Origin: Chitinophagaceae bacterium IBVUCB1
Lineage (GTDB): Bacteria; Bacteroidota; Bacteroidia; Chitinophagales; Chitinophagaceae
NCBI GenBank assembly: GCA_002127285.1
Contig: NFUW01000002.1
Location: 954,744 to 1,018,743, forward strand
Direction: 5' to 3'
DNA length: 64,000 nt
Under the pieces are notes generated by a model. It was given only the letters and a program-made list of their open reading frames with translations, was not told where the DNA came from and ran no database searches. Positions 1-64,000 of the stretch are shown one piece after another. The translations under genes and the position numbers were made by a program. How positions within the stretch are numbered: the stretch's first letter is position 1; every line of letters begins with the position of its first letter.

Positions 1-1
1 C

Positions 2-916
2 AAAAACTTCATCCCGCATATATCCGCATTACTGTTTCCTTTGTTTATTTTTATTGCTACCATCTTCTTTACCTCCAAGCTGGCATACAAATCAGAAGTG
101 ATAGCCATATTAGCATCAGGAGTATCGTTTCAGCGTTTTTTGCGACCTTACATTATTGGTGGTGGCATGTTATGTTTATTATCCCTGGTATCAAACCATT
201 TTATTGTACCCCAAGCCAATAAACAAAGGCTTGCATTTGAACGCACTTACATCAGCACAGCGTCGCACGCATCTGACAGAAACGTACATTTACGGTTATC
301 CAAAGACTTGTATGTATATGTTATGACCTATGATTATCAGGCTAACACAGGTTATCATTTTACCGCAGAATACATAGACAGTACTAACCTGAACTATAAA
401 ATATATGCGGGGCATATTAATTATGATAGCATTAAAAAAGAATATAAACTATTTGAGGTACGCATCAGACGTTTTGATGGTGCAAAGGAAAGTATTAAGC
501 TGCTTGCAGATACAATTATGAAATTCCCCTTCAAGCCTCGCGACCTGGAAGAAGACGAAGCGGTGAAAGACGCACTGACAACACCCGAACTGGATACATA
601 CATTGGACGAGAAAAGCTGCGTGGAAGAGAAACACTCAATTTTTTTTATATAGAAAAACACCGACGGACAGCGCAGCCATTTGCAGGCTTCATTCTTACC
701 ATCATAGGCGTATGTATTGCCTGTAAAAAAGTAAGAGGCGGTAGCGGCTTACACCTTGCCATAGGTATATGCATAAGTGCGTTGTACATTATGGCTATGC
801 AGTTTACTACTACATTTTCTACCAAAGCAGGTTTAGACCCAGTACTGGCCGTGTGGATACCTAATTTATTATTTGGGGCTGTGGCACTATACCTATACAG
901 AAGGCAGGTAAAATAA
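2..916 (+). CDS. LptF/LptG-family lipopolysaccharide export permease (5' truncated by window edge)
   Basis: The reading frame is open from the first bases of the window, so the true start lies upstream and only the C-terminal part (about 305 codons) is seen. What remains has the LptF/LptG (YjgP/YjgQ) layout: two N-terminal membrane segments, a periplasmic beta-rich stretch in the middle (about residues 60-200), and three hydrophobic segments at the C-terminus, from about residue 225 on. The family forms the LptB2FG ABC exporter that pulls LPS from the inner membrane. A TTG at position 41 is an internal Leu codon rather than a start. It converges with the next gene, leaving a 2-bp gap and no room for a terminator. 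Whether it is LptF or LptG cannot be decided from this fragment. Confidence 0.85.
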   Translation, partial: KNFIPHISALLFPLFIFIATIFFTSKLAYKSEVIAILASGVSFQRFLRPYIIGGGMLCLLSLVSNHFIVPQANKQRLAFERTYISTASHASDRNVHLRLSKDLYVYVMTYDYQANTGYHFTAEYIDSTNLNYKIYAGHINYDSIKKEYKLFEVRIRRFDGAKESIKLLADTIMKFPFKPRDLEEDEAVKDALTTPELDTYIGREKLRGRETLNFFYIEKHRRTAQPFAGFILTIIGVCIACKKVRGGSGLHLAIGICISALYIMAMQFTTTFSTKAGLDPVLAVWIPNLLFGAVALYLYRRQVK

Positions 917-918
917 CA

Positions 919-1284
919 TTAAGCACTTATGGATGCATAGCTATTATTGCGTCTGTTGAGTACCAGCTTTACTGTAGTTAGAAAATCGTTGGTAGATTTA
1001 TCAATTATCTTCTTGCAACCTTTTGTGAAGCGGGGCGAACGCCTACCACGGTCTTCTTTATAGTCTTCTCTTATCCATACAGCACGGCGGGTAAGGTCGT
1101 CGTGCAGGGCACGTACCCTGTCCATCAATTCTTCAAAAGATGGGGTGATACCTGTTTCCTCTATTTGCGTGTATAGCTCCGATACATAAGAATTGGTAAC
1201 ATTCTCTGCCAGTTTGCCAAACATATCCAAAAACGGGCGTTGCCCTTTCAGGTAGTCGGTTATATTTGCTATTACATTATTCAT
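919..1284 (-). CDS. small helical hypothetical protein
   Basis: A soluble, charged, probably all-alpha protein of about 121 residues with no signal peptide. I do not recognise the family. I chose the ATG at 1284 rather than an upstream ATG at 1314 because a good Bacteroidota -7 box (TATATTTG) lies between the two candidates, nine bases before the 1284 start. The longer form would therefore not be on the transcript. The C-terminal third is Lys/Arg rich. It stands alone on this strand and is convergent with the LptF/G gene. Confidence 0.6.
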   Translation of the reverse strand: MNNVIANITDYLKGQRPFLDMFGKLAENVTNSYVSELYTQIEETGITPSFEELMDRVRALHDDLTRRAVWIREDYKEDRGRRSPRFTKGCKKIIDKSTNDFLTTVKLVLNRRNNSYASISA

Positions 1285-1358
1285 AGCCTCATACAAATAT
1301 AGTGAAAATAACATTGATTATCTTCACCATATAGGTATTCGATGTAAATTATTGAATA

Positions 1359-1577
1359 TTAATTAGTTACAAGAACGCTACACTTGTATAATACCGAATC
1401 CTTAAAAGCCATACATTTCTTTTGTGCATCCTCATTACTTGTCTTTCCAATGCTCATACTTTCTGTACGTTCGTTACCAGATTTTGAGATACATGTACAA
1501 GCATAATTTTTCCGCTCACTCTTTTTCTTACATGATATTATTAACGTCAGTAATAAGACAAACGCTATTCCTCTCAT
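1359..1577 (-). CDS. small Cys-rich lipoprotein, paralogue A
   Basis: A 72-residue protein with a short hydrophobic leader ending in a lipobox (Leu-Ile-Ile-Ser-Cys, Cys16), so it is probably lipidated and anchored in the envelope. The mature part has four further cysteines in a C-x-C ... C ... C pattern. It is a clear paralogue of the next gene upstream on this strand, sharing the NY-x-C-x-C motif, an IG-[KR]-T segment, and an AFKDS segment between the last two Cys. A TATTTTTG -7 box sits at 1601-1608. Function unknown. Confidence 0.6.
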   Translation of the reverse strand: MRGIAFVLLLTLIISCKKKSERKNYACTCISKSGNERTESMSIGKTSNEDAQKKCMAFKDSVLYKCSVLVTN

Positions 1578-1600
1578 AGTTTTGTATTTATTAGTTTATA

Positions 1601-1608
1601 CAAAAATA
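1601..1608 (-). promoter_or_regulatory. -7 promoter box of lipoprotein A
   Basis: TATTTTTG on the minus strand matches the Bacteroidota TAnnTTTG -7 consensus, 23 bp upstream of the start codon. No well-spaced -33 TTG is evident. Confidence 0.45.
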
Positions 1609-1719
1609 TACTAACGTGCCAAACATCTAATACAAATGAAAAAAAATACATTTGTTCTAATTCCAACGAAAGATTAAATATCTACTCAAATTGTTGCGTT
1701 TAAGTGAAATCCAGTTTTA

Positions 1720-1935
1720 TTAATTGATTATTTGCATAATGCAAGTGTACTTTGACGAGTCTTTAAATGCCTGACATTGACTGTAAGCTTTATCGCTTGG
1801 GGTTCGTCCAATATTCAATATCTCAGACATACCAGTTCCGGATTTGGGATTACAGATACATGTATAGTTTTTGTATTCTCTTTTTTTGCAAGAGAATACC
1901 GAAACCGCTATTAAAACGAGCATTATATACCTCAT
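1720..1935 (-). CDS. small Cys-rich lipoprotein, paralogue B
   Basis: 71 residues, with a leader ending in Val-Phe-Ser-Cys (lipobox Cys16) followed by a KK/KR patch. The mature domain keeps the same four Cys as the neighbouring paralogue A (C-x-C near residues 26-28, then one each before AFKDS and near the C-terminus). The two genes lie in tandem with a 142-bp spacer holding the promoter of A, so they look like an old local duplication. The region is more AT-rich than its surroundings. No known family recognised; the four Cys suggest two disulfides in the periplasm (inference). Confidence 0.6.
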   Translation of the reverse strand: MRYIMLVLIAVSVFSCKKREYKNYTCICNPKSGTGMSEILNIGRTPSDKAYSQCQAFKDSSKYTCIMQIIN

Positions 1936-1977
1936 ACAAGGATGATTTTGAGATACAATAACGCGTGTTTCAGAATA

Positions 1978-3621
1978 TTATTGCTTCACAAATATAGACC
2001 TGTAAGTATCTTGCCCATTACTAATAAGCAGCGTGTACATGCCTACAGGCAAGGCAATTGTATTTATTTCTGTTCGTTTGCCAGATACATTGTAGCTGAC
2101 ATTTTGCTTCTTGCCATTCACATCATAAACCAATACATTCTTAATATCAATTATCGAATTCACAAAAAGCATATCTTTTACAGGATTAGGGTATGCTGTT
2201 AGTTGCAGTGGTTCAGTACTTGATACTGTAAGTGCAGGAGGTGGAGCATAATAATACTTCCAAGCAGTATCTGCCAGTTCTTTTACATTATCAAAACTCA
2301 CGCTGTCGCAATAATTATTGGATGAGGTATCTGTTATTACCAAAGCAAAGGCAAACTTTGTAGTTGCGCCAATACCAAAGCTATAATCAGAAGCTGATAA
2401 TACAAACCGCCGATCTGCAGGAGTATTAGCAGAAGCACATTCTGACCATTGTGTTTTAATTTTAGGGTCGCCGGTATAAGCATAATTCGCATTTACACTA
2501 CCTGTACGACCATTTGAACTAATGCCTGCACCTGCAAAATCGTTTTTCAGTATTAACCCATCTCTCCACATTCCTCTTATATAATTATTGTACTGCGTGG
2601 CAGAGTCAGGATTACCTGTTAATGTATTATCGTTATTATAGTACATAAAGTTGGCTAATGGAGCATATGTGTTACCAACATCAGACGGTGTTTGCAGTAT
2701 AGTAACACCTGTAACAGGTATAGACGCGCCATATGCTTCAGGCTGTCCGCTGCCATCAGTACTGTTAGCATTATAAGCAATACCCATTCTGCGAACAGAA
2801 TCGAAACCTACATAGTCATCCCTATACCATCCAAGTTCTGCATCATTAAACAACGCACACCTGAAGTTGTTGTATGCTATGCCAGACATATTGGTAATAA
2901 GGTATTCATAAAATAATATATTGCCCACTTTTGTGCCTCTATTATATCCATATGCTGTAGCCCTGATTTGCATACCTAAGCTGCTACCCTTTGAGTTGTT
3001 ATGTGTTGCACCATTATCATTAAAAACCCACCAAAGCATTTCGTCCCCTTTCATCCTTGGAAAATCTCCCTGTAACGGATTATACTCACCATCACCATTA
3101 GCATCTACAAATGGAGCCATATCAGTAGTAATACTTAGAAGTACCCCTGCTTTACCTTTTGCATAAGGGTTGTTTTTAGCCGGCCATTCTAATATTGATA
3201 TAGGTGTATTAGTAACCGTGTGTGTAGTAGTTGATAAAAAAGTGTTAATATCCGAAGCAGTTACTTTCCATACCTTAGACCACCCCTGCGATACCGCATA
3301 GGGTAAGGCGGTAGCAGAAAATAATGGTCCCGGCCAATAATCATTACCTTCTTGTCTGAAAACCTGTGTTGAAATATGCAAATTGCCCGAACCATCATAA
3401 CCACTCATCCATAGAGCACCTAAAGAATTAGCCAGTTTTCCACTTCCTTTCGGAAACTCACAAGCAGCCTTTGAGGTTGCAGGATTCCACCATAGTTCAC
3501 CATGTGTTGAAACTGGGGCTTTAATTTTATTTACATCTAAATAAACAATGTCGTTGAATGGCGATTGCGCTTTTACAGCAATAGATGAAGCAACAGAAAT
3601 AATGAATAGTAATTTCTTCAT
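1978..3621 (-). CDS. T9SS type A sorting-domain secreted protein
   Basis: 547 residues with a classical Sec signal peptide ending in an Ala-rich VKAQ site, a large central region, and a C-terminal T9SS type A domain (about the last 75 residues). The sorting domain shows the AYPNPVKD motif, a VYDVNGK strand and a GMYTLLI strand. Such proteins cross the outer membrane through the type IX system and are released or surface-anchored. The central region contains a DANGDGEYNP segment typical of many large Bacteroidota surface proteins; I cannot assign an enzymatic fold. The gene has its own strong promoter and appears monocistronic. Confidence 0.85.
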   Translation of the reverse strand: MKKLLFIISVASSIAVKAQSPFNDIVYLDVNKIKAPVSTHGELWWNPATSKAACEFPKGSGKLANSLGALWMSGYDGSGNLHISTQVFRQEGNDYWPGPLFSATALPYAVSQGWSKVWKVTASDINTFLSTTTHTVTNTPISILEWPAKNNPYAKGKAGVLLSITTDMAPFVDANGDGEYNPLQGDFPRMKGDEMLWWVFNDNGATHNNSKGSSLGMQIRATAYGYNRGTKVGNILFYEYLITNMSGIAYNNFRCALFNDAELGWYRDDYVGFDSVRRMGIAYNANSTDGSGQPEAYGASIPVTGVTILQTPSDVGNTYAPLANFMYYNNDNTLTGNPDSATQYNNYIRGMWRDGLILKNDFAGAGISSNGRTGSVNANYAYTGDPKIKTQWSECASANTPADRRFVLSASDYSFGIGATTKFAFALVITDTSSNNYCDSVSFDNVKELADTAWKYYYAPPPALTVSSTEPLQLTAYPNPVKDMLFVNSIIDIKNVLVYDVNGKKQNVSYNVSGKRTEINTIALPVGMYTLLISNGQDTYRSIFVKQ

Positions 3622-3660
3622 AAGAGCACTAGGTTTTTGTTGATTAATAAGTTATCTGTG

Positions 3661-3690
3661 CAAAAGTAATGGCGTTTATACTACCCGCAA
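3661..3690 (-). promoter_or_regulatory. Bacteroidota-type promoter of the T9SS protein gene
   Basis: On the minus strand: TTG, 19-bp spacer, TACTTTTG. Both the TAnnTTTG -7 box and the -33 TTG are present with near-ideal spacing, about 40 bp upstream of the start codon. Confidence 0.65.
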
Positions 3691-3751
3691 TAGAGTAAAA
3701 ACAAGTATTACTAAAAAATGACAGGAACTATACAAAACAATGACATTGGTT

Positions 3752-4738
3752 CTATAATGCCACTGCGTACTGCATACGTACATCCTCAAAAACTGCCTCT
3801 ATTTCGCCTACATTATCCGCTGTTACAAGACGCATACGGTACTCTTTGACGTGAGATAATCCTCTTAAGTAATTAGAATAATGAGGGCGCATTTCCAATA
3901 TTCCCAGCTTATCTCCTTTCCATTTAATAGCTCCGCGCAAGTGCTTGAGGCAAGCAGCTATGCGTTCGTCTATTGTTGGTGGTGCTAACACTTCACCAGT
4001 TTTGATATAGTGCTTTATCTCTCTGAATATCCACGGATAGCCTATTGCAGCCCTGCCTATCATCACGCCATCTACCCCATACCTGTTTTTATATTCAACG
4101 GCTTTTTGCGGACTATCTATATCACCATTGCCAAATATGGGTATGTGTATGCGTGGGTTGTTTTTAACCTTAGCAATAAGCGTCCAGTCTGCATGACCCT
4201 TATACATCTGCGTACGAGTGCGCCCATGTATGGTGAGTGCCTGTATGCCCACATCCTGTAAACGCTCTGCTACTTCTTCTATATTCTTACTATCCTCGTC
4301 CCAGCCAAGGCGTGTTTTAACTGTAACAGGCAGTTTCGTAGCTTTTACCACTGCATCTGTAAGGCGCACCATCAGGTTGATGTCTTTCAGCACACCTGCA
4401 CCAGCACCTTTGCATACTACTTTCTTTACAGGGCATCCAAAGTTGATGTCAAGCAAATCGGGGTTGGTAGCTTCTATTATTCTGGCACTCATCGCAAGTG
4501 CTTCTTCATCCCCGCCAAATATCTGTATGCCTATAGGGCGTTCGTAATCGAAAATATCCAGCTTTTGACGGCTCTTGATGGCATCGCGTATAAGCCCTTC
4601 ACTACTGATGAACTCGGTGTACATCAGGTCTGCACCATGCTCTTTGCAAACGGCACGGAAAGGCGGGTCGCTCACATCTTCCATTGGTGCCAGCAGCAGC
4701 GGGAAATCGCCCAGTTCTATATTACCGATTTTAGCCAT
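3752..4738 (-). CDS. dusB: tRNA-dihydrouridine synthase DusB
   Basis: An FMN-dependent reductase that makes dihydrouridine in the tRNA D-loop. The TIM-barrel N-terminus shows the family signature APMEDVSD near residue 18. The conserved NFGCPVKKV-x-C-KG-x-GAG segment contains the catalytic Cys that protonates C5 of uridine. The KTRLGWD and HGRTR motifs, and a GNGDI / DGVMIGRAA phosphate-binding end, follow in order. I chose the internal ATG at 4738 (MAKIGNIE...) over the one four codons upstream because homologues begin there. Length (328 aa) is normal. It appears monocistronic. Confidence 0.9.
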   Translation of the reverse strand: MAKIGNIELGDFPLLLAPMEDVSDPPFRAVCKEHGADLMYTEFISSEGLIRDAIKSRQKLDIFDYERPIGIQIFGGDEEALAMSARIIEATNPDLLDINFGCPVKKVVCKGAGAGVLKDINLMVRLTDAVVKATKLPVTVKTRLGWDEDSKNIEEVAERLQDVGIQALTIHGRTRTQMYKGHADWTLIAKVKNNPRIHIPIFGNGDIDSPQKAVEYKNRYGVDGVMIGRAAIGYPWIFREIKHYIKTGEVLAPPTIDERIAACLKHLRGAIKWKGDKLGILEMRPHYSNYLRGLSHVKEYRMRLVTADNVGEIEAVFEDVRMQYAVAL

Positions 4739-4793
4739 TTGCGGATGCAAAGGTAGGGAAACAGCGGGTTAGTTCATCCGCTTTCTAAACACA

Positions 4794-4823
4794 AGCAAAG
4801 CGTCTTTACGGGGACGCTTTGCT
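4794..4823 (-). terminator. terminator after secreted-protein copy 1
   Basis: An 11-bp perfect stem (AGCAAAGCGTC / GACGCTTTGCT) with an 8-base loop, downstream of the minus-strand gene ending at 4847. A nearly identical hairpin follows the second copy of that gene at 59885-59910, so it belongs to the duplicated unit. Confidence 0.7.
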
Positions 4824-4846
4824 TTATTTCTGATTATGTATTCTTA

Positions 4847-5398
4847 TTAAAGTTGAGTAGCAGTATAAACCACATCTACAGTATAAGTACCTGCAGGGTA
4901 AGCAAAACCGGGAGTAGCATTGTACTGTATATTGAAAGTTTGGTTACCACCGTTTGCACAGTTGCTCAACAGGTTTTGTGCAGTGTTGCTCAGGTCGGCA
5001 TATGAAGATGCACTAAAAGGAGAAGCGATAGTACCACCAGTACCATTTGCAGGTACACGCAGGTCTAACACACCAGTTACAGGCATCACAGGAGCAGGTG
5101 TTACAGCACCAGTATATGTAAAGTTTGCATTGTTGGTACGAACCGTTACACCGAAACGACGGTTAGAACGTACACGCAGTGTTTGTTCAGATGATGCTAC
5201 ACCGTTTGCATAGTCGTTTACTGTGTTGAAAGCCAAATTTACAGCAGCACCTGTAGCAGTACCAGACCCTGTGAATGTCAATTCGATTGCGTTGCTCAGG
5301 TTCAGATTAACCGTTTGTGTAGCAGTAGATGAAGGAGACTGTGCTTTAGCAGCAAAACCAGTGATACCCAGAGCGATGATTGCAATTACCTTTTTCAT
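4847..5398 (-). CDS. small secreted beta-rich protein, duplicated locus copy 1
   Basis: 183 residues: a Sec signal peptide ending AAKAQ, then a Thr/Asn/Ala-rich, low-charge, probably all-beta domain ending in an AGTYTVDVVYTA strand. That ending resembles DUF4402/WxL-like or fimbrial beta-sandwich proteins; this is a resemblance by eye, not a confirmed family. A second copy lies at 59935-60486. The first ~110 residues and the last ~20 are essentially the same, but the stretch between (about residues 108-160) differs, including a Cys present only here. A long G-poor, A-rich 5' leader and a good promoter suggest high expression. Confidence 0.7.
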   Translation of the reverse strand: MKKVIAIIALGITGFAAKAQSPSSTATQTVNLNLSNAIELTFTGSGTATGAAVNLAFNTVNDYANGVASSEQTLRVRSNRRFGVTVRTNNANFTYTGAVTPAPVMPVTGVLDLRVPANGTGGTIASPFSASSYADLSNTAQNLLSNCANGGNQTFNIQYNATPGFAYPAGTYTVDVVYTATQL

Positions 5399-5453
5399 AA
5401 TTTTTGTTTGTTTTAATTTGATTGATTTGTTTTTGTTTGTTCGTTTGATGATG

Positions 5454-5486
5454 CAAAGATGCTATCATCCACCCCCGATAGCCCAA
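5454..5486 (-). promoter_or_regulatory. promoter of secreted-protein copy 1
   Basis: Minus strand: TTG, 22-bp spacer, CATCTTTG (one mismatch to TAnnTTTG). It is followed by a ~50-base leader nearly devoid of G before the ATG. The same arrangement is conserved upstream of copy 2. Confidence 0.5.
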
Positions 5487-5498
5487 AAAACAGGCTTG

Positions 5499-5537
5499 GT
5501 TAACCCCAGCTTAGCAACTGGTTAACGGGCAGTTAAC
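5499..5537. promoter_or_regulatory. three phased GTTAAC boxes upstream of copy 1
   Basis: The palindromic hexamer GTTAAC occurs at 5499, 5521 and 5532, spaced 22 and 11 bp, i.e. two turns and one turn of the helix. The array sits just upstream of the -33 element of the secreted-protein gene, where an activator would bind. That it is an operator is inference. Confidence 0.4.
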
Positions 5538-5619
5538 AAACAACTGGGCAATGCACTGATTATCAATCCGAAACCGGAATTAACAAAAGCTCGTATTTTT
5601 ATACCTGCAGTCACATAAT

Positions 5620-6096
5620 ATGCCACAGCAATACGCATTTATAAGCCATTGGAAGGTGAAAGCACCTATAGAAACCGTTTGGAAGTTGATATACGACTCT
5701 GAAAAATGGCCCGATTGGTGGAAAGGTGTAGTTTCTGTAACCGAAACCTATAAAGGCGACGAACGTGGCATAGGTAGCATACGCCGCTACAAAATGCGCA
5801 GCCCTATGTTATATACCTTGTCTTTCGACATGGAACTGACTGAACGGGCAGACTTGGAATTACTGAAAGGCAATGCATCAGGGCAACTGGATGGTACAGG
5901 CGCATGGATGCTGACATATAAAGATGGCATAACAGATGTACAATGCCATTGGCATGTAGCCACTACCCGATGGTGGATGAATACGTTTGCTTTTTTGCTG
6001 CGCCCCGCATTTCATTACAACCATGCTGCCGTTATGAAGAACGGGGCCATCAGCGTGGCTGATAAACTACAAACCGAAGTAGTAGTAATTTCTTAA
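5620..6096 (+). CDS. SRPBCC (START/Bet v1-like) family protein
   Basis: 158 residues with the SRPBCC/polyketide-cyclase-like opening: a first strand followed by AP-x-E-x-VW-x-LIYD and the W-PDWWKG segment. The family folds into a deep hydrophobic ligand cavity; substrates vary and cannot be inferred here. A Trp-rich helix near the C-terminus (residues ~115-135) would line the cavity. It is followed 25 bp later by a GNAT acetyltransferase on the same strand, so the two may be cotranscribed. A TATTTTTA box (one mismatch to the -7 consensus) lies about 20 bp upstream. Confidence 0.75.
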   Translation: MPQQYAFISHWKVKAPIETVWKLIYDSEKWPDWWKGVVSVTETYKGDERGIGSIRRYKMRSPMLYTLSFDMELTERADLELLKGNASGQLDGTGAWMLTYKDGITDVQCHWHVATTRWWMNTFAFLLRPAFHYNHAAVMKNGAISVADKLQTEVVVIS

Positions 6097-6121
6097 TTTT
6101 CGGCATATACTAATACTACGC

Positions 6122-6544
6122 ATGTACCAAATACGCATCATTCCGCAGGCAGATATACACACCATTCTCCCCTTTTTAGATGTACTGAACAATCATAAGC
6201 TGAGCATGGAAGTACTAACCCAAAGGCTGAACGATATGAGCCAAAACAATTATGAATGTGCAGGCATGTACGATGACGATAAACTAATAGCCATCACAGG
6301 TATATGGACGCTACACAAACATTATGTAGGCGCACATATAGAACTGGACAACGTGATGGTACTACCCGAATACCGCAACCAAAAAGCAGGCGAACAGCTT
6401 ACCGATTGGGTACACAACTATGCACGCAGCAAGGGCTGCATAGCTGCCGAGCTAAACTGTTATGTACAAAACCATAAAGGTGTGCGCTTTTGGGTGCAGC
6501 AGGGCTATCGCATATTGGGCCTCCATATGCAGAAGATGTTGTAG
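6122..6544 (+). CDS. GNAT family N-acetyltransferase
   Basis: 140 residues covering one GNAT domain: N-terminal strand-helix, a beta hairpin around YVGAHIELDNVMV, then the acetyl-CoA pyrophosphate loop in the form RNQKAGEQL (a variant of R/Q-x-x-G-x-G/A), and a C-terminal helix and strand ending in FW-x-x-QGYR. The acceptor substrate cannot be told. It probably forms a two-gene unit with the preceding SRPBCC gene. No terminator is obvious before the rplK promoter 200 bp downstream. Confidence 0.85.
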   Translation: MYQIRIIPQADIHTILPFLDVLNNHKLSMEVLTQRLNDMSQNNYECAGMYDDDKLIAITGIWTLHKHYVGAHIELDNVMVLPEYRNQKAGEQLTDWVHNYARSKGCIAAELNCYVQNHKGVRFWVQQGYRILGLHMQKML

Positions 6545-6753
6545 AACAGGTAATATCTGTGCAAAAAATACTTACCTTATTACTAAAACTGATAAGGAAC
6601 TATTGTTTATGCATCGGCATTCTGGACACCCAACAAAATATACTACTCGTATTATCATCTTACATCAAAAACACATGGTGTCCCCTTAGTCCTACCTTTT
6701 GTAACAGCTATAGTATTAAACTGCTCACACATTCAAAAAAAATGCCGATATAT

Positions 6754-6785
6754 TTTGTCAAATCATATCTAATACCTTACCTTTG
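6754..6785 (+). promoter_or_regulatory. promoter of the rplKAJL operon
   Basis: TTTG, 20-bp spacer, TACCTTTG: a full match to the Bacteroidota vegetative promoter, about 85 bp upstream of the rplK start. It lies in a gene-free stretch (6545-6870) in which I see nothing else. Confidence 0.7.
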
Positions 6786-6870
6786 CACTCCAATTCTCAA
6801 TATTGCTCTTATAAAGATTGCATTTGGGAGAGTTGTTTAATACAATTCGTTAAAACCAAAAGAAAGGAAA

Positions 6871-7314
6871 ATGGCTAAAGAAATCACTGGCTATGTAAAG
6901 CTGCAATGTAAAGGCGGCCAAGCCAATCCGGCACCACCAATCGGCCCTGCACTGGGTTCTAAGGGTGTCAACATTATGGAGTTCTGCAAGCAGTTCAATG
7001 CTCGCACACAAGACAAAATGGGGAAAGTACTTCCTGTACTTCTTACCGTGTATGCCGACAAGTCTTTCGACTTTGTTATCAAAACACCCCCTGCCGCTGT
7101 TCAATTGATGGAAGCTGCAAAAATTCAGAAAGGTTCTAAAGAATCAAACCGTCAGAAAGTAGGTAAAGTATCTTGGGCACAGGTAGAAGAAATCGCTAAA
7201 GACAAAATGAGCGACCTCAACTGCTTTACGCTGGAAAGCGCCATGAAAATGGTAGCAGGCACAGCACGCAGCATGGGCCTCAATGTAGATGGCGCTGCTC
7301 CCTGGGCCAATTAA
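6871..7314 (+). CDS. rplK: 50S ribosomal protein L11
   Basis: 147 residues, full length. The N-terminal domain begins near residue 7 with [20 protein letters not shown], the proline-rich loop that binds release and elongation factors. The C-terminal 23S rRNA (GTPase-centre) binding domain contains the SARSMG-type segment (here [10 protein letters not shown]) at the end. First gene of rplK-rplA-rplJ-rplL, with its own promoter. The nusG-secE genes that normally precede it in this phylum are not in the upstream part of the window. Confidence 0.97.
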
Positions 7315-7349
7315 TCCATTGCTTCACCTTACTTTAAAACATTGCAACA

Positions 7350-8042
7350 ATGGCAACAATTACTAAAAAAAGAAAAGCTGCAGAAGCTAAAATAGATAAG
7401 AACAAAGAGTACACACTGAGCGATGCGGCTGCGTTGGTAAAATCTATCAACACAACCAAATTCGATAGCTCTGTGGACGTACACATCCGTTTGGGTGTTG
7501 ACCCGAAGAAGGCAGACCAAGCCATCCGTGGCACAGTGAGCCTGCCACACGGCACGGGTAAAACAAAGCGCGTATTGGTGCTTTGCACACCAGACAAAGA
7601 AGCCGAAGCAAAAGGCGCAGGTGCCGATTTCGTAGGTCTTGACGAGTTTGTACAAAAAATAGAAGGCGGATGGACTGATGTAGATGTAATCATCGCTACA
7701 CCTTCTGTAATGCCTAAAATAGGTAAGCTGGGTAAAGTATTAGGCCCTCGTAACCTGATGCCAAACCCAAAAACAGGTACTGTTACCAACGATGTAGCAG
7801 GTGCTGTAAACGACGTGAAAGGCGGTAAAATAGCTTTCAAGATAGACAAAGCCGGTATCATACATGCTTCCATCGGCCGTGTATCTTTCGAGCCAAAGAA
7901 AATTGCCGAAAACGCTCAGGAACTCATCAACACATTGGTGCGCATGAAGCCTGCTACTGCTAAAGGTACATACCTGAGAGGTATCAGCATGGCATCTACG
8001 ATGAGCCCCGGTATTGTAATAGATACTAAAAGCGTATCGTAA
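7350..8042 (+). CDS. rplA: 50S ribosomal protein L1
   Basis: 230 residues, normal length. It carries the L1 landmarks: a basic N-terminus, the LPHGTGK segment around residue 65, the [21 protein letters not shown] signature around 115-135, and a C-terminal [10 protein letters not shown] helix. L1 binds the L1 stalk of 23S rRNA and in many bacteria represses its own operon; no L1-like mRNA site was identified here. The last codon is followed at once by a repeat element occupying the rplA-rplJ spacer. Confidence 0.97.
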
Positions 8043-8043
8043 T

Positions 8044-8137
8044 CCCCCTACCCCCCTAAAGGGGGAACAGGAATAGTATTAATAATATTATTAAACATTC
8101 CTCTCAGCATTACTTCTCCCTTTAGGGAGACCGAGAG
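8044..8137. repeat. pair of inverted CCCTAAAGGG palindromes in the rplA-rplJ spacer
   Basis: Two REP-like elements in opposite orientation. The left one contains CCCCCCTAAAGGGGG (8050-8065) and the right one TCTCCCTTTAGGGAGA (8115-8130). Between them lies the perfect palindrome TTAATAATATTATTAA (8079-8094). The mosaic fills almost the whole intergenic space. Related CCCC-TTTAGGGG elements occur at 62210-62232 and 63199-63225. Confidence 0.6.
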
Positions 8138-8153
8138 GGCAAAAATTTGGTTT

Positions 8154-8768
8154 ATGACACCAGCTCAAAAACAAGAAGTGATTGAAGTATTGAAAGAGAA
8201 ATTCTCTCAGTACAACAACTTCTACATAACAGATACAGAAAGCCTGGATGCAGCGCAAACAAGCACCCTGCGCAGGCATTGCTTTGATAAGCAAGTAGAA
8301 ATGACGGTGGCTAAAAACACCCTCATCCGCAAAGCGTTGGAAAGCCTTGATAGCGAAAAATATGCAGGAATCTACGATTCTTTGCATAACGTAACTGCAT
8401 TGATGTTTAGCGAAAGTCCTAAAGAGCCGGCGCTGATAATCAGCTCTTTCCGCAAGGCAAACAATGGCGAAAAACCATTGCTGAAGGCAGCATTCATCAA
8501 CGGTGATGTATTCGTTGGCGACAACCAACTGAAAGCACTTACCAACATCAAGACGAAGAACGAGCTTATCGGCGAAGTTATCGGCTTGCTGCAATCGCCT
8601 GCAAAACGTGTTATCGCGGCATTGCTGCATAACGCTGAAAAAGGTGGTGGCGTACCTGCTGCTGCTGTTGAGGCTGCTGCCCCAGAGGCTCCTGCTGCCG
8701 AAGCACCGCAAGCACCTGAAGCACCAGCGGCTGATGCCCCTGCTACAGACTCACCTGCTGCTGAATAA
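8154..8768 (+). CDS. rplJ: 50S ribosomal protein L10
   Basis: 204 residues. The N-terminal domain (1-130) that binds 23S rRNA at the L7/L12 stalk base is typical: TPAQKQEVIEVLKEKF, then the VAKNTLIRKAL motif near residue 50. A helix that recruits L7/L12 dimers follows. The last ~35 residues are a low-complexity Ala/Pro/Glu tail (APEAPAAEAPQAPEAP-like), longer than in model L10 proteins but common in Bacteroidota. It is preceded by the REP-like pair and followed by a heptanucleotide repeat array. Confidence 0.96.
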   Translation: MTPAQKQEVIEVLKEKFSQYNNFYITDTESLDAAQTSTLRRHCFDKQVEMTVAKNTLIRKALESLDSEKYAGIYDSLHNVTALMFSESPKEPALIISSFRKANNGEKPLLKAAFINGDVFVGDNQLKALTNIKTKNELIGEVIGLLQSPAKRVIAALLHNAEKGGGVPAAAVEAAAPEAPAAEAPQAPEAPAADAPATDSPAAE

Positions 8769-8868
8769 GCAGTACGCAGTTATTCAGTTGGCAATTGGCA
8801 GTTAAACAATTCGCAATAAATCATTGCAAACGGCAAATTGAAAACTACAAACTGAACTAACTGCAAAC
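8769..8868. repeat. degenerate heptanucleotide repeat array between rplJ and rplL
   Basis: Starting right after the rplJ stop, about 14 consecutive 7-bp units can be read in phase. The first units are related to GCAGTTA/GCAATTG and the later ones to GCAAATT/ACAAACT/GAACTAA. The early and late units are loosely complementary, so a long imperfect hairpin is possible. It lies inside the ribosomal-protein operon. Confidence 0.5.
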
Positions 8869-8933
8869 ACAACATTGGCTTCCAAGCTCGATTATAAAAA
8901 ACAATTTTTTAAAACATTTAAAAAGATAATAAA

Positions 8934-9308
8934 ATGGCAGACGTTAAAGCATTAGCCGAATCATTAGTAAACCTGACAGTTAAAGAAGTACAAGAACTGG
9001 CAGATGTATTGAAAGCAGACTACGGTATAGAACCAGCAGCAGCAGCAGTTGTAGTTGCAGCAGGTGGCGACGGTGGTGGCGCAGCAGCAGCAGAAAAAAC
9101 ATCTTTCGATGTAATTCTGAAAGCAGCAGGTCCTAACAAACTGAACGTGGTAAAAGCGGTAAAAGAACTGACTGGCCTTGGCTTGAAAGAAGCTAAAGAA
9201 CTGGTAGATGGCGCTCCTAAAAACGTGAAAGAAGGCGTTAGCAAGGCAGAAGCTGAAGACCTGAAAGCTAAACTGACTGAAGCAGGTGCTGAAGTTGAAA
9301 TAGCTTAA
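8934..9308 (+). CDS. rplL: 50S ribosomal protein L7/L12
   Basis: 124 residues: an N-terminal dimerisation helix pair, an Ala/Gly-rich hinge (residues ~35-55, very Ala-rich), and the C-terminal factor-binding domain from KTSFDVIL on, with the hallmark GLGLKEAK-x-LV-x-GAPK motif. The start follows an A/T-rich leader with no Shine-Dalgarno. It ends the operon: a strong terminator follows, and rpoB, usually next in Bacteroidota, is absent. Confidence 0.97.
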
Positions 9309-9335
9309 TCTATACAAGCTACTTACTTATTACAG

Positions 9336-9368
9336 AGCTACCCCATTGCGGGGTAGCTTTTGTTTTTT
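9336..9368 (+). terminator. rho-independent terminator of rplKAJL
   Basis: Stem AGCTACCCC / GGGGTAGCT (9 bp) with a 5-base loop, followed by TTTTGTTTTTTT. Confidence 0.85.
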
Positions 9369-9403
9369 TCGTACATTGCTATATAAAACAAACACACAAG
9401 GTC

Positions 9404-9862
9404 ATGAAAGACTTTTTGAATAAGGTAACAGAAAAAGTAACGGAAGCCAAAGACGTAGTAGCTGATACCCTGAGCATGGATAAGCTGGCAGAAAAGCTAA
9501 CCAGTATGGGCGAGGCTGCAAAAGAAAAAACCATCAATACTGCTAACGAATTAATAGGGCTTACACCCATTATAGAAGAGATAGGCTTTAAAACAACAGG
9601 CATATCTGTAACGATGGGGCTACCACCCGATATTACGTTCCACTTTCTGAAGTCGGACGATGTATCGGCAGAGCGCAGAAAAGAAATCATGGAGCAGCAT
9701 AAAGACAAAGCCCTGCTTGGCACCATCGTTAAGATGCTTGTAACTACAGACGAGTACAGGGAAAAGCTGAAACTCGGTAGCTTCAAATTCAGCAATATAG
9801 ACATCTGCATCGGCCTAACCCCGGGTATGACGATACAGTTGGTGCCTTCGACACCTCATTAA
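9404..9862 (+). CDS. hypothetical protein, amphipathic helical N-terminus
   Basis: 152 residues with no signal peptide. The first ~55 residues form Lys/Glu-rich amphipathic helices; the rest (~60-152) looks alpha/beta with several Gly-Leu-Pro/Thr-Pro turns and ends in a GLTPGMTIQLVP strand. I do not recognise the family. It lies between two terminators, after the ribosomal operon and before aqpZ on the other strand, so it is an independent transcription unit. Confidence 0.7.
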   Translation: MKDFLNKVTEKVTEAKDVVADTLSMDKLAEKLTSMGEAAKEKTINTANELIGLTPIIEEIGFKTTGISVTMGLPPDITFHFLKSDDVSAERRKEIMEQHKDKALLGTIVKMLVTTDEYREKLKLGSFKFSNIDICIGLTPGMTIQLVPSTPH

Positions 9863-9866
9863 ATAA

Positions 9867-9891
9867 CAAAGCCCCGAATTACGGGGCTTTG
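9867..9891. terminator. bidirectional terminator between the 9404-9862 gene and aqpZ
   Basis: Perfect 10-bp stem CAAAGCCCCG / CGGGGCTTTG with loop AATTA, between two convergent genes. Confidence 0.8.
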
Positions 9892-9916
9892 CTTTGTTTA
9901 TTCATCCATCCTCAAT

Positions 9917-10612
9917 CTATTCTTTTTCAAATAGCCCACGCCATACAAGTGCAGCCAGTACGCCACCTACTATGGGCGCTACTATAAACAACCATAATTG
10001 CTGTATTGCTTTGCCACCTGCAAATATCGCAGGTCCAAAACTGCGGGCAGGGTTTACAGATGTACCTGTAATGGGTATGGCTACTAAGTGTATCAATACC
10101 AGTGTAAGGCCAATTGCCAGCCCTGCCATTGTACTATTACCCCATTTGGATGTTGTAGCAAATATCACAAACAGGAAAAGAAAAGTAAATACTGCCTCTG
10201 CTATAAATGCCGATTGCATATTGTATGCGCCCAGATACCCTTCTCCCCAACCGTTAGAACCCAAAGCCCACTCGCCCATTGCAAAGCCCGGCATACCGCT
10301 TTGTATGCCATACAATACACCTGCTGCTGCCGTTGCACCCAAAAACTGAGATATGATATAACCTACTGCTTCGCCCACACTCATCTTGCCGCCTACTACC
10401 ATAGATATAGTAATGGCAGGATTGATATGGCAACCACTGATAGGGCCAATAGCATAAGCCATCACTACCACAGCTACGCCAAATGCCAATGATATACCCA
10501 ACAAACCAATGCCCTCGGGGCCTGTAGTTGATATGCCAGATACTACAGCAGCGCCGCAGCCAAAAAGCACGAGGCAGAATGTGCCGATAAACTCGGCGAG
10601 GTTCTTTTTCAT
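9917..10612 (-). CDS. aqpZ: aquaporin Z (MIP family water channel)
   Basis: 231 residues with six membrane segments and the two half-helix signatures: HINPAIT in the first half and VNPARS in the second, both with intact NPA boxes. The surrounding residues (an SGCHINPA first box and a Gly-Thr-Ser before the second NPA) match water-selective aquaporins rather than glycerol facilitators. The ATG at 10612 is preferred over a TTG three codons upstream. A single-gene unit; converges on the 9404-9862 gene. Confidence 0.9.
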   Translation of the reverse strand: MKKNLAEFIGTFCLVLFGCGAAVVSGISTTGPEGIGLLGISLAFGVAVVVMAYAIGPISGCHINPAITISMVVGGKMSVGEAVGYIISQFLGATAAAGVLYGIQSGMPGFAMGEWALGSNGWGEGYLGAYNMQSAFIAEAVFTFLFLFVIFATTSKWGNSTMAGLAIGLTLVLIHLVAIPITGTSVNPARSFGPAIFAGGKAIQQLWLFIVAPIVGGVLAALVWRGLFEKE

Positions 10613-10731
10613 ATTGCTCAAATTTTAGTTGATACCGAAAGTATCAATTACTATTATCGAATGCAACTTGTTCGTAATGTAATAATCCACAATAAGAAAT
10701 AGTTCTACACTGGTTAATGCACAATGTGATG

Positions 10732-12288
10732 CTAATAGCCCAAAAACTGAATAGCCGCTTCCACGCACCGCTCTCCATCTATAGCTGCGCTGACAATGCC
10801 ACCAGCGTAGCCTGCACCCTCGGCACAGGGGTATAATCCCTTTATCTGTGTGTGTTGCAGTGTTTCTTTATGGCGTGGTATGCGTACAGGTGAGCTGGTG
10901 CGCGATTCTGTTGCTACCAATACAGCCTCGTTGGTGAAATAACCTCGCATTTTTTTACCGAAATCTATCACGGCTTTGCGCAGTGCCTCGTTTACTTCTT
11001 TGGGCAACACTTCTTTAATAGCCGCGCTATGTATGCCCGGCAGGTAAGAGCAATCAGGCAAGGAAGATGATACTTTATGTTCCGTAAAGTCGCCCATACG
11101 CTGCGCAGGAGCCACCAGTTTGCCACCGCCTATTTTATATGCCTGTTGCTCTACCATTTGCTGGTATTGCATACCTGCCAACGGACCTGTAAAACCATAT
11201 TTGGCATAGTCCTTTTCATCTACAGCTACTACCGTACCCGAATTGGCATACGGGTTATTCCGTTTAGATGGCGACCAGCCGTTTACCACTACCTCTCCAT
11301 GATTGGTAGCTGCAGGTGCTATTATACCGCCTGGGCACATACAGAACGAAAACACCCCCCTGCCATATTCTTGCGCTACCACACTATAGCTGGCAGGCGG
11401 CAGGTATTCATCTCTTATTTTGCAATGGTATTGTGCCTGGTCTATTATCAGCTGAGGATGTTCTATACGCACACCCAGTGCAAAGGGCTTGGCTTCCACC
11501 TCAATACCCTTGCGGTGCAGCAGGGTAAATATATCTCTTGCAGAGTGGCCTGTTGCCAACACTACCACTTTTGTATCTATCGTTAAGCCCTCATTTGTTT
11601 TTACAGCTTGTATCGCATCACTATCAAGCACTATATCCGTCAGCCTTTGTCCGAACATCACTTCGCCACCACATTCAATAATAGCCTCTCGCATGGCAGT
11701 GATGATATGTGGTAGTTTGTTAGTACCAATATGCGGGTGTGCCTCATACAGTATATTAGCATCTGCACCAAAATGATGAAAGAGTTGCAGTATGCGCCGC
11801 ACATTGCCACGCTTGGTGCTGCGGGTGTATAACTTGCCATCGCTATAAGTACCCGCACCACCCTCGCCAAAGCAATAGTTTGATTCAGGATTCACGATAC
11901 CCTCTTTATTCATAGCAGCTAAATCTCTGCGCCTGCTGCGTACATCTTTCCCACGCTCCAGTACAATGGGTTTGTAACCAAGGTTAATAGCCCTGATGGC
12001 GGCAAACAAACCTGCAGGCCCGGCACCTACAATTACGATGTGCGGTTTGTTGCTAACGTTTTGCAACTGCGCATCGAACACGGGCAATGGCTGCACCGCC
12101 TCGTTGATGAATACCTGTAATTGTAAAATAATGCGGGCTTGCCTTCCGCGAGCATCAATAGACTTGCGGGTGATATGATAACCCGTGATGGACGCTTTAT
12201 CTACACCTGCTTCTTCAGCAATGTAGCGATTAATGCTACCCTCGGCAGCCTCGTGAGGCAATACAGAAACTGTAATCTGTTTTATCAT
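10732..12288 (-). CDS. FAD-dependent dehydrogenase (NAD(P)/FAD oxidoreductase family)
   Basis: 518 residues of the COG2509-type flavoprotein family. After an N-terminal ~80-residue domain comes the dinucleotide-binding IVGAGPAGLFAA motif. It is followed by the ERG-x-DVRSRR segment and the family-specific FGEGGAGTYSDGKLYTR loop (about residues 140-160). An ATGHSARDIF motif marks the second part of the FAD fold, and GAGYAGGIVSAAIDG near the C-terminus is the last FAD contact. The substrate of this family is not established. It appears monocistronic. Confidence 0.85.
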   Translation of the reverse strand: MIKQITVSVLPHEAAEGSINRYIAEEAGVDKASITGYHITRKSIDARGRQARIILQLQVFINEAVQPLPVFDAQLQNVSNKPHIVIVGAGPAGLFAAIRAINLGYKPIVLERGKDVRSRRRDLAAMNKEGIVNPESNYCFGEGGAGTYSDGKLYTRSTKRGNVRRILQLFHHFGADANILYEAHPHIGTNKLPHIITAMREAIIECGGEVMFGQRLTDIVLDSDAIQAVKTNEGLTIDTKVVVLATGHSARDIFTLLHRKGIEVEAKPFALGVRIEHPQLIIDQAQYHCKIRDEYLPPASYSVVAQEYGRGVFSFCMCPGGIIAPAATNHGEVVVNGWSPSKRNNPYANSGTVVAVDEKDYAKYGFTGPLAGMQYQQMVEQQAYKIGGGKLVAPAQRMGDFTEHKVSSSLPDCSYLPGIHSAAIKEVLPKEVNEALRKAVIDFGKKMRGYFTNEAVLVATESRTSSPVRIPRHKETLQHTQIKGLYPCAEGAGYAGGIVSAAIDGERCVEAAIQFLGY

Positions 12289-12352
12289 ACGCGTTAGGTT
12301 TTTATCCTAAAAGCAGAAAAGATAAAGGGATGATTGAACATCCCTTTATGTG

Positions 12353-14443
12353 TTATTTAGATTCATTATACTTTGCTTTCACCTTATCCAGATGGTCGAT
12401 GAATTTTTGCACGTTAGGGTCATATCCATATCCTTCATCAGCCAGCTTATTACCGTTTTCATCTATGAAGAAATAGAAAGGTTGAGAGTTTGCACCGAAT
12501 TGAGCGGCTTGTAAATCTTCATTCCTATCCCCAACTGTTACTACATCCGAGCCCAATATTTTAGAATGATATTGTTGTTCTTTCGGTAAGTCTTTCTTGT
12601 CGTAATCGCAATAAAGTGATGCAACAATAAAATCTTCTTTCAATCGTTTGGCTACTTCAGGCTTGCTCCATACTTGCGACTCCATCTTTCGGCAATTCAC
12701 ACAATTAATACCAGTAAAATCAAGCATGATGGGCTTTTTCAACTGCTTTGCTGCAGCCAGTGCTTCTTCATACTCAAAGTAGGTAACTAAGCCGAGGTTC
12801 TTAACAACAGGCGGCTCGTATATCTTCATTTCCTCTACATACTTCACGGGTGCTATGCCTGTATTTTCATTACCATGCGAGCCACCGTTACCGCCACCTT
12901 CTGTCAATACAAAATCTTGCGTACCTATTGGCGGCACAAACTGGCTCATACCGTTTAGCGGCGCGCCCCACATACCCGGCAGCAAGTACAATGCAAATGA
13001 AAACATAGTAATAGCAAGGAATAGTTTTACTAAGCCTACATACTCCTGCCCATACAGGTTCTTAGGAGGTGCATCGTCATGAGATAATTTCAGTTTGCCT
13101 AATAGATAAATACCCAATAGCACAGACAACACTATCCATATCGCTATGAATATTTCCCTATCAAGTAATCGCCAGCCTTGTGCAAGGTCTGCATTAGATA
13201 AGAATTTCAATGCCAGCATCAATTCTATAAAACCAAGGGTTACTTTTACTTGGTTCATCCATCCACCACCCGTTGCCATTTTATTCAGCATACCAGGGAA
13301 GATTGCAAACAATGCGAATGGCAAAGCCAACCCAACCGAGAAGCCAAACATACCAATGGCAGGGCCTATCAAACCACCTTTACTCGTCAATACCAATAAT
13401 GGACCTACAATGGGACCGGTACAGGAGAATGACACGATAACCAAAGTGAGTGCCATGAAGAAGATACCACCAAAACTGGTTAGCCCTGCTTTAGAGTCCG
13501 TCTTACTCGTCCAAGAAGATGGTAATGTAATTTCAAATGCACCCAAAAATGAAATACCGAATATCACGAATATAGCAAAGAAGAAAAGGTTGGCTATCCA
13601 GTTAGTAGATAAATTATTCAGAGCATTTGCTCCGAACGTTGCAGAGATTAATACACCCAGTAGTGTGAAGATGATGATGATAGATAGAGAATAATAAATA
13701 GCATTGCGTATACCCTCTGCTCTGCTCTTGCTCCTTTTAGTAAAGAAGCTAACAGTAATGGGTATCATGGAATACACACAAGGTGTAAGCACTGCTAATA
13801 AACCACCACCCAATGCTGCGAAGAATAACCACAACAACGATTTCTGTTCTTGCGGCATATTATTATCACCATCTTTCTTATCTGTTGCAGATACTGCGGG
13901 TGCTACTTCAGTTTTTTTTTCTGCTTCGACCGGTGCGGCTATTGCAGTATCAGTTGATGCGCTTGTGGGGTTGGGAAGTTCAGGGTCATTTACATCAATA
14001 GAAAACTTTTTTGTTTTAGGTGGTAGGCAGCCCTGGTCGTTACAGGTCATGTATTCATACTTACCTGTTATCTTGCCATTGGTATCTATTGTTACGGGTA
14101 CTATATAATCGGCATTTTTGTAATAGTGTACAGTACCAATGTCTTCTATCGTTTCGTCTATCTTCTTGCCTTTCTCTGTCGTCTTACCACTTACTTTGTA
14201 TCTGGTAGACTTATCTACCCTGAAATCAGGAGGCAGAAAGCTGCCATCACCACCAGGGTCTAATGAATAGATATGCCAGTTGTTCTTTACATCTACATGA
14301 AAGATCAAATCGTACTGGTTGCCGCTTTTCTTTTTGGCGGTTATCGTCCATGTTGTAGGGTCTTCAATTATCTGCGCAAAAACAGGCGATAAAGCAAAGA
14401 AGCTGAACAATAACAGCAGAAACGATTTGAGTTTGATATTCAT
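12353..14443 (-). CDS. dsbD: protein-disulfide reductase DsbD-like, thioredoxin-fused
   Basis: 696 residues. Order: signal peptide; periplasmic alpha domain (about 25-150) with a C-x4-C pair (CNDQGC); a low-complexity Thr/Ala/Glu linker; an eight-helix CcdA-like membrane domain (about 205-480) with LTPCVYS and FSCTGP cysteines; and a C-terminal thioredoxin domain (about 560-690) with the CVNC motif. All three Cys pairs needed to pass electrons from cytosolic thioredoxin to the periplasm are present. The linker contains a run of nine A (13912-13920) directly followed by a UGA in the -1 frame. It sits at the end of a same-strand gene run with purQ. Confidence 0.88.
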   Translation of the reverse strand: MNIKLKSFLLLLFSFFALSPVFAQIIEDPTTWTITAKKKSGNQYDLIFHVDVKNNWHIYSLDPGGDGSFLPPDFRVDKSTRYKVSGKTTEKGKKIDETIEDIGTVHYYKNADYIVPVTIDTNGKITGKYEYMTCNDQGCLPPKTKKFSIDVNDPELPNPTSASTDTAIAAPVEAEKKTEVAPAVSATDKKDGDNNMPQEQKSLLWLFFAALGGGLLAVLTPCVYSMIPITVSFFTKRSKSRAEGIRNAIYYSLSIIIIFTLLGVLISATFGANALNNLSTNWIANLFFFAIFVIFGISFLGAFEITLPSSWTSKTDSKAGLTSFGGIFFMALTLVIVSFSCTGPIVGPLLVLTSKGGLIGPAIGMFGFSVGLALPFALFAIFPGMLNKMATGGGWMNQVKVTLGFIELMLALKFLSNADLAQGWRLLDREIFIAIWIVLSVLLGIYLLGKLKLSHDDAPPKNLYGQEYVGLVKLFLAITMFSFALYLLPGMWGAPLNGMSQFVPPIGTQDFVLTEGGGNGGSHGNENTGIAPVKYVEEMKIYEPPVVKNLGLVTYFEYEEALAAAKQLKKPIMLDFTGINCVNCRKMESQVWSKPEVAKRLKEDFIVASLYCDYDKKDLPKEQQYHSKILGSDVVTVGDRNEDLQAAQFGANSQPFYFFIDENGNKLADEGYGYDPNVQKFIDHLDKVKAKYNESK

Positions 14444-14523
14444 TACGGGAGCTTTACTTGTGTAAAGAAACTTATTTTAATTTTTTCGTTTGGTCGGGCG
14501 CGCGACTTTAAGGAAGCTTTATG

Positions 14524-15216
14524 TTAATTCATTTTAGCAAATGCTTCCAGTATAGCTCTGCCATCAATATTATGTAATGCATTGCTGCAAGCACGCTCGG
14601 GGTGTGGCATCATACCATACACATTACGCCCCTCGTTGCAAATACCTGCTATATTGTTGGTAGTGCCATTGGGGTTCGAGTTGATGTGTACTTCTCCCTG
14701 CTCATCGCAATAGCGGAATACGATTTGGTTATTAGCCGTCAGCTTATCTATTGTAGCCGCATCTGCCACATAACGCCCCTCGCCATGTGCTACTGGTATC
14801 TTCAGGGCCTTGCTGCCAGCGTTTTTGCCTACAAAATTAGTATCAGTAGCCGCTTTGATGTACACATTTTTACATGTAAATTTCTGATGGTCGTTCAGCA
14901 GCAATACACCCGGCAGCAGCCCAGACTCACATAATATCTGAAAGCCATTACACACCCCCAGTACCTTACCACCCCTATTCGCGAATTTGATAACTTCTTC
15001 CATCAGCGGGCTGAAACGTGCCAACGCACCACAACGCAAATAGTCGCCGTAAGAAAAGCCCCCGGGCAGTACAATGCAATCTTCCGTATTAAAATGGCTC
15101 AGGTCATTATCCTTGTGCCAAAGCATTACTACTTCCTGTTTCAAATCATCCTGCAAAGCATGCATCATATCCCTATCGCAGTTGGAGCCCGGGAAAACAA
15201 CTATTCCGAATTTCAT
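14524..15216 (-). CDS. purQ: phosphoribosylformylglycinamidine synthase, glutaminase subunit PurQ
   Basis: 230 residues, a class-I glutamine amidotransferase that supplies ammonia to PurL in purine synthesis. It begins with the PurQ signature FGIVVFPGSNCDRD. The nucleophile elbow LGVCNGFQIL holds the catalytic Cys (near residue 87), and the His/Glu pair is in MMPHPER near residue 200. Because this is the short form, PurL/PurS must be encoded elsewhere. It lies 21 bp after the DUF6427 membrane gene, so it is probably cotranscribed with it. Confidence 0.93.
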   Translation of the reverse strand: MKFGIVVFPGSNCDRDMMHALQDDLKQEVVMLWHKDNDLSHFNTEDCIVLPGGFSYGDYLRCGALARFSPLMEEVIKFANRGGKVLGVCNGFQILCESGLLPGVLLLNDHQKFTCKNVYIKAATDTNFVGKNAGSKALKIPVAHGEGRYVADAATIDKLTANNQIVFRYCDEQGEVHINSNPNGTTNNIAGICNEGRNVYGMMPHPERACSNALHNIDGRAILEAFAKMN

Positions 15217-15237
15217 TATCTGTAGTTAATATTTTAG

Positions 15238-16221
15238 TTAGTTGACAGCCAATTGGCAAAACACCAGCAGCAGCAAGGAAAAATAAAACGCAAAATTACT
15301 AAACCATTTAGTTTTTTCAACCATAAGCGCCGGCGTTACTATCATGGCTATGGCAGGCATTACCACTATCCATATGCTTTTTTCTGCTATATCAGATGCT
15401 GCTGCCAGCAATACGGATAATAGAAAAGTTGTAGCTATCGTCGTCCACATACGGCGGATGTACACACCACCCCTTACCAACCAGTCTTGCAGAGCATAGA
15501 TGCCCATAACAAACAATACCAGTATGCCTGTAATGGTACCGAATACATACAAGGGGTCTTTGATGCTGGATGGTAGCGATATGCTTACCTGCATCATGTA
15601 CTGAAAGGCATCCAGCTTATCGAACAAAAACAGCGTACCGGCATACAGGTAGATGGGGGTAAAGTAACCTATCAATGCTACTGCCCACTCTCCGGGATTG
15701 AAGCTGCGCAACAACAACAACGCGGCAAATACGACAAACAAATACCCAACTGCCTGAAAATGCAGCAATGCTGCTACGCTGAATATAAAGCCTGTATTAA
15801 ATACATGCATCCTCGGCTTATTGGTTTGGTGGTAGCCTAAAAGCAAATCAATACCACCTATCACACACCAGTTGAGCAGCAATATCTCGCTGAAATAAGT
15901 AAACTCGGGCAATATAGAGGTCAATACGATGTATAAAAAAGCCGTCGTATAGTTGGGCTTCCCTGCCAGTTTGTGCTTTACAAAAACGCTGTTGAGGTAT
16001 AATGCCTGACCGAATATCATTAAAGCAGCCAATAAGGTATAGGCAAATGCATTGCCACGCAGTATATAGTTGAGTATGCCCGTAATGGTTTGAAACAGTA
16101 TATGCTGCTCGGGCACAAAAGGTGCCATAGGGCTGCCTAATGATTGCAACTTGGCAATCAATGTAAATATCAGCAGTATTATAACCGTGTACGGGCTATT
16201 GTTACGGACTAATGGTAGCAC
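15238..16221 (-). CDS. DUF6427-type polytopic membrane protein
   Basis: 327 residues with about nine to ten hydrophobic helices and almost no long loops. Sequence and context (next to purQ, Bacteroidota) fit the DUF6427 family, whose function is unknown. The start is a GTG, 15 bp after the stop of the upstream secreted protein gene, which points to one operon. A link to cell-surface polymer or gliding functions cannot be shown from sequence. Confidence 0.6.
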   Translation of the reverse strand: MLPLVRNNSPYTVIILLIFTLIAKLQSLGSPMAPFVPEQHILFQTITGILNYILRGNAFAYTLLAALMIFGQALYLNSVFVKHKLAGKPNYTTAFLYIVLTSILPEFTYFSEILLLNWCVIGGIDLLLGYHQTNKPRMHVFNTGFIFSVAALLHFQAVGYLFVVFAALLLLRSFNPGEWAVALIGYFTPIYLYAGTLFLFDKLDAFQYMMQVSISLPSSIKDPLYVFGTITGILVLFVMGIYALQDWLVRGGVYIRRMWTTIATTFLLSVLLAAASDIAEKSIWIVVMPAIAMIVTPALMVEKTKWFSNFAFYFSLLLLVFCQLAVN

Positions 16222-16236
16222 GCAGTCTATTTTGGG

Positions 16237-17679
16237 CTAAAATACAATTTTGGCGAAGCAGATTTGCCTTTTCCTTAAACAAGGTACAATTAACTCTCTT
16301 GCGGCCACTTGTTTTGCCTGTTTGGGCATCCAATCGGCATCATTACTATTAGCCGCGCTAAGCGGTTGCATAGCAACTTTCCCTTCAGCATCCAGGGTAG
16401 CCAATTGTATGCGCGAGCGTACGGTATTAAAATCGTTGAACAGGAAACCCAATGCCCCACCCGAATTAACCATGGCAAATGACGAGAACATACCACCGTC
16501 TTCCTGAGAATACTGGTCTTTACGGATGAAAGAACGCCACTGCCCGTTGCCCTCTGCATCGTAAGACATAGCCATAATATCCCTGTAATTATACTCTCTG
16601 ATAGATGCCCCCATGGTTGGGTAGTAAAATGAATAGTATCCAAAGCCCGGCTGATAGCTATTGCGGTTGGTCATAAAAAAATCTTCGGCTATCAGCACAA
16701 AGCCGCCATCGTTCTTTACTATCAGATTGCGCACCTGAAAATCGCTGAGGGCTTTCTTCTTTGTTTTATCTATACCTGTTTCGTTGCCGTCAAAACTCAT
16801 AAACTTCACCGTTTCGTAGCTACCCGTTTTCAGGTTGTAGTAAGTATATAACACGCCCTCGTATAGCCCGCCTTTTTTATCGGAATAAAAACCCGCTATG
16901 TATATTTTATCGTTGACATTATCCAGCTTCATATAAGTGCCTGCAGCATATTTTTCGCCAAGCGGCAATTCTTTCGGAGTTATCTTTCTTTCAGCCTGTG
17001 GCAGTACTAACAGATATAGCTGGTCGGCATAGCTGCGGTTGCCAGTAGGTGTGTAGGTTGGCAGGTAAAAAGTGCCGTCGTTGTGCAGCAGTCCCTCGCC
17101 TATTTCGGGATAATTACCTGCATTGAACGAGGTATGGCATTTGCTCAATACCGTCAGTTGGTCGTCCAGCCATGTACAGTCTATATGCAGCGTATTGCCT
17201 TTGGTATCTGTTTCATATACAATGATGCGTTTCTTATCTTCAGACACCGCTAAACGGAAGTAATTGCGAGAATTACCAAAGAAAGCCTGCTTGGCTGCAT
17301 CTATCACTACGGGGCGTTTCAGCAGCCTGCCTTTATCATCCAGCAGCGCGGCATATTGGGTTACCTTGCCCCCATCTACCGATTGGTATAATACTACCAT
17401 CTGGTTGGCATAGCTTACAAACCTTGTATCATATATTTTCCCAGAAAAGAAATCGAGTACTACGGTTGCTACTTTCTCCATATTATCGTCATAGGCATCC
17501 AGATAATAACCGTTATTATTGCTGCGGTATATGTATTGCAGCCCGTTTATCTTGCCTGCTATAGCATAGTCGCCCGTGCGCCAGTCATAGCTTTCGTATG
17601 GTGTGTAGTAAACTTCCTGCGCGTGTAGTGTGCTTTGTGCAGCTAAACAAAAGACAATCAGCAGTTTCCAAATTTTCAT
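16237..17679 (-). CDS. secreted hypothetical protein with repetitive beta structure
   Basis: 480 residues from the ATG at 17679, which begins a good signal peptide ending LHAQ; a longer frame upstream lacks such a leader. The mature protein consists of Tyr/Asp/Gly-rich strands spaced as in a beta-propeller, and ends in a conserved ELIVPC-x5-ICFAKI motif that I associate with an uncharacterised Bacteroidota family. No enzyme motif. It lies between the DCC-family gene (46 bp) and the membrane gene (15 bp), so probably in one operon. Confidence 0.6.
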   Translation of the reverse strand: MKIWKLLIVFCLAAQSTLHAQEVYYTPYESYDWRTGDYAIAGKINGLQYIYRSNNNGYYLDAYDDNMEKVATVVLDFFSGKIYDTRFVSYANQMVVLYQSVDGGKVTQYAALLDDKGRLLKRPVVIDAAKQAFFGNSRNYFRLAVSEDKKRIIVYETDTKGNTLHIDCTWLDDQLTVLSKCHTSFNAGNYPEIGEGLLHNDGTFYLPTYTPTGNRSYADQLYLLVLPQAERKITPKELPLGEKYAAGTYMKLDNVNDKIYIAGFYSDKKGGLYEGVLYTYYNLKTGSYETVKFMSFDGNETGIDKTKKKALSDFQVRNLIVKNDGGFVLIAEDFFMTNRNSYQPGFGYYSFYYPTMGASIREYNYRDIMAMSYDAEGNGQWRSFIRKDQYSQEDGGMFSSFAMVNSGGALGFLFNDFNTVRSRIQLATLDAEGKVAMQPLSAANSNDADWMPKQAKQVAARELIVPCLRKRQICFAKIVF

Positions 17680-17725
17680 ATACCCAAATGTAGCAGGTAT
17701 TGCTGATAAAAACAGGTTAAAAATA

Positions 17726-18136
17726 TCAGTCGAGAAAGCGGCTTTGCACATCGGGCGATGGCACCATGCAGCTATCTGTTTTGCCAAACCATTTGTAGCG
17801 GTTACCAGCAATCAGGTTATACACTCCATCCCTTATAAAACGGGGAAATATAAAACCAATCGCCGCCAGCTTATACACACCACCCAGCAGTTGTAAGGTA
17901 CGCAACGCCGCACCCGACTTAGTATACAGCCTACCCCCTTGTTGCAGTATGATGCTATCTGGCAATGTATGGTACTGCGCTTTGTATTGATGGATAATGG
18001 CTGCGCCTGCGGCAGATTGTAGCGATGCAAACCTGAATTGTTGTTGCTTATCTCTGCGGATAACGAATTGCACACTGGCATTGCAAAGCTTGCATACGCC
18101 ATCAAAGTACAATACAGGTAGTTCCTTATCGCTCAT
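17726..18136 (-). CDS. DCC-family thiol-disulfide oxidoreductase (DUF393)
   Basis: 136 residues. The family signature VLYFDGVCKLCN near the N-terminus includes the FDG-x-C-x-x-C motif; the name DCC reflects the Asp and two Cys. A conserved D-S segment follows, and the C-terminal half holds the YKLAAI and RYKWFGK motifs. The biological role is not firmly established. The start codon overlaps the end of the upstream lipoprotein gene by 11 bases, suggesting translational coupling. Confidence 0.85.
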   Translation of the reverse strand: MSDKELPVLYFDGVCKLCNASVQFVIRRDKQQQFRFASLQSAAGAAIIHQYKAQYHTLPDSIILQQGGRLYTKSGAALRTLQLLGGVYKLAAIGFIFPRFIRDGVYNLIAGNRYKWFGKTDSCMVPSPDVQSRFLD

Positions 18137-18404
18137 TGGCAGGTGCAGGTGTCAGCGAATCTTGTTTTTTGATATAGGCATCTACTATCGAGTCTGTTTT
18201 GGCTTTCACCTCTATAGATATGCGGGCATCTAAGTCAATAGCAGCTTGTTCTTCTATGCTTGGCAGTTTGGTAGCTATGATGGAGTCGGCTTTGGCTTTT
18301 ATTTCTTTCTGCGTCAACGTACGTTCTTCTTTAGCGCAAGCTGCCAATAATGCCATTAGTGTAATACTTGCTATTGTAGGAAAGCCTTTCATCATCTTCA
18401 TCAT
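18126..18404 (-). CDS. small lipoprotein, helical
   Basis: 92 residues: a hydrophobic leader ending in a lipobox (LLAAC, Cys near residue 23), then an Ala/Lys/Asp-rich helical region in which two similar segments (KAKADSI and KAKTDSI) recur about 40 residues apart. Function unknown. It is the first gene of an apparent operon running down to purQ and dsbD, and it overlaps the DCC gene by 11 bases. Confidence 0.65.
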   Translation of the reverse strand: MMKMMKGFPTIASITLMALLAACAKEERTLTQKEIKAKADSIIATKLPSIEEQAAIDLDARISIEVKAKTDSIVDAYIKKQDSLTPAPANER

Positions 18405-18538
18405 CCTGTATGCAAAGTTATGACAATTCGCAGCGAATACTATGCCAAAGCATCTGTATTGGCAGGTATTAGCACATAAATTTTAGGCTTTTCTTATATG
18501 AAATAAGGAAGGAATTACGGAAATTTACAATAGCAACC

Positions 18539-19195
18539 ATGCGCAGCTACATAGCCTATATCGTTTTGTGCATTGCCTTTTGTACAAGTGGCAGCCAAGC
18601 CCATGCGCAGCAAGGGGCAAACGATACCATACTGCTGGGCGGTATAGTTGTGGGGCCCGATACGTTTGCAATGGTGTATCTGGAAGATTTTGAAAAAATA
18701 GGCAAACTACCACGCCACCTTGCCCGCAAGCGTGCCGCGCAAGACAGGCTGCGGTATAACGTGTATAAAGTGTATCCATACGCCATAGTGGCTGCCGAGG
18801 TGCTGAAAGACGTGGACGTGAACCTTGAAAAATACAAGGACGATAAAAAGAAGCGCAAAGAATACCTGAAAAAAGTAGAGAAAGAACTGAACAGACGCTT
18901 TAAGGGCGAGTTGGAAGAACTGACCATAACACAAGGGCAGCTATTGGTAAAACTCATCAACAGGCAGACGGGCAAAAACTGTTACGGCATCATCCGAGAG
19001 TTGAAAGGCGGCTTTTCTGCCGTAGTGTGGCAGTCGGTAGCCTTAATATTCAGTAACAACCTGAAACGCGAGTACGACCCCGAAGACCGCGATAAAGAAA
19101 TAGAAACCATTGTTACCGACCTTGAAGCCAACTACTATTACAAATACAAATACCAACGGCAGAACGCGTTGATGTATGGAAAGAGGAAGACGTAA
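18539..19195 (+). CDS. DUF4294-family secreted protein
   Basis: 218 residues with a signal peptide ending AHAQ. It is followed by a strand-rich start and then a long highly charged helical region (about 60-140, Lys/Glu/Arg rich). The segment YPYA-x-x-A-x-VLKDVD and the later KL-x-NRQTG-x-NCYGIIRELKGG match DUF4294, a Bacteroidota family of unknown function. It is transcribed divergently from the preceding lipoprotein operon. Downstream lies a repeat-rich region. Confidence 0.75.
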   Translation: MRSYIAYIVLCIAFCTSGSQAHAQQGANDTILLGGIVVGPDTFAMVYLEDFEKIGKLPRHLARKRAAQDRLRYNVYKVYPYAIVAAEVLKDVDVNLEKYKDDKKKRKEYLKKVEKELNRRFKGELEELTITQGQLLVKLINRQTGKNCYGIIRELKGGFSAVVWQSVALIFSNNLKREYDPEDRDKEIETIVTDLEANYYYKYKYQRQNALMYGKRKT

Positions 19196-19233
19196 GAAAA
19201 CTTTTAGGTGAAGAATACTTGGGGTGTCCAACT

Positions 19234-19308
19234 GTTCAAGTGTTCAATATTGAACAGTGGGACAGTTTTATTACTCGCGTCATTGCGAGGCACGAAGCAA
19301 TCTCACGA
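19234..19308. repeat. 75-bp direct repeat, unit 1
   Basis: Begins with GTTCAAGTGTTCAATATTGAAC and ends ...GCAATCTCACGA. It is identical to unit 2 (19320-19394) except for one base; the period is 86 bp. It contains the perfect palindrome TGTTCAATATTGAACA and a CGTCATTGCGAGG segment that also recurs, inverted and degenerate, at 29327-29363. Confidence 0.8.
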
Positions 19309-19319
19309 TATAAGAGGGT

Positions 19320-19394
19320 GTTCAAGTGTTCAATATTGAACAGTGGGACTGTTTTATTACTCGCGTCATTGCGAGGCACGAAGCAATCTCACGA
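19320..19394. repeat. 75-bp direct repeat, unit 2
   Basis: Second copy, with one mismatch to unit 1. A third partial copy begins at 19404 and runs into a large palindrome. Confidence 0.8.
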
Positions 19395-19402
19395 AATGAG
19401 GG

Positions 19403-19434
19403 TGTTCAAGTGTTCAACATTGAACACTTGAACA
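19403..19434. repeat. perfect 15-bp-arm palindrome upstream of the AbiC-like gene
   Basis: TGTTCAAGTGTTCAA and its exact reverse complement, separated by two bases, ending 48 bp before the predicted start codon. It could be an operator, a cruciform, or a terminator-like hairpin that insulates the gene. Confidence 0.7.
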
Positions 19435-19481
19435 AATGGGACAGAAAGCGTAAATTGTATTAATAAAAATGTAATAATGCT

Positions 19482-20564
19482 ATGAAAACAGTACTGAACT
19501 ATTGTATGAAAAAAATGCTAAGCGAACAATTTAGCAGGTTTTTAGTGTTCTTAGGATTTGTAATCATTGTTATTAGCGTTATACTATTTGCATACAAACA
19601 TGATGTTAATACAAATGAACAAATTGATAGTTCATTACTTGATAATTTCGGAAGTTTTATTTCTGGAAGCGTTGGTTCATTATGGGCATTAGCTGGTGTA
19701 GTATTATTTTATGTTGCATTAGAAAAACAAAAGGAAGCACTACAATTACAAAAAACAGAATTAGACCTTACACGAAAAGAATTAAAGGGGCAAAGAGAAG
19801 AATTTGAAAAGCAGAACGAAACATTAAGTCAACAACGCTTTGAGAATACTTTTTTTAGTTTATTAAAGGCTCAACAGGATATTAGAGATAATTTAGAAGT
19901 AGTTGGTGGATTTACTTATAGAGGACATCGTTATTTTAATGAAAGAGTAAATAAATTTAGGCGTACCTATAATGAGTTAAGTGATAAAATAAAGGAGTCT
20001 GAAAAAATAGAAAAGACTGATAATAGTCTTATAAAATTTTGGGGAAAGGAAATGGATAAGTACAAAGTTAACGACGTTAAAAGTTTTTATTCTCCAAGTT
20101 TTATATCGAGAGTAGTATATTCTGATTTTTATAATGAAAATCATATCCAACTTGGGCACTACTTTAGACATTTATATCATGTACTTAGATTTGTAAGAGA
20201 TAATGAAGATAACGAACTGAACCCAATAGAAAGAGAATTATATGAGCATGAAGATTCATATGAAGAATTAATAGAAGAATTTAAAACTGAAGAAGAAAGA
20301 ATTAAAAAGAAATACGCAAAATATGCTCAGTACATTCAGGCGCAGATGAGTAGTGGTGAGTTGTTACTATTGTTTTATAATGCTCTATTTTTTCCAAAGA
20401 TGAAAGAAATGATTTATCGCTATAAATTATTAGATGGTTTAAATGTTGAAGATTTACTAAACCCTGAATTTGACATTGAGTTTTATAAGGGTGAATCATT
20501 TGTAGGTGGTGCGAAATATCTCAAATTAAATTTTAAATCAAGAAATTCTATTTTGAAACCATAA
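19482..20564 (+). CDS. putative phage abortive infection protein (AbiC-like, putAbiC family)
   Basis: 360 residues. Two N-terminal membrane helices (about 17-40 and 62-85) are followed by a Lys/Glu/Gln coiled coil (about 85-125) that runs into FENTFFSLLKAQQ, and then an alpha-helical cytosolic domain. The C-terminal block HYFRHLYHVLRF ... YIQAQMSSGELLLLFYN (about 220-300) is the pattern I know from putative AbiC-type abortive-infection proteins. It is much more AT-rich than its neighbours. TGTTCAA/TTGAACA repeats lie on both sides, so it looks acquired. No second defence gene adjoins it. Family assignment is from motif memory only. Confidence 0.7.
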   Translation: MKTVLNYCMKKMLSEQFSRFLVFLGFVIIVISVILFAYKHDVNTNEQIDSSLLDNFGSFISGSVGSLWALAGVVLFYVALEKQKEALQLQKTELDLTRKELKGQREEFEKQNETLSQQRFENTFFSLLKAQQDIRDNLEVVGGFTYRGHRYFNERVNKFRRTYNELSDKIKESEKIEKTDNSLIKFWGKEMDKYKVNDVKSFYSPSFISRVVYSDFYNENHIQLGHYFRHLYHVLRFVRDNEDNELNPIERELYEHEDSYEELIEEFKTEEERIKKKYAKYAQYIQAQMSSGELLLLFYNALFFPKMKEMIYRYKLLDGLNVEDLLNPEFDIEFYKGESFVGGAKYLKLNFKSRNSILKP

Positions 20565-20565
20565 C

Positions 20566-20615
20566 TGTTCAATCGTTGAACAGTTGAACACCTTGAACAG
20601 TTGAACACTTGAACA
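20566..20615. repeat. TTGAACA iteron cluster downstream of the AbiC-like gene
   Basis: One TGTTCAA and five TTGAACA copies (at 20576, 20584, 20593, 20601, 20609), spaced 8-9 bp, starting two bases after the stop codon. The first pair forms CTGTTCAA-TCG-TTGAACAG and may act as a terminator. The same heptamer occurs on the left side of the gene. Confidence 0.75.
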
Positions 20616-20638
20616 CCCTCTCTTTCCATCCATATTAA

Positions 20639-20646
20639 TACCTTTG
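20639..20646 (+). promoter_or_regulatory. -7 promoter box of bshB1
   Basis: TACCTTTG, a full TAnnTTTG match, 17 bp before the GTG start and immediately right of the iteron cluster. Confidence 0.55.
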
Positions 20647-20663
20647 CACCCAAATAACACAAA

Positions 20664-21395
20664 GTGAAACTTCAGGTCTTAGCCATTGCCGTCCATCCCG
20701 ATGATATTGAATTGAGTGCAGCAGGTACGCTCATCAAGCATGCCCGTATGGGGCAGCAGGTAGGTATTATAGACCTGACGGCTGGCGAGTTGGGTACACG
20801 TGGCACACCGCAGCTACGGCTGCAAGAGGCTGCCGATGCTGCCCGCATCATGGGTATGGCGATACGCGAAAACCTCGGTATGCGCGATGGCTTTATCGTA
20901 AACGACGAGGCACACCAACTGCAACTGATACAATACATACGCAAATACCAACCCGAAATAGTAATAGCCAACGCCATAGCTGACCGCCACCCCGACCACG
21001 GCAAGGCGGGCAGGCTCATAGCCGATGCTTGTTTCCTGTCTGGCTTGCGGAAGATTGAAACCACGCTAGATGGTGCTACGCAGGCAGCATGGCGGCCCAA
21101 AAGGGTGTATCACATGATACAAGACAGGTTTACCGAACCCAGCTTTATAGTAGATGTAAGCAGCACCCATGCCACCAAAATGGAAGCCGTAAAAGCCTAT
21201 AAAAGCCAGTTTCACAACCCCGACTCTACCGAACCGCTTACTTATATATCAAAAGGCGGTTTTCTGGAGGCTATCGAAGCCCGTGCCATGCTGCTGGGAA
21301 AGCGCATTGGCGTAGCTTACGGCGAGGGTTTTGTAAGCGAAAACACGCCCGGCATAGACGGCCTCGACGCTCTGTTGCTGCCCGAAATAGCATAG
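20664..21395 (+). CDS. bshB1: bacillithiol biosynthesis deacetylase BshB1
   Basis: 243 residues of the LmbE/PIG-L zinc deacetylase fold, which removes acetyl from GlcNAc-malate in bacillithiol synthesis. The zinc motif AVHPDDIELSAAG is near residue 10 (HPDD, with His and Asp as ligands and catalytic base). The second His motif is ADRHPDHGKA (about 107-116). LGMRDG and AYKSQFHNPDS match BshB1 specifically rather than mycothiol MshB. The start is a GTG; no in-frame ATG precedes it after the -7 box. It implies that the organism uses bacillithiol; bshA and bshC are not in the window. Confidence 0.92.
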   Translation: MKLQVLAIAVHPDDIELSAAGTLIKHARMGQQVGIIDLTAGELGTRGTPQLRLQEAADAARIMGMAIRENLGMRDGFIVNDEAHQLQLIQYIRKYQPEIVIANAIADRHPDHGKAGRLIADACFLSGLRKIETTLDGATQAAWRPKRVYHMIQDRFTEPSFIVDVSSTHATKMEAVKAYKSQFHNPDSTEPLTYISKGGFLEAIEARAMLLGKRIGVAYGEGFVSENTPGIDGLDALLLPEIA

Positions 21396-21448
21396 ATTTG
21401 CCCGCTATACGCCGAAAACCATAGAATTTTGAAATAAATTTTGAGATT

Positions 21449-21482
21449 TTGGCTTTTTAGTTTTGAATTTTTACTACCTTTG
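21449..21482 (+). promoter_or_regulatory. promoter of rpmB-rpmG-DUF4295
   Basis: TTG, 23-bp spacer, TACCTTTG (21475-21482), 20 bp upstream of the rpmB start. Confidence 0.6.
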
Positions 21483-21502
21483 CAGTCCTAAATTTTAAAA
21501 GA

Positions 21503-21739
21503 ATGGCACGCGTTTGTCAGGTAACAGGCAGAAAACCCGTAACAGGTCACAAAATATCTTTCTCGAACAAGAAGGCTAAACGCCGCTTCCTGCCCAACTT
21601 GCAGGTAAAGCGTTTCTTCCTTGCAGAAGAAGACCGTTGGGTTACATTGAAATTGACTACAGATGCTATCCGCACTATTAACAAAAATGGTCTGTTGACC
21701 GTTGTTAAAGAATTGCGCGCACAAGGTCAGAAAATCTAA
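21503..21739 (+). CDS. rpmB: 50S ribosomal protein L28
   Basis: 78 residues, full length. It begins MARVCQVTGRKP, which carries the CQ-x-TGK/R start of L28, followed by the NKKAKRRFLPNLQ basic rRNA-binding strand and the conserved KRFFLAEEDRWV segment. Only one Cys remains, so it is the zinc-free form. First gene of a three-gene unit. Confidence 0.97.
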   Translation: MARVCQVTGRKPVTGHKISFSNKKAKRRFLPNLQVKRFFLAEEDRWVTLKLTTDAIRTINKNGLLTVVKELRAQGQKI

Positions 21740-21778
21740 GTATCTCTAAAGTAAGTAAAGTAATAAACGCATATAGCA

Positions 21779-21961
21779 ATGGCTAAAAAAGGAAACCGCG
21801 TTCAGGTAATATTGGAATGCACAGAGCATAAAAACAGCGGTATGCCCGGCACAAGCCGTTATATTACCACTAAAAATAAAAAGAACACACCAGAGCGTAT
21901 AGAGTTGAAGAAATACAACGATATACTGAAAAAGGTAACTGTTCACAAAGAAATTAAATAA
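21779..21961 (+). CDS. rpmG: 50S ribosomal protein L33
   Basis: 60 residues: [18 protein letters not shown] start, then [19 protein letters not shown], the L33 hallmark. One Cys near the N-terminus; the CxxC pairs of zinc-binding L33 are absent. Second gene of the rpmB unit, 39 bp after it. Confidence 0.97.
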
Positions 21962-21986
21962 TTTTATTTCATAATACTGAAGAATT

Positions 21987-22157
21987 ATGGCAAAAGCAGC
22001 TAAAACCGCAATTAAGAAAGACCCGAAGCTGGCAGCGGAAGCTAAGAACTATACAAAAGTAATAAAGGCAGTACGCAGCCCCAAAACAGGTGCTTATACC
22101 TTTAAGGAGCAGATGATGCACAAGGACAAGGTAAAAGATTTCCTTGCTGCAAAATAA
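21987..22157 (+). CDS. DUF4295 small basic protein
   Basis: 56 residues, very Lys/Ala rich, ending in KSPKTG-like (here RSPKTGAYTFKEQM) and DKVKDFLAAK motifs. These match the DUF4295 family that follows rpmB-rpmG in Bacteroidota, and it probably acts at or near the ribosome (inference from position and charge). The start is 25 bp after rpmG. In relatives ftsY often follows; here a terminator does. Confidence 0.88.
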   Translation: MAKAAKTAIKKDPKLAAEAKNYTKVIKAVRSPKTGAYTFKEQMMHKDKVKDFLAAK

Positions 22158-22221
22158 CACAGCCTCTATAGACTAAGACTTATCAACGCTTATAGCCTTA
22201 GTACTTATTCTACCATATTGC

Positions 22222-22247
22222 AAAGCCGCTCTGTACAGAGCGGCTTT
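22222..22247 (+). terminator. terminator of the rpmB operon
   Basis: A 26-bp perfect palindrome with arms AAAGCCGCTCTG / CAGAGCGGCTTT. The U tract after it is weak. The rest of the 22158-22482 gap shows nothing recognisable apart from a TAACTTTA box (one mismatch to the -7 consensus) near 22453-22460. Confidence 0.75.
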
Positions 22248-22482
22248 AGTTATTTTGGATTACAAAAAGACAATTAGTTATATCCCTTATTTGAATTGAT
22301 ATATGCTCAAGCTACATTGAGAAACAATGGTGTCAATGTTATTTACAATTACAGAGCTTTTTGTCTGTCTCAAATATCCTCGAGAATACAAATCCTTAAA
22401 TCATAAAATTATCTAAATACTTTATTGGGCATACCTGTTTAGCTCATATATACTAACTTTATGCTAATCAGAAACATGATGT

Positions 22483-22857
22483 ATGAAAGCTACTATTACA
22501 TTGATGGCTGTATTTGCCGCACTGCAATGCACCGCACAAGTGGACTTGAGCAAAGACCCCGGCAAACCGGTATTACCTGCTAAAAAAAGTAATGCCCAGT
22601 TGCTTAAAGAATCGCAGCAGCCCGCACAGGCACAGCCAGCAGATAGTGTAAACCCGAATACCTACAAAGCAGGTAATATGGCTACATCGCCCGATGGCAG
22701 GCAGTATGGAGAGGGTGGTATGCTCAATCAGCAATCGCAGCAATACAATATAGGCAATGGCGGCACCAAAGCTACCAATACCATCAACTACGATAATAGC
22801 GGGCGTATACAAGGCAGCAGCACTACTCTGGAGTTTGGCAAAAAGAAAAAGAAATAA
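22483..22857 (+). CDS. small secreted low-complexity protein
   Basis: 124 residues with a signal peptide ending CTAQ, followed by a Gln/Asn/Gly/Ser-rich low-complexity chain with no Cys in the mature part, ending in a Lys-rich tail (five Lys). No family recognised. It precedes the two amidase-like genes on the same strand by 49 bp and could share their transcript. Confidence 0.6.
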   Translation: MKATITLMAVFAALQCTAQVDLSKDPGKPVLPAKKSNAQLLKESQQPAQAQPADSVNPNTYKAGNMATSPDGRQYGEGGMLNQQSQQYNIGNGGTKATNTINYDNSGRIQGSSTTLEFGKKKKK

Positions 22858-22906
22858 TTTCTCACTCTTTCCCTTATTTTTATAATACATCAAAACCTGT
22901 ACTTGT

Positions 22907-23509
22907 ATGAAAAAACTGACATTACTGTTGCTGGCAACACTCTGCCTGAGCCTGAACACACAAGCCCAAAAAATCAAACTGATTATAGATGCCGCACACG
23001 GTGGGCAAGATGCAGGGGCTACTGCTGTGCTGACTGCTGATAAGGAAAGCGACTTGTGCCTGCAATTTGCACAGGCATTGCAAGAAGAGGCGCAGAAAAA
23101 AGAAATAGAAGTAGTGATGGTGCGTAGCGAAGATGAATATGTAGCCCTGCAAGACAGAAATAATAACCAACCTGAAGATGGAGTAAAATCTTACTACATA
23201 TCCTTCCATATGAATGCAGGCACTACTGGCAACGAACGAGGTGCAGCGATACAATACAACGGCAAAAGCCCTCATGCCGACCAATTAAAGCAATTAGCAG
23301 ATAAATTGAAAGCTGGCTTTAATCGCATCAATCTAATTGGAACACTTGTTAATGATAACTGTGGTGCAATGGTTATTAAAAACAGCCAGATACCTGCTGT
23401 GCTGATAGAACCAGGCTATATAACTAATAACGAAGATCTAAGAAGCCTTAAAGAGAAAAGCACACAACAAGAAATAGCTATGCTTATTGTGAAAGCTATA
23501 ACAGAATAA
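22907..23509 (+). CDS. N-acetylmuramoyl-L-alanine amidase (Amidase_3), periplasmic
   Basis: 200 residues: signal peptide ending TQAQ, then a single Amidase_3 domain without SPOR or LysM parts. The zinc ligands His31 (DAAHGG), Glu47 (DKESDL) and His101 (SFHMN) and the catalytic Glu168 (PAVLIEPGY) are all present. It is therefore predicted to cut the bond between MurNAc and L-Ala in peptidoglycan, perhaps for daughter-cell separation or recycling. It is compact for the family. A paralogue lacking the catalytic Glu follows 101 bp downstream. Confidence 0.88.
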   Translation: MKKLTLLLLATLCLSLNTQAQKIKLIIDAAHGGQDAGATAVLTADKESDLCLQFAQALQEEAQKKEIEVVMVRSEDEYVALQDRNNNQPEDGVKSYYISFHMNAGTTGNERGAAIQYNGKSPHADQLKQLADKLKAGFNRINLIGTLVNDNCGAMVIKNSQIPAVLIEPGYITNNEDLRSLKEKSTQQEIAMLIVKAITE

Positions 23510-23610
23510 ATACCAACTAAATAGAGCAAAGGGGCTGTCTTACAAGGCAGCTTCTTTCGTTTATGGAAAGAAGCCGTATTTTTATATACTGATACGCAAT
23601 ACTACTGATA

Positions 23611-24222
23611 ATGATAAAACGCATACTAATTGCCATACTGGCATTGTTGCTAACAAGCACTAACACGTACAGCCAAAAGATAAAGTTGATAATAGACGCC
23701 GGGCATGGTGGCAAAGACTTTGGTGCCAAAAACAATGCAGGCGATAAAGAAAGCGACCTGTGCCTGGTAATGGCAGAAGTACTGCAAAAATATGCGCTGG
23801 AAAACGGTATGGAAGTACTGATGACACGTACAAAAAAAGAACAAACCCTTACACACGAACAACGCAGCGGTTATAAAGCTGATAAGATTTACAAATACTA
23901 CTACATATCGCTGCATATGGATAAAGACAAAAAGGCCTCTACACGCGGCAATAAACTATACTATTGCTCTAAGGCTGTTAATTCAGGTGTAGGTATGAAA
24001 CTGGCTGAAAGAATAGGAAAAGGACTGGAAAAACTGAATGGCAATAAATCTGTTACAGAAGATAAAGATGCCGTCATTCTAAAAAGAAATACCGTACCAT
24101 CTGTAATGGTATATTACGGCCATGTAACCAACCCGCAAGATGTGAAACTTGCCAAAGACCCCGCATACCAGCGAGAAGTGTGTATGCTCATTATTCGCAG
24201 TATTATGGAGACGAGGTATTAA
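23611..24222 (+). CDS. Amidase_3-family protein lacking the catalytic Glu (predicted pseudo-amidase)
   Basis: 203 residues, paralogous along its whole length to the preceding amidase (same signal-peptide layout, SQKIKLIIDAGHGG start, DKESDLCL). The zinc ligands His32, Glu47 and His102 are kept. At the position aligned with catalytic Glu168 the sequence reads PSVMVYYGHVTN, i.e. Tyr168. It may thus bind peptidoglycan or zinc without cutting, or regulate its partner, as inactive amidase homologues do elsewhere (inference). It has its own weak -7-like box (TATTTTTA) upstream and a terminator downstream. Confidence 0.8.
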   Translation: MIKRILIAILALLLTSTNTYSQKIKLIIDAGHGGKDFGAKNNAGDKESDLCLVMAEVLQKYALENGMEVLMTRTKKEQTLTHEQRSGYKADKIYKYYYISLHMDKDKKASTRGNKLYYCSKAVNSGVGMKLAERIGKGLEKLNGNKSVTEDKDAVILKRNTVPSVMVYYGHVTNPQDVKLAKDPAYQREVCMLIIRSIMETRY

Positions 24223-24248
24223 ACAATATCATGCATAATTAAATTATA

Positions 24249-24269
24249 AAGGCACCTAATGGGTGCCTT
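24249..24269. terminator. bidirectional terminator between pseudo-amidase and PDH E2
   Basis: Stem AAGGCACC / GGTGCCTT, between convergent genes. Confidence 0.75.
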
Positions 24270-24298
24270 CTTTATGTATTGTTATTACATATTAGGTT

Positions 24299-25876
24299 TC
24301 ACACCAGCATCGTTACCGGATTTTCCAGATGTGCTTTCAGTGTTTGCAGGAAGCGAGAACCTACTGCACCGTCCACTACTCGGTGGTCGCAGCTAAGGGT
24401 TAGCTTCAGCAATTGGCGCACTACTACCTGATTGTTTTCTACTACAGGTGTTGGCACTATCTTGCCCACTGCCAGTATGCAACTATCGGGCGGATTGATG
24501 ATGGCTGTAAACTCGTCTATATCCATCATACCCAGATTAGAGATAGTAAACGTATTGCCTGTAAACTCTTGTGGTTGCAGCTTCTTAGCCTTTGCCTTAT
24601 CTGCCAGTTCTTTAGCCTCTGCCGCTATTTGCGATAAAGACTTCTGGTCAGCAAACTTTACTACGGGTACTATCAAGCCATCTTCTATAGCTACCGCGCT
24701 GCCTATATGTATGTGTTGATTGTGGCGTATAAAGTCGCCCATCCAACTGCTGTTAACATCAGGATGCTGGCGCAGTGCCATAGCACATGCTTTAATTATC
24801 AGGTCGTTGAAAGATACTTTTACGGGCGATACATCGTTGATGGCTTTGCGCGCTTCTATAGCTTTATCCATCGTTACCGTCATACGCAGGTAGAAGTGCG
24901 GTGCGGTAAACTTGCTATCGCTCAGGCGTTGGGCTATTACCTTACGCATTTGCGATAGTGGCTTGTCTGTATGCCCCTCTTGCCCTACCGGTGCAGCTTG
25001 TACAAAGGCAGTAGCTGCTTTGGCAGCAGACGCAGCAGCACTTGGCTGATAGTTGGCAATATCACCTTTTATAATACGCCCGTTGGGGCCTGTACCCTGT
25101 ACATTGTGCAGGTCTATACCCTTGCTCTTGGCAAGGCTCTTAGCCAATGGCGATGCTTTGATGCGCTCGTCTGTAGCTGTATGCCTAGTGGTGCTTGCAG
25201 TTGTTGGTGCAGCACTTACAGTAGATGCAGCAGGTGCAGGCGCTGCTTGTGGTGCAGCAGGTGCTTCGGTCAGATAAGGGGTAACATCTGTACCCGCCTT
25301 GCCTACAATGGCAATAATGTCGTTTACCTTAGCGGCATTGCCCTCTTCCACACCAATATACAGCAGCGTACCATCTACATAAGGCATTACTTCCATCGTT
25401 GCCTTATCGGTTTCTACCTCTGCCATTACATCATCACTCTTTATCTTGTCGCCTACTTTCTTATTCCATGCTACTATCTTACCTTCTTTCATCGTATCGC
25501 TCAGCAGCGGCATACGGATAACGGTGGCATCGCCCGCCTTGGGTGCAGGTGCGGCAGCTTTAGGAGCTTCTGCTACGGGTGCAGCAGCAGCTTGCGCGGG
25601 CGCAGGTGCAGCATCCAGCAGTGCTTTATAGTCTTCACCATCTTTGCCTATGATGGCTATTATATCATTCACTTTAGCAGCCTTGCCTTTCTCTACACCT
25701 ATATACAACAACGTACCATCTACGTATGGCATTACTTCCATCGTAGCTTTGTCCGTTTCAACATCGGCTAATACATCATCACTTTTTACCTTATCCCCTA
25801 CTTTTTTGTGCCATTCTGCTATCACACCCTCTTTCATCGTATCGCTCAGCAATGGCATTCGTATCGCTTCGGCCAT
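24299..25876 (-). CDS. pdhC: pyruvate dehydrogenase complex E2, dihydrolipoamide acetyltransferase with two lipoyl domains
   Basis: 525 residues. Two lipoyl domains (about 1-78 and 120-198), each with the ETDKATMEV motif whose Lys is lipoylated, are separated by Ala/Pro/Lys linkers. The peripheral E1/E3-binding domain (about 235-275: SPLAKSLAKSKGIDL ... GTGPNGRI) comes next, then the CoA acyltransferase catalytic core (about 295-525). The core ends in LSCDHRVVDGAVG, whose His and Asp are catalytic. The two-lipoyl arrangement and MPLLSDTM-type start fit PDH rather than 2-oxoglutarate dehydrogenase. E1 and E3 are not adjacent. Confidence 0.9.
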   Translation of the reverse strand: MAEAIRMPLLSDTMKEGVIAEWHKKVGDKVKSDDVLADVETDKATMEVMPYVDGTLLYIGVEKGKAAKVNDIIAIIGKDGEDYKALLDAAPAPAQAAAAPVAEAPKAAAPAPKAGDATVIRMPLLSDTMKEGKIVAWNKKVGDKIKSDDVMAEVETDKATMEVMPYVDGTLLYIGVEEGNAAKVNDIIAIVGKAGTDVTPYLTEAPAAPQAAPAPAASTVSAAPTTASTTRHTATDERIKASPLAKSLAKSKGIDLHNVQGTGPNGRIIKGDIANYQPSAAASAAKAATAFVQAAPVGQEGHTDKPLSQMRKVIAQRLSDSKFTAPHFYLRMTVTMDKAIEARKAINDVSPVKVSFNDLIIKACAMALRQHPDVNSSWMGDFIRHNQHIHIGSAVAIEDGLIVPVVKFADQKSLSQIAAEAKELADKAKAKKLQPQEFTGNTFTISNLGMMDIDEFTAIINPPDSCILAVGKIVPTPVVENNQVVVRQLLKLTLSCDHRVVDGAVGSRFLQTLKAHLENPVTMLV

Positions 25877-25907
25877 AAGTCGTGTCTTGTTATTGGTTTT
25901 TGAGTGT

Positions 25908-25915
25908 CAAAAGTA
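25908..25915 (-). promoter_or_regulatory. -7 promoter box of the PDH E2 gene
   Basis: TACTTTTG on the minus strand, 31 bp before the start codon. No clear -33. Confidence 0.45.
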
Positions 25916-26013
25916 ACACAAATGTTCGTTTCTTTTTGCTAAGATGGGCTAATAATTGACAGGCAAGCATTATATATTAGCTATAAATCCATACAAGTAA
26001 GTGCCATACCCTA

Positions 26014-27858
26014 TTACCAATCCAATTGCATATTCAGGGCATCGCGCAGCTTACCCAGAGACGGGTTCTTTTTTATCATATCGTCCAGTATCTCTGCTTT
26101 GCTGCGCACTACGGGGGCGGCTTCTTTCAGTTCCATATCCTCTCGCAACTCCACCTTTACCCTCAGCGGGTAGCCCGAATGTTTTCTGAAATAGTCTATC
26201 AGCACATTGCGCTCGTTATTAGCGTTCGACTCTGTCAGTTGGTCTTTGCATACCACTATCACCTCATCTGGTGCTACAAACGCAACATCCATCATAGTGA
26301 GGCTGGCTCGGTAGGCACTGCGGGTGGTGGGTATGCCATGCTTGTAGTGCTGCCATATCTCGGCTACCATATCGGCAGTTACCTCTTTCTGCTCTGCCTG
26401 CTGATTGCGCAGTTCTTCGTCTATTATCGCATCGAGGTCTATGACGCTCTTGCTGATGCGCCTGCCGCTTGTGGTTATAGCATCTTGCGGTGGTGGCCCA
26501 TCGCTTTTGTATATGAATTTCCGGGCTTCGTGCTTGGGGGCTTCTTGTACTGGCTTGGCTGGCTGTATGGGTTGCTCGGGCTCGGCTACTATACTAGCAG
26601 GCAGCACATCGTGCGAGGGGGGGGCCAGTTCTATTACTTTGGCAGGCTCGGGTACGGGTTTTGCGGCTATTGGTTGCGGACTGGCTGCTACAACAGGCGC
26701 AGGTTGCACAACCCCTACCCCATCAAAGTTTTTTTTTACATCATCGGGGGTAGCCGATGTTGCTTGCAGCACATAACATAGCCTGATGAGGCACATCTCT
26801 ACATGCAGGCGTTTGTTGGTAGCATTCTTATAGTTTATCTCGCTATCGTTCACCACATTCAGTGCAGATATAATGAAAGACGGCGGTGTCTGGTTGGCTT
26901 TTTCGTGAAAAACGGGTTTGTGGTCGGCGGGTACGTCCAGCAGCTTTGCCATACGCGGGTCTTTGCATAGCAGCAGATTTCGCAGATGTTCTGCCATACC
27001 TTCCAGTATCACATCGCCCTCAAAACCACGCTCCAGCGCGGCATCCAATTGCAGCAGCGTACCACTTACATCTTGCCCCAGTATGTGGTCTGTCAGTTTG
27101 AAGTAGTAATCAGCATCGAGCAGGTTCAGATGCTCCATCGTGCTTTGATAGGTAAGCATACCATTGGTAAAGCTCACAATCCTATCCAGCATACTCAGTG
27201 CATCGCGCATACATCCCTCGCTCTTTTGGGCTATTACGTGCAGCCCTGCTTCCTGCGCCACTACACCCTCTTTGGTAGCTATGCCATGCAGGTGCGCCAC
27301 TATATCGTTGGTCGTTATCCGCTTGAAGTCGAATATCTGGCAACGGCTGAGGATGGTGGGTAGTATCTTGTGCTTTTCTGTAGTAGCAAGGATGAAAATG
27401 GCATACGGCGGCGGTTCTTCCAGCGTCTTCAGAAAGGCGTTGAAAGCCGCGGCACTCAGCATGTGTACCTCGTCTATGATGTATATTTTGTACTTGCCCT
27501 GCTGGGGTGCAAAGCGCACTTGGTCTGTCAGGTTGCGGATGTCATCTACCGAGTTGTTGCTGGCAGCATCCAGTTCAAACACGTTGAACGATGTATTGTT
27601 GCTAAAGCTTTGGCAGGTAGGGCATGTGCCGCAGGCTTCTATATCGGCCGTCGGGTTCTCGCAGTTGATGGTCTTTGCCAATATACGGGCGCAGGTAGTT
27701 TTGCCCACACCACGCGGCCCGCAAAACAAATAGGCATGCGCCAGATGATTGTGGCGGATGGCGTTTTTGAGCGTAGTGGTGATATGCTCTTGCCCCACAA
27801 CCGTATCAAAGGTTTGGGGGCGATACTTACGGGCCGATACTATATACTGGTCAGACAT
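26014..27858 (-). CDS. dnaX: DNA polymerase III subunit tau (and possibly gamma)
   Basis: 614 residues. AAA+ clamp-loader core (about 1-370): Walker A GPRGVGKTTCARILAK near 48, the four-Cys zinc module (C-x8-C-x2-C-x2-C type, residues ~72-90), a DEVHM Walker B, and the SRC sensor near 170 (ILSRCQIF). After domain III the sequence becomes Pro/Ala-rich (about 375-500), followed by a tau-type C-terminal domain. Exactly at that border (codons 374-377) there is a run of nine A, A-AAA-AAC in frame, and a -1 shift reaches UGA one codon later. A gamma product of about 378 residues is therefore likely. Confidence 0.93.
   Translation of the reverse strand: MSDQYIVSARKYRPQTFDTVVGQEHITTTLKNAIRHNHLAHAYLFCGPRGVGKTTCARILAKTINCENPTADIEACGTCPTCQSFSNNTSFNVFELDAASNNSVDDIRNLTDQVRFAPQQGKYKIYIIDEVHMLSAAAFNAFLKTLEEPPPYAIFILATTEKHKILPTILSRCQIFDFKRITTNDIVAHLHGIATKEGVVAQEAGLHVIAQKSEGCMRDALSMLDRIVSFTNGMLTYQSTMEHLNLLDADYYFKLTDHILGQDVSGTLLQLDAALERGFEGDVILEGMAEHLRNLLLCKDPRMAKLLDVPADHKPVFHEKANQTPPSFIISALNVVNDSEINYKNATNKRLHVEMCLIRLCYVLQATSATPDDVKKNFDGVGVVQPAPVVAASPQPIAAKPVPEPAKVIELAPPSHDVLPASIVAEPEQPIQPAKPVQEAPKHEARKFIYKSDGPPPQDAITTSGRRISKSVIDLDAIIDEELRNQQAEQKEVTADMVAEIWQHYKHGIPTTRSAYRASLTMMDVAFVAPDEVIVVCKDQLTESNANNERNVLIDYFRKHSGYPLRVKVELREDMELKEAAPVVRSKAEILDDMIKKNPSLGKLRDALNMQLDW
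26729..26737 (-). promoter_or_regulatory. A9 slippage / -1 frameshift site in dnaX
   Basis: On the coding strand the frame reads GTA AAA AAA AAC TTT GAT. The heptamer A-AAA-AAC is a canonical -1 slippery site, and nine consecutive A also permit polymerase slippage. Inserting one A or shifting -1 gives ...CTT TGA. Deleting one A reaches TAG after a few codons. Both routes end translation right after the clamp-loader core. Confidence 0.6.
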
Positions 27859-27866
27859 GTGTGTGT

Positions 27867-27901
27867 AAAGTCAAAAGTAAAAAGTAAAAAGCAAAAAATT
27901 A
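27867..27901. repeat. five heptanucleotide repeats in the dnaX leader
   Basis: On the plus strand: AAAGTCA, AAAGTAA, AAAGTAA, AAAGCAA, AAAATTA, beginning 9 bp upstream of the dnaX ATG. On the minus strand one unit boundary creates a -7 box, TACTTTTG (27872-27879), and another a TTTG (27892-27895) 12 bp further up. Confidence 0.6.
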
Positions 27902-27926
27902 GATATTAAGAATTACTTACTACTAA

Positions 27927-28157
27927 TTAATTGGTAGCCCGCTCTAATTTGTTACAGACATTAGTAGTGATTTTGGCCATAAATACATTTAATGCTGACA
28001 ACCAAGCACATACTAATATAAGAAAGTATATTTTGTTGCTTTTTGTTGCCGTTTTTTTGTGTGTGATATTTTGTTGCAGCTTAGTTGATGTAGGATTTTT
28101 AATAGCATATTCGCTGAGGAATGAAGGATTGATTTCGGGTAAGTAGTGAGGATACAT
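27927..28157 (-). CDS. small hypothetical membrane protein (uncertain)
   Basis: 76 residues with a Lys/Asn/Thr-rich N-terminal half and one hydrophobic segment (about 43-60, IYFLILVCAWLSALNVFM). Its chief support is a full TATTTTTG -7 box 18 bp upstream (28176-28183, minus strand). An equally long frame on the plus strand has a Cys-rich hydrophobic composition but no promoter. I prefer the minus-strand frame but either may be spurious. Confidence 0.3.
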   Translation of the reverse strand: MYPHYLPEINPSFLSEYAIKNPTSTKLQQNITHKKTATKSNKIYFLILVCAWLSALNVFMAKITTNVCNKLERATN

Positions 28158-28239
28158 TTTGCATTTTTATTATAGCAAAAATACGTAAAAAGCCCCATAT
28201 AATATGAGGCTGAATTTACATAGTAATCCTATTAATTCC

Positions 28240-29067
28240 TTACTTGCGCCTATATATTGGTGTGCGTTTCAGCAGGTACTCATACGCATCTTGCCAGCTA
28301 TTTTCCATATTCAATAAGGGGTGGCGTGTAGCCTGATAAATGCGTTTGCCATTTTGATATATTTCCAGCTTTACCTCGTAATAATAATTTTTATTCTCTG
28401 TTGTAGATGCAAAGCCAAAACTCTGGCCTTTTTGCTTATTACCCTTTTGCTCTGTTTTACCCCATGTAGATGAACTGGTTGTAAAATCTGAGTTGGTAGA
28501 GAACGATACACGGCTGATAATAATATACTCTGTACCTACCGCATCGTGCAATTGCCCAATACTCATTTCGTCCAGTTTTTGTATTGGCAAACCTGCTTCT
28601 GCAAGGCTGTTGTTAGTGAGTCGCTGCCCTTGCAGATAAAGTGGGGCTATTTTAGCATTATTCCTATTGAGAAAGCCAATGATATTGTCTTGTGCCAATT
28701 TAGCATTATCGTCTGATGACATACCCGACTCTCTGTTGATGAACGTAACGGGTAATACTGCCACTTCGTTTTGCATTAATACTTTAGGGCTATGCGCTAC
28801 GGGTATATTGCCATTATCTGCAGTCTTTGCAAATTCCTGTACCCTACCGTTGGCAAATGTGATGCTTTGGATATTATTCACATCTTCAACATTCTGAACC
28901 GTTTCGCCAACAAACTTATACTCTACTTGCGTTGTAGTCACTTTCGACACATTAACATTCAACACTTTACCATTCATCAATAGTACTTTATCTGTGTTAT
29001 TCTTGCCGTTTGCGAAAGCTGTATTTACCAGCAAGGCAATCATAGCTATTATGAGACTGTTTTTCAT
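28240..29067 (-). CDS. secreted hypothetical protein
   Basis: 275 residues with a signal peptide ending TAFA. The N-terminal part (about 25-80) has the pattern LLMNGK-x-LN-x-x-V-x-KVT-x-x-x-V-x-YK, often seen in Bacteroidota envelope proteins that respond to ions. The rest is alpha/beta, with a IGQLHDAVGTEYIII segment resembling outer-membrane assembly lipoproteins of the CsgG/LpoB/TolB-like fold (weak resemblance). It ends in a basic RRK tail. Monocistronic. Function unknown. Confidence 0.6.
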   Translation of the reverse strand: MKNSLIIAMIALLVNTAFANGKNNTDKVLLMNGKVLNVNVSKVTTTQVEYKFVGETVQNVEDVNNIQSITFANGRVQEFAKTADNGNIPVAHSPKVLMQNEVAVLPVTFINRESGMSSDDNAKLAQDNIIGFLNRNNAKIAPLYLQGQRLTNNSLAEAGLPIQKLDEMSIGQLHDAVGTEYIIISRVSFSTNSDFTTSSSTWGKTEQKGNKQKGQSFGFASTTENKNYYYEVKLEIYQNGKRIYQATRHPLLNMENSWQDAYEYLLKRTPIYRRK

Positions 29068-29413
29068 ATCAATGCGTTTATTGTAATACGCAAGAAGATG
29101 ATTTTACCCCTATTCTTTTTATTGCTATTGTTCTAAATACCATTTATAAGTTAGGATAACAAGTGATAGAGATAATGGCTCTTAACACATTGTTCAAGAT
29201 GTTTTGCAGAATATTTTGAAAGCTACCCTTTAGGGCTTTTTGTTTAACAGCAAAGATGCTAAGACATAAGAAAATTCCCTGAAAGGGATTTGGGAATAAA
29301 TACTCGCAACGAGCATACACTTATTTCGCGAGGTTGCTTCGTCGTTACCTCCTCGCAAAGACGGGAATAATATAACAACATCACCACCCCTTGGGGGAGG
29401 ACGGGTGGGGCAA
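29068..29413. other. gene-free stretch made of several short palindromic repeats
   Basis: No gene seen. It holds ACCCTTTAGGGCT (29224-29236), TCCCTGAAAGGGAT (about 29277-29290), a degenerate copy of the GTCATTGCGAGG...GAAGCAATC element (29327-29363, opposite orientation to the copies near 19.3 kb), and a CACCCCTTGGGGGAGGA...GGTGGGG palindrome (29383-29410) abutting the stop codon of the CAP gene. It appears to be a landing site for REP-like elements. Confidence 0.55.
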
Positions 29414-29905
29414 CTACTCTATCTTCGCAAATAACTGCGTAAAGTAAAGCGTACCATCATCATTGCTTACTACGCTGATGCCTGTATGGGTAAAATCGCC
29501 AACGATATTCTTTTTATGCCCTGCACTACGCAGCCATAGTGCTACTACCTGCTCGGCATCTTCTGCTCCGTAGGCTACATTCTCTGCCCCACTCCTGATG
29601 CCCGATACCTGCTGCTTTATCGCATCAAACCTGCCTTTAAAACCACCATGCCCGAAAGCCACTTTGCCGCTTGCCATATCGCTGCTATGCCCTTGCGCTA
29701 CGGTTGCCAGCACATCGTTATACGCTAACGCAGGTAGCCCTTGCTCCTCTCTGTATTCATTCACAAGCCGGAATATGTCTTTTTCAATCTGTCGCTCTCC
29801 ACGGCGCAAAGCATCTGCCTGCAGGCTTATTGGCAGTAATGCAAAAAGCAAAACCGATACAACCCACACAATGCCCGATTGCTTGTATTTAATACCCTTT
29901 ACCAT
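29414..29905 (-). CDS. CAP (SCP/PR1-like) domain protein, secreted
   Basis: 163 residues: a signal-anchor or signal peptide near residues 10-30, then one CAP domain. Recognisable are the LVNEYREEQGLPAL helix, H in AQGHSSDMA, FGHGGF, and the GAENVAYG and W-x-RSAGHKKNI motifs, which hold the conserved His/Glu cavity residues. Bacterial CAP proteins are extracellular; their activity is unsettled. The downstream end touches a palindromic repeat. Confidence 0.88.
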   Translation of the reverse strand: MVKGIKYKQSGIVWVVSVLLFALLPISLQADALRRGERQIEKDIFRLVNEYREEQGLPALAYNDVLATVAQGHSSDMASGKVAFGHGGFKGRFDAIKQQVSGIRSGAENVAYGAEDAEQVVALWLRSAGHKKNIVGDFTHTGISVVSNDDGTLYFTQLFAKIE

Positions 29906-30090
29906 AGCGTTTCACCTGCAAAAATATAGCCACATAGCATACATAACATGCAATACTTTGTTATTGTTTCTTGCATCTTACACATTATTACAAATGGATT
30001 GATAACTGCTGTTCACCATTTCACCCAACGCCCCCCTGCATATTCTCCTTTCTTTCACTATCTTGTTCATTGCAAAAAAACTGATGAGTA

Positions 30091-31641
30091 ATGAAAAAAC
30101 GTTTGCTGCCGCTGTTGGTATTCGCTGCTATTGTTTGTGTATCGTTTACGGGCCATGAAGAGAAAGTATATCTGAAAACAATAACCAAGATAAAACAGGA
30201 AGGCTTTAATAATTCAAAAGCCATGCAAACCCTGTTTCAGCTAACGGATGTAATAGGGCCACGCCTTACGGGCTCTACAGGCATGAAAAATGCAGAAGCA
30301 TGGGCAAAACAGCAATTGGAAAGCTGGGGACTGAAAAACGTGCAGATAGAGCGATGGGGCACATTTGGCAAAGGATGGGAAACACAACACTGCTATGTAG
30401 CCATGACGGCTCCCTACTATCAGCAACTGATAGCCGTACCCAAAGCGTGGACACCAAGCACCAACGGCATGATAGCTGCCAATGCCATTGTGGTAAATAT
30501 TGAAACGAGAGAAGACATGGCAAAATATGCAGGCAAGCTGGCGGGTAAGATAGTGGTGAAAGCTACCAACCAACTGGCTATGCCCAACTTTGCCGCCGAT
30601 GCCAAAAGGCTGACGCATGAAGACCTGTGCGATTTGGAACAAGACCCCCATGTAGCCAAAGGTGTGGATGAAAAAGCAGCACCAGTCAATAACAGAACAG
30701 TGCGGGCATCGAGGCAGGCAATAGATAGTTTTTTGTATGAGCAAAAAGCATTGGCGGTATTGAGTTGTGTGCGCCGTAGTACGATGGGTACTGTGTTTAC
30801 AAGCAATGGTGCCAGCCGTGCATGGAACGCTCTGCCTGTACTACCCGAACTGGAGATGGGGATAGAACATCTGAACCGTATTGAACGCCTGCTGAAAGAC
30901 AATAAAGAGGTGAAGATAGAATTGAATGTGCGCAACCAATTCCTTACCAGCGACAGCACGGAGTATAACGTGATAGCCGAGATACCTGGTACTGATTTGG
31001 CAGACGAAGTAGTGATGCTGGGCGCACATATGGACTCTTGGCATGGCAGCACAGGTACTACAGATAATGGCACGGGTACAGTGATATGTATGGAAGCCGT
31101 GCGCATACTAAAAGCCATTGGTGCAAAACCACGCCGCACTATACGCATAGCATTGTGGAGTGGCGAGGAGCAGGGTTTGCTCGGCTCAAGCGGGTATGTA
31201 AAAAAACACATTGGTGATAGAAAAACCATGAAGCTGAAACCTGCACACGGCAAGATAGCTGCCTACTACAATCTGGATAACGGGGCGGGTAAAATACGCG
31301 GCATCTATGCACAAGGCAATGACGCGGTAGTACCCATCTTCCGCGCATGGCTGGCACCGTTCAAAGACCTGGATGCACATACCGTTACCAACCGCAATAC
31401 AGGCTCTACAGACCATATACCTTTTGATGCAATAGGTGTACCAGGCTTTCAGTTTATACAAGACCCGTTGGAGTATGGCACTCGTACCCACCACACCAAT
31501 ATGGATAGCTACGACCGTGTAAATGAGAACGACCTGATGCAGGCATCCATCATTATGGCATCTATGGTGTATCATACCGCCATGCGCAATGATATGCTGC
31601 CACGCAAGCCATTGCCCAAGAAGGAAGTTGAGAAGAAATGA
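30091..31641 (+). CDS. M28-family metallopeptidase, secreted
   Basis: 516 residues with an N-terminal signal peptide. A protease-associated-type domain is inserted around residues 120-250. The catalytic M28 core follows with the di-zinc ligands: GAHMDSWHGSTGTTDNGTG (His and bridging Asp), WSGEEQGLLGS (catalytic Glu and ligand Glu), a LDN motif (Asp ligand), and a late His in THHTNMDSYD. All expected residues are present, so an active aminopeptidase or carboxypeptidase is likely. It is followed 46 bp later by a small membrane protein on the same strand. Confidence 0.9.
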   Translation: MKKRLLPLLVFAAIVCVSFTGHEEKVYLKTITKIKQEGFNNSKAMQTLFQLTDVIGPRLTGSTGMKNAEAWAKQQLESWGLKNVQIERWGTFGKGWETQHCYVAMTAPYYQQLIAVPKAWTPSTNGMIAANAIVVNIETREDMAKYAGKLAGKIVVKATNQLAMPNFAADAKRLTHEDLCDLEQDPHVAKGVDEKAAPVNNRTVRASRQAIDSFLYEQKALAVLSCVRRSTMGTVFTSNGASRAWNALPVLPELEMGIEHLNRIERLLKDNKEVKIELNVRNQFLTSDSTEYNVIAEIPGTDLADEVVMLGAHMDSWHGSTGTTDNGTGTVICMEAVRILKAIGAKPRRTIRIALWSGEEQGLLGSSGYVKKHIGDRKTMKLKPAHGKIAAYYNLDNGAGKIRGIYAQGNDAVVPIFRAWLAPFKDLDAHTVTNRNTGSTDHIPFDAIGVPGFQFIQDPLEYGTRTHHTNMDSYDRVNENDLMQASIIMASMVYHTAMRNDMLPRKPLPKKEVEKK

Positions 31642-31687
31642 TGATTGAAGTAAAGTATAGAAGTATATTCAATAATGCCAATACCTG

Positions 31688-31885
31688 ATGAATAGCAAAA
31701 GGTTTATACGGAATTTTCTGTTTTTTACACTTTCCACATCCTTACTCGATTGGGCTTTTTCTGATAAATTCGGTACAACCCAACTATTAGGACATGTAAT
31801 CGGCGGACTATTATTTGCGCTTACATCTATACCAATTCAGAAAGTGTTGGATAAAAAATTCGAAAAGAACAAAACAGCTGATTGA
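31688..31885 (+). CDS. small membrane protein
   Basis: 65 residues with two hydrophobic helices (about 8-25 and 32-50) and a basic C-terminal tail (KKFEKNK). No family recognised. It closes the transcription unit with the M28 peptidase and is followed by a shared terminator. Confidence 0.55.
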   Translation: MNSKRFIRNFLFFTLSTSLLDWAFSDKFGTTQLLGHVIGGLLFALTSIPIQKVLDKKFEKNKTAD

Positions 31886-31890
31886 TAAAC

Positions 31891-31915
31891 AAATGCCCTC
31901 ATAACGAGGGCATTT
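31891..31915. terminator. bidirectional terminator
   Basis: Perfect 10-bp stem AAATGCCCTC / GAGGGCATTT with a 5-base loop, between convergent genes. It ends one base before the stop of the DUF4349 gene. Confidence 0.8.
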
Positions 31916-31916
31916 T

Positions 31917-32783
31917 CTATTTAGTAAGTATTACACTTTTCTTATAAGCCCTATACCCCACCCATACCATTATCAACATCAGCCACAAAGGCCATATACT
32001 TACAAAGCCTATCAGCAGCAGCTTGAAGAATTGCCAACCGTCAGTCAACGCCATACCTATGCGAGATGCAAAAGGTATTACGGTAGCTTGGCGGGTATCT
32101 GCTGTTATCAGCACATCTATTTTCTCTGGTTGGTACAGGTCTATGCGCAGGGTGGCATAGTTTACATCGTCCAGCATTTGCAGGTTAGCAATACGGCGGT
32201 CTATTACAGTATCTATTTTCTTAGGGTTGATGGCAGATTGTTGCGGGTTCTTTTTTATACCACCATGCTTTTTATCAGCTATTGCAGGCGGTGCTACACC
32301 AGCCGCTTCGTTCTTCATAGCATTAGACAGGTATTGCAGCGTTACATCTGTACGCTGCATAGTACGGCTGTCTATAAACGATGCCAGCATAGGCACTTGG
32401 CGCATCATGGTATCTATGTAGTAGGTTGGAACACGTAGCGTAAGGTGTGCGGTAGTGGTATATGTTTGCACCGTCTTTTGAGAGTCAGCTTTGTAGCGAA
32501 TGGTTTGTGATGCGTTGATTTGATTTTCCATCACACTCTCGGCTATCATACCGTCCAGCGCATTTACCATTCGCTCAAGGGTATCAACGGCTTTATACAC
32601 ATCCGGCACACGGCAACGCACATCGGCAGTGTGTACTATTTTTCGTGAGGGCGAATTGATAGCCGTAATATCGTTTGCCATTACAACAGAGTCGGCAGTG
32701 GCAATATACGATTCGGTATTGTTGGCACAAGAAGTCAGCATGGCTGCAGGCAGCAGCAGCCACAGTAGTTTGCTGTATCGCAT
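31917..32783 (-). CDS. DUF4349 lipoprotein
   Basis: 288 residues: lipobox LLTSC (Cys19), a periplasmic domain with the DUF4349 arrangement (an N-terminal beta-alpha-beta unit around ADVRCRVPDVYKAVDTLE; central TLRVPTYYIDTMM; a helical pair with R-x-ANLQ and DDVNYATLRIDLY), and one C-terminal membrane helix with a basic end. Being both lipidated at one end and membrane-spanning at the other is normal for the family. Function unknown. It converges with the small membrane protein. Confidence 0.8.
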   Translation of the reverse strand: MRYSKLLWLLLPAAMLTSCANNTESYIATADSVVMANDITAINSPSRKIVHTADVRCRVPDVYKAVDTLERMVNALDGMIAESVMENQINASQTIRYKADSQKTVQTYTTTAHLTLRVPTYYIDTMMRQVPMLASFIDSRTMQRTDVTLQYLSNAMKNEAAGVAPPAIADKKHGGIKKNPQQSAINPKKIDTVIDRRIANLQMLDDVNYATLRIDLYQPEKIDVLITADTRQATVIPFASRIGMALTDGWQFFKLLLIGFVSIWPLWLMLIMVWVGYRAYKKSVILTK

Positions 32784-32891
32784 ATAGTAGTGGTTTTATT
32801 ATAGATTGATACCGCTATCTGCTAAAAGGTAAATGCAGTTTGTTGCCAAAACTCTGTTAAAGAAAAACTGTTTATCAATGCCTGAAATACA

Positions 32892-32921
32892 AATAGCCGA
32901 TACATCGCTGCATCGGCTATT
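32892..32921 (-). terminator. terminator of the RNA-binding protein gene
   Basis: Stem AATAGCCGAT / ATCGGCTATT, perfect 10 bp with a 10-base loop, followed on the minus strand by a T-rich stretch. Confidence 0.7.
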
Positions 32922-32945
32922 GTCTATATTGTTATTTGTAAAGAA

Positions 32946-33428
32946 TTACAAACGGTTGAACCTATCGTCGTCGTTATTATTATCATTGCGGCGGTTGCCA
33001 TACGTATTGAACGGGTCTCTATGCCCGCCACCACCTTGCGGACGGCTGCCGCCACCCGTAAAGCGTGTACCGCCACCCTGACGGTTGCCATTGCTGTTGC
33101 GGTCGCCACCAAAACGATTGCCACCACCGCCGCCACGGTTGTTACCAAAACGGTTGCCACCGCCACGTTGCGGGCCACCAGTACCTGTTTTTGCTTTGGC
33201 TTCTTTTACAGATATTACCTGTCCTTCAAAGTAGGTCATATCTATATTGTCAATGGCATCGTAGGCATGAAACTTATCTGCCATTTCTACAAAACCGAAA
33301 CCTTTTGACAGGCCAGTTTCATTGTCGCGTATCACTTTAATAGATACTATTTCACCGAATTCAGAAAATGCTTTTTCAAGAGACTCTTCGGTGGTTTCAG
33401 GGTTTAGATTACCTATAAATAAATTCAT
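32946..33428 (-). CDS. RRM-domain RNA-binding protein with Gly/Arg-rich tail
   Basis: 160 residues. One RNA recognition motif (about 1-78) with RNP2 (LFIGNL at the start) and RNP1 (KGFGFVEM, near residue 44). The tail (about 85-160) is rich in Gly, Arg and Asn with repeated RGGG/NRFGG units, as in Bacteroidota Rbp proteins that bind single-stranded RNA. Such proteins act as global RNA chaperones or cold-shock factors. A TATATTTG -7 box lies at 33446-33453. It is transcribed divergently from the small lipoprotein gene at 33535. Confidence 0.92.
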   Translation of the reverse strand: MNLFIGNLNPETTEESLEKAFSEFGEIVSIKVIRDNETGLSKGFGFVEMADKFHAYDAIDNIDMTYFEGQVISVKEAKAKTGTGGPQRGGGNRFGNNRGGGGGNRFGGDRNSNGNRQGGGTRFTGGGSRPQGGGGHRDPFNTYGNRRNDNNNDDDRFNRL

Positions 33429-33445
33429 AAAAAAGATTGAGGATA

Positions 33446-33453
33446 CAAATATA
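33446..33453 (-). promoter_or_regulatory. -7 promoter box of the RRM gene
   Basis: TATATTTG on the minus strand, 17 bp before the start codon. Confidence 0.5.
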
Positions 33454-33534
33454 ATACATTGTGTGGGGTGTTTTCAGCATTTCGGGGCAATATTCTCAAA
33501 AAAACAGTATATTTAATTATCACTGTTTTAGCTT

Positions 33535-33666
33535 ATGAAAAAGTTATTTCCTTTTATTGCAAGCCTCATAATAATTGCAATGATTACTGAAAGCTGCGGC
33601 GGCACCAATAAGCCACCACGCAGCAGCGGGCACAAAAGTTTCAGGTCGAGCAAACGGGGGCGTTAA
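33535..33666 (+). CDS. 43-residue lipoprotein with basic tail
   Basis: A very short frame: hydrophobic leader (residues 4-17), lipobox-like Ile-Thr-Glu-Ser-Cys (Cys21), then only 22 residues, rich in Ser, Gly, Lys and Arg and ending KRGR. It therefore encodes little more than a lipid anchor with a cationic tail of net charge about +8. A TATATTTA box (one mismatch to -7) is about 20 bp upstream. Similar tiny lipoproteins occur in Bacteroidota; function unknown. It is followed 52 bp later by mlaD. Confidence 0.55.
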   Translation: MKKLFPFIASLIIIAMITESCGGTNKPPRSSGHKSFRSSKRGR

Positions 33667-33699
33667 ATAATGCACCATAGCCACTGCCCGAAAATAACC

Positions 33700-33707
33700 T
33701 ATTTTTG
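33700..33707 (+). promoter_or_regulatory. -7 promoter box of the MlaD gene, close to its start codon
   Basis: TATTTTTG, with the ATG only 11 bases downstream. The predicted transcript would have a leader of a few bases or none. Confidence 0.45.
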
Positions 33708-33718
33708 AGCCGGCATAC

Positions 33719-34642
33719 ATGAGCAAGAACCCAAGAAGAGGATGGATTAGCACATTGGTTACAATAGCTTTTATTGTAGTATGCATAGTTGTGTATAACA
33801 AATACATACGCAGCAAGCCCAATGAATATGTTACCTTCTACAATACGGTAAAAGGCTTGCAGGCATCATCACCTGTAAACATACGCGGGGTGCGTGTTGG
33901 CAAGATAAAAACCATCACCATACTACCCAACGGGCTGGTGCAGGTAACTATGGTACTCGACGAACAAGTGCTGCTACCAGATAGCTCTCAGGCATTGCTC
34001 ACATCGGGCGGGCTGATAAGCGATAAATCCATCACCATTATAGAAGGAAAGGGCAAAAGCTATATGCAGGCAGGAGACACTTTACTATCAGATGCCGATA
34101 ATAGCATGTCTGCTTCCGTACAAGTAACTCCTTTTTTAGAAACGCTTAAATACCTGCTATATACCGCCGATACCAGTTTAAGCAGCGTGAACAAACTAAT
34201 GCTGAAAAGTTTGCAAACAAATTTTGTGCAGCCTTTAGTAAAATTTGAACATAGTATCCATAAATATGAGCAGTTATCTGCAGGCTATGCTGCTATTGAT
34301 GTAGCTACTACGTTGAAGCAAACACAACAGCAAAGCGCAGAGATGGCACACAACAGCAAAGCATGGAAAGCCAACCTGCAAAGTATAGACAATCAGAGCC
34401 GTAGCCTTGCTGATAAGGATATGCATGCCAACCTGAACAGCATTGGCAATAATGTAAAAAGCCTGCGTAGTGCCGTAGCAGGCATAGCCCACCCCGATAG
34501 CAGCATGGGCAAAATGGCAAGTGATAAAAAGCCTTATACCAATGCCAGTGCACAATTAGACACTGCCAACCGCAGTATGCAAGACTTGAAGGAAAACCCG
34601 CCCGTATTCAGTATTTTCGGCAAGAGCAAAAAGAAGAAATAA
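33719..34642 (+). CDS. mlaD: MlaD/MCE-domain lipid-transport protein
   Basis: 307 residues: one N-terminal membrane helix (about 11-28), one MCE domain (about 38-118) with the typical VKGL-x-x-SSPV-x-IRGV-x-VGKI start, then a long helical region (about 130-290) ending in a Lys-rich tail. MCE proteins form hexameric rings that pass phospholipids between inner and outer membranes. The partner ABC genes mlaE and mlaF are not adjacent. Its stop codon abuts the stop codon of the convergent barrel gene with no gap. Confidence 0.88.
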   Translation: MSKNPRRGWISTLVTIAFIVVCIVVYNKYIRSKPNEYVTFYNTVKGLQASSPVNIRGVRVGKIKTITILPNGLVQVTMVLDEQVLLPDSSQALLTSGGLISDKSITIIEGKGKSYMQAGDTLLSDADNSMSASVQVTPFLETLKYLLYTADTSLSSVNKLMLKSLQTNFVQPLVKFEHSIHKYEQLSAGYAAIDVATTLKQTQQQSAEMAHNSKAWKANLQSIDNQSRSLADKDMHANLNSIGNNVKSLRSAVAGIAHPDSSMGKMASDKKPYTNASAQLDTANRSMQDLKENPPVFSIFGKSKKKK

Positions 34643-35305
34643 TCAGTCTATCAGGTAAATGAGACGCAGCGAAAACAGTTGATTCAACTGAGATGCACTG
34701 CCGTTGCTGAACTGGAAAGGGATATTCTGCTGTTCTCTGATAGTAGCCAGCGATTGCTGATAGCGCATACCCAAAAACCAACCTTTATAAAACTGCATAT
34801 TGGCATTAATGATGAAAGATATTTCATCATTGTTAAACGCGTATTTATCTGCTGTAAACACAAAGGGCTGGTCTGTAAATACTTCTTCTTTATAATTAAC
34901 CAATCCCGCGTAGGCAGCACCAAAACCTGCATTCCACTTATCATTTAGCTGATAATGCAGCATGATGGGCAGCTCAAAATAATTGAGGTTGACGATGTAT
35001 TTTTCTATAAACGTACCTGTGTAGTACGACTCGAATACCCGTATGCCTCTACAGCCTTTTTGCGTGTATATCAACTCAATACTGGTAAACAACTTAGGCA
35101 TCAACCGCACAAATACTGTACCACCAACATTCAGCCCCGCTTTGCGGTAGCCTGTATAATTATCGCCACGCAGGGCAGAGAAGTTTAGTCCGCCTACTAC
35201 ACCGCCATAAAATTTTCTGTCAGGGGTATTATCAAAATAGCCTCTACCCTGTGCAAAGGCAAGGTGGCTTATCAGGATGCATAATATGAAAACGGTTAGC
35301 CTCAA
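34643..35305 (-). CDS. outer-membrane beta-barrel protein, paralogue 1 (PorT-like fold)
   Basis: 220 residues with a signal peptide ending AFAQ, then alternating amphipathic strands ending in LRLIYLID, as outer-membrane barrels do. It shares the block GGLNFSALRGDNYTGYRKAG and YTQKGCRG with two further genes just upstream (35316-35960 and 36405-37091). The family fits the OMP_b-brl_2 (PF13568-like) barrels. The start is a TTG, since no in-frame ATG is near. Probably transcribed with paralogue 2, 10 bp upstream. Confidence 0.8.
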   Translation of the reverse strand: MRLTVFILCILISHLAFAQGRGYFDNTPDRKFYGGVVGGLNFSALRGDNYTGYRKAGLNVGGTVFVRLMPKLFTSIELIYTQKGCRGIRVFESYYTGTFIEKYIVNLNYFELPIMLHYQLNDKWNAGFGAAYAGLVNYKEEVFTDQPFVFTADKYAFNNDEISFIINANMQFYKGWFLGMRYQQSLATIREQQNIPFQFSNGSASQLNQLFSLRLIYLID

Positions 35306-35315
35306 AAACTTACAG

Positions 35316-35960
35316 TTAGTTGAATAAATACATTAACCGTAAAGTCACCATATTATTGTATTGCTCTGTTCTGCCAAAGCCTGGGGGTACATTGCCGCGT
35401 ACACTCACCAGCGAGTATTGAAACCTGCCCGCAACGTAAAACTTGCCTGCTATTTTCACGTTAGCACTCAATACCATACAGTAGTCGCTCTTGCGAAATG
35501 GGTAGTCTTCCGATTTCAGATTTTGCTTTGGGTCTGTATCAAATGTTTCTGATTGGTTGATGAGGCGGCTGTAAGAGAAGCCTGCACCAAAGTGGTCGCC
35601 TCGCTGGTCGAAATAATAAAGCTGTATAGGCAGGTCAACATAATTGAGGATGGCTTTATATGCCAATATCTGAAAAGCCTGATTGCTGGAGTTTTGTTTA
35701 AAATTGCCGCGGCTGCCCTTGCGGGTGTATAACATTTCCAACCCTGCACCTATCTCGTTGCTGAACATGGTGTACACCCCTGCCCCTGCGTTGATGCCCA
35801 TTTTATGATAACCTGCATAGTTATCACCATCTATCTGAGAGAAGTTGCTACCCACGGTTACCATACCACGAAACAAATTGGGGTCTTCTACATAATAATT
35901 GCTTTGCGCATTGGCTATGCCAGCTATCAATAGTAAACAAAACAATAAACGGTATTTCAT
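35316..35960 (-). CDS. outer-membrane beta-barrel protein, paralogue 2
   Basis: 214 residues, signal peptide ending ANAQ, same architecture as its neighbours. The blocks GSNFSQIDGDNYAGYHKMG, LYTRKGSRG and the terminal LRLMYLFN strand are conserved. It begins 24 bp after the thioesterase gene, so the order thioesterase - barrel 2 - barrel 1 looks like one operon. Function unknown; a small ligand or structural porin role cannot be distinguished. Confidence 0.8.
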   Translation of the reverse strand: MKYRLLFCLLLIAGIANAQSNYYVEDPNLFRGMVTVGSNFSQIDGDNYAGYHKMGINAGAGVYTMFSNEIGAGLEMLYTRKGSRGNFKQNSSNQAFQILAYKAILNYVDLPIQLYYFDQRGDHFGAGFSYSRLINQSETFDTDPKQNLKSEDYPFRKSDYCMVLSANVKIAGKFYVAGRFQYSLVSVRGNVPPGFGRTEQYNNMVTLRLMYLFN

Positions 35961-35984
35961 GCACTCAGTTGTTTTTACGGATGC

Positions 35985-36401
35985 TTACAATGGTTTTCCC
36001 TCTATACCGGCAATGCTATCTCTCAATGCCTGCGATATGGTTACTTTTTCATTCTTATTATAATCGTACACTACAATCACATCTTCTGCCTCGGCTGCTA
36101 ACTCTCCTTTATCATTCAATATATGGTGACTAATGCCGAAGCTGGTATTCTTTATAAACTGAACGGATGCCCTGATGGTTATATTGCCGGGGTAAAACAG
36201 CGGCTGTATAAACCTGCAAACCGTTGACAGTAACATAGGCCCGATGCCTGTTTCTTTAAAACAGGCTTCAAGCCCGCATACTTCCCAATAGTTAACCCGC
36301 GAAGCCTGAATGTATTTGAAGAACGATACGTTATTAATATGCCCGAACATATCCATCTCACTCCAATCGAGGCGCAGGTGAAGTTGTACTGGATAGTTCA
36401 T
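35985..36401 (-). CDS. acyl-CoA thioesterase (4HBT hot-dog fold, YbgC/FadM-like)
   Basis: 138 residues, single hot-dog domain. It shows the YbgC-type active-site segment WSEMDMFGHINNVSFFKYIQASR, with the catalytic Asp and the GH-x-NN motif near residues 14-25. A normal-length enzyme that hydrolyses short or medium acyl-CoA thioesters. It sits between barrel paralogues 2 and 3 with gaps of 24 and 3 bp, an unusual insertion in an array of outer-membrane genes. Confidence 0.88.
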   Translation of the reverse strand: MNYPVQLHLRLDWSEMDMFGHINNVSFFKYIQASRVNYWEVCGLEACFKETGIGPMLLSTVCRFIQPLFYPGNITIRASVQFIKNTSFGISHHILNDKGELAAEAEDVIVVYDYNKNEKVTISQALRDSIAGIEGKPL

Positions 36402-36404
36402 GCG

Positions 36405-37091
36405 TTAATATTTTTGCCCGAATATGTATGCCAGCCTTACCACATACAGGTTATTGTATTGCTTAGCACGAGAATAATCCATATTCACATTGCTGCGGAT
36501 AGGCAGCAACGAATATTGATACCTGACGTTGAAAAACAAACCTTTGTACAAACGCAGGTTGAAGCCGACAAGCACATTAATATCCGAACTTTTGAACGGG
36601 AATCTGCTTACATCCAGCGAGTCGTTATAACCGCTTCGATTGGTTACAACAGTTTCTTTAGAAGATACCAACTGCGAGTACGATACGCCCACACCTATAT
36701 GGCTTTTGCGCTTATCTATCAAATGTATCATCAGGGGTATCTCTGCATAGTCAAGCGATATGCCGTATTCTCTTATCTGCAAGCCCGATACTGTTTTAGA
36801 TAATTGCTCCTTATGCCCCCTGCTGCCTTTTTGGGTATAGAGTATCTCCATACTTGCCAGAAAGTTTTTGCCCAGTTTGGTATATACAATCCCCCCCACA
36901 TTCAGCCCTGTTTTGTAATACCCAGCATAATAATCGCCATCTACCTGACAGAAATTAGCACCTATTACCGGACCGCCATAAAACGTATTTTCGTTTTCCT
37001 CATAATAACTTTGTGCAAATGCTGCCGTAGAGAGGAATATAAAAATGACTTGTGCCCCTAATAATCGCCCGAATTTTCTAATTTTAGCCAT
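36405..37091 (-). CDS. outer-membrane beta-barrel protein, paralogue 3
   Basis: 228 residues from the ATG at 37091 (MAKIRKFG...), which starts a proper signal peptide ending AFAQ. Longer candidates at 37103 or 37181 would run into the divergent gene. It keeps GANFCQVDGDYYAGYYKTG and LYTQKGSRG. It is the first gene of the barrel/thioesterase operon and lies divergently, only 19 bp from the 37111 gene. Confidence 0.78.
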   Translation of the reverse strand: MAKIRKFGRLLGAQVIFIFLSTAAFAQSYYEENENTFYGGPVIGANFCQVDGDYYAGYYKTGLNVGGIVYTKLGKNFLASMEILYTQKGSRGHKEQLSKTVSGLQIREYGISLDYAEIPLMIHLIDKRKSHIGVGVSYSQLVSSKETVVTNRSGYNDSLDVSRFPFKSSDINVLVGFNLRLYKGLFFNVRYQYSLLPIRSNVNMDYSRAKQYNNLYVVRLAYIFGQKY

Positions 37092-37110
37092 CGAAACTAC
37101 CATAGCAAGA

Positions 37111-37419
37111 ATGAGCTTCAAATATACGGCAAACACCCTTAAAAAACTGGAACAGCTTTTTGAAGAAGCCAGATACATCATACGTTACGAAAAAGGCAAT
37201 TTCAATTCGGGCTACTGTATATTGGAAGACAGGCGTGTTGCCGTCATCAACAAGTTTTTAAGCGTAGAAGGTCGCATCAACGCATTGATTGAGATTTTAC
37301 CTACCATTGATGTAAATGAAGCCGAGCTAAGCGGCGAAATGCAAAAATGGTATCAACAGCTGAAACAAACCCCTACAGCCAAAGGTGATAGTACCGTACA
37401 AAACGAAATAGAACTGTAA
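37111..37419 (+). CDS. conserved small Bacteroidota protein
   Basis: 102 residues beginning MSFKYTANTLKKLEQLFEEA, then YIIRYEKGNFNSGYCILEDR and a helical C-terminal half. I recall such proteins encoded directly before an MBL-fold hydrolase in related bacteria, as here (5-bp gap), but no function is known. The ATG at 37111 is preferred over 37045, because the latter would overlap the divergent barrel gene's leader. Confidence 0.65.
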   Translation: MSFKYTANTLKKLEQLFEEARYIIRYEKGNFNSGYCILEDRRVAVINKFLSVEGRINALIEILPTIDVNEAELSGEMQKWYQQLKQTPTAKGDSTVQNEIEL

Positions 37420-37424
37420 ACGCT

Positions 37425-38189
37425 GTGAAAGTTACATTTTTAGGTACAGGTACTTCTCAGGGCGTTCCCTTTATAGGCTGCGATTGCGCGGTATGCACAT
37501 CGCCCGACGCGCGCAATAACCGACTGCGTACATCGGTACTCATACAATCAGACACTACGACCGTAGTAATAGATAGCGGCCCCGACTTCAGGCAGCAGAT
37601 GCTAAGGCAGGGGGTAAAGAAGCTCGATGCCATCGTCTTTACACATGGACACAAAGACCATGTGGCAGGCATGGATGATGTAAGGGCTTTTAATTTTCAC
37701 GACCAGAAAGCCATGCAGGTTTATGCCGACCTTCAAACGCAGGAAGTGCTCAAACGCGAATTTCAGTATGTGTTTCAAAACCTGAACTACCCAGGCATAC
37801 CACAAGTTGATTTGAACACAATAGACGGATATAATTCATTCAAAATAAATGACTTAGAATTTTTACCTATACGAGTACTTCATTATAAAATGGAAGTATT
37901 GGGCTTCCGTATTGGCGATTTTACCTATATAACAGATGCTAACTACATAGAGCTTGAAGAAATGAATAAAGCGAAAGGCAGCAAAGGATTGGTTTTAAAT
38001 GCCTTACGTTATCAAGACCACCCCTCTCACTTCACCCTGCCGCAGGCTATTGACGTTGCAACTGCTATTGGTGCCAATGATGCCTACTTTACCCACATCA
38101 GCCATCAACTGGGCCTGCACAACGAGGTAGAGAAAACCCTGCCCCAAGGTATGCACCTTGCCTACGATGGGCTGAGCCTTGAATTTTAA
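37425..38189 (+). CDS. MBL-fold metallo-hydrolase (PhnP/RNase Z-like)
   Basis: 254 residues. N-terminal FLGTGTSQGVPFIGCDCAVC carries the GTG-x-S-x-G-x-P start plus two Cys motifs seen in PhnP-type phosphodiesterases. The metal motif THGHKDHVAGMDD (HxHxDH, near 66-76) and later His in RVLHYK and FTHISHQLG complete the dinuclear site. The substrate is probably a cyclic phosphate or other phosphodiester (inference). The start is a GTG 5 bp after the preceding stop. Confidence 0.88.
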   Translation: MKVTFLGTGTSQGVPFIGCDCAVCTSPDARNNRLRTSVLIQSDTTTVVIDSGPDFRQQMLRQGVKKLDAIVFTHGHKDHVAGMDDVRAFNFHDQKAMQVYADLQTQEVLKREFQYVFQNLNYPGIPQVDLNTIDGYNSFKINDLEFLPIRVLHYKMEVLGFRIGDFTYITDANYIELEEMNKAKGSKGLVLNALRYQDHPSHFTLPQAIDVATAIGANDAYFTHISHQLGLHNEVEKTLPQGMHLAYDGLSLEF

Positions 38190-38204
38190 TACCTATAATA
38201 ACAG

Positions 38205-38212
38205 TACATTTG
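38205..38212 (+). promoter_or_regulatory. -7 promoter box of the TlpA-like gene
   Basis: TACATTTG, with TTG 23 bp upstream inside the end of the MBL gene. Confidence 0.45.
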
Positions 38213-38245
38213 CCCGTCTTAAAAAGATATATACTACATAGGTTT

Positions 38246-38791
38246 ATGAAACACATATTAGCAACCATATTACTGGCAGCAGCCTTTACAACTGCTAATG
38301 CCCAATACGCCAACGAAAAGATAAAAGTTGGGCAGTTAGCCCCCGAACTGGAACTGGCAGATACTGCCGGGAAAAACATGAAACTATCTGATATATACAA
38401 AAAACGTGTTGTATTGATAGACTTCTGGGCATCTTGGTGCGGGCCTTGCCGCAGGGCAAACCCCAGATTAGTTGCTATGTATCAGAAATACGAGCCGCAA
38501 AAGATAAAAGGGGCTAAAAAAGGCTTTGAGATAGTAAGCGTATCGCTGGATAAGGAAAAAGACCCTTGGATTAAGGCAATTGCCAAAGACAACCTGTATT
38601 GGAAATACCACATCAGCGACCTTGGTGGCTGGAAATCGAAAGCAGCAGAAGCCTATGGCGTTAGCTTCATACCGCAGGCATGCTTGGTAGGTCCCGATGG
38701 CAAGATAATAGCCGTATATACATCGGCAGAGCAGGCAGAGGCAGACCTTGAAAAACTGGTGAAAGAGGGGTATAAGAAGGCAAAGGGGTAA
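38246..38791 (+). CDS. TlpA/ResA-like thioredoxin-fold protein, periplasmic
   Basis: 181 residues from the ATG at 38246, which begins a signal peptide ending ANAQ. The AhpC/TSA-type thioredoxin domain has DFWASWCGPCRRANP (CGPC redox pair), SVSLDKEKDPW, and a cis-Pro in VSFIPQACLV. It probably keeps periplasmic thiols reduced. Reducing power could come from DsbD, encoded elsewhere in this window (inference). A heptanucleotide repeat array follows the stop codon. Confidence 0.88.
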   Translation: MKHILATILLAAAFTTANAQYANEKIKVGQLAPELELADTAGKNMKLSDIYKKRVVLIDFWASWCGPCRRANPRLVAMYQKYEPQKIKGAKKGFEIVSVSLDKEKDPWIKAIAKDNLYWKYHISDLGGWKSKAAEAYGVSFIPQACLVGPDGKIIAVYTSAEQAEADLEKLVKEGYKKAKG

Positions 38792-38795
38792 AAGG

Positions 38796-38865
38796 GATGA
38801 GGAATGAGGAATGAGGCGTGAGGGATGAGGTGTGAGGGATGAGGTGTGAGGTATGTGGTATCAGG
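38796..38865. repeat. ten tandem heptanucleotides (GATGAGG family)
   Basis: Perfectly phased 7-bp units: GATGAGG, AATGAGG (x2), CGTGAGG, GATGAGG, TGTGAGG, GATGAGG, TGTGAGG, TATGTGG, TATCAGG. The array starts five bases after the TlpA-like stop and ends about 40 bp before the rpmE2 promoter. Confidence 0.8.
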
Positions 38866-38906
38866 GTTGGTACTTATTATTTAAAATAATAAACTGTACA
38901 AATCTT

Positions 38907-38937
38907 TTTGCAGGCAAATAATTAATAACTATCTTTG
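38907..38937 (+). promoter_or_regulatory. promoter of rpmE2
   Basis: TTTG, 19-bp spacer, TATCTTTG: full consensus for the Bacteroidota housekeeping promoter. Confidence 0.75.
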
Positions 38938-38991
38938 CACACTCTAATAAAAAACGGCATGGCAAAATCCATGCACTAAAACATAAATACA

Positions 38992-39243
38992 ATGAAAAAA
39001 GGCATACATCCGGAAAGCTACCGTTTAGTTGTTTTCAAAGACATGACAAACGACTACACTTTCGTAACACGCTCTACAGCAGCTACTAAAGAAACGATTG
39101 TTTGGGAAGACGGTAATGAGTATCCGTTGGTAAAAGTGGAGATTTCAAACACATCTCACCCTTTCTATACAGGTAAATCAATGTTTGTGGATACAGCAGG
39201 TCGTATCGACAAGTTCAATAAGCGTTACGAAAAGAAGAAGTAA
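38992..39243 (+). CDS. rpmE2: 50S ribosomal protein L31 type B
   Basis: 83 residues, the zinc-free (type B) form: [11 protein letters not shown]-x-VVFKD start and the [13 protein letters not shown] signature near residue 52, with no CxxC pair. Type B L31 is often induced under zinc limitation, but no Zur-like site was identified. It has a strong promoter and terminator of its own. Confidence 0.96.
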
Positions 39244-39273
39244 TTATAACGTATATCATTTGCATTACGCACG

Positions 39274-39302
39274 AAAAATCCCGACTTTTGTCGGGATTTT
39301 TT
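39274..39302 (+). terminator. terminator of rpmE2
   Basis: 12-bp stem AAAAATCCCGAC / GTCGGGATTTTT with a TTTT loop and a T tract. It ends 4 bases before the ATG of the next gene. Confidence 0.85.
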
Positions 39303-39306
39303 GATT

Positions 39307-40497
39307 ATGCAGGTCATCCTCTTCGATACAGCGGTTCGCAATAGTTTATTACCCTTTACCCATACACGCCCTGTTGCGGATATACGTTGCGGCATACTGA
39401 CCATGCGCGAGCGTTGGGAGCGTTTCCTCAATCAACCAAGCAGCACACTGACTGTACCCTACCTGCAAACAGTATTTCCTAATCAAGCCTCTACAGACAA
39501 CCTGTATATAAATGGAGCCGTATTTGCCAACCCAAGCATTGCAGATGCTGTACTGAAACTGAACAACGGTGGTGTATTAGCAAAAGGCAACCTCGTAATA
39601 GGATACAGAACGGATAAACAAAGTGATAGCATAGATGCCCTACCCCAAGCAGGCAATGTGCAATACGATGGCGATGCATACGCATTGCAAAACGTGTGGG
39701 ATATTTTTGCCAACAACGGCAATGCGATACTTGGAGACTATAAGCTACTGACGTATAATAAACAAAGCCAACCCATACCCGAGCATGTAACCGTAACGGG
39801 AAGAGAAAACCTGTTTATAGAAGAAGGTGCTATCATTAATGCCGGCTGTATCATCAATGCATCTACCGGCCCTGTGTATATAGCAAAGGGCTCTGAAATA
39901 CTGGAAGGATGTATGCTGCGTGGGCCGATAGCAATTGGCGAAAATGCCGTTGTAAAAATGGGTGCGAAGATATATAGCGATACCACCATAGGCGCAGGCT
40001 GCAAGGTAGGCGGCGAAGTGAGCAACGTGGTGTTCTTTGCCAATAGCAACAAAGGGCACGATGGCTATCTGGGCAATGCCGTGATAGGCGAATGGTGCAA
40101 TCTGGGTGCAGATACCAATTGCAGCAATCTGAAAAACAATTACGACGAAATAAAAATATGGGACGAGCATAGCAACAAATCCGTTAAAACGGGATTAACC
40201 TTTTGTGGCCTGCTGATGGGCGACCATTCTAAATGTGCTATCAATACCATGTTCAATACAGGTACGGTAGTGGGTGTATCTGCTAATATATTCGGTGCAG
40301 GCTTTCCTGAAAAATTTGTACCGTCTTACTGCTGGGGTGGCAGCGAGGGTATGACAACCTATAGCTTTGACCGTGCTATGGAAACAGCCACACGCATGAT
40401 GGCAAGGCGCAGCAGAATGATAACAGATGCCGAGCGGGATATGTACCGATATATCTTTGACAATACCACAGCACAAAGAGATTTATTTGCTAAATAA
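39307..40497 (+). CDS. GlmU-family putative sugar nucleotidyltransferase / left-handed beta-helix protein
   Basis: 396 residues. The N-terminal ~190 residues are a reduced nucleotidyltransferase-like domain beginning ILFDTAVRNSLLPFTHTRPVADIR. The C-terminal part has hexapeptide repeats (left-handed beta-helix) such as IEEGAIINAGCIINASTGPVY and IGENAVVKMGAKIY. This two-part protein is a known Bacteroidota variant of GlmU; it lacks the usual L-x2-G-x-G-T-x-M-x4-P-K start, so transferase activity is uncertain. ATG at 39307 sits right after the rpmE2 terminator. tpiA follows 27 bp later. Confidence 0.8.
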   Translation: MQVILFDTAVRNSLLPFTHTRPVADIRCGILTMRERWERFLNQPSSTLTVPYLQTVFPNQASTDNLYINGAVFANPSIADAVLKLNNGGVLAKGNLVIGYRTDKQSDSIDALPQAGNVQYDGDAYALQNVWDIFANNGNAILGDYKLLTYNKQSQPIPEHVTVTGRENLFIEEGAIINAGCIINASTGPVYIAKGSEILEGCMLRGPIAIGENAVVKMGAKIYSDTTIGAGCKVGGEVSNVVFFANSNKGHDGYLGNAVIGEWCNLGADTNCSNLKNNYDEIKIWDEHSNKSVKTGLTFCGLLMGDHSKCAINTMFNTGTVVGVSANIFGAGFPEKFVPSYCWGGSEGMTTYSFDRAMETATRMMARRSRMITDAERDMYRYIFDNTTAQRDLFAK

Positions 40498-40524
40498 AAA
40501 CCAACATAAAATAACGAAGTACAA

Positions 40525-41292
40525 ATGCGTAAGAAAATTGTAGCGGGAAACTGGAAAATGAACCTGAATCTGGACGAAGGCCATGCATTAGTTGCAGGCA
40601 TACTGAAAGGATTGCCCGAACTGAATGCGGATAAACAAGTAGTGATTGCCCCACCCTTCATCAATATACAACACACCGTGTATCAGGTAGAAGATGTGAA
40701 CCATGTACATGTAGCAGCGCAAAATTGCAGTACAGAAAATGCAGGTGCTTATACAGGAGAGGTGTCTGCAAGCATGATACAACACGCTGGTGCAGCTTAT
40801 GTTATCATAGGCCACTCTGAACGCCGTGAGTATTACAATGAAACGGACGCATTGCTGGCAAAGAAAACAGACACAGCACTCGATAACGGACTGAAAGTAA
40901 TATTCTGCTGCGGAGAACCATTGGAAGTGCGCGATGCAGGTACACAAAACGAATATGTAGAGGCACAACTGAAAGCAGGCCTTTTTCACCTGCACAAACA
41001 CCAACTGGCAAACGTAGTAGTAGCTTACGAGCCTATATGGGCTATAGGTACGGGGCGCACAGCCAGCAGCCAGCAGGCACAAGATATGCACGCACATATA
41101 CGCAGTGTATTTGCCGCACAATACGGACAAGCCAATGCAGACAACCTGACGATACTCTACGGTGGTAGCTGCAAGCCAAGCAACGCGACAGAACTGTTTG
41201 CCTGCGCAGACGTAGATGGCGGGCTGATAGGTGGTGCATCGCTGAAAGCGGAAGAGTTTTTAGGTATTATAGATGCCATGATGAACGCTTAA
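40525..41292 (+). CDS. tpiA: triose-phosphate isomerase
   Basis: 255 residues, a TIM barrel that interconverts DHAP and glyceraldehyde-3-phosphate. Catalytic residues are in place: Lys in GNWKMN (near 11), His in IGHSERR (near 97), Glu in AYEPIWAIGTG (near 171), with the phosphate-gripping loop ILYGGSCK and GLIGGASL at the end. It is followed by a tRNA promoter, and preceded closely by the GlmU-like gene. Confidence 0.97.
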   Translation: MRKKIVAGNWKMNLNLDEGHALVAGILKGLPELNADKQVVIAPPFINIQHTVYQVEDVNHVHVAAQNCSTENAGAYTGEVSASMIQHAGAAYVIIGHSERREYYNETDALLAKKTDTALDNGLKVIFCCGEPLEVRDAGTQNEYVEAQLKAGLFHLHKHQLANVVVAYEPIWAIGTGRTASSQQAQDMHAHIRSVFAAQYGQANADNLTILYGGSCKPSNATELFACADVDGGLIGGASLKAEEFLGIIDAMMNA

Positions 41293-41308
41293 AATTTTCT
41301 GCTAAAAT

Positions 41309-41338
41309 TTTGCAGAAAGTTAAAATAGCTTATCTTTG
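41309..41338 (+). promoter_or_regulatory. promoter of tRNA-Glu
   Basis: TTTG, 18-bp spacer, TATCTTTG, 18 bp upstream of the tRNA 5' end. Confidence 0.65.
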
Positions 41339-41356
41339 CAATCCCAAAAGGGAAAT

Positions 41357-41428
41357 GCCGCGTTGGTCAATCGGCTAAGACGCCTCCCTTTCACGGAGGA
41401 ATGACGGGTTCGACTCCCGTACGTGGTA
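41357..41428 (+). tRNA. tRNA-Glu (anticodon TTC)
   Basis: A cloverleaf folds fully: acceptor GCCGCGT / ACGTGGT (G1-U72 and one G-U wobble), D-stem GTC/GAC, anticodon stem CCTCC/GGAGG with loop CTTTCAC (anticodon TTC), T-arm ACGGG-TTCGACT-CCCGT. The discriminator is A. CCA is not encoded. A terminator follows 12 bp downstream. Confidence 0.93.
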
Positions 41429-41440
41429 CGCGGTAAAAGA

Positions 41441-41470
41441 AAAAGGCAACTGTTACGGTTGCCTTTTTTT
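41441..41470 (+). terminator. terminator of tRNA-Glu
   Basis: Stem AAAAGGCAAC / GTTGCCTTTT followed by TTT; separates the two tRNA genes. Confidence 0.8.
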
Positions 41471-41500
41471 GTTGGTTGTTCTTTAATTTTGTCCGCACAT

Positions 41501-41572
41501 GGCCTCGTAGTACAATGGATAGTATAAGAGTTTCCGAAGCTCCAGATTCAAGTTCGATTCTTGACGAGGCTA
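41501..41572 (+). tRNA. tRNA-Arg (anticodon CCG)
   Basis: Acceptor GGCCTCG / CGAGGCT, D-stem GTAC/GTAT, anticodon stem AGAGT/GCTCC with loop TTCCGAA (anticodon CCG, reads CGG) and an A-C mismatch at the 27-43 pair, T-arm TCAAG-TTCGATT-CTTGA. Discriminator A, no encoded CCA. No good -7 box lies between the tRNA-Glu terminator and this gene. Confidence 0.88.
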
Positions 41573-41579
41573 CATAATA

Positions 41580-41611
41580 AACGCCCTTGAATATTCAGGG
41601 GCGTTTTTTTG
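41580..41611 (+). terminator. terminator of tRNA-Arg
   Basis: 12-bp stem AACGCCCTTGAA / TTCAGGGGCGTT (one wobble pair) and seven T. It also lies downstream of the convergent T9SS gene. Confidence 0.8.
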
Positions 41612-41630
41612 CTTGAACAATTTTTATATT

Positions 41631-43559
41631 CTATTGCTTAGTGAAATATGCATGTTGTGTATCGTTCACCTTCAAAAAATAAGTGCCAGGTGATAATTCA
41701 GAAACATTGATAATAGCTTCTTTAGTATGATATTCTTTGAGAAAGACGATTCTTTTTCCCGTTAAGTCAAAAACTTCAATTTTATTAATGAGTTGATTAC
41801 TCATTATTTTTAAGTCAATGCCTACAGGGTTCGGGTGTATTTTGATTTCATTAGTGTCATGCACTTCCGAAATACTGGTATTCCATGCTGTAATTACATT
41901 AGAAATTGTTCTGTCGTACGAAGTACCTACATTGGTACATGGGTTAGGAAGCAATGCTTCTATCCTATATCTATTGCTACCACTTGGCAGGCTATTATCA
42001 ATAAAAGTGGTATCGCTACCACTAATATTCAAATTTGCTATTGGACTAAAAACACCTCCATTATTACTCCGCATAACAACGTATGTAAGGTTTGGTATTC
42101 CTTCATAAGTGTTCCAAGAAATAGACGCCTGATTGTTGAATAAATAATTAAATTTTAAGTGAATAGTATTATACACTTTTGAAGAATCGACATTTGTTTC
42201 TCTAAAACAGCTGTCTATCAATGTAATTCTATACTTATATTTTTTTGTTGTTGCTGATGCAGTAATATCTATAAACTTATTAACATTATGCGGCACTTTA
42301 CCTATGACATCATAGTTACCTGAATTTTCTCTATAAATAGTATATGAGTCTACATAAGGAGCATTGCTTCCATCCCATAATATTGTATTAAATCCACTAG
42401 CAGAATCAGTAAACACAGCACAAATATCTACTTTGCTCTGTGGGTATGGGCAATTAAATTTCATGACAGTAGCTTTACTGCTGTTAGCATAGTCTCTATA
42501 AGCAACACATGGAGAGCCTGATTTATCAATAATGAGAGATGTAAACTCAATCCCCCCGTCTGAAAATGCAATATTGCCAACTGACACCCACTTACTACCA
42601 TCAAATTTCATTACAGTTACTTTATTATTGTCCGATTGATCCTGAAACGCAACAACAGGCGAACCAGTACTGTCAATTGCTAGAGAAACATGCCTTGCAG
42701 AACCATTTGAAAACCCTTGCTTGCCAACTGTAACCCATTTTGTACCATCGTACTTCATTACTGTTGCTTTCCTGCCTATCGAAAGATCGCTATACGCAAC
42801 GAAAGGTGTACTATTTTTATCAACTTTCAGGCATACATATTCTGCCGCATCAACAGAAAAACCAACTTTACCTAATGTAGTCCAGTTAGACCCAATTAAT
42901 TTTTTGACTGTAACCTTAGAACCATTTACTACATCACTGTAAGCAATAAACAATGAGTCATTTTTATCAATATCTAATGATATATATTCACCATCTCCAG
43001 TTGATACTCCAGGCCCTCCTACATAAACCCAATTAGTACCATCGAATTTCATAACAGCGGGTTTTTTATAATCCCATGTGTCTTTGAAAGCAATAAATAG
43101 GGTGTCTTTACTATTTGTAAGCATAGATATAAACACAGCATGGTTCGATTTGGGGCCGTATGTACCTAATTTCACCCAACTACTACCATTGTACTTATAC
43201 ACTTTTGTATTGTAGCCAGATGCCCAAGTATATTCTTCAAAGGCTACATATGGTGTGTTATTGTTGTCAATTGCAAGTGTTGTTAAAGCTACTGTTCCTG
43301 TAGAAAATCCTTTAGCACCGACAGGTATCCAGTATGTCCCATCATACTTCATCACGGTTGCCTTTAAGCCTTGTCCGTAATCCCCATAAGCCAAATACAA
43401 CACACCATTTTTATCAGATTTTAATGATGTAAAGGTTACAGAACTGTCTGACAAACCAAAAGTTCCAATTGGTTGCCATAATTTTTGAGCAATTGAAATA
43501 GTAGTACTTAAAATGACCAAAACGGCTGAAAGAAGGATTTGTTGGTTTATCTTTCTCAT
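41631..43559 (-). CDS. T9SS cargo protein with seven ~49-residue repeats (predicted beta-propeller)
   Basis: 642 residues. After the signal peptide (ending SIAQ) seven consecutive repeats of about 49 residues run from ~32 to ~375. Each has the plan G-x-x-G-[FV]-S ... L-x-IDK-x-x-x-PFVAYSD ... KATVMKYDGT-x-W-x-x-V. Seven blades suggest a closed propeller. Two fibronectin-type modules (about 390-560) and a T9SS type A sorting domain (KIHPNPVG, IEVFDLTGKR, GTYFLKV) follow. The gene is AT-richer than its neighbours. It would be exported to the cell surface, perhaps for binding; no enzyme motif is seen. Confidence 0.82.
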   Translation of the reverse strand: MRKINQQILLSAVLVILSTTISIAQKLWQPIGTFGLSDSSVTFTSLKSDKNGVLYLAYGDYGQGLKATVMKYDGTYWIPVGAKGFSTGTVALTTLAIDNNNTPYVAFEEYTWASGYNTKVYKYNGSSWVKLGTYGPKSNHAVFISMLTNSKDTLFIAFKDTWDYKKPAVMKFDGTNWVYVGGPGVSTGDGEYISLDIDKNDSLFIAYSDVVNGSKVTVKKLIGSNWTTLGKVGFSVDAAEYVCLKVDKNSTPFVAYSDLSIGRKATVMKYDGTKWVTVGKQGFSNGSARHVSLAIDSTGSPVVAFQDQSDNNKVTVMKFDGSKWVSVGNIAFSDGGIEFTSLIIDKSGSPCVAYRDYANSSKATVMKFNCPYPQSKVDICAVFTDSASGFNTILWDGSNAPYVDSYTIYRENSGNYDVIGKVPHNVNKFIDITASATTKKYKYRITLIDSCFRETNVDSSKVYNTIHLKFNYLFNNQASISWNTYEGIPNLTYVVMRSNNGGVFSPIANLNISGSDTTFIDNSLPSGSNRYRIEALLPNPCTNVGTSYDRTISNVITAWNTSISEVHDTNEIKIHPNPVGIDLKIMSNQLINKIEVFDLTGKRIVFLKEYHTKEAIINVSELSPGTYFLKVNDTQHAYFTKQ

Positions 43560-43653
43560 ATAATAGTTGTTACATGCAATTTATGTAATTAAGTATTACA
43601 ATATTTAAATGTTTAACGCAAATAGTATTTTTATTCTATAATCAATTACATTA

Positions 43654-46101
43654 ATGCACCCAAAGAAAACATTCCCCCGTTGGCTGAAGGTTTCGTTGAA
43701 AATACTGGCTGTTTGTATTACGGTAGTGGTGTGTGCATGGGTAGTATTGGGCATCTACATCAATAACAATAAAAAAGAGCTGCTGGCTAAAGTTGCTCAA
43801 GAAATAAATAATAAACTGAAGGGCGATTTGCAAATCGGCAGTATGGATTTGGTGCTATTCAGCAGTTTCCCTGATATTTCTGTTTCTTTAAAAGATGTAT
43901 CACTGCGCGACAGTTTGTGGCAGCAACACCACAATGATTTGCTGCAAGCAAAGCGCATCTATGCCGACTTAGGCATCGCTTCGCTAATAAAAGGCAAACC
44001 AGTAATACACCAACTGCGTGTGAACAATGGCAAAGTATATATATATACAGATAGCAATGGCTACAGCAATACATGGGCATTACAACCCAAAGAAAAAAAA
44101 GAGGGCAAGAAAAAAGGGGCTGAGATAGAAAACCTGTCTATACACAATGTAGCCTTGGTGATAGAGAATAAAGTGAAGTTTAAATACTTTTCGCTACAAC
44201 TGAATGAGGTGAGCGGCAAGTGGAAAAACAAAACGGACGGTTGGAAAGTGCGTGTGCATACAGATGTATTGGTAAAACAATTTTGTTTCAATACAGCAAG
44301 GGGCAGCTTTCTGCAAAACAAAAAGATTGAAGGCACCATCGTCGCTACTTACGATAAAAGCAAACAACTGCTCACACTACCCAAACAGGCATTACATATA
44401 GACGAAACCATTGTGACACTGACAGGTGAGTTTGACTTTGCATTACAACCTGCCAATTTCAAACTGACTATCAGTAGCGATGATGTAATGCTGCACGAAG
44501 CATCTGCCATGCTGACGAAACCTATTGCATCTAAGATAAACCTTGTGAACCTTGACAAACCCATCGCTACAAAAGCCATACTGATAGGCAAGATGCAGTA
44601 TAGAGATACACCATGGGTGCGTGCATACTGGACGGTTAAGAACAATACGCTGCATACACCTATTGGCAGCATTGAGCAAACGAATTTTACTGGCATGTAC
44701 ACCAATCAGGTGGTACGGGGACAAACCTACGGAGATGAGAACTCAGCTATCTATGCATACAACCTGAAAGGCAGGCTATATGATATACCTTTTGCGTTTG
44801 ACAGCGCTACCGTTACCAATCTGAAACGCCCTGTACTTAGCGGACGTGTGCGTACTAAATTTGAACTGCCTAAGATAAACGAGCTTACGGCTGGCAATAC
44901 ATTTGATTTTACTACGGGTATGGCAGACGTTGATTTGCTGTATCGTGGCGGGCTCAGTGAAAACGATACCGCCATACCATACATCTACGGCCACATCAAA
45001 TTGCAAAAAGCTGCTGTAAACTACACACCCAAAAACATTGCTTTCACCAACTGTAATGGCACATTATTCTTTAACGGCAACGACCTGCAGGTAAATAATC
45101 TGCAATTGACAAGAAATAAAAGCACGGTAAGGATGCAAGGTGGCGTAAAGCAATTCCTGACATTCTTTTACCAATCGCCTGATAAGGCATTGATAGATTG
45201 GCATATCACCAGCAATTATGTAGATGTGGGCGATTACCTGCCCTTTGTATCGAAAGCAAAGTATAGCTATAACATATCCAAAAAGCGGGGCACTACAACA
45301 CGCTATATCTCAAGGTTGAATCGCTTTCTTGAAATGAGCAGCGCACACTTGGATGTGAACATTGCACAAGTAGGCTTCAGACAATTCAAAGCATCAAATG
45401 TAAAGGCTGATATATTGCTGAAGAAAGCAGATATTTTAGTTAACAACATAAAACTGAATCACGCCAATGGTGTGCTGCAAGTGAAAGCAGAATTGTTTCC
45501 GAGCAATACGGGTACGCCATTTAATATGCAGGCAGACATTGCGCATGTAAACGTGCAGCAACTGTTTTACGCATTTGAAAACTTTGGACAAGAAGCGATA
45601 GAAGATAATAATATACGCGGCATCATCAGCGCGGCAGTAAAGATGAAAGGCAGCCTGAGCAATAAAGGCGGGCTTGTACCCTATTCGCTGAATGGCAATT
45701 GTGATTTCCATTTGGTAAACGGTGCATTGGTAAACTTTGAACCGTTGGAACGTGTTGGCAAAATCATTTTCAGACGAAGGAATTTATCAAACATAACCTT
45801 TAAGAAAATAGAGAACGACCTGCTGGTACAAGGAAGTAAAATATACATCAAACCGATGGCAATAGAGTCGAGCGTATTGAATATTTTTCTGAAAGGTGTT
45901 TATAGCCTTACTACAGGTACTAACATTGAAATGGAAATACCCATCCGCAATCCACGAAAGGATGAACTGATTGAGGATAAGGAACTGAAAGAAAAACGCA
46001 GCCGCAGGGGCATAGTGTTGTATCTGAAAGCAGAGGACGGCGAAGATGGTAAAGTGAAAATACACTGGAACAAAGAGGGTAAAAAGATAACAGCCGAATA
46101 A
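43654..46101 (+). CDS. AsmA-like envelope protein
   Basis: 815 residues: one N-terminal membrane helix (about 17-36) with the AsmA start (LKISLKILAV-like), followed by a long beta-rich periplasmic body. An AsmA-like C-terminal domain (about 640-780) contains the MKGSLSNKGG segment and the NITFKKIEND-x-L-x-V-x-G-x-KIYIKPMAI-x-SS pattern. AsmA-clan proteins are thought to form hydrophobic bridges carrying phospholipids to the outer membrane. A small membrane protein gene follows 23 bp downstream. Confidence 0.8.
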   Translation: MHPKKTFPRWLKVSLKILAVCITVVVCAWVVLGIYINNNKKELLAKVAQEINNKLKGDLQIGSMDLVLFSSFPDISVSLKDVSLRDSLWQQHHNDLLQAKRIYADLGIASLIKGKPVIHQLRVNNGKVYIYTDSNGYSNTWALQPKEKKEGKKKGAEIENLSIHNVALVIENKVKFKYFSLQLNEVSGKWKNKTDGWKVRVHTDVLVKQFCFNTARGSFLQNKKIEGTIVATYDKSKQLLTLPKQALHIDETIVTLTGEFDFALQPANFKLTISSDDVMLHEASAMLTKPIASKINLVNLDKPIATKAILIGKMQYRDTPWVRAYWTVKNNTLHTPIGSIEQTNFTGMYTNQVVRGQTYGDENSAIYAYNLKGRLYDIPFAFDSATVTNLKRPVLSGRVRTKFELPKINELTAGNTFDFTTGMADVDLLYRGGLSENDTAIPYIYGHIKLQKAAVNYTPKNIAFTNCNGTLFFNGNDLQVNNLQLTRNKSTVRMQGGVKQFLTFFYQSPDKALIDWHITSNYVDVGDYLPFVSKAKYSYNISKKRGTTTRYISRLNRFLEMSSAHLDVNIAQVGFRQFKASNVKADILLKKADILVNNIKLNHANGVLQVKAELFPSNTGTPFNMQADIAHVNVQQLFYAFENFGQEAIEDNNIRGIISAAVKMKGSLSNKGGLVPYSLNGNCDFHLVNGALVNFEPLERVGKIIFRRRNLSNITFKKIENDLLVQGSKIYIKPMAIESSVLNIFLKGVYSLTTGTNIEMEIPIRNPRKDELIEDKELKEKRSRRGIVLYLKAEDGEDGKVKIHWNKEGKKITAE

Positions 46102-46124
46102 TGGCAACAGCTTAGATTTGCAAG

Positions 46125-46547
46125 ATGAAAAAACGCATCCCAATATTATTGTTGCTGGCAGGTATTGCTGTTACATGCGGTTATCTGTTTCACAAAATAT
46201 CGTGGATAGGTAGGATGGGGATTAATCTTGCATACAATGAATACGAAATATTCAAAAGCTGGTGGAGAAGCTCGCTATTGGTTTTCGCTATCTATATATT
46301 GATATACCTTGTACATTATTTCATATCCAAAGACAAGGGACGAGGCAGGGTGATAGTGATTAATACCGTCAGTATGCTGATAGCCATAGCAGGATTGTAT
46401 TATACCTATCACGATTTCAGGACAGATTTTTCTCATCGTATAGCAGGTGAGCGTTTTCATTTGGGTTTCTATCTTTTTTGGCTGGGCTGGACAGTTATCA
46501 ATCTGCACTTCATCATCAGCAAACCAAAGGAAATAGCCAAGCCTTAG
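46125..46547 (+). CDS. small polytopic membrane protein
   Basis: 140 residues with four predicted membrane helices (about 5-22, 48-66, 80-96, 112-130) and no recognised motif. It is probably cotranscribed with the AsmA-like gene. Its 3' end overlaps the convergent trmN6 gene by 4 bases, so no terminator separates them. Confidence 0.6.
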   Translation: MKKRIPILLLLAGIAVTCGYLFHKISWIGRMGINLAYNEYEIFKSWWRSSLLVFAIYILIYLVHYFISKDKGRGRVIVINTVSMLIAIAGLYYTYHDFRTDFSHRIAGERFHLGFYLFWLGWTVINLHFIISKPKEIAKP

Positions 46548-47254
46548 AGCTTTTGATAAAATGGTTGCAGCAAATTGGAGAACGCATCTGTATATCCCCC
46601 ACTCTCACTGTATATCTGTAATGTTTCTGTAGTTGTATGCGTATTCCCTTTGGTGCAGATGCTCACTACACGGTTGTAGTCTGCACCCTGCTTGGGATAA
46701 ACGAATAATTGCTTTGCAATACACCAATCATTACGTTGCAATAGCGATTGCCATAGCTGATGCTCTGCAGCAGGTAAGATAATGGCCGCATACCCTGTAG
46801 GTGTAAGCACTTGTTGTATAACTGCAAACAACGCATCGTAAGTAAGCGAGATGGTATGACGAACCTGATTGCGTTGCGCATCATCGCTCAGTAAACTATT
46901 ATTGAAGAAAGGCGGGTTGCAAATAACCATATCATACTGCTTGCTGAAAGCATAGTTCGTAACATCTGCCTGTAATACAGAAATGCGTTCTGCCCAAGAC
47001 GATGCAGCAACATTTTCTTTCGCTTGATTGGCTGCAGCTACATCCAGTTCTACGGCATCAATAATTATCTCACTATTGCGTTGTGCCAGCATCAGCGACA
47101 GCAACCCTGTACCTGTACCAATATCCAGAACATGCTTTACCCCATCTTCAACAGGCACCCATGCACCTTGTATGCAGGAATCGGTAGATACCTTCATGGC
47201 ACACCTATCCTGATGAATGGTAAATTGCTTGAAATGAAAAAAGTGGTTGCTCAT
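46544..47254 (-). CDS. tRNA1(Val) A37 N6-methyltransferase (TrmN6/YfiC-like)
   Basis: 236 residues of a class-I SAM methyltransferase. It starts HFKQFTIHQDRCAMKVSTDS, the TrmN6/TrmM signature. Motif I is VLDIGTGTGLLSLMLAQ (near 40-56) and the catalytic NPPF (ICNPPFFNNS near 120) is that of N6-adenine enzymes. I favour the ATG at 47254, which overlaps the tsaD stop codon as ATGA; an alternative ATG lies two codons earlier. Genes for tRNA N6-modification (this) and t6A (tsaD) are thus coupled. Confidence 0.85.
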   Translation of the reverse strand: MSNHFFHFKQFTIHQDRCAMKVSTDSCIQGAWVPVEDGVKHVLDIGTGTGLLSLMLAQRNSEIIIDAVELDVAAANQAKENVAASSWAERISVLQADVTNYAFSKQYDMVICNPPFFNNSLLSDDAQRNQVRHTISLTYDALFAVIQQVLTPTGYAAIILPAAEHQLWQSLLQRNDWCIAKQLFVYPKQGADYNRVVSICTKGNTHTTTETLQIYSESGGYTDAFSNLLQPFYQKL

Positions 47255-48267
47255 ATCCATGCAGCCCTTGCTGTAGGGCTTGCACTTAAATCTGCAAACT
47301 GCCCTTGCAGGTATTTGTAATAACCCGTAATACCTATCATAGCGGCATTATCTGTACAATATTCAAACTTGGGTATGTGTACCTGCCAGCCCATTTGTTT
47401 GCCTGTTTCTGCAAGTGCTGCACGCAATCCGCTATTAGCAGATACGCCGCCGGCAATACCTATATGGTTGATGTTTAATTCTCTGGCTGCTTTCTTTAGT
47501 TTCTTCATCAGCATGGTGATGATGGTATGCTGCACGGAAGCGCATATATCATTGAGGTTGTTGGCAACGAAATCGGCATCTTTCTTTTTTTCGTTTTGCA
47601 GAAAATAAAGAACGGCTGTTTTCAAACCGCTAAAACTAAAATCAAAACCCTGCATATCACTTAGCGGAAAACTGAACCTTGTAGGGTTGCCCTCTTTAGC
47701 CAGTTTATCTACCATTGGCCCGCCGGGGTATGGCAATCCCAGCATCTTGGCTACTTTATCAAAAGCCTCGCCTGCAGCATCATCTATGGTTTCCCCCAAT
47801 ACTTGCATATCCAGATGGCTTTTGCACAACACCACCTGCGTATGCCCACCCGAAACGGTAAGGCATAGAAATGGAAATTGCGGCTTGGGTTCGTCTATAA
47901 AATGCGCCAGTACGTGTGCCTGCATATGGTGTACGGATATTAAGGGTACATTCAGGGCTTGCGCAAAGGATTTGGCAAAACATGCACCTACCAGCAAAGA
48001 GCCTATCAGGCCGGGGGCTTGTGTAAAAGCTACGGCATTGATGTCTTGTTTGTCTATACCTGCTTGTTTCAATGCTACATCTACTACAGGCACTATCTTC
48101 TGCATATGCGCGCGCGATGCCATTTCGGGCACTACACCACCATACAACTCATGCACTTTTTGTGTGGCAATGAGGTTGCTCAACACTACCCCATCCTGCA
48201 CTATAGCTGCACTGGTATCGTCGCAAGACGACTCTATTGCTAATATATTTACCTTACCGTTTGCCAT
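47251..48267 (-). CDS. tsaD: tRNA N6-adenosine threonylcarbamoyltransferase TsaD
   Basis: 338 residues of the Kae1/TsaD ASKHA fold. The start ILAIESSCDDTSAAIV, the metal-binding HHMQAH motif (near 112-117), the GGGHTQ-type SGGHTQV strand, and IAGGVSANS toward the C-terminus are all present. With TsaB and TsaE it makes t6A37 on ANN-reading tRNAs. It overlaps the downstream methyltransferase start (ATGA). Confidence 0.96.
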   Translation of the reverse strand: MANGKVNILAIESSCDDTSAAIVQDGVVLSNLIATQKVHELYGGVVPEMASRAHMQKIVPVVDVALKQAGIDKQDINAVAFTQAPGLIGSLLVGACFAKSFAQALNVPLISVHHMQAHVLAHFIDEPKPQFPFLCLTVSGGHTQVVLCKSHLDMQVLGETIDDAAGEAFDKVAKMLGLPYPGGPMVDKLAKEGNPTRFSFPLSDMQGFDFSFSGLKTAVLYFLQNEKKKDADFVANNLNDICASVQHTIITMLMKKLKKAARELNINHIGIAGGVSANSGLRAALAETGKQMGWQVHIPKFEYCTDNAAMIGITGYYKYLQGQFADLSASPTARAAWI

Positions 48268-48361
48268 AAACAGGCTGCAAAAATCGTTAATCGTTGGCTG
48301 AATATCAAATAATCCACATTCGGGTATAAAACTGTACCAAATAATGCTTTGAGGGCGTTGA

Positions 48362-49267
48362 ATGATTTATATTTTTGCCCTACAAGCGCATGTTTTGCCA
48401 TTATTAAAGAGCCATATAGCTACCGCACTGCTGTTCATTGCCATCGTATTGTATGGCTGCGATGAAAACGGCAATCTATCGGGCAGTAATGGAAGCATCA
48501 ACCTGCAATTCAATTTTTCGAAAGATAGCAGCTACCAATACATACTGGATAGCCGTATGACACTGGAACCGATGGTAAACGGCAAAACCTTATCCATCAC
48601 TCAGCAAATGAAACTGTTATCTACCTACAAAGTAACTTCTGCAAACGGCAGTAATAAAAATGTAGCGGTTACATACAACCGCATTACCATCAGTTCGGGC
48701 AATGGCATTACTACCAATGAGTACGACTCTGACGATACGGCTAATAAAAATGAATTATTTGCTAGCATTGGCAAGATGATGAACCGCACGTTCAATATAT
48801 CAGTATCTGCCAATGGCATAACAGGCATCCAAAGCCTGTACGACGAAGAGCAGATTACTGACAGCAGCACGGCACTATACGGAGATAGTTCACTTCGAAA
48901 AGCCATGCTGCCATTTCTGAATATGTACCCCAACGCAACCATAAAAGCGGGCGATGCTTGGCAAAAAAAGTTTCATACATCCAATGGCTTCATACACATG
49001 GTATTGGAAAATACCTATACCCTGAAAAGCATAGATGGAAATATAGCCCATATAGAACTGCAAGGGAAGATAACACCTGAAGACAGCACGGGTGCAATGG
49101 TATTCAGCGGTGTACAATCAGGCGGGATAGATGTAGATATAAAAACAGGCTTGATAACCATTGGCCGTATTATGCAACACCTGAACGGGAAAATAACCAA
49201 TAATGGCAAAGTAAGCGAAGTAAGTGCCAGTTCGGAAATATCGCTGATAGGTAATAAACTGCCTTAA
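48362..49267 (+). CDS. DUF6263-like lipoprotein (start uncertain)
   Basis: About 290-301 residues: a hydrophobic leader ending in a lipobox (VLYGC), then a beta-rich domain of alternating strands resembling DUF6263. No enzyme motif. The start is unclear. The ATG at 48362 places a full -7 box (TATTTTTG, 48370-48377) inside the coding region, so a TTG at 48395 (followed by PLLKSH and the leader) may be the real start. It is divergent from tsaD. Confidence 0.65.
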   Translation: MIYIFALQAHVLPLLKSHIATALLFIAIVLYGCDENGNLSGSNGSINLQFNFSKDSSYQYILDSRMTLEPMVNGKTLSITQQMKLLSTYKVTSANGSNKNVAVTYNRITISSGNGITTNEYDSDDTANKNELFASIGKMMNRTFNISVSANGITGIQSLYDEEQITDSSTALYGDSSLRKAMLPFLNMYPNATIKAGDAWQKKFHTSNGFIHMVLENTYTLKSIDGNIAHIELQGKITPEDSTGAMVFSGVQSGGIDVDIKTGLITIGRIMQHLNGKITNNGKVSEVSASSEISLIGNKLP

Positions 49268-49354
49268 AATCAAAATTCCCCTATCCTCTGTCCGACAGCG
49301 ATTTGGGGAAAATCTCAAAGCAACTATATCGTGCTTGTGTTAAGTATAACGCAA

Positions 49355-50191
49355 TTACTGTGCCATTTCATCTGTGGCATTGTCATTGGCTTGTAAATCA
49401 TTGCTTTGTGTACCGCTGCTTTCACCACTTTGCGCGGCTTCTTCCTCTCTGTTATGGTTCCACTCAATGATGAAGTTGTTGCGCCCTGTGCCTATCAGCA
49501 GCCCAAGGTAGCGTTGCTGTGCAAGCTCCAGCATAGCGAGGAATGTAAAAATAGCGTGTATCCTGTTTTCGCATTGAGAGAAGATAGCTTCAAATGCTAC
49601 ACGACCGTTTGTTTTCATATAGTCGAGCAGATGTATGCGCTGCCCCTCAAGGCTATAATTATATTTTACAACAACATGCTGCGGCTTGTTTTCCCTGTCC
49701 TGAAAGCGCTTCATCACTTTCTCGAAAGCCTGCATCAGCTTGAACATGGTTACGGTTTGTATCTCCGTTCCCTCGCTGTATGTTTCACCCAATGCTTCCA
49801 ACTCTTGCCTTATGTTGCCACGCTTTTGTTGCAGCAAACGCTCAGCTTCCATTATCACCATCTGTTCAGATGCTTCTTTAAAGCGTTTGTATTCCAGTAT
49901 CTTATCTACCAGTTCCTGACGCGGGTCTATTTCATTACCCTGTGCATCCAATTCTCTGCGCGGCAGCAGCATCTTGGCTTTGATGCGCATAAGGGTAGAT
50001 ATGAATAATATAAACTCGCTTGCCAGCTCTATATTCAGGCTTTCCAGCTCATGTATATATTTCAGGAAGTCTTTGGTGATGTTGTGTATGGGTATGTTAT
50101 AAATATCCAGTTCGTCGCGCTCTATAAAGAACAGCAACAGGTCGAAAGGGCCTTCAAACTGGGGCAATTTTATCTGGTACGAGGTGGACAT
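49355..50191 (-). CDS. scpA: segregation and condensation protein A
   Basis: 278 residues, the kleisin subunit that bridges SMC heads with ScpB in chromosome organisation. The N-terminal kleisin helix block reads FEGPFDLLLFFIERDELDIYNIPI. LMRIKAKMLLPR is the next family signature, and a C-terminal winged helix (about 200-250) follows. The tail after 255 is an acidic, Asn/Ser-rich extension. scpB and smc are not in the window. Its -7 box overlaps the terminator of the upstream DUF3078 gene. Confidence 0.94.
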   Translation of the reverse strand: MSTSYQIKLPQFEGPFDLLLFFIERDELDIYNIPIHNITKDFLKYIHELESLNIELASEFILFISTLMRIKAKMLLPRRELDAQGNEIDPRQELVDKILEYKRFKEASEQMVIMEAERLLQQKRGNIRQELEALGETYSEGTEIQTVTMFKLMQAFEKVMKRFQDRENKPQHVVVKYNYSLEGQRIHLLDYMKTNGRVAFEAIFSQCENRIHAIFTFLAMLELAQQRYLGLLIGTGRNNFIIEWNHNREEEAAQSGESSGTQSNDLQANDNATDEMAQ

Positions 50192-50210
50192 TAATCAAAT
50201 CTATATTAAA

Positions 50211-50243
50211 GAAGCGTACCCGTTAAGGCACGCTTCAAATGTA
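50211..50243 (-). promoter_or_regulatory. overlapping DUF3078 terminator and scpA promoter
   Basis: Minus strand: -7 box TACATTTG (50236-50243) directly followed by the hairpin GAAGCGTGCC-loop-GGGTACGCTTC (50211-50236, one mismatch). Transcripts reading through from DUF3078 meet the whole hairpin. scpA transcripts should start inside its 5' arm and so escape it. Confidence 0.45.
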
Positions 50244-50268
50244 ATCTTTTCGGTGCAAAATTCTGTTA

Positions 50269-51291
50269 CTAAAATTTATAAGCAAATCCTAATGTGAATA
50301 TCTGCTTGGTTTGTACCCAACCCATAAATTCGCCCGGCTCGTTCCTGCTTACTTCCTTGCCGGTAGTAGCATCTATGGTGGTGGCACTATATGGCAGGTC
50401 GTTATCGTACATCAGCGTTACACCCAATGAAACAGTCAGATATTTATTTGCCTTATACAGCAGCAGGTTGTCCCAAAGCCAGTCTATATTGCCGGGGTTA
50501 TCTTTTTTCACAACCTTCCCTGTAGCATCCGTTACATCTTTTGCCAGATAGTTTACATAGAAATCGAGCCTTGTTCGGTATGCCAATGGCTTATCAAGGT
50601 CTGTATTGTAACGGCCTGTGAAATATGCACCCAATTCAAAACGAGATGTTTTGCCGTTCTCTACACCGTACGCCCCTGCGGGGTTGCGGAGTGTATAATA
50701 CAGGTCAACCAGCGTCATACGTGCAGCAGCGGGTGAGAAGAAAAGGCTCATATTATTACCCTTGCGATATTCCAAACCGGCAGCCAGTGTAATGTAGGCT
50801 GGTGATAAGAAATTAGATACCGAAAACGTATCCCAGTTTTTGGAATTGTAATCGTAACCTTTTGAAAACTGCGATTTGAAGTTTAACAAGCCTGTTATGT
50901 AGAAGTCTTTGGCAGTATCTATACGAACACCGTATTTAGAAGTAAAATCTATACGGTCATCCATTTTGCGGGGTACAAAATTGTTTGAATAAGCATAAAA
51001 CAATGCATAGTTCAGGTCGAGATTATTCGTCCATACTTGTCTATGATACAGGCGAGTAACATAGCCATTAAACAAGCCATTCACCGTCATAGAAGCCAAT
51101 TCACCACCTGCTGCCCAGTTGTGCAGAAAACCTTGATTAAGACCCACATTCAGCAAACCGCCTCTCATCCATGCAACGGTATCTTTGTTTTGAGAAGCCA
51201 GCGACTTCTTCATGTCTTCGGTTTTACCCAATTGTGCATATGCTTGTGTTGCTGCGAAACCAAACGCCAGTAAGAGTAATTGTTTTTTCAT
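50269..51291 (-). CDS. DUF3078 outer-membrane protein
   Basis: 340 residues from the ATG at 51291 (the TTG two codons earlier is less likely). Signal peptide ending AYAQ, then the DUF3078 pattern (W-x-x-GG-x-x-x-x-x-NQ-x-x-x-NWAAGGE near residue 45) and a series of amphipathic strands ending in FTLGFAYKF, a typical C-terminal barrel strand. Function unknown. It is 21 bp after gldB and on the same strand, so probably cotranscribed. Confidence 0.8.
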   Translation of the reverse strand: MKKQLLLLAFGFAATQAYAQLGKTEDMKKSLASQNKDTVAWMRGGLLNVGLNQGFLHNWAAGGELASMTVNGLFNGYVTRLYHRQVWTNNLDLNYALFYAYSNNFVPRKMDDRIDFTSKYGVRIDTAKDFYITGLLNFKSQFSKGYDYNSKNWDTFSVSNFLSPAYITLAAGLEYRKGNNMSLFFSPAAARMTLVDLYYTLRNPAGAYGVENGKTSRFELGAYFTGRYNTDLDKPLAYRTRLDFYVNYLAKDVTDATGKVVKKDNPGNIDWLWDNLLLYKANKYLTVSLGVTLMYDNDLPYSATTIDATTGKEVSRNEPGEFMGWVQTKQIFTLGFAYKF

Positions 51292-51312
51292 CTGCAATAT
51301 GTATTTGTTTGA

Positions 51313-52389
51313 TTATTTCGGTTTGTATTTCGATTCCTGCAAAAAGCGTTGTTCGTCTATCGGCAATGCCAACAACTTATCCAAAGTCATATCGGGGTGC
51401 TGAGCCATATAGGATTTCACAATATGCAAGCCTATGAATGTACCTACTTCGCCGGGGCTCTCATTGCTCATTCCTGCTGCTGACGGGCCTTCCATTACAT
51501 AACGTACTACTTTTTGCAGGCTGGTTTCGTAGAGAAAATTCTGCGCGATGAAGAAATTATAAATACCCGCTTCATTCTCTTCGCACCATTTCAGTTGCTT
51601 ATCTGTATATGCAAGGCGTATGTGTTTGGGTACAAAAGGTAATACTTTCTCTACATAATATGCTTCTTTTCCACGCTGTATCATCATGTGCAGCAGGGTT
51701 TTGCCTTCCATATCAAAAGCGGCATTGTCCCTGTACATGGCTTTGAAAGCAGCAACGGGTATATATTCTTTCTGCAATTGCGCACTCCAGTATTCAGGCA
51801 CACCTACTGCTTTGTAATAAGGGTATGATGCTCCCAAAAACATATCGAGCCCAATACCCAGTATGGTGCTATCGTAGGTGAATGCCCCCCAGTTGTTGAG
51901 CCACGAAATCATATAAACGACTTTGCGTTCATTCGTATTGGGGAAATAATGCTTGTGATATTGAAATCCTTTTTGCAACCATTCGTCCACTTCTTTGGTA
52001 TCGGGGTAATGTTTGGCAACTGTATCGAGCAAGCCGCGATAGTCTTTATGTGTAAGAAAGCTACGCATACCCAGTTTTATGCCTTGTACCGTATCGTTAT
52101 AGTTTCCCTGTATGCCCAAGCCCATGAGTGTATCGAGAAAGAAAGGCAGAAAATCGGGGTATTTGCTTTGCAATTGTTGCAAGCCTGCCGCTATGTTGTT
52201 GGTATCAATAGCAGTGATGTCTTTATCCAAACGCCTCTTATTAAGTGCCACTTTTACGTCAGACACATCGGGGGCTTTTTCACCATCACCACAACTAACC
52301 AATACCACCATAGGAATAGCTACTAATAGCGATTTCAACAGTCTTTTATCAACAATCAGGTGCTTTGTTGTGGATAACGGATTGAACAT
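51313..52389 (-). CDS. gldB: gliding-motility lipoprotein GldB-like
   Basis: 358 residues: a long N-terminal leader ending in a lipobox (VVLVSC), then the GldB family pattern, with R-x-D-x-x-[IL] near residue 50, YPDFLPFF, and Y-x-x-Y-LG-x-SYPYY-like (GASYPYYKAVGVP) central blocks. GldB is needed for Flavobacterium gliding and T9SS; the presence of T9SS cargo in this window fits. The rest of the gld/spr genes are not here. A full -7 box lies at 52418-52425. Confidence 0.82.
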   Translation of the reverse strand: MFNPLSTTKHLIVDKRLLKSLLVAIPMVVLVSCGDGEKAPDVSDVKVALNKRRLDKDITAIDTNNIAAGLQQLQSKYPDFLPFFLDTLMGLGIQGNYNDTVQGIKLGMRSFLTHKDYRGLLDTVAKHYPDTKEVDEWLQKGFQYHKHYFPNTNERKVVYMISWLNNWGAFTYDSTILGIGLDMFLGASYPYYKAVGVPEYWSAQLQKEYIPVAAFKAMYRDNAAFDMEGKTLLHMMIQRGKEAYYVEKVLPFVPKHIRLAYTDKQLKWCEENEAGIYNFFIAQNFLYETSLQKVVRYVMEGPSAAGMSNESPGEVGTFIGLHIVKSYMAQHPDMTLDKLLALPIDEQRFLQESKYKPK

Positions 52390-52417
52390 AGCAGTTTACG
52401 CTTTATTTTTACGGCGG

Positions 52418-52425
52418 CAAAAATA
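52418..52425 (-). promoter_or_regulatory. -7 promoter box of gldB-DUF3078
   Basis: TATTTTTG on the minus strand, 28 bp before the gldB ATG. Confidence 0.45.
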
Positions 52426-52477
52426 GGCTTATTTTTTTGCCATCTGATAAGGATTTACAGGCTAACCCATAGTATAT

Positions 52478-53308
52478 ATGAAAAAAATATCCGTACTGGT
52501 TTTATTATGCACCATTGCCATCAACGCATCTGCACAACGATATGAATACGGCGAACCCGTACCAATAAACGAAGGTAAAAAACGCAACAGAGGCGGTGGT
52601 GATGTAGAATTAAAAAAAGTACGCTTCGGTGCATTCATCGCACCCAACTCCGGCTGGATGAAACCTACGGCCAATAAGAGTGATGACAAACTCTACACGG
52701 TAGAAAAAGGCAGCTCTCAAATAGGTTTTACATGGGGCTTGATGATGGATTATTATTTTGCTGAAAACTATGGTATAGCCACTGGCTTCCAACTCAACAG
52801 GATGGGTGGTGGCATATCGGTAGCACAAAATCCTGCCGTAACTCCGCCAACAACTACTAACCTCGTAAGGTCTGCTGACTTTACATACAAACTGCAATAT
52901 CTTGAAGTACCCTTCGGGCTGAAGCTGCGCAGCGATGATTTGGGTGGTGTGCGTGTATTCGGGCAGATAGGTATATCAGCGGGTATTACACTCAGCAAAA
53001 AAACTACTTATGATGTGGTGTTTACAGATACCTTGTCTGGCACAACAATAGAGAAAAGAGCAAGTGGTGAAAACGAAAAAATATCAGGACTTGGCATTAC
53101 GCCAATATTATTCCAAATGAATGTGGGCGGTGGTATTGAATATGCCATTACCGAAAAAATGAGCATCTATGCTGCATTGTTATTCAATAATGGTTTTACA
53201 CCCGATGTTACCAACCCCAAAGAACTGGATTTGGATTTTAAGGGCAGATTCAGCGATGGCAATGTACGGATGAATAATATTGCTTTGCGCATAGGCATGT
53301 TTTTCTAA
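52478..53308 (+). CDS. outer-membrane beta-barrel protein (PorT-like fold)
   Basis: 276 residues: signal peptide ending ASAQ, a charged Arg/Lys/Gly-rich stretch (about 25-48), then a PF13568-like barrel with GAFIAPNSGW, LMMDYYFAENYGIATG and EVPFGLKLRSDD blocks, ending in a IALRIGMFF strand. Not specially close to the three barrels near 35-37 kb. Divergent from gldB; followed by an imperfect terminator. Confidence 0.8.
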   Translation: MKKISVLVLLCTIAINASAQRYEYGEPVPINEGKKRNRGGGDVELKKVRFGAFIAPNSGWMKPTANKSDDKLYTVEKGSSQIGFTWGLMMDYYFAENYGIATGFQLNRMGGGISVAQNPAVTPPTTTNLVRSADFTYKLQYLEVPFGLKLRSDDLGGVRVFGQIGISAGITLSKKTTYDVVFTDTLSGTTIEKRASGENEKISGLGITPILFQMNVGGGIEYAITEKMSIYAALLFNNGFTPDVTNPKELDLDFKGRFSDGNVRMNNIALRIGMFF

Positions 53309-53340
53309 ACAAGTTTCTATTTAACCAAAACATAGAAAAA

Positions 53341-53376
53341 GTCCCGCATCTGTATGGTGCAGGATTTGTTTTTTTG
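53341..53376 (+). terminator. terminator after the barrel gene
   Basis: Imperfect stem GTCCCGCATC / GGTGCAGGAT followed by a T-rich tract. Confidence 0.55.
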
Positions 53377-53383
53377 TTGCTTT

Positions 53384-53405
53384 TGTCAGGAGATAACTCC
53401 TGACA
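53384..53405 (-). terminator. terminator of the 53418-53813 gene
   Basis: Perfect 9-bp stem TGTCAGGAG / CTCCTGACA with an ATAA loop; on the minus strand it is followed by AAAGCAACAAAAAAA rather than a U tract, so efficiency is doubtful. Confidence 0.5.
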
Positions 53406-53417
53406 ACACAATAACAA

Positions 53418-53813
53418 CTAATAGAAATATTTTTTTAGTACTGAAGATGGATAAGGGCAAGACATATCAAAGAAATAATAATCCTCTGTATTGATTAATA
53501 TTTTCGAGTTCTTTGGATTACTTTTTTGATATAATACATCAAATTTGAGCCCAACAAAATCATTAGAATTACTTTCTATCATATCAGAATGCTGTTCCTT
53601 ACTATAGTATTTTTTTGAATTTACATTATACGAATAATATACTGTTACCGAACTATATTTTGATTGATTTGCATGTACTTTATATACAAATCCAATCGTA
53701 TGATTATGCTCTTTTTTTATCGCATATAATCTCATCTTATATCGAATAGTCCAATAAGTTGCAAGGGCAATAAATAAAAAAATAATTATTTGGATATATC
53801 TTTTCTTACTCAT
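53418..53813 (-). CDS. AT-rich hypothetical membrane-anchored protein
   Basis: 131 residues. One N-terminal membrane helix (about 6-23), then a Tyr/Ser/Lys/Asn-rich domain resembling small beta-rich DUF3592-like proteins (weak impression only). Base composition is clearly AT-richer than in the flanking genes and the codon choice is AT-ended. It stands alone between two terminator-like hairpins and nadE. No homologous family recognised; possibly acquired. Confidence 0.5.
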   Translation of the reverse strand: MSKKRYIQIIIFLFIALATYWTIRYKMRLYAIKKEHNHTIGFVYKVHANQSKYSSVTVYYSYNVNSKKYYSKEQHSDMIESNSNDFVGLKFDVLYQKSNPKNSKILINTEDYYFFDMSCPYPSSVLKKYFY

Positions 53814-53879
53814 CTATCATTATTTGCATAACATATTTGCACGAAAGCTTGATACAATTATATTTTGTATAAGATACGT

Positions 53880-53887
53880 TACTTTTG
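53880..53887 (+). promoter_or_regulatory. -7 promoter box of nadE, 7 bp from its start codon
   Basis: TACTTTTG immediately before the ATG at 53895. The expected transcription start falls at or within a few bases of the ATG, so a leaderless mRNA is possible. Confidence 0.5.
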
Positions 53888-53894
53888 ATACAGG

Positions 53895-55574
53895 ATGAAA
53901 ATATTTCTTGCACAACAGAATTACCATATAGGCAATTTTGAGGCGAATACGGCAAAAATCATTGATGCCATCAGGCAGGCAAAGTTGCAGGGTTGCGATT
54001 TGATTGTGTTTTCGGAGTTATCTGTATGTGGTTATCCGCCAAGAGATTTTTTGGAGTTCAATGATTTTATAGAGCAATGCGATAAGGCGGTAGATGCCAT
54101 ACGCAAAGAAGCAGATATAATAGGTGTAATAATAGGTGCACCAACACGCAACAATACCATTGAGGGCAAAGACCTGCACAACAGTGCCTACCTGCTGTAC
54201 AATGAAGAAGTGGTAGGTATTGCTCATAAAACACTACTGCCCACTTACGATATATTTGACGAGTATCGCTACTTTGAACCTGCCGACAGTTGGAACGTGA
54301 TAGAATTCAAAGGCAGAAGAATAGCCCTTACAATATGTGAGGATATATGGAATCTCGGCAATAACCCACTGTATAAAATATGCCCTATGGACAGGCTGAT
54401 GGAGCAACGCCCCGACCTGATGATAAACATCAGCGCGTCGCCGTTTAACTATCTGCATGCAGAGGGGCGTATGAGCATGGTGAAACAAAACGTAGCCAAA
54501 TACAAGCTGCCGATGGTGTATTGCAATACGGTAGGTTCGCAAACTGAAATAGTTTTTGATGGCGGCTCTTTGGTGATGGATGCGCAGCAGAACATTGTTG
54601 CAGAGCTGCCCTATTTTGAAGAAGCATTGCAAAGTGTAACGCTGGATGGTGCTGGCTTTACAGAGCAGATTGTAAAACCTGCAGCTGCCATACCTATTGC
54701 AGAATTGCTGCCTGACGGCTTTGATGATGATTATGATATAGACGAAATACACAAAGCACTGATACTTGGCATAAGGGATTATTTTGGCAAGATGGGTTTC
54801 AGCAAAGCTATTGTTGCATCTTCCGGCGGTATAGACAGCGCAGTAGTATTAGCATTGGCTTACGAGGCATTGGGGGCAGATAATGTTCATGCGTTGCTGA
54901 TGCCGTCGCAATACTCTACCAGCCACTCTGTAAGCGATGCGGAGCAACTATCTAAAAACCTGAACAGCACATACGACATACTACCCATCAAAGATATTTT
55001 TGAGCAGTACCAACATACACTTGAGCCTGTTTTCAAAGGCTTGCCGTTTAATGTGGCAGAAGAAAACCTGCAATCTCGCATCAGGGGTGCGTTGGTGATG
55101 GCACTATCCAATAAGTTTGGCTCTATACTGCTCAATACTTCCAACAAAAGCGAACTGGCCACCGGCTATGGCACACTCTATGGCGATATGGCAGGTGGGT
55201 TGGGCGTATTGGGCGATTTGTATAAAATGCAGGTATATGCACTGGCACGCTACATCAACCGAAATGGTGAAGTAATACCGCAAAATATAATAGACAAAGC
55301 ACCATCTGCAGAGCTGCGCCCCAACCAAAAAGATAGCGACAGCCTGCCAGAATACAATGTGCTGGACCCGATTTTGTATCAATACATAGAATGCAGAAAA
55401 GGGCCGAAAGAAATCATTGCGATGGGTTTTGATACCACCCTTGTAAACCGCATACTGAAACTGGTAAACATGAACGAGTATAAACGCAACCAGTTTTGCC
55501 CCATTATTCGTGTATCGCCCAAGGCATTTGGTATAGGGCGTAGAGTGCCTATTGTAGGTAAGTATTTATCTTAG
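53895..55574 (+). CDS. nadE: glutamine-dependent NAD+ synthetase
   Basis: 559 residues in two parts. An N-terminal nitrilase-type glutaminase (about 1-260) has the Glu-Lys-Cys triad: FSELSVCGYPPRD (Glu near 43), HKTLLPTYDIFDE (Lys), and LTICEDIW (Cys near 150). A C-terminal NAD synthetase domain (about 285-559) has the ATP-pyrophosphatase loop SSGGIDSAVV. It makes NAD+ from deamido-NAD, Gln and ATP. Its 3' end overlaps the convergent sensor-kinase gene by 9 bases. Confidence 0.95.
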   Translation: MKIFLAQQNYHIGNFEANTAKIIDAIRQAKLQGCDLIVFSELSVCGYPPRDFLEFNDFIEQCDKAVDAIRKEADIIGVIIGAPTRNNTIEGKDLHNSAYLLYNEEVVGIAHKTLLPTYDIFDEYRYFEPADSWNVIEFKGRRIALTICEDIWNLGNNPLYKICPMDRLMEQRPDLMINISASPFNYLHAEGRMSMVKQNVAKYKLPMVYCNTVGSQTEIVFDGGSLVMDAQQNIVAELPYFEEALQSVTLDGAGFTEQIVKPAAAIPIAELLPDGFDDDYDIDEIHKALILGIRDYFGKMGFSKAIVASSGGIDSAVVLALAYEALGADNVHALLMPSQYSTSHSVSDAEQLSKNLNSTYDILPIKDIFEQYQHTLEPVFKGLPFNVAEENLQSRIRGALVMALSNKFGSILLNTSNKSELATGYGTLYGDMAGGLGVLGDLYKMQVYALARYINRNGEVIPQNIIDKAPSAELRPNQKDSDSLPEYNVLDPILYQYIECRKGPKEIIAMGFDTTLVNRILKLVNMNEYKRNQFCPIIRVSPKAFGIGRRVPIVGKYLS

Positions 55575-58193
55575 CGATGCTACCTGCACCTCTGATGGTG
55601 CAATACCGAATTGTAATTTGTAAGAACGACTGAAATAGGACAAGTTGCTGAAACCCGTCATGTAAGCAATTTCAGAAATATTGCGCTTGCCGGCTTGCAG
55701 CATTTTCTGTGCTTCGTTCAGCCTTACAGAGCGTATAAACTCTACCGGTGTTAGCCCAGTCGCTACTTTTATTTCTCTTTGCAAACGGTTACGCCCCAAA
55801 TTAAAGTGCTTGCCCATCGTATTTACGTTCAGGCTATCTCTATCAAGGTGTTCCAATATATAGTCTATATATTGCTGTACCTGATTGTCTGCAACCAGTT
55901 CTTCTCCTTGTTGTGTATCATTAGTTAGCAATACAGGTTTGTTCAGGTATTCAGCCACAAAACTATCGCGCAGGCGTTTGCGTTGTTTCAGTGTACTGTC
56001 TGCAATAGCCAACAATTCTTCTAACTGAAAAGGTTTGGTGAGATAATTATCTGCACCTAACTGATACAAATCTACTTTACTGTTTAGCTGTCCTTTGGCA
56101 CTCAATACAATGATAGGTATATGCCCGATTGTATCAGAGTTTTTTACTGCATTTACCAAATCTTCACCGTTCATATTGGGCATCATCAGGTCGGTAATTA
56201 CAATATCTGGGATATTGTCCTGTATCAGCTGCAATGCCTGCTTACCATCAAAAGCTGTCATCACTTTAAATCCATTGCTCTCAAAAGCCTGAGATATAAA
56301 CGCATTCAGCTCAGCATGGTCTTCGGCAACTACCATCAATGGCAGTTTATCTTCATTCTCTACCTCTGTATGTACGATAATCCTTTCTGCATCCGGTGTA
56401 TTCACATCGGGCGATGTAACAGGCATGGTAATGCTGAATACAGTACCCTTAGCAGGTTCGGATTTCACAGCTATTTTGCCCCCCAATTGTGTAATGTATT
56501 CCTTTACTAAAGAAAGCCCTATGCCAGTGCCCTTATGGTTGTTTACATCTATCTTATAAAAGCGTTCAAATATTTTTTCCTGTTCATCGGCAGGTATGCC
56601 TACGCCTGTATCTTTTATCTCTATGCTTATCAAGCCTGCACCGCTGTTTACACGTATGCCTATCAGTTCGTCTTTGGGTGTATGCTTAAAGGCGTTCTGC
56701 AACAGATTGTGTATAGACTGCGAAAGCCTGAAATGGTCTGACACAATGGTCAAGTGCTGCGGCACATCCAGCGTGAAGGTGATACCCGTTTCTATGGCAA
56801 GCGGTTCATATTGTTCGTAAATGCCTTTTACCATGGCTGTTATATCTATGGTTTCTGGCTTCAACTTACCTATTCCTAGGTCCACATGGTTTAGTTGCAG
56901 CAACTGCTCTACCATTGCCATCAGGTGATTGGTGTTTTTCAGTATGTAGGCTACCTGTTGTTTTACATGCGGGTCTTTGGCTATATTATTTATTTGTGTT
57001 GCAGGCCCAAGAATAAGCGACAGGGGCGTTTTTAAGTCGTGCGATATATTGGTAATGAATTTGCTCTTCAATGCTTCCAGTTCGCGGGTTTTATTGGCTT
57101 CCAGTTCCTGCTTTTCTGCTTCCAGTATTTTTTGTTCTACACGTTGCTTCGCAATTTTAATACTGCAAAACGCTGCTATCAAACGGAACACCTGCAAGTG
57201 GTTGTGTTGGTAATACCTTTTCTTAGGATGCTCGGAGTCTATTACACCCAATACTTCATCGCCAATAGATATAGGCACTGCCAACTCCGACATACGAAAG
57301 GCGTCGTCTACAATATAATCTTTACTTTGACTGGTATCTTCTATCAGTATGGGTTCGTTGGTAAGGAATACCTTTCCTACAATACCCTTGCCAGGTGGTA
57401 TTTCAATAGGGTTGATGATTTGCTGTGTAGTTGCCGATTTACCTCCATAAGCTGCTACCTGTACCAGTTTATTCTTATCCGCATCGTAGAGATATATTAC
57501 AAAATCGTCTAAATCCAGCAAGGGTATGCACTCTTTAGTTACATTCCACAATACTTCCTGCAAGGGCTTTTCTTCCATCAATATCCGCGAAAGCCGTTGG
57601 CTCAACTCCTCTATTTTATCAAAATGCCTTTCAAAAAACTTCATCTTCTGCTCACCGAATTTGAAGTCTATAATCAGCAAATAAGTATTGCAGCCTGCCA
57701 CCACTATACCAATTATCAATGGCACTACCATCTCGGTAACACCCGCCGCCTTGCCAGAATTGTAAACAGTGCTGACACCCATAGAGCCGAGGCATAGGGT
57801 GATGCTAAGCATCAGATACACGAAATTCATATACCCCCGCCGCTCGCATATCAGCATACTCATAGCCCATGCGCAAATGGTAATGATATCTGCCCTGTTG
57901 ATATTGTGATAATTGGCAGTATAGATATGCAGCGATAAGGCAGAAAGCATAATAAGCCAACACAAGGGCATTTGCCATGCTTCCTTCAGTGCAGACCATG
58001 AAAATATAACAACAAGAAATACAGCAGACAGTACAATACCGTCTGCTGTATTAATATCTAAAATAGATTTGCCCGGCAGCAAATTACCGCAAGCGTGCAG
58101 CAACAGTATAGCACCCATCCACTCCTTCATACGGCGTGGTGTGCCACCCGGGTTAACCGTACGTTTTAAATATGCTTTTACTTTCCCAAACAC
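55566..58193 (-). CDS. hybrid sensor histidine kinase with response regulator and AraC DNA-binding domain
   Basis: 875 residues. N-terminal membrane domain (about 25-180, five to six helices, no large periplasmic sensor), GAF domain (about 195-345), short coiled coil, then HisKA with NISHDLKTP (phospho-His near 385). HATPase follows (HNLLQNAFKHTP, DTGVGIP, GTGIGLSL), then a receiver domain with VAEDH and Asp in ITDLMMPNMNG. The C-terminal AraC HTH (about 775-870) ends in GFSNLSYFSRSYK. It resembles HTCS regulators but lacks their Y_Y_Y/propeller sensor. The start is a GTG, 5 bp after the upstream delta-60 protein gene. Confidence 0.88.
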   Translation of the reverse strand: MFGKVKAYLKRTVNPGGTPRRMKEWMGAILLLHACGNLLPGKSILDINTADGIVLSAVFLVVIFSWSALKEAWQMPLCWLIMLSALSLHIYTANYHNINRADIITICAWAMSMLICERRGYMNFVYLMLSITLCLGSMGVSTVYNSGKAAGVTEMVVPLIIGIVVAGCNTYLLIIDFKFGEQKMKFFERHFDKIEELSQRLSRILMEEKPLQEVLWNVTKECIPLLDLDDFVIYLYDADKNKLVQVAAYGGKSATTQQIINPIEIPPGKGIVGKVFLTNEPILIEDTSQSKDYIVDDAFRMSELAVPISIGDEVLGVIDSEHPKKRYYQHNHLQVFRLIAAFCSIKIAKQRVEQKILEAEKQELEANKTRELEALKSKFITNISHDLKTPLSLILGPATQINNIAKDPHVKQQVAYILKNTNHLMAMVEQLLQLNHVDLGIGKLKPETIDITAMVKGIYEQYEPLAIETGITFTLDVPQHLTIVSDHFRLSQSIHNLLQNAFKHTPKDELIGIRVNSGAGLISIEIKDTGVGIPADEQEKIFERFYKIDVNNHKGTGIGLSLVKEYITQLGGKIAVKSEPAKGTVFSITMPVTSPDVNTPDAERIIVHTEVENEDKLPLMVVAEDHAELNAFISQAFESNGFKVMTAFDGKQALQLIQDNIPDIVITDLMMPNMNGEDLVNAVKNSDTIGHIPIIVLSAKGQLNSKVDLYQLGADNYLTKPFQLEELLAIADSTLKQRKRLRDSFVAEYLNKPVLLTNDTQQGEELVADNQVQQYIDYILEHLDRDSLNVNTMGKHFNLGRNRLQREIKVATGLTPVEFIRSVRLNEAQKMLQAGKRNISEIAYMTGFSNLSYFSRSYKLQFGIAPSEVQVASLR

Positions 58194-58198
58194 AAATA

Positions 58199-59758
58199 CT
58201 ATCTATTGATGTTTATTGGCGAAACCGATTGCCCATCAGCCGATTTTACTTTTATGTAATATAAGCCATTTGCTACAGTTTGTGGAATGGCATAAGTATT
58301 GTTTGTTCCTGCCCACTGTGCTGCTACCCTACCCGATGCATCTACCATCCACACCTCATCTACCTTTGTGCTTGTAGAAATACTGAAATATCCAGACGCA
58401 GGATTAGGATATATTTTTACTTGCGGTGCAACTGTAGCAGATACCACTGTAGATGCTGCTTTGTTTTCAAGGTTTAGCCTGTAAACTAAAAACTCATTTT
58501 TATTTGTAGCTGTGTTTTTCGCCCCACCGGCTATTAATACCTTACCATCCGGTTGTGGTATCATAATAGCTAAACTACCTATCGTAAACAATGATACATC
58601 TGGTGAATGCAGTATAATACCACTATTACCATAGTCAAGGCGCATATTGCCCGATTCATCAAATACAATACATTGCAGATGCCTTTTATTATCAATGTCT
58701 ATATAGTTCGACATTACAAAAAAGTAGCCGTTCTTCATCTCCATTACATCTGCAAAACGGTCATCTTCTGCCAGATTGGTTTTGTCATACGCAATTACCC
58801 CTTTGCCCGATGCAAATACATTATCCATTATACCCGCAGTATCCACCATTAACAACACGCCTGCATCATCATTATTAGCTTTCTTTTGCACGCCTGTAAT
58901 CAATAGTTTGTTTTTTGATGTGCGTATCATATTAGTTGCTTGTGTAGATTTACCATCCAGCGAGAATTTGAATTTACTGGCTACACCAAATACAGGCATA
59001 CCCTGCCCTGCATTATTCAGCTTCGCCATGCCTATCTGTGCAAGTACACCATCAGATATAGTACCTAATACTATGATGTTGCCGCCTGGAAGCACTTCCA
59101 TATCTACAAGATTGCCTTGTGTTTGCCCTACAAATACTATAGACGAAATACCATCTCCCGAAAACGTATTGTCGGGTGTGCCGTCTGCCATCAGGCGCAC
59201 CATTACCATATTGCTGGTGTTATTGCCATAATTGGTACAGCCTATCAGTATTTTACCGTCAGGCATTACTTTTATCTTCATGGCTGTTTCATTATCGCCT
59301 GCATCTATTACTACCTTACCGTTATTGCCCCAGGTATTGTCTACACTCCCATCTGTATTAATTTTATATATTACTACGTCTATATCATTTGCTCCTTGTG
59401 CAGAACCACCTAATAATACCTTTCCGTCTGGCAGCACTTCCATACAGTACATATTATCGTCTGCTCCTAACAAAGGGTCGTACATACCATAACTGGCACC
59501 TTGCAGGCTACTATCAGGCATGCCGTTTGCTTTAAATTTTGCCAGTAATAAATCTTGATTAGAACCGCTAACTTCGCCCGCCATCATAAACTTGCCATCG
59601 GGCAGCAAGCGCATGTCTTTGGGGCTGTGTGATACAGCAGTAGTAGATGTCCAGCGCATGACACCGTTGTTACCAAAACTGCTGTCTAATGTGCCGGGTA
59701 CTTGTGCATTGGCGACCAAACCTGCCAGCATTGTGCATAGTAATATTGCCTTTTTCAT
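58199..59758 (-). CDS. T9SS protein with delta-60 (NHL-like) repeats
   Basis: 519 residues from the ATG at 59758, which begins a signal peptide ending ANAQ. The body has delta-60-type repeats: GTLDSSFGNNGV, then recurring [ML]-x-x-x-x-L-[LP]-DGKF/V-x-[MIL]-x-G units about every 50-60 residues (e.g. LPDGKFMMAGE, LPDGKVLLGG, MPDGKILIG). The last ~75 residues are a T9SS sorting domain (KIYPNPASG, EVWMVDASGR, GLYYIKV). It is immediately followed by the hybrid sensor kinase, so the two are probably cotranscribed. Confidence 0.82.
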   Translation of the reverse strand: MKKAILLCTMLAGLVANAQVPGTLDSSFGNNGVMRWTSTTAVSHSPKDMRLLPDGKFMMAGEVSGSNQDLLLAKFKANGMPDSSLQGASYGMYDPLLGADDNMYCMEVLPDGKVLLGGSAQGANDIDVVIYKINTDGSVDNTWGNNGKVVIDAGDNETAMKIKVMPDGKILIGCTNYGNNTSNMVMVRLMADGTPDNTFSGDGISSIVFVGQTQGNLVDMEVLPGGNIIVLGTISDGVLAQIGMAKLNNAGQGMPVFGVASKFKFSLDGKSTQATNMIRTSKNKLLITGVQKKANNDDAGVLLMVDTAGIMDNVFASGKGVIAYDKTNLAEDDRFADVMEMKNGYFFVMSNYIDIDNKRHLQCIVFDESGNMRLDYGNSGIILHSPDVSLFTIGSLAIMIPQPDGKVLIAGGAKNTATNKNEFLVYRLNLENKAASTVVSATVAPQVKIYPNPASGYFSISTSTKVDEVWMVDASGRVAAQWAGTNNTYAIPQTVANGLYYIKVKSADGQSVSPININR

Positions 59759-59884
59759 AATTTTTTGATTTTGACACAATATTCCGCCAAGAATCAGCCT
59801 AAGGCTTTCAAATAATGCACCAATCCTTGCATTTATTGCACTGTGTGTAAATAATACAAACAATATGCAAAAAGTACAAACAAA

Positions 59885-59910
59885 CAAAGCGTCCTTACGG
59901 GGACGCTTTG
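59885..59910 (-). terminator. terminator after secreted-protein copy 2
   Basis: Stem CAAAGCGTCC / GGACGCTTTG; nearly the same sequence as the hairpin following copy 1. Confidence 0.7.
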
Positions 59911-59934
59911 CTTGTTTATGATTATGTATTCTTA

Positions 59935-60486
59935 TTAAAGCTGCGTAGCAGTATAAACTACATCTACAGTATAAGTACCTGCAGGGTATGCAAAGCCTGG
60001 CTGCGCTTGGTATAGTACACCAAATGTTTGGTTGCCACCGTTTGCAGCGTTTGTTATCAGGTTAGCTGCTGTAGCGCTAAGACCGCTATATGCACTTGTG
60101 CTGAAAGGGCTTGCTACAGTTCCGCCAGTTGTGTTACCACCTACTTTCAGGCTCAATACGCCACTTACAGGCATTACAGGAGCAGGTGTTACAGCACCAG
60201 TGTAAGTAAAGTTAGCATTGTTGGTACGAACCGTTACACCGAAACGGCGGTTAGAACGTACACGCAGTGTTTGCTCAGATGATGCTACACCGTTTGCGTA
60301 GTCGTTTACTGTGTTGAAAGCCAGATTAACAGCAGCACCTGTAGCAGTACCAGACCCTGTGAAAGTCAATTCGATTGCGTTGCTCAGATTCAGGTTAACT
60401 GTTTGTGTAGCAGTAGATGAAGGAGACTGTGCTTTAGCAGCAAAACCAGTGATACCCAGAGCGATGATTGCAATTACCTTTTTCAT
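59935..60486 (-). CDS. small secreted beta-rich protein, duplicated locus copy 2
   Basis: 183 residues, same length as copy 1 at 4847-5398. Residues 1-107 are the same or nearly the same, and the last ~20 (PGFAYPAGTYTVDVVYTATQ) match. The segment between is replaced by a different sequence of the same length, without the Cys of copy 1. Promoter, leader, GTTAAC boxes and terminator are also duplicated. This pattern suggests a recent copy with a variable patch, or gene conversion of the conserved ends. Confidence 0.72.
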   Translation of the reverse strand: MKKVIAIIALGITGFAAKAQSPSSTATQTVNLNLSNAIELTFTGSGTATGAAVNLAFNTVNDYANGVASSEQTLRVRSNRRFGVTVRTNNANFTYTGAVTPAPVMPVSGVLSLKVGGNTTGGTVASPFSTSAYSGLSATAANLITNAANGGNQTFGVLYQAQPGFAYPAGTYTVDVVYTATQL

Positions 60487-60541
60487 AATTTTTGTTTGTT
60501 TTAATTTGATTGATTTGTTTTTGTTTGTTCGTTTGATGATG

Positions 60542-60573
60542 CAAAGATGCTATCATCCACCCCCGATAGCCAA
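60542..60573 (-). promoter_or_regulatory. promoter of secreted-protein copy 2
   Basis: TTG, 21-bp spacer, CATCTTTG on the minus strand, as in copy 1. Confidence 0.5.
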
Positions 60574-60586
60574 AAAAACTGGCTTG

Positions 60587-60625
60587 GTTAACCCCAGCTT
60601 AGCAACTGGTTAACGGGCGATTAAC
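60587..60625. promoter_or_regulatory. phased GTTAAC boxes upstream of copy 2
   Basis: GTTAAC at 60587 and 60609 and the variant ATTAAC at 60620, with the same 22- and 11-bp spacing as upstream of copy 1. Confidence 0.4.
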
Positions 60626-60701
60626 AAAAACGGTGTAATGTATTGATTGTCAATAAGCATCGTATGCTTACTAAACCAATGAAAATGATGAAAAAGATGT
60701 A

Positions 60702-61376
60702 CTACCCCCTTGCCCCGAATAGCATACTGCCAATGCGTACCATGGTGCTGCCCTCGGCAATGGCTATGTTGTAGTCGCCACTCATGCCTATGCTGCATGT
60801 ATTGAATTGTGGCTGTGCTATGAAATAGGTAGCTTTAATGTGTTTGTAAAAATTGTGTAGCCGTGCAAACTCTGCCCTTACCTGCGCTTCATCGTCCGTA
60901 AACGTAGCCATACCCATCAGCCCGCATATTTGTATGTGTTGCAGTGTGTCCTTTTGTGCTTCGTAGTAGTCCAGCAGTTCTATCATGCCTCGCTCGTCCA
61001 GCCCGTGCTTGGTATCTTCGTTTGCTATATGCAATTGCAGCAATATGTTGATGGTACGGTTGTGTTTGGCAGCTTGCTTATCTATTTCCTGCAATAGCTT
61101 AAAGCTATCTACCGCATGTATCAGGTATACAAAGGGGGCTATGTATTTTACTTTATTGCTTTGCAGGTGTCCTATATAATGCCAGCGTATATCTTGTGGT
61201 AATACAGGTTGCTTATCTACCAATTCCTGTACATAGTTTTCACCAAAATCTCGTTGCCCTGCATTGTATAATGCCTGCACATCGGCAGCAGGTTTTGTTT
61301 TAGATACTGCTACCAGCGTTATGCTCTTTGCAGCCAGTTCGTTGGTAAGCTGCTGCCATACTTCCAGATTTACCAT
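60702..61376 (-). CDS. YggS/PROSC-family PLP homeostasis protein
   Basis: 224 residues of the fold-type III PLP-binding barrel. VAVSKTKP near residue 24 contains the PLP-binding Lys. FGENYVQEL, HYIGHLQSNK, GLMGMATF, and the C-terminal GMSGDYNIAIAEGSTMVRIGS-type phosphate loop complete the signature. These proteins buffer PLP and prevent amino-acid imbalance, with no catalysis. It lies 9 bp after panB, so both are in one operon. Near the 3' end is the border of the duplicated secreted-protein unit. Confidence 0.92.
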   Translation of the reverse strand: MVNLEVWQQLTNELAAKSITLVAVSKTKPAADVQALYNAGQRDFGENYVQELVDKQPVLPQDIRWHYIGHLQSNKVKYIAPFVYLIHAVDSFKLLQEIDKQAAKHNRTINILLQLHIANEDTKHGLDERGMIELLDYYEAQKDTLQHIQICGLMGMATFTDDEAQVRAEFARLHNFYKHIKATYFIAQPQFNTCSIGMSGDYNIAIAEGSTMVRIGSMLFGARG

Positions 61377-61385
61377 ACCCTGCTA

Positions 61386-62201
61386 TCAGTATTGTTCCTT
61401 TTCGTTGGGAAAATCTTTGCTCTTTACGTCTTTTACATACGCTTCGGTAGCGGTCTTTATCTGGTCGTACAGATTGAGATAACGGCGCAGAAAACGTGGC
61501 GAAAAGTCTTTGTTGATGCCCAGCATATCGTGCATTACCAGCACTTGTCCATCTACATGCATACCTGCACCAATACCTATAATGGGTATCTTCACCTCGT
61601 CTGCCACTCGCTTGCCCAGTGTTGCAGGTATTTTTTCTAACACAATAGAAAAGCATCCTGCCTCTTGCAGCAGGTGTGCATTCTTTACCAATTGTTCCGC
61701 CTCGGCTTCTTCCCTTGCACGTACTACATACGTACCGAATTTGTAGATAGACTGCGGTGTAAGCCCCAAGTGCCCCATAACGGGTACGCCTGCGCTGATG
61801 ATGCGCTTTACAGACTCTAACACTTCTTCCCCACCCTCTAATTTGATGGCGTGTGCACCTGTTTCTTTCATAATGCGGATGGCGGAGTTGAGTGCTTCTT
61901 TGCTATTGCCCTGATAAGTGCCGAATGGCAAATCTACCACCACAAGGCAACGGCTGATGGCACGTACTACGCTTTGGGCATGGTATATCATCTGGTCGAG
62001 CGTGATGGGGAGTGTGGTTTCGTGCCCTGCCATTACATTGGATGCGCTATCGCCCACTAGCAGTACATCTATACCTGCATCGTCCAGTATGCGTGCCATA
62101 GAGAAATCGTATGCCGTGAGCATAGATATTTTTTCGCCTTGCTGCTTCATCACTTGCAGCGTATTAGTGGTAACTTTCGTTATTTCTTTGTGTACAGACA
62201 T
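61386..62201 (-). CDS. panB: 3-methyl-2-oxobutanoate hydroxymethyltransferase
   Basis: 271 residues, first step of pantothenate synthesis (ketopantoate from alpha-ketoisovalerate and methylene-THF). Key motifs: [19 protein letters not shown] near 22, [17 protein letters not shown] (Mg-binding Asp), [25 protein letters not shown], and catalytic Glu in IVLEKIP. Full length. A CCCCGAAAGGGG palindrome lies just upstream of the start. panC/panD are not in the window. Confidence 0.95.
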
Positions 62202-62209
62202 AAACTAAA

Positions 62210-62232
62210 ACCCCAAACCCCGAAAGGGGCTT
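62210..62232. repeat. REP-like CCCCGAAAGGGG palindrome upstream of panB
   Basis: The palindrome is ACCCCGAAAGGGGC-type, about ten bases 5' of the panB start codon, and related to the elements at 8044-8137 and 63199-63225. Confidence 0.45.
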
Positions 62233-62287
62233 CCTATTGTATAATGAATGTAAAGATAGATATACAATTTGAATAGAATACTTCTTG

Positions 62288-62749
62288 CTATTCAGGTTGT
62301 GTGAAGATATATGCTTCGTTATAATCTATGCCGAACTTCTGCAGCATATCTTTGTATTCTTCCAGAAAGCTTGTTTTCTTATGATGTTCTTGTTGGTTGG
62401 CAATATAGTTTACCACATTATCCAATTGAGATTTGGAATAAGAGAATGCACCAAAACCATCTTGCCAGTTGAACTTAGTAGGTGTAAGTTTTTCTTTATT
62501 AATCCATTCAGAGGATTCGCCTTTTACTACCCGCATCAATTCAGAAATAGATTGCGCAGGATGCAAGCCGATAAGCATGTGCAAATGGTCGGGCATATTA
62601 TTTATAGCCAGCATTTTGTGATGATGGTTTTGAACAATGGCGGTTATGTATAGTCGAAGCCTTTCGTCCCATTCGGGTTTTAGCATAGCGGCACGGTATT
62701 TTACGGCAAATACAAAGTGAATGTACAGTTGGGTGTATGTGTTTGGCAT
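62288..62749 (-). CDS. IS200/IS605-like Y1 transposase, possibly REP-associated (RAYT)
   Basis: 153 residues from the ATG at 62749 (MPNTYTQLYIH), the usual start of these proteins. HUH motif MPDHLHML (near 68-75) and catalytic Tyr in the helix NVVNYIANQQEHH (near 115-120). Both catalytic elements are intact, so it may be active. A tight cluster of palindromic REP sequences lies immediately 5' of it; no TnpB and no second terminal structure are seen. This favours a RAYT-type gene over a complete IS200 element. Confidence 0.82.
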   Translation of the reverse strand: MPNTYTQLYIHFVFAVKYRAAMLKPEWDERLRLYITAIVQNHHHKMLAINNMPDHLHMLIGLHPAQSISELMRVVKGESSEWINKEKLTPTKFNWQDGFGAFSYSKSQLDNVVNYIANQQEHHKKTSFLEEYKDMLQKFGIDYNEAYIFTQPE

Positions 62750-62813
62750 CCGATTGGTATTGACGATACAATTAAATAAGTGTATGTAAATTATATGTTG
62801 TTGCACATTGTTT

Positions 62814-63175
62814 TTGCCCAGATGATTACACACATTGTTTTTGTTCCGATGATTACATATTGTTTTGTCCCTACGGGACAAGAATAAAATAACGAACATC
62901 TGGATACAAGTGCTACAAAGCTTTCAGTCCTATGGACTGCTCGTAGTAATCTAATACCCTTGCTTTAAATACCTAAATGCCCCAGCGGGGCTAAAGCTTT
63001 GTAGCATACAAAACCAAAAAAAACTGCCCCAGCGGGGCAGAACATGAACATCACACATTAATTTGCCCAGATGATTACTTATTGTTTTGTCCCTACGGGA
63101 CAAGAATAAAATAATGCACATGTGGCTACAAGTGCTACAAAGCTTTCAGTCCTACGGACTGCTCGCATAATAATA
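62814..63175. repeat. REP palindrome cluster next to the transposase
   Basis: Two copies of a ~85-bp unit (62860-62943 and 63082-63165), each with TTGTCCC-TAC-GGGACAA and CAGTCC-TA[TC]-GGACTG hairpins joined by TGCTACAAAGCTTT. Between the copies are two further hairpins, GCCCC-AGC-GGGGC (62979-62991) and CTGCCCC-AGC-GGGGCAG (63024-63040). AAAGCTTTGTAGCA (62993-63006) is the exact reverse complement of the linker motif. This fills most of the gene-free stretch 62750-63214. Confidence 0.85.
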
Positions 63176-63198
63176 TAATATCCTTATTGTGAAAGACA

Positions 63199-63225
63199 TT
63201 CCCCCTTTAGGGGCTTAGGGGGTAA
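63199..63225. repeat. REP-like CCCCTTTAGGGG palindrome overlapping a coding 3' end
   Basis: CCCCCTTTAGGGG-CTTAGGGGG: the palindrome extends across the stop codon of the HMG-CoA lyase gene, so the last codons (Thr-Pro-stop) are made of repeat sequence. Confidence 0.55.
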
Positions 63226-64000
63226 ACACCTCTGCCGCCATCATCCATGCTTTATTAAATGCTTCTCTGTTGATGGGGATTGCGATGTTATTTTTATCTG
63301 CCCACTGTAGTATGTTTTCGGTGGCTATGTTGCCTACCAGTTCGTCCTCTGCCATCGGGCAGCCGCCTATGCCTTTCATGGCACTATCAAAACGCAGGCA
63401 ACCGTTTGCGTATGCAGTTTGTATTTTTTCTTCCCAAGTATCTGCGGTGCTATGGAAATGCGCACCTATGTGTATGCCCTTAAACTCGGGCACCAGTGTT
63501 TTGAATATATACTCAATATTATCGGGCTTGGCTACGCCTACGGTATCAGACATGGCAATGGTTTTTATACCCATCTGTGCCAACTGCCCTACCCATTTGA
63601 TGGCTACCTCTGCACTATATTCATCGCCATACGGATTGCCAAAACCCATAGATATATATACTACCAATTCTTTGCCATGCTGCACGCATAGCTGTTGTAT
63701 TTCCTCTACCTGCTGTAGCGACTCTGCAATGGTCTTATTGGTATTGCGTAGCTGAAATGTTTCTGATATAGAAAACGGAAAACCGAGATAGTGTATCTGC
63801 TCGTACCCTACGGCTTCTGCTGCACCGCGTGTGTTGGCTATAATGGCTAGCAGCTTGGTATCAACACCGTCCAATTGCAGTTGGGGTATCACCTCTTTGG
63901 TATCGGCAAGCTGCGGTATGGCTTTGGCAGATACGAACGAACCAAAGTCCAACACATCAAAGCCTACCTGTAGCAGTGCGTTCAGGTATTTCACCTTTAC
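63215..64000 (-). CDS. hydroxymethylglutaryl-CoA lyase (5' truncated by window edge)
   Basis: 261 codons visible; the reading frame is open to the last base, so the N-terminus lies outside. A GTG at 63994 is internal. Present: VGFDVLDFGSFVSAKAIPQLADT near the left end, YLGFPFSISETFQ, MGFGNPYGDEY, AMSDTVGVAKP, and the metal-binding HFHST. The flexible catalytic loop follows in GIGGCPMAEDELVGNIATE, where Cys is catalytic. It cleaves HMG-CoA to acetoacetate and acetyl-CoA in leucine catabolism. The stop codon lies inside a REP-like palindrome. Confidence 0.92.
   Translation of the reverse strand, partial: VKVKYLNALLQVGFDVLDFGSFVSAKAIPQLADTKEVIPQLQLDGVDTKLLAIIANTRGAAEAVGYEQIHYLGFPFSISETFQLRNTNKTIAESLQQVEEIQQLCVQHGKELVVYISMGFGNPYGDEYSAEVAIKWVGQLAQMGIKTIAMSDTVGVAKPDNIEYIFKTLVPEFKGIHIGAHFHSTADTWEEKIQTAYANGCLRFDSAMKGIGGCPMAEDELVGNIATENILQWADKNNIAIPINREAFNKAWMMAAEVFTP

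Follow-up and report, generated by a model that had tools for sequence, protein, structure and literature searches.

A run of nine adenines behind a covarying stem-loop as a probable RNA polymerase slippage signal for two DnaX products in Bacteroidota

The window analyzed here is a stretch of 64,000 nucleotides from Chitinophagaceae bacterium IBVUCB1 (NCBI GenBank assembly GCA_002127285.1, contig NFUW01000002.1, positions 954,744 to 1,018,743 of the forward strand), and the features discussed below belong to its dnaX gene (Table 1), whose identity was tested with the TIGR02397 (DnaX) model. The forward strand of the window carries nine T where the dnaX strand has nine A, and codons 374-379 of the gene read GTA AAA AAA AAC TTT GAT, which agrees exactly with a previous sequence-only reading that had placed an A9 run in codons 374-377. 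The same reading had located the run at the end of the clamp-loader core, as was found here: domain III, delimited by PF12169, ends at residue 365, and therefore the run lies about nine codons past the core. Immediately after the run, the off-frames are closed by a UGA at codon 2 and a UAG at codon 4. When the products were computed, the A9 message gave the 614-aa tau, A10 a protein of 378 aa ending in VKKKL, A8 one of 380 aa and A11 one of 381 aa. Thus, both the gamma of 378 residues that had been predicted and the TAG said to be met soon after the loss of one A were recovered by computation.

Table 1. Features of the dnaX locus, in window coordinates.
Feature	Position	Strand	Evidence
dnaX, 614 aa, clamp-loader subunits tau and (predicted) gamma	26014..27858	-	ORF list; TIGR02397, 443 bits, above the curated cut-off of 250
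AAA+ core and domain III, codons 1-365, common to gamma and tau	26764..27858	-	Pfam PF13177, PF22608, PF12169 (the last ends at residue 365)
Stem-loop CATCGG-ctaccc-CCGATG directly 5′ of the A run	26742..26759 (outer helix would extend to 26738-26763)	-	Fold, recoding, covariation
A9 slippery run, codons 374-377	26729..26737	-	Sequence; kept in 14/14 genus and 206/240 class loci
Tau-only region, 3′ of the A9 run	26017..26727	-	Open frame; match of this ORF (L001) to the tau C-terminal profile
UGA, first stop of the -1 frame (one A gained or -1 ribosomal shift), giving a predicted gamma of 378 aa	26723..26725	-	Sequence; computed products
UAG, first stop of the +1 frame (one A lost or two gained), giving a predicted gamma of 380-381 aa	26715..26717	-	Sequence; computed products

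Taken alone, the run in this gene is mild evidence, because the 3.41-Mb genome holds 36 matches to nine A, corresponding to 32 distinct runs of at least nine A with both strands counted; such a run in one given gene is uncommon, yet not unheard of. Additionally, synonymous recoding of the dnaX protein segment of the window produced a run of at least nine A in 8% of the draws. The strong evidence for a run kept beyond chance is comparative, and it was drawn from a non-random set of 240 analyzable Bacteroidia dnaX loci, comprising 14 loci of the window genus (from 14 of its 15 genomes), 78 named loci and 148 loci of a class sample. To obtain the named loci, the best 80 were kept out of 593 stretches; the run is covered by one of the six peptide patterns used to find them. 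The class loci derive from the best 30 of one listing plus two more, from 60 regions and from genomes picked for family spread; of 40 of these regions, 32 were picked for a short open frame, so that split genes were enriched on purpose. A less biased figure for split genes is that an open frame shorter than 450 aa was seen in 38 of 150 cases, these being the best 150 of the 292 genomes with a match, and some of these frames end at contig edges. The paralogs L002-L008, the duplicate L250, and L083 and L090, whose contigs end in the site, were left out. A single-gene FastTree tree of DnaX cores, built without a branch test and holding 277 labelled tips, includes L071 and L175, which are absent from the counts, and excludes L091, L092, L100, L174, L249 and L278. 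Over its 277 tips, at least 58 changes were needed among the five states single-ORF, two-ORF -1, two-ORF +1, UAG and no run.

The run was searched in the 110 codons after domain III with a threshold of nine A, and 9-13 A were found in 206 of the 240 loci (14/14 in the genus, 62/78 of the named loci and 130/148 in the class sample). A10 was the mode, with 140 loci, followed by A9 (44), A11 (19), A12 (2) and A13 (1). The run begins in all three codon registers (30, 110 and 66 loci), which indicates that it is the run itself that is kept and not one peptide. It was found in genes with up to 64% G+C, as measured in the first kilobase of the gene. In the same ORFs, runs of at least nine A occur once in 259 kb of core and three times in 69 kb of tail, and lysine is encoded by AAA and AAG in a ratio of 324:21 at the run versus 3856:1818 elsewhere. 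Outside the class but within the phylum, 28 loci were covered, all of a single frame, and 17 of them carry the run. The sequence-only reading had named relatives without the run as the observation that would speak against it; such relatives are present, but as a minority of 34 of the 240 loci. These include L127, L130, L141, L196, L079 and L080, as well as some records titled Bacteroides or Bacteroidaceae. Apart from the UAG loci described below, they mostly have one open frame, and they may have lost gamma or may produce it otherwise.

The frames around the run are also conserved. In the genus, all 14 loci carry A9 or A10; counted from the end of the run, their -1 frame is closed at codon 2-3 and their +1 frame at codon 4, while the flanks vary, so that the pattern of a conserved run and off-frame stop among varying flanks, proposed as a check on the earlier reading, was indeed observed. 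The -1 UGA highlighted in that reading is present in most genus rows, but it is replaced by UAG in some. Among the 137 single-ORF loci of the whole set, the -1 frame is closed within 2 codons in 99, compared with 19-20% when other in-frame positions of these genes are taken, and both off-frames are closed within 7 codons in 118 (86%), against a null of 15-16%. The region beyond the run was followed with a tau C-terminal profile built from these and related ORFs, the window ORF (L001) included. This profile finds tau in the zero frame of 134 of the 137 loci; it does not match L202 or L234, and L184, although counted here, is split, with tau in the -1 frame and a zero-frame stop 18 codons on.

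The other 69 of the 206 loci have a zero-frame stop no more than 5 codons from the run, which means that tau itself needs a shift there. The tau profile was matched in the -1 frame in 63 of these and in the +1 frame in five (L036, L166, L169, L189 and L228, all from draft genomes); the remaining one, L100, ends at a contig edge and has no match. Six of the split genes come from single-contig genomes (G109, G295, G345, G599, G616 and G638), so that split genes as a group are not draft artefacts, and annotators of Bacteroidota genomes need not take a split dnaX for a pseudogene. The window dnaX does not belong to this two-ORF group, since it is one frame of 614 aa, whereas tau lies off-frame in 68 relatives. 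In the sections of PMC3711429 (Antonov et al. 2013) covered here, 17 two-ORF dnaX genes are described, all of them requiring -1 and carrying A runs, mostly A10, and the nine A10 species among them may include Bacteroidetes. According to the same sections, polymerase slippage can be recognized by orthologs that differ in the direction of the shift, and on this criterion the presence of both -1 and +1 genes in the present set points to slippage.

In the window, an inverted repeat lies directly 5′ of the slippery tract, as slippage with a nascent 5′ stem-loop calls for; its stem-loop reaches -9.8 kcal/mol (z -3.18; P 0.042 versus synonymous recoding) and is the strongest 5′ hairpin among the 32 runs of the genome. 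Across the 206 loci, the 32 nt directly upstream of the run gave a mean energy of -6.5 kcal/mol and a z of -1.01, versus -3.1 and -0.15 in 618 control windows taken 60-140 nt further upstream, and the energy profile peaks with the window that ends at the run. With a threshold of -4 or better and an end within 6 nt of the run, a hairpin was present in 141 of the 206 loci versus 139 of the 618 control windows; the 65 loci below the threshold include L009 and L020 of the genus. Part of the raw energy reflects composition, considering that G+C upstream of the run is 0.499 versus 0.420 in controls and that the median site of the 34 loci lacking the run also shows slightly stronger folding (-4.62). 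The composition is corrected for by the z against dinucleotide shuffles and by the comparison with synonymous recoding (z -0.81 versus -0.16, p 4e-14), and the effect is alike in single-ORF and two-ORF loci.

In the genus, the stem keeps a fixed position, three or four bases before the run. In an ungapped alignment of the 14 loci (13 distinct rows), 89% of the cells pair and five of the seven pairs have changed on both sides. The covariation score was 0.520 against 0.195 for shuffles, none of 500 being as high, although the shuffles leave relatedness uncorrected; structures slid along the same alignment scored at most 0.158. The ten closest rows vary little and give a weak covariation signal. 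A natural, covarying RNA hairpin 5′ of an A run should be useful for the study of RNA polymerase slippage driven by nascent RNA.

Taken together, the comparison makes a gamma/tau switch at the dnaX run well supported, and the claim that the run is set up for gamma/tau production is supported by it, with gamma as a predicted product. The A run and the 5′ stem-loop probably constitute a programmed RNA polymerase slippage signal. According to this proposal, the nascent stem-loop would form at the moment when the A run lies in the hybrid of RNA polymerase and, like a pause or terminator hairpin, would loosen that hybrid. The polymerase would then realign on the run, yielding mRNAs with 8, 9, 10, 11 or more A. 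Ordinary translation of the A9 (and A12) messages would give tau, and the other lengths would lead to a UGA or UAG within a few codons and to a gamma of 378-381 residues. It is from sequence comparison that the occurrence of slippage, its efficiency, the role of the hairpin, and the production and use of gamma are inferred. In the sections of PMC5009743 consulted, slippage in an insertion sequence of Roseiflexus is driven by a stem-loop placed 5′ of the motif, and the hybrid held by the polymerase spans 9-10 bp. A stem-loop 5′ of the tract stands where nascent RNA would act. Considered along with the threshold in run length, the stops guarding both off-frames and the occurrence of genes that need a shift in either direction, this makes hairpin-primed slippage the best account. 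Against the slippage reading stands the fact that the 34 loci lack the run and their bearers nevertheless live.

The earlier reading had left open whether the polymerase slips or the ribosome shifts. Polymerase slippage is now favored by the hairpin located 5′ of the run and by two-ORF genes that need -1 or +1, as well as by the sharp threshold in run length and by the missing structure signal on the 3′ side. Under the strongest rival explanation, ribosomes shifting to -1 on A_AAA_AAC or A_AAA_AAA would produce gamma, as in E. coli, with termination at the UGA one codon on, and slippage would be nil or minor. Such an account is unlikely, even if -1 shifting by the ribosome, alone or in addition to slippage, is possible. 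Both heptamers are in frame at the window (A_AAA_AAG is absent), the -1 stop is the nearer and better kept of the two (99/137 within 2 codons), and of the 68 two-ORF genes in which tau was matched, 63 need -1. Additionally, a single tRNA-Lys (UUU), as shifting on A_AAA_AAR would like, was found among the 34 distinct tRNAs in an incomplete list for the window genome. SD-like 5-mers are slightly enriched upstream of the run (21 of 206 loci versus 4.4% of control windows), as might be expected if a minority of loci had a ribosomal element; the window itself has no SD element in the 20 bases before the run.

On the other hand, frameshifting at the ribosome would be satisfied with a heptamer of seven A, but runs of 7-8 are rare and 9-11 are the rule. 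In E. coli, according to the part of PMC5009743 consulted, A_AAA_AAG is far more prone to shifting than A_AAA_AAC or A_AAA_AAA. Near stops guard the +1 frame as well, and five two-ORF genes require +1. Moreover, the conserved structure lies 5′, against the polymerase exit side, and a downstream structure looked for in two ways showed no excess across the loci (z -0.38 versus -0.23 in controls for 204 loci; -0.10 in the second search), nor was a 3′ stem-loop stimulator found in the window (fold z 0.18).

Far less probable is phase variation, in which the run would be no recoding site but a homopolymer prone to mutation, whether exploited by the cell or simply endured at the DNA level. Run length and layout do vary between relatives, as reflected in the at least 58 changes among five states over the 277 tips, but the layout is constant within the genus, where 14 of 14 loci were scored as single-ORF, and the guarded frames and the hairpin would go unexplained. 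Furthermore, tau is required by every cell, so that a gamma-only cell should not grow. Similarly improbable is a lysine-rich linker that tolerates A runs by chance, with no second product: about a dozen other long ORFs of the window genome carry a sense-direction run of at least nine A, and synonymous recoding alone expects a run of nine in 46.7 of the 137 single-ORF loci, but as a general account the chance homopolymer was rejected on the run frequency (206/240 loci), the two guarded frames, the shift-dependent tau genes and the 5′ hairpin.

A different arrangement was encountered in one Bacteroidales genus. In three named loci without the run (L059, L068 and L089), the gamma/tau boundary is marked by a UAG that is in frame with both the core and tau. 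A search for relatives led to the genome G1070, and a family sample of 81 genomes holds 14 of its genus, all of which show the UAG arrangement. It is represented by 17 loci (L059, L068, L089, L349, L393 and L408-L419) and corresponds to one change on the dnaX tree. The context UAG AUW GCN AGR is found in 17/17, with changes only at third codon positions, and in 17/17 the frame after the UAG matches the tau profile. The conservation of Ile-Ala-Arg with freer third positions suggests that the region after the stop is translated, and the fact that AUC and CGN never occur suggests a constraint on the nucleotides too. Therefore, this genus probably relies on programmed UAG readthrough, by which gamma would result from termination and tau from readthrough.

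Reassignment of UAG in this genus is unlikely, given that dapF ends in TAG in L089 (Pfam PF01678); ORFs named dapF by eye likewise end in TAG in L408, L409 and L414. A suppressor tRNA is possible, and a tRNA with a stop anticodon was not seen among the 43 distinct tRNAs in the incomplete list for G1070; tRNA-Ile was found neither in this list nor in that of the window genome. A restart of translation after the UAG is also possible, and the codon that follows it is AUU or AUA, never AUG. RNAalifold gave no consensus structure after the UAG on alignment A2, and single folds of some rows gave short hairpins in differing registers. As judged by titles or the beginnings of abstracts, no report of dnaX readthrough was found in the literature. 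In three further loci (L071, L175 and L422), the dnaX frame ends near the boundary with neither a run of at least nine A nor the UAG motif, and in L071 tau lies in another frame; these loci could reflect another device or sequence errors.

Slippage on A9 in Thermus dnaX and the shift in E. coli dnaX are established, according to the sections of PMC5009743, PMC1088944 and PMC3290774 consulted. The Thermus thermophilus case, transcriptional slippage on A9, was described by Larsen et al. 2000, as reported in the parts of PMC1088944 and PMC5009743 consulted. Slippage of this type also entails mRNAs that vary in their number of A, with gamma and tau both present at about 1:1. The Thermus gene resembles that of the window in its coding-strand A9 at the gamma/tau boundary, with tau in one frame and near stops in both others, but it belongs to another phylum; the window has a covarying hairpin directly 5′ of the run. 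The E. coli gene (A_AAA_AAG, SD, 3′ stem-loop) yields the same output from the same gene region, with a -1 stop right after the site, whereas the window has A9 without AAG, no SD, no signal of a 3′ structure and a 5′ hairpin instead. In the Roseiflexus insertion sequence, as presented in the part of PMC5009743 consulted, an inverted repeat lies directly 5′ of the slippage motif, as in the window, but the motif is T5C5 with one C lost, while the window has an A run in a housekeeping gene. The two-ORF genes of PMC3711429 have A runs with tau off-frame, like the relatives of the window gene and unlike the window gene itself, which is one frame; all of those genes are -1, whereas the present set also has +1 genes, and the sections covered leave a 5′ hairpin unmentioned. 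Beyond that paper, no study of slippage in Bacteroidota dnaX was found when judged by title or the start of the abstract. Thus, the features that seem to be new are the scale of the phenomenon in Bacteroidota, the hairpin 5′ of the run, the two-ORF genes of the +1 type and the lineage with UAG; the sequence-only reading noted neither the hairpin nor the two-ORF relatives nor the UAG.

It has long been argued whether gamma is important or an enterobacterial oddity. Most of the species seen in this phylum keep the parts for two DnaX products, which makes the question of gamma testable by comparison; a shift is needed for tau in a good share of the species, and one lineage seems to have exchanged the device for another. 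A broader interpretation, held with slightly more confidence than doubt, is that selection in Bacteroidota maintains two products of dnaX, whereas the device by which they are decoded is repeatedly rebuilt, as hairpin-primed slippage in three frame layouts and as programmed UAG readthrough in one Bacteroidales genus, and that the combination of a 5′ hairpin and an A run is perhaps reusable, for example in coaBC of the window genus.

In coaBC, a gene named by eye, an A10 run was observed in the linker between the two enzyme halves in nine of the 15 genus genomes. It lies at G000:C1:131240-131249 in the window genome (L318, L497), where the off-frame stops fall at codons 2 and 4, and its relatives are L498-L505; slippage there could release the first half alone. 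Within the window, an A9 was also observed at 13912-13920 on the minus strand, in the ORF 12353..14443, where it occupies the linker of a DsbD-like protein of 696 aa (named by eye). Its off-frame stops come after 1 and 2 codons and its 5′ hairpin, of -7.9 kcal/mol, is the third strongest of the 32, which makes this run a further candidate for slippage.
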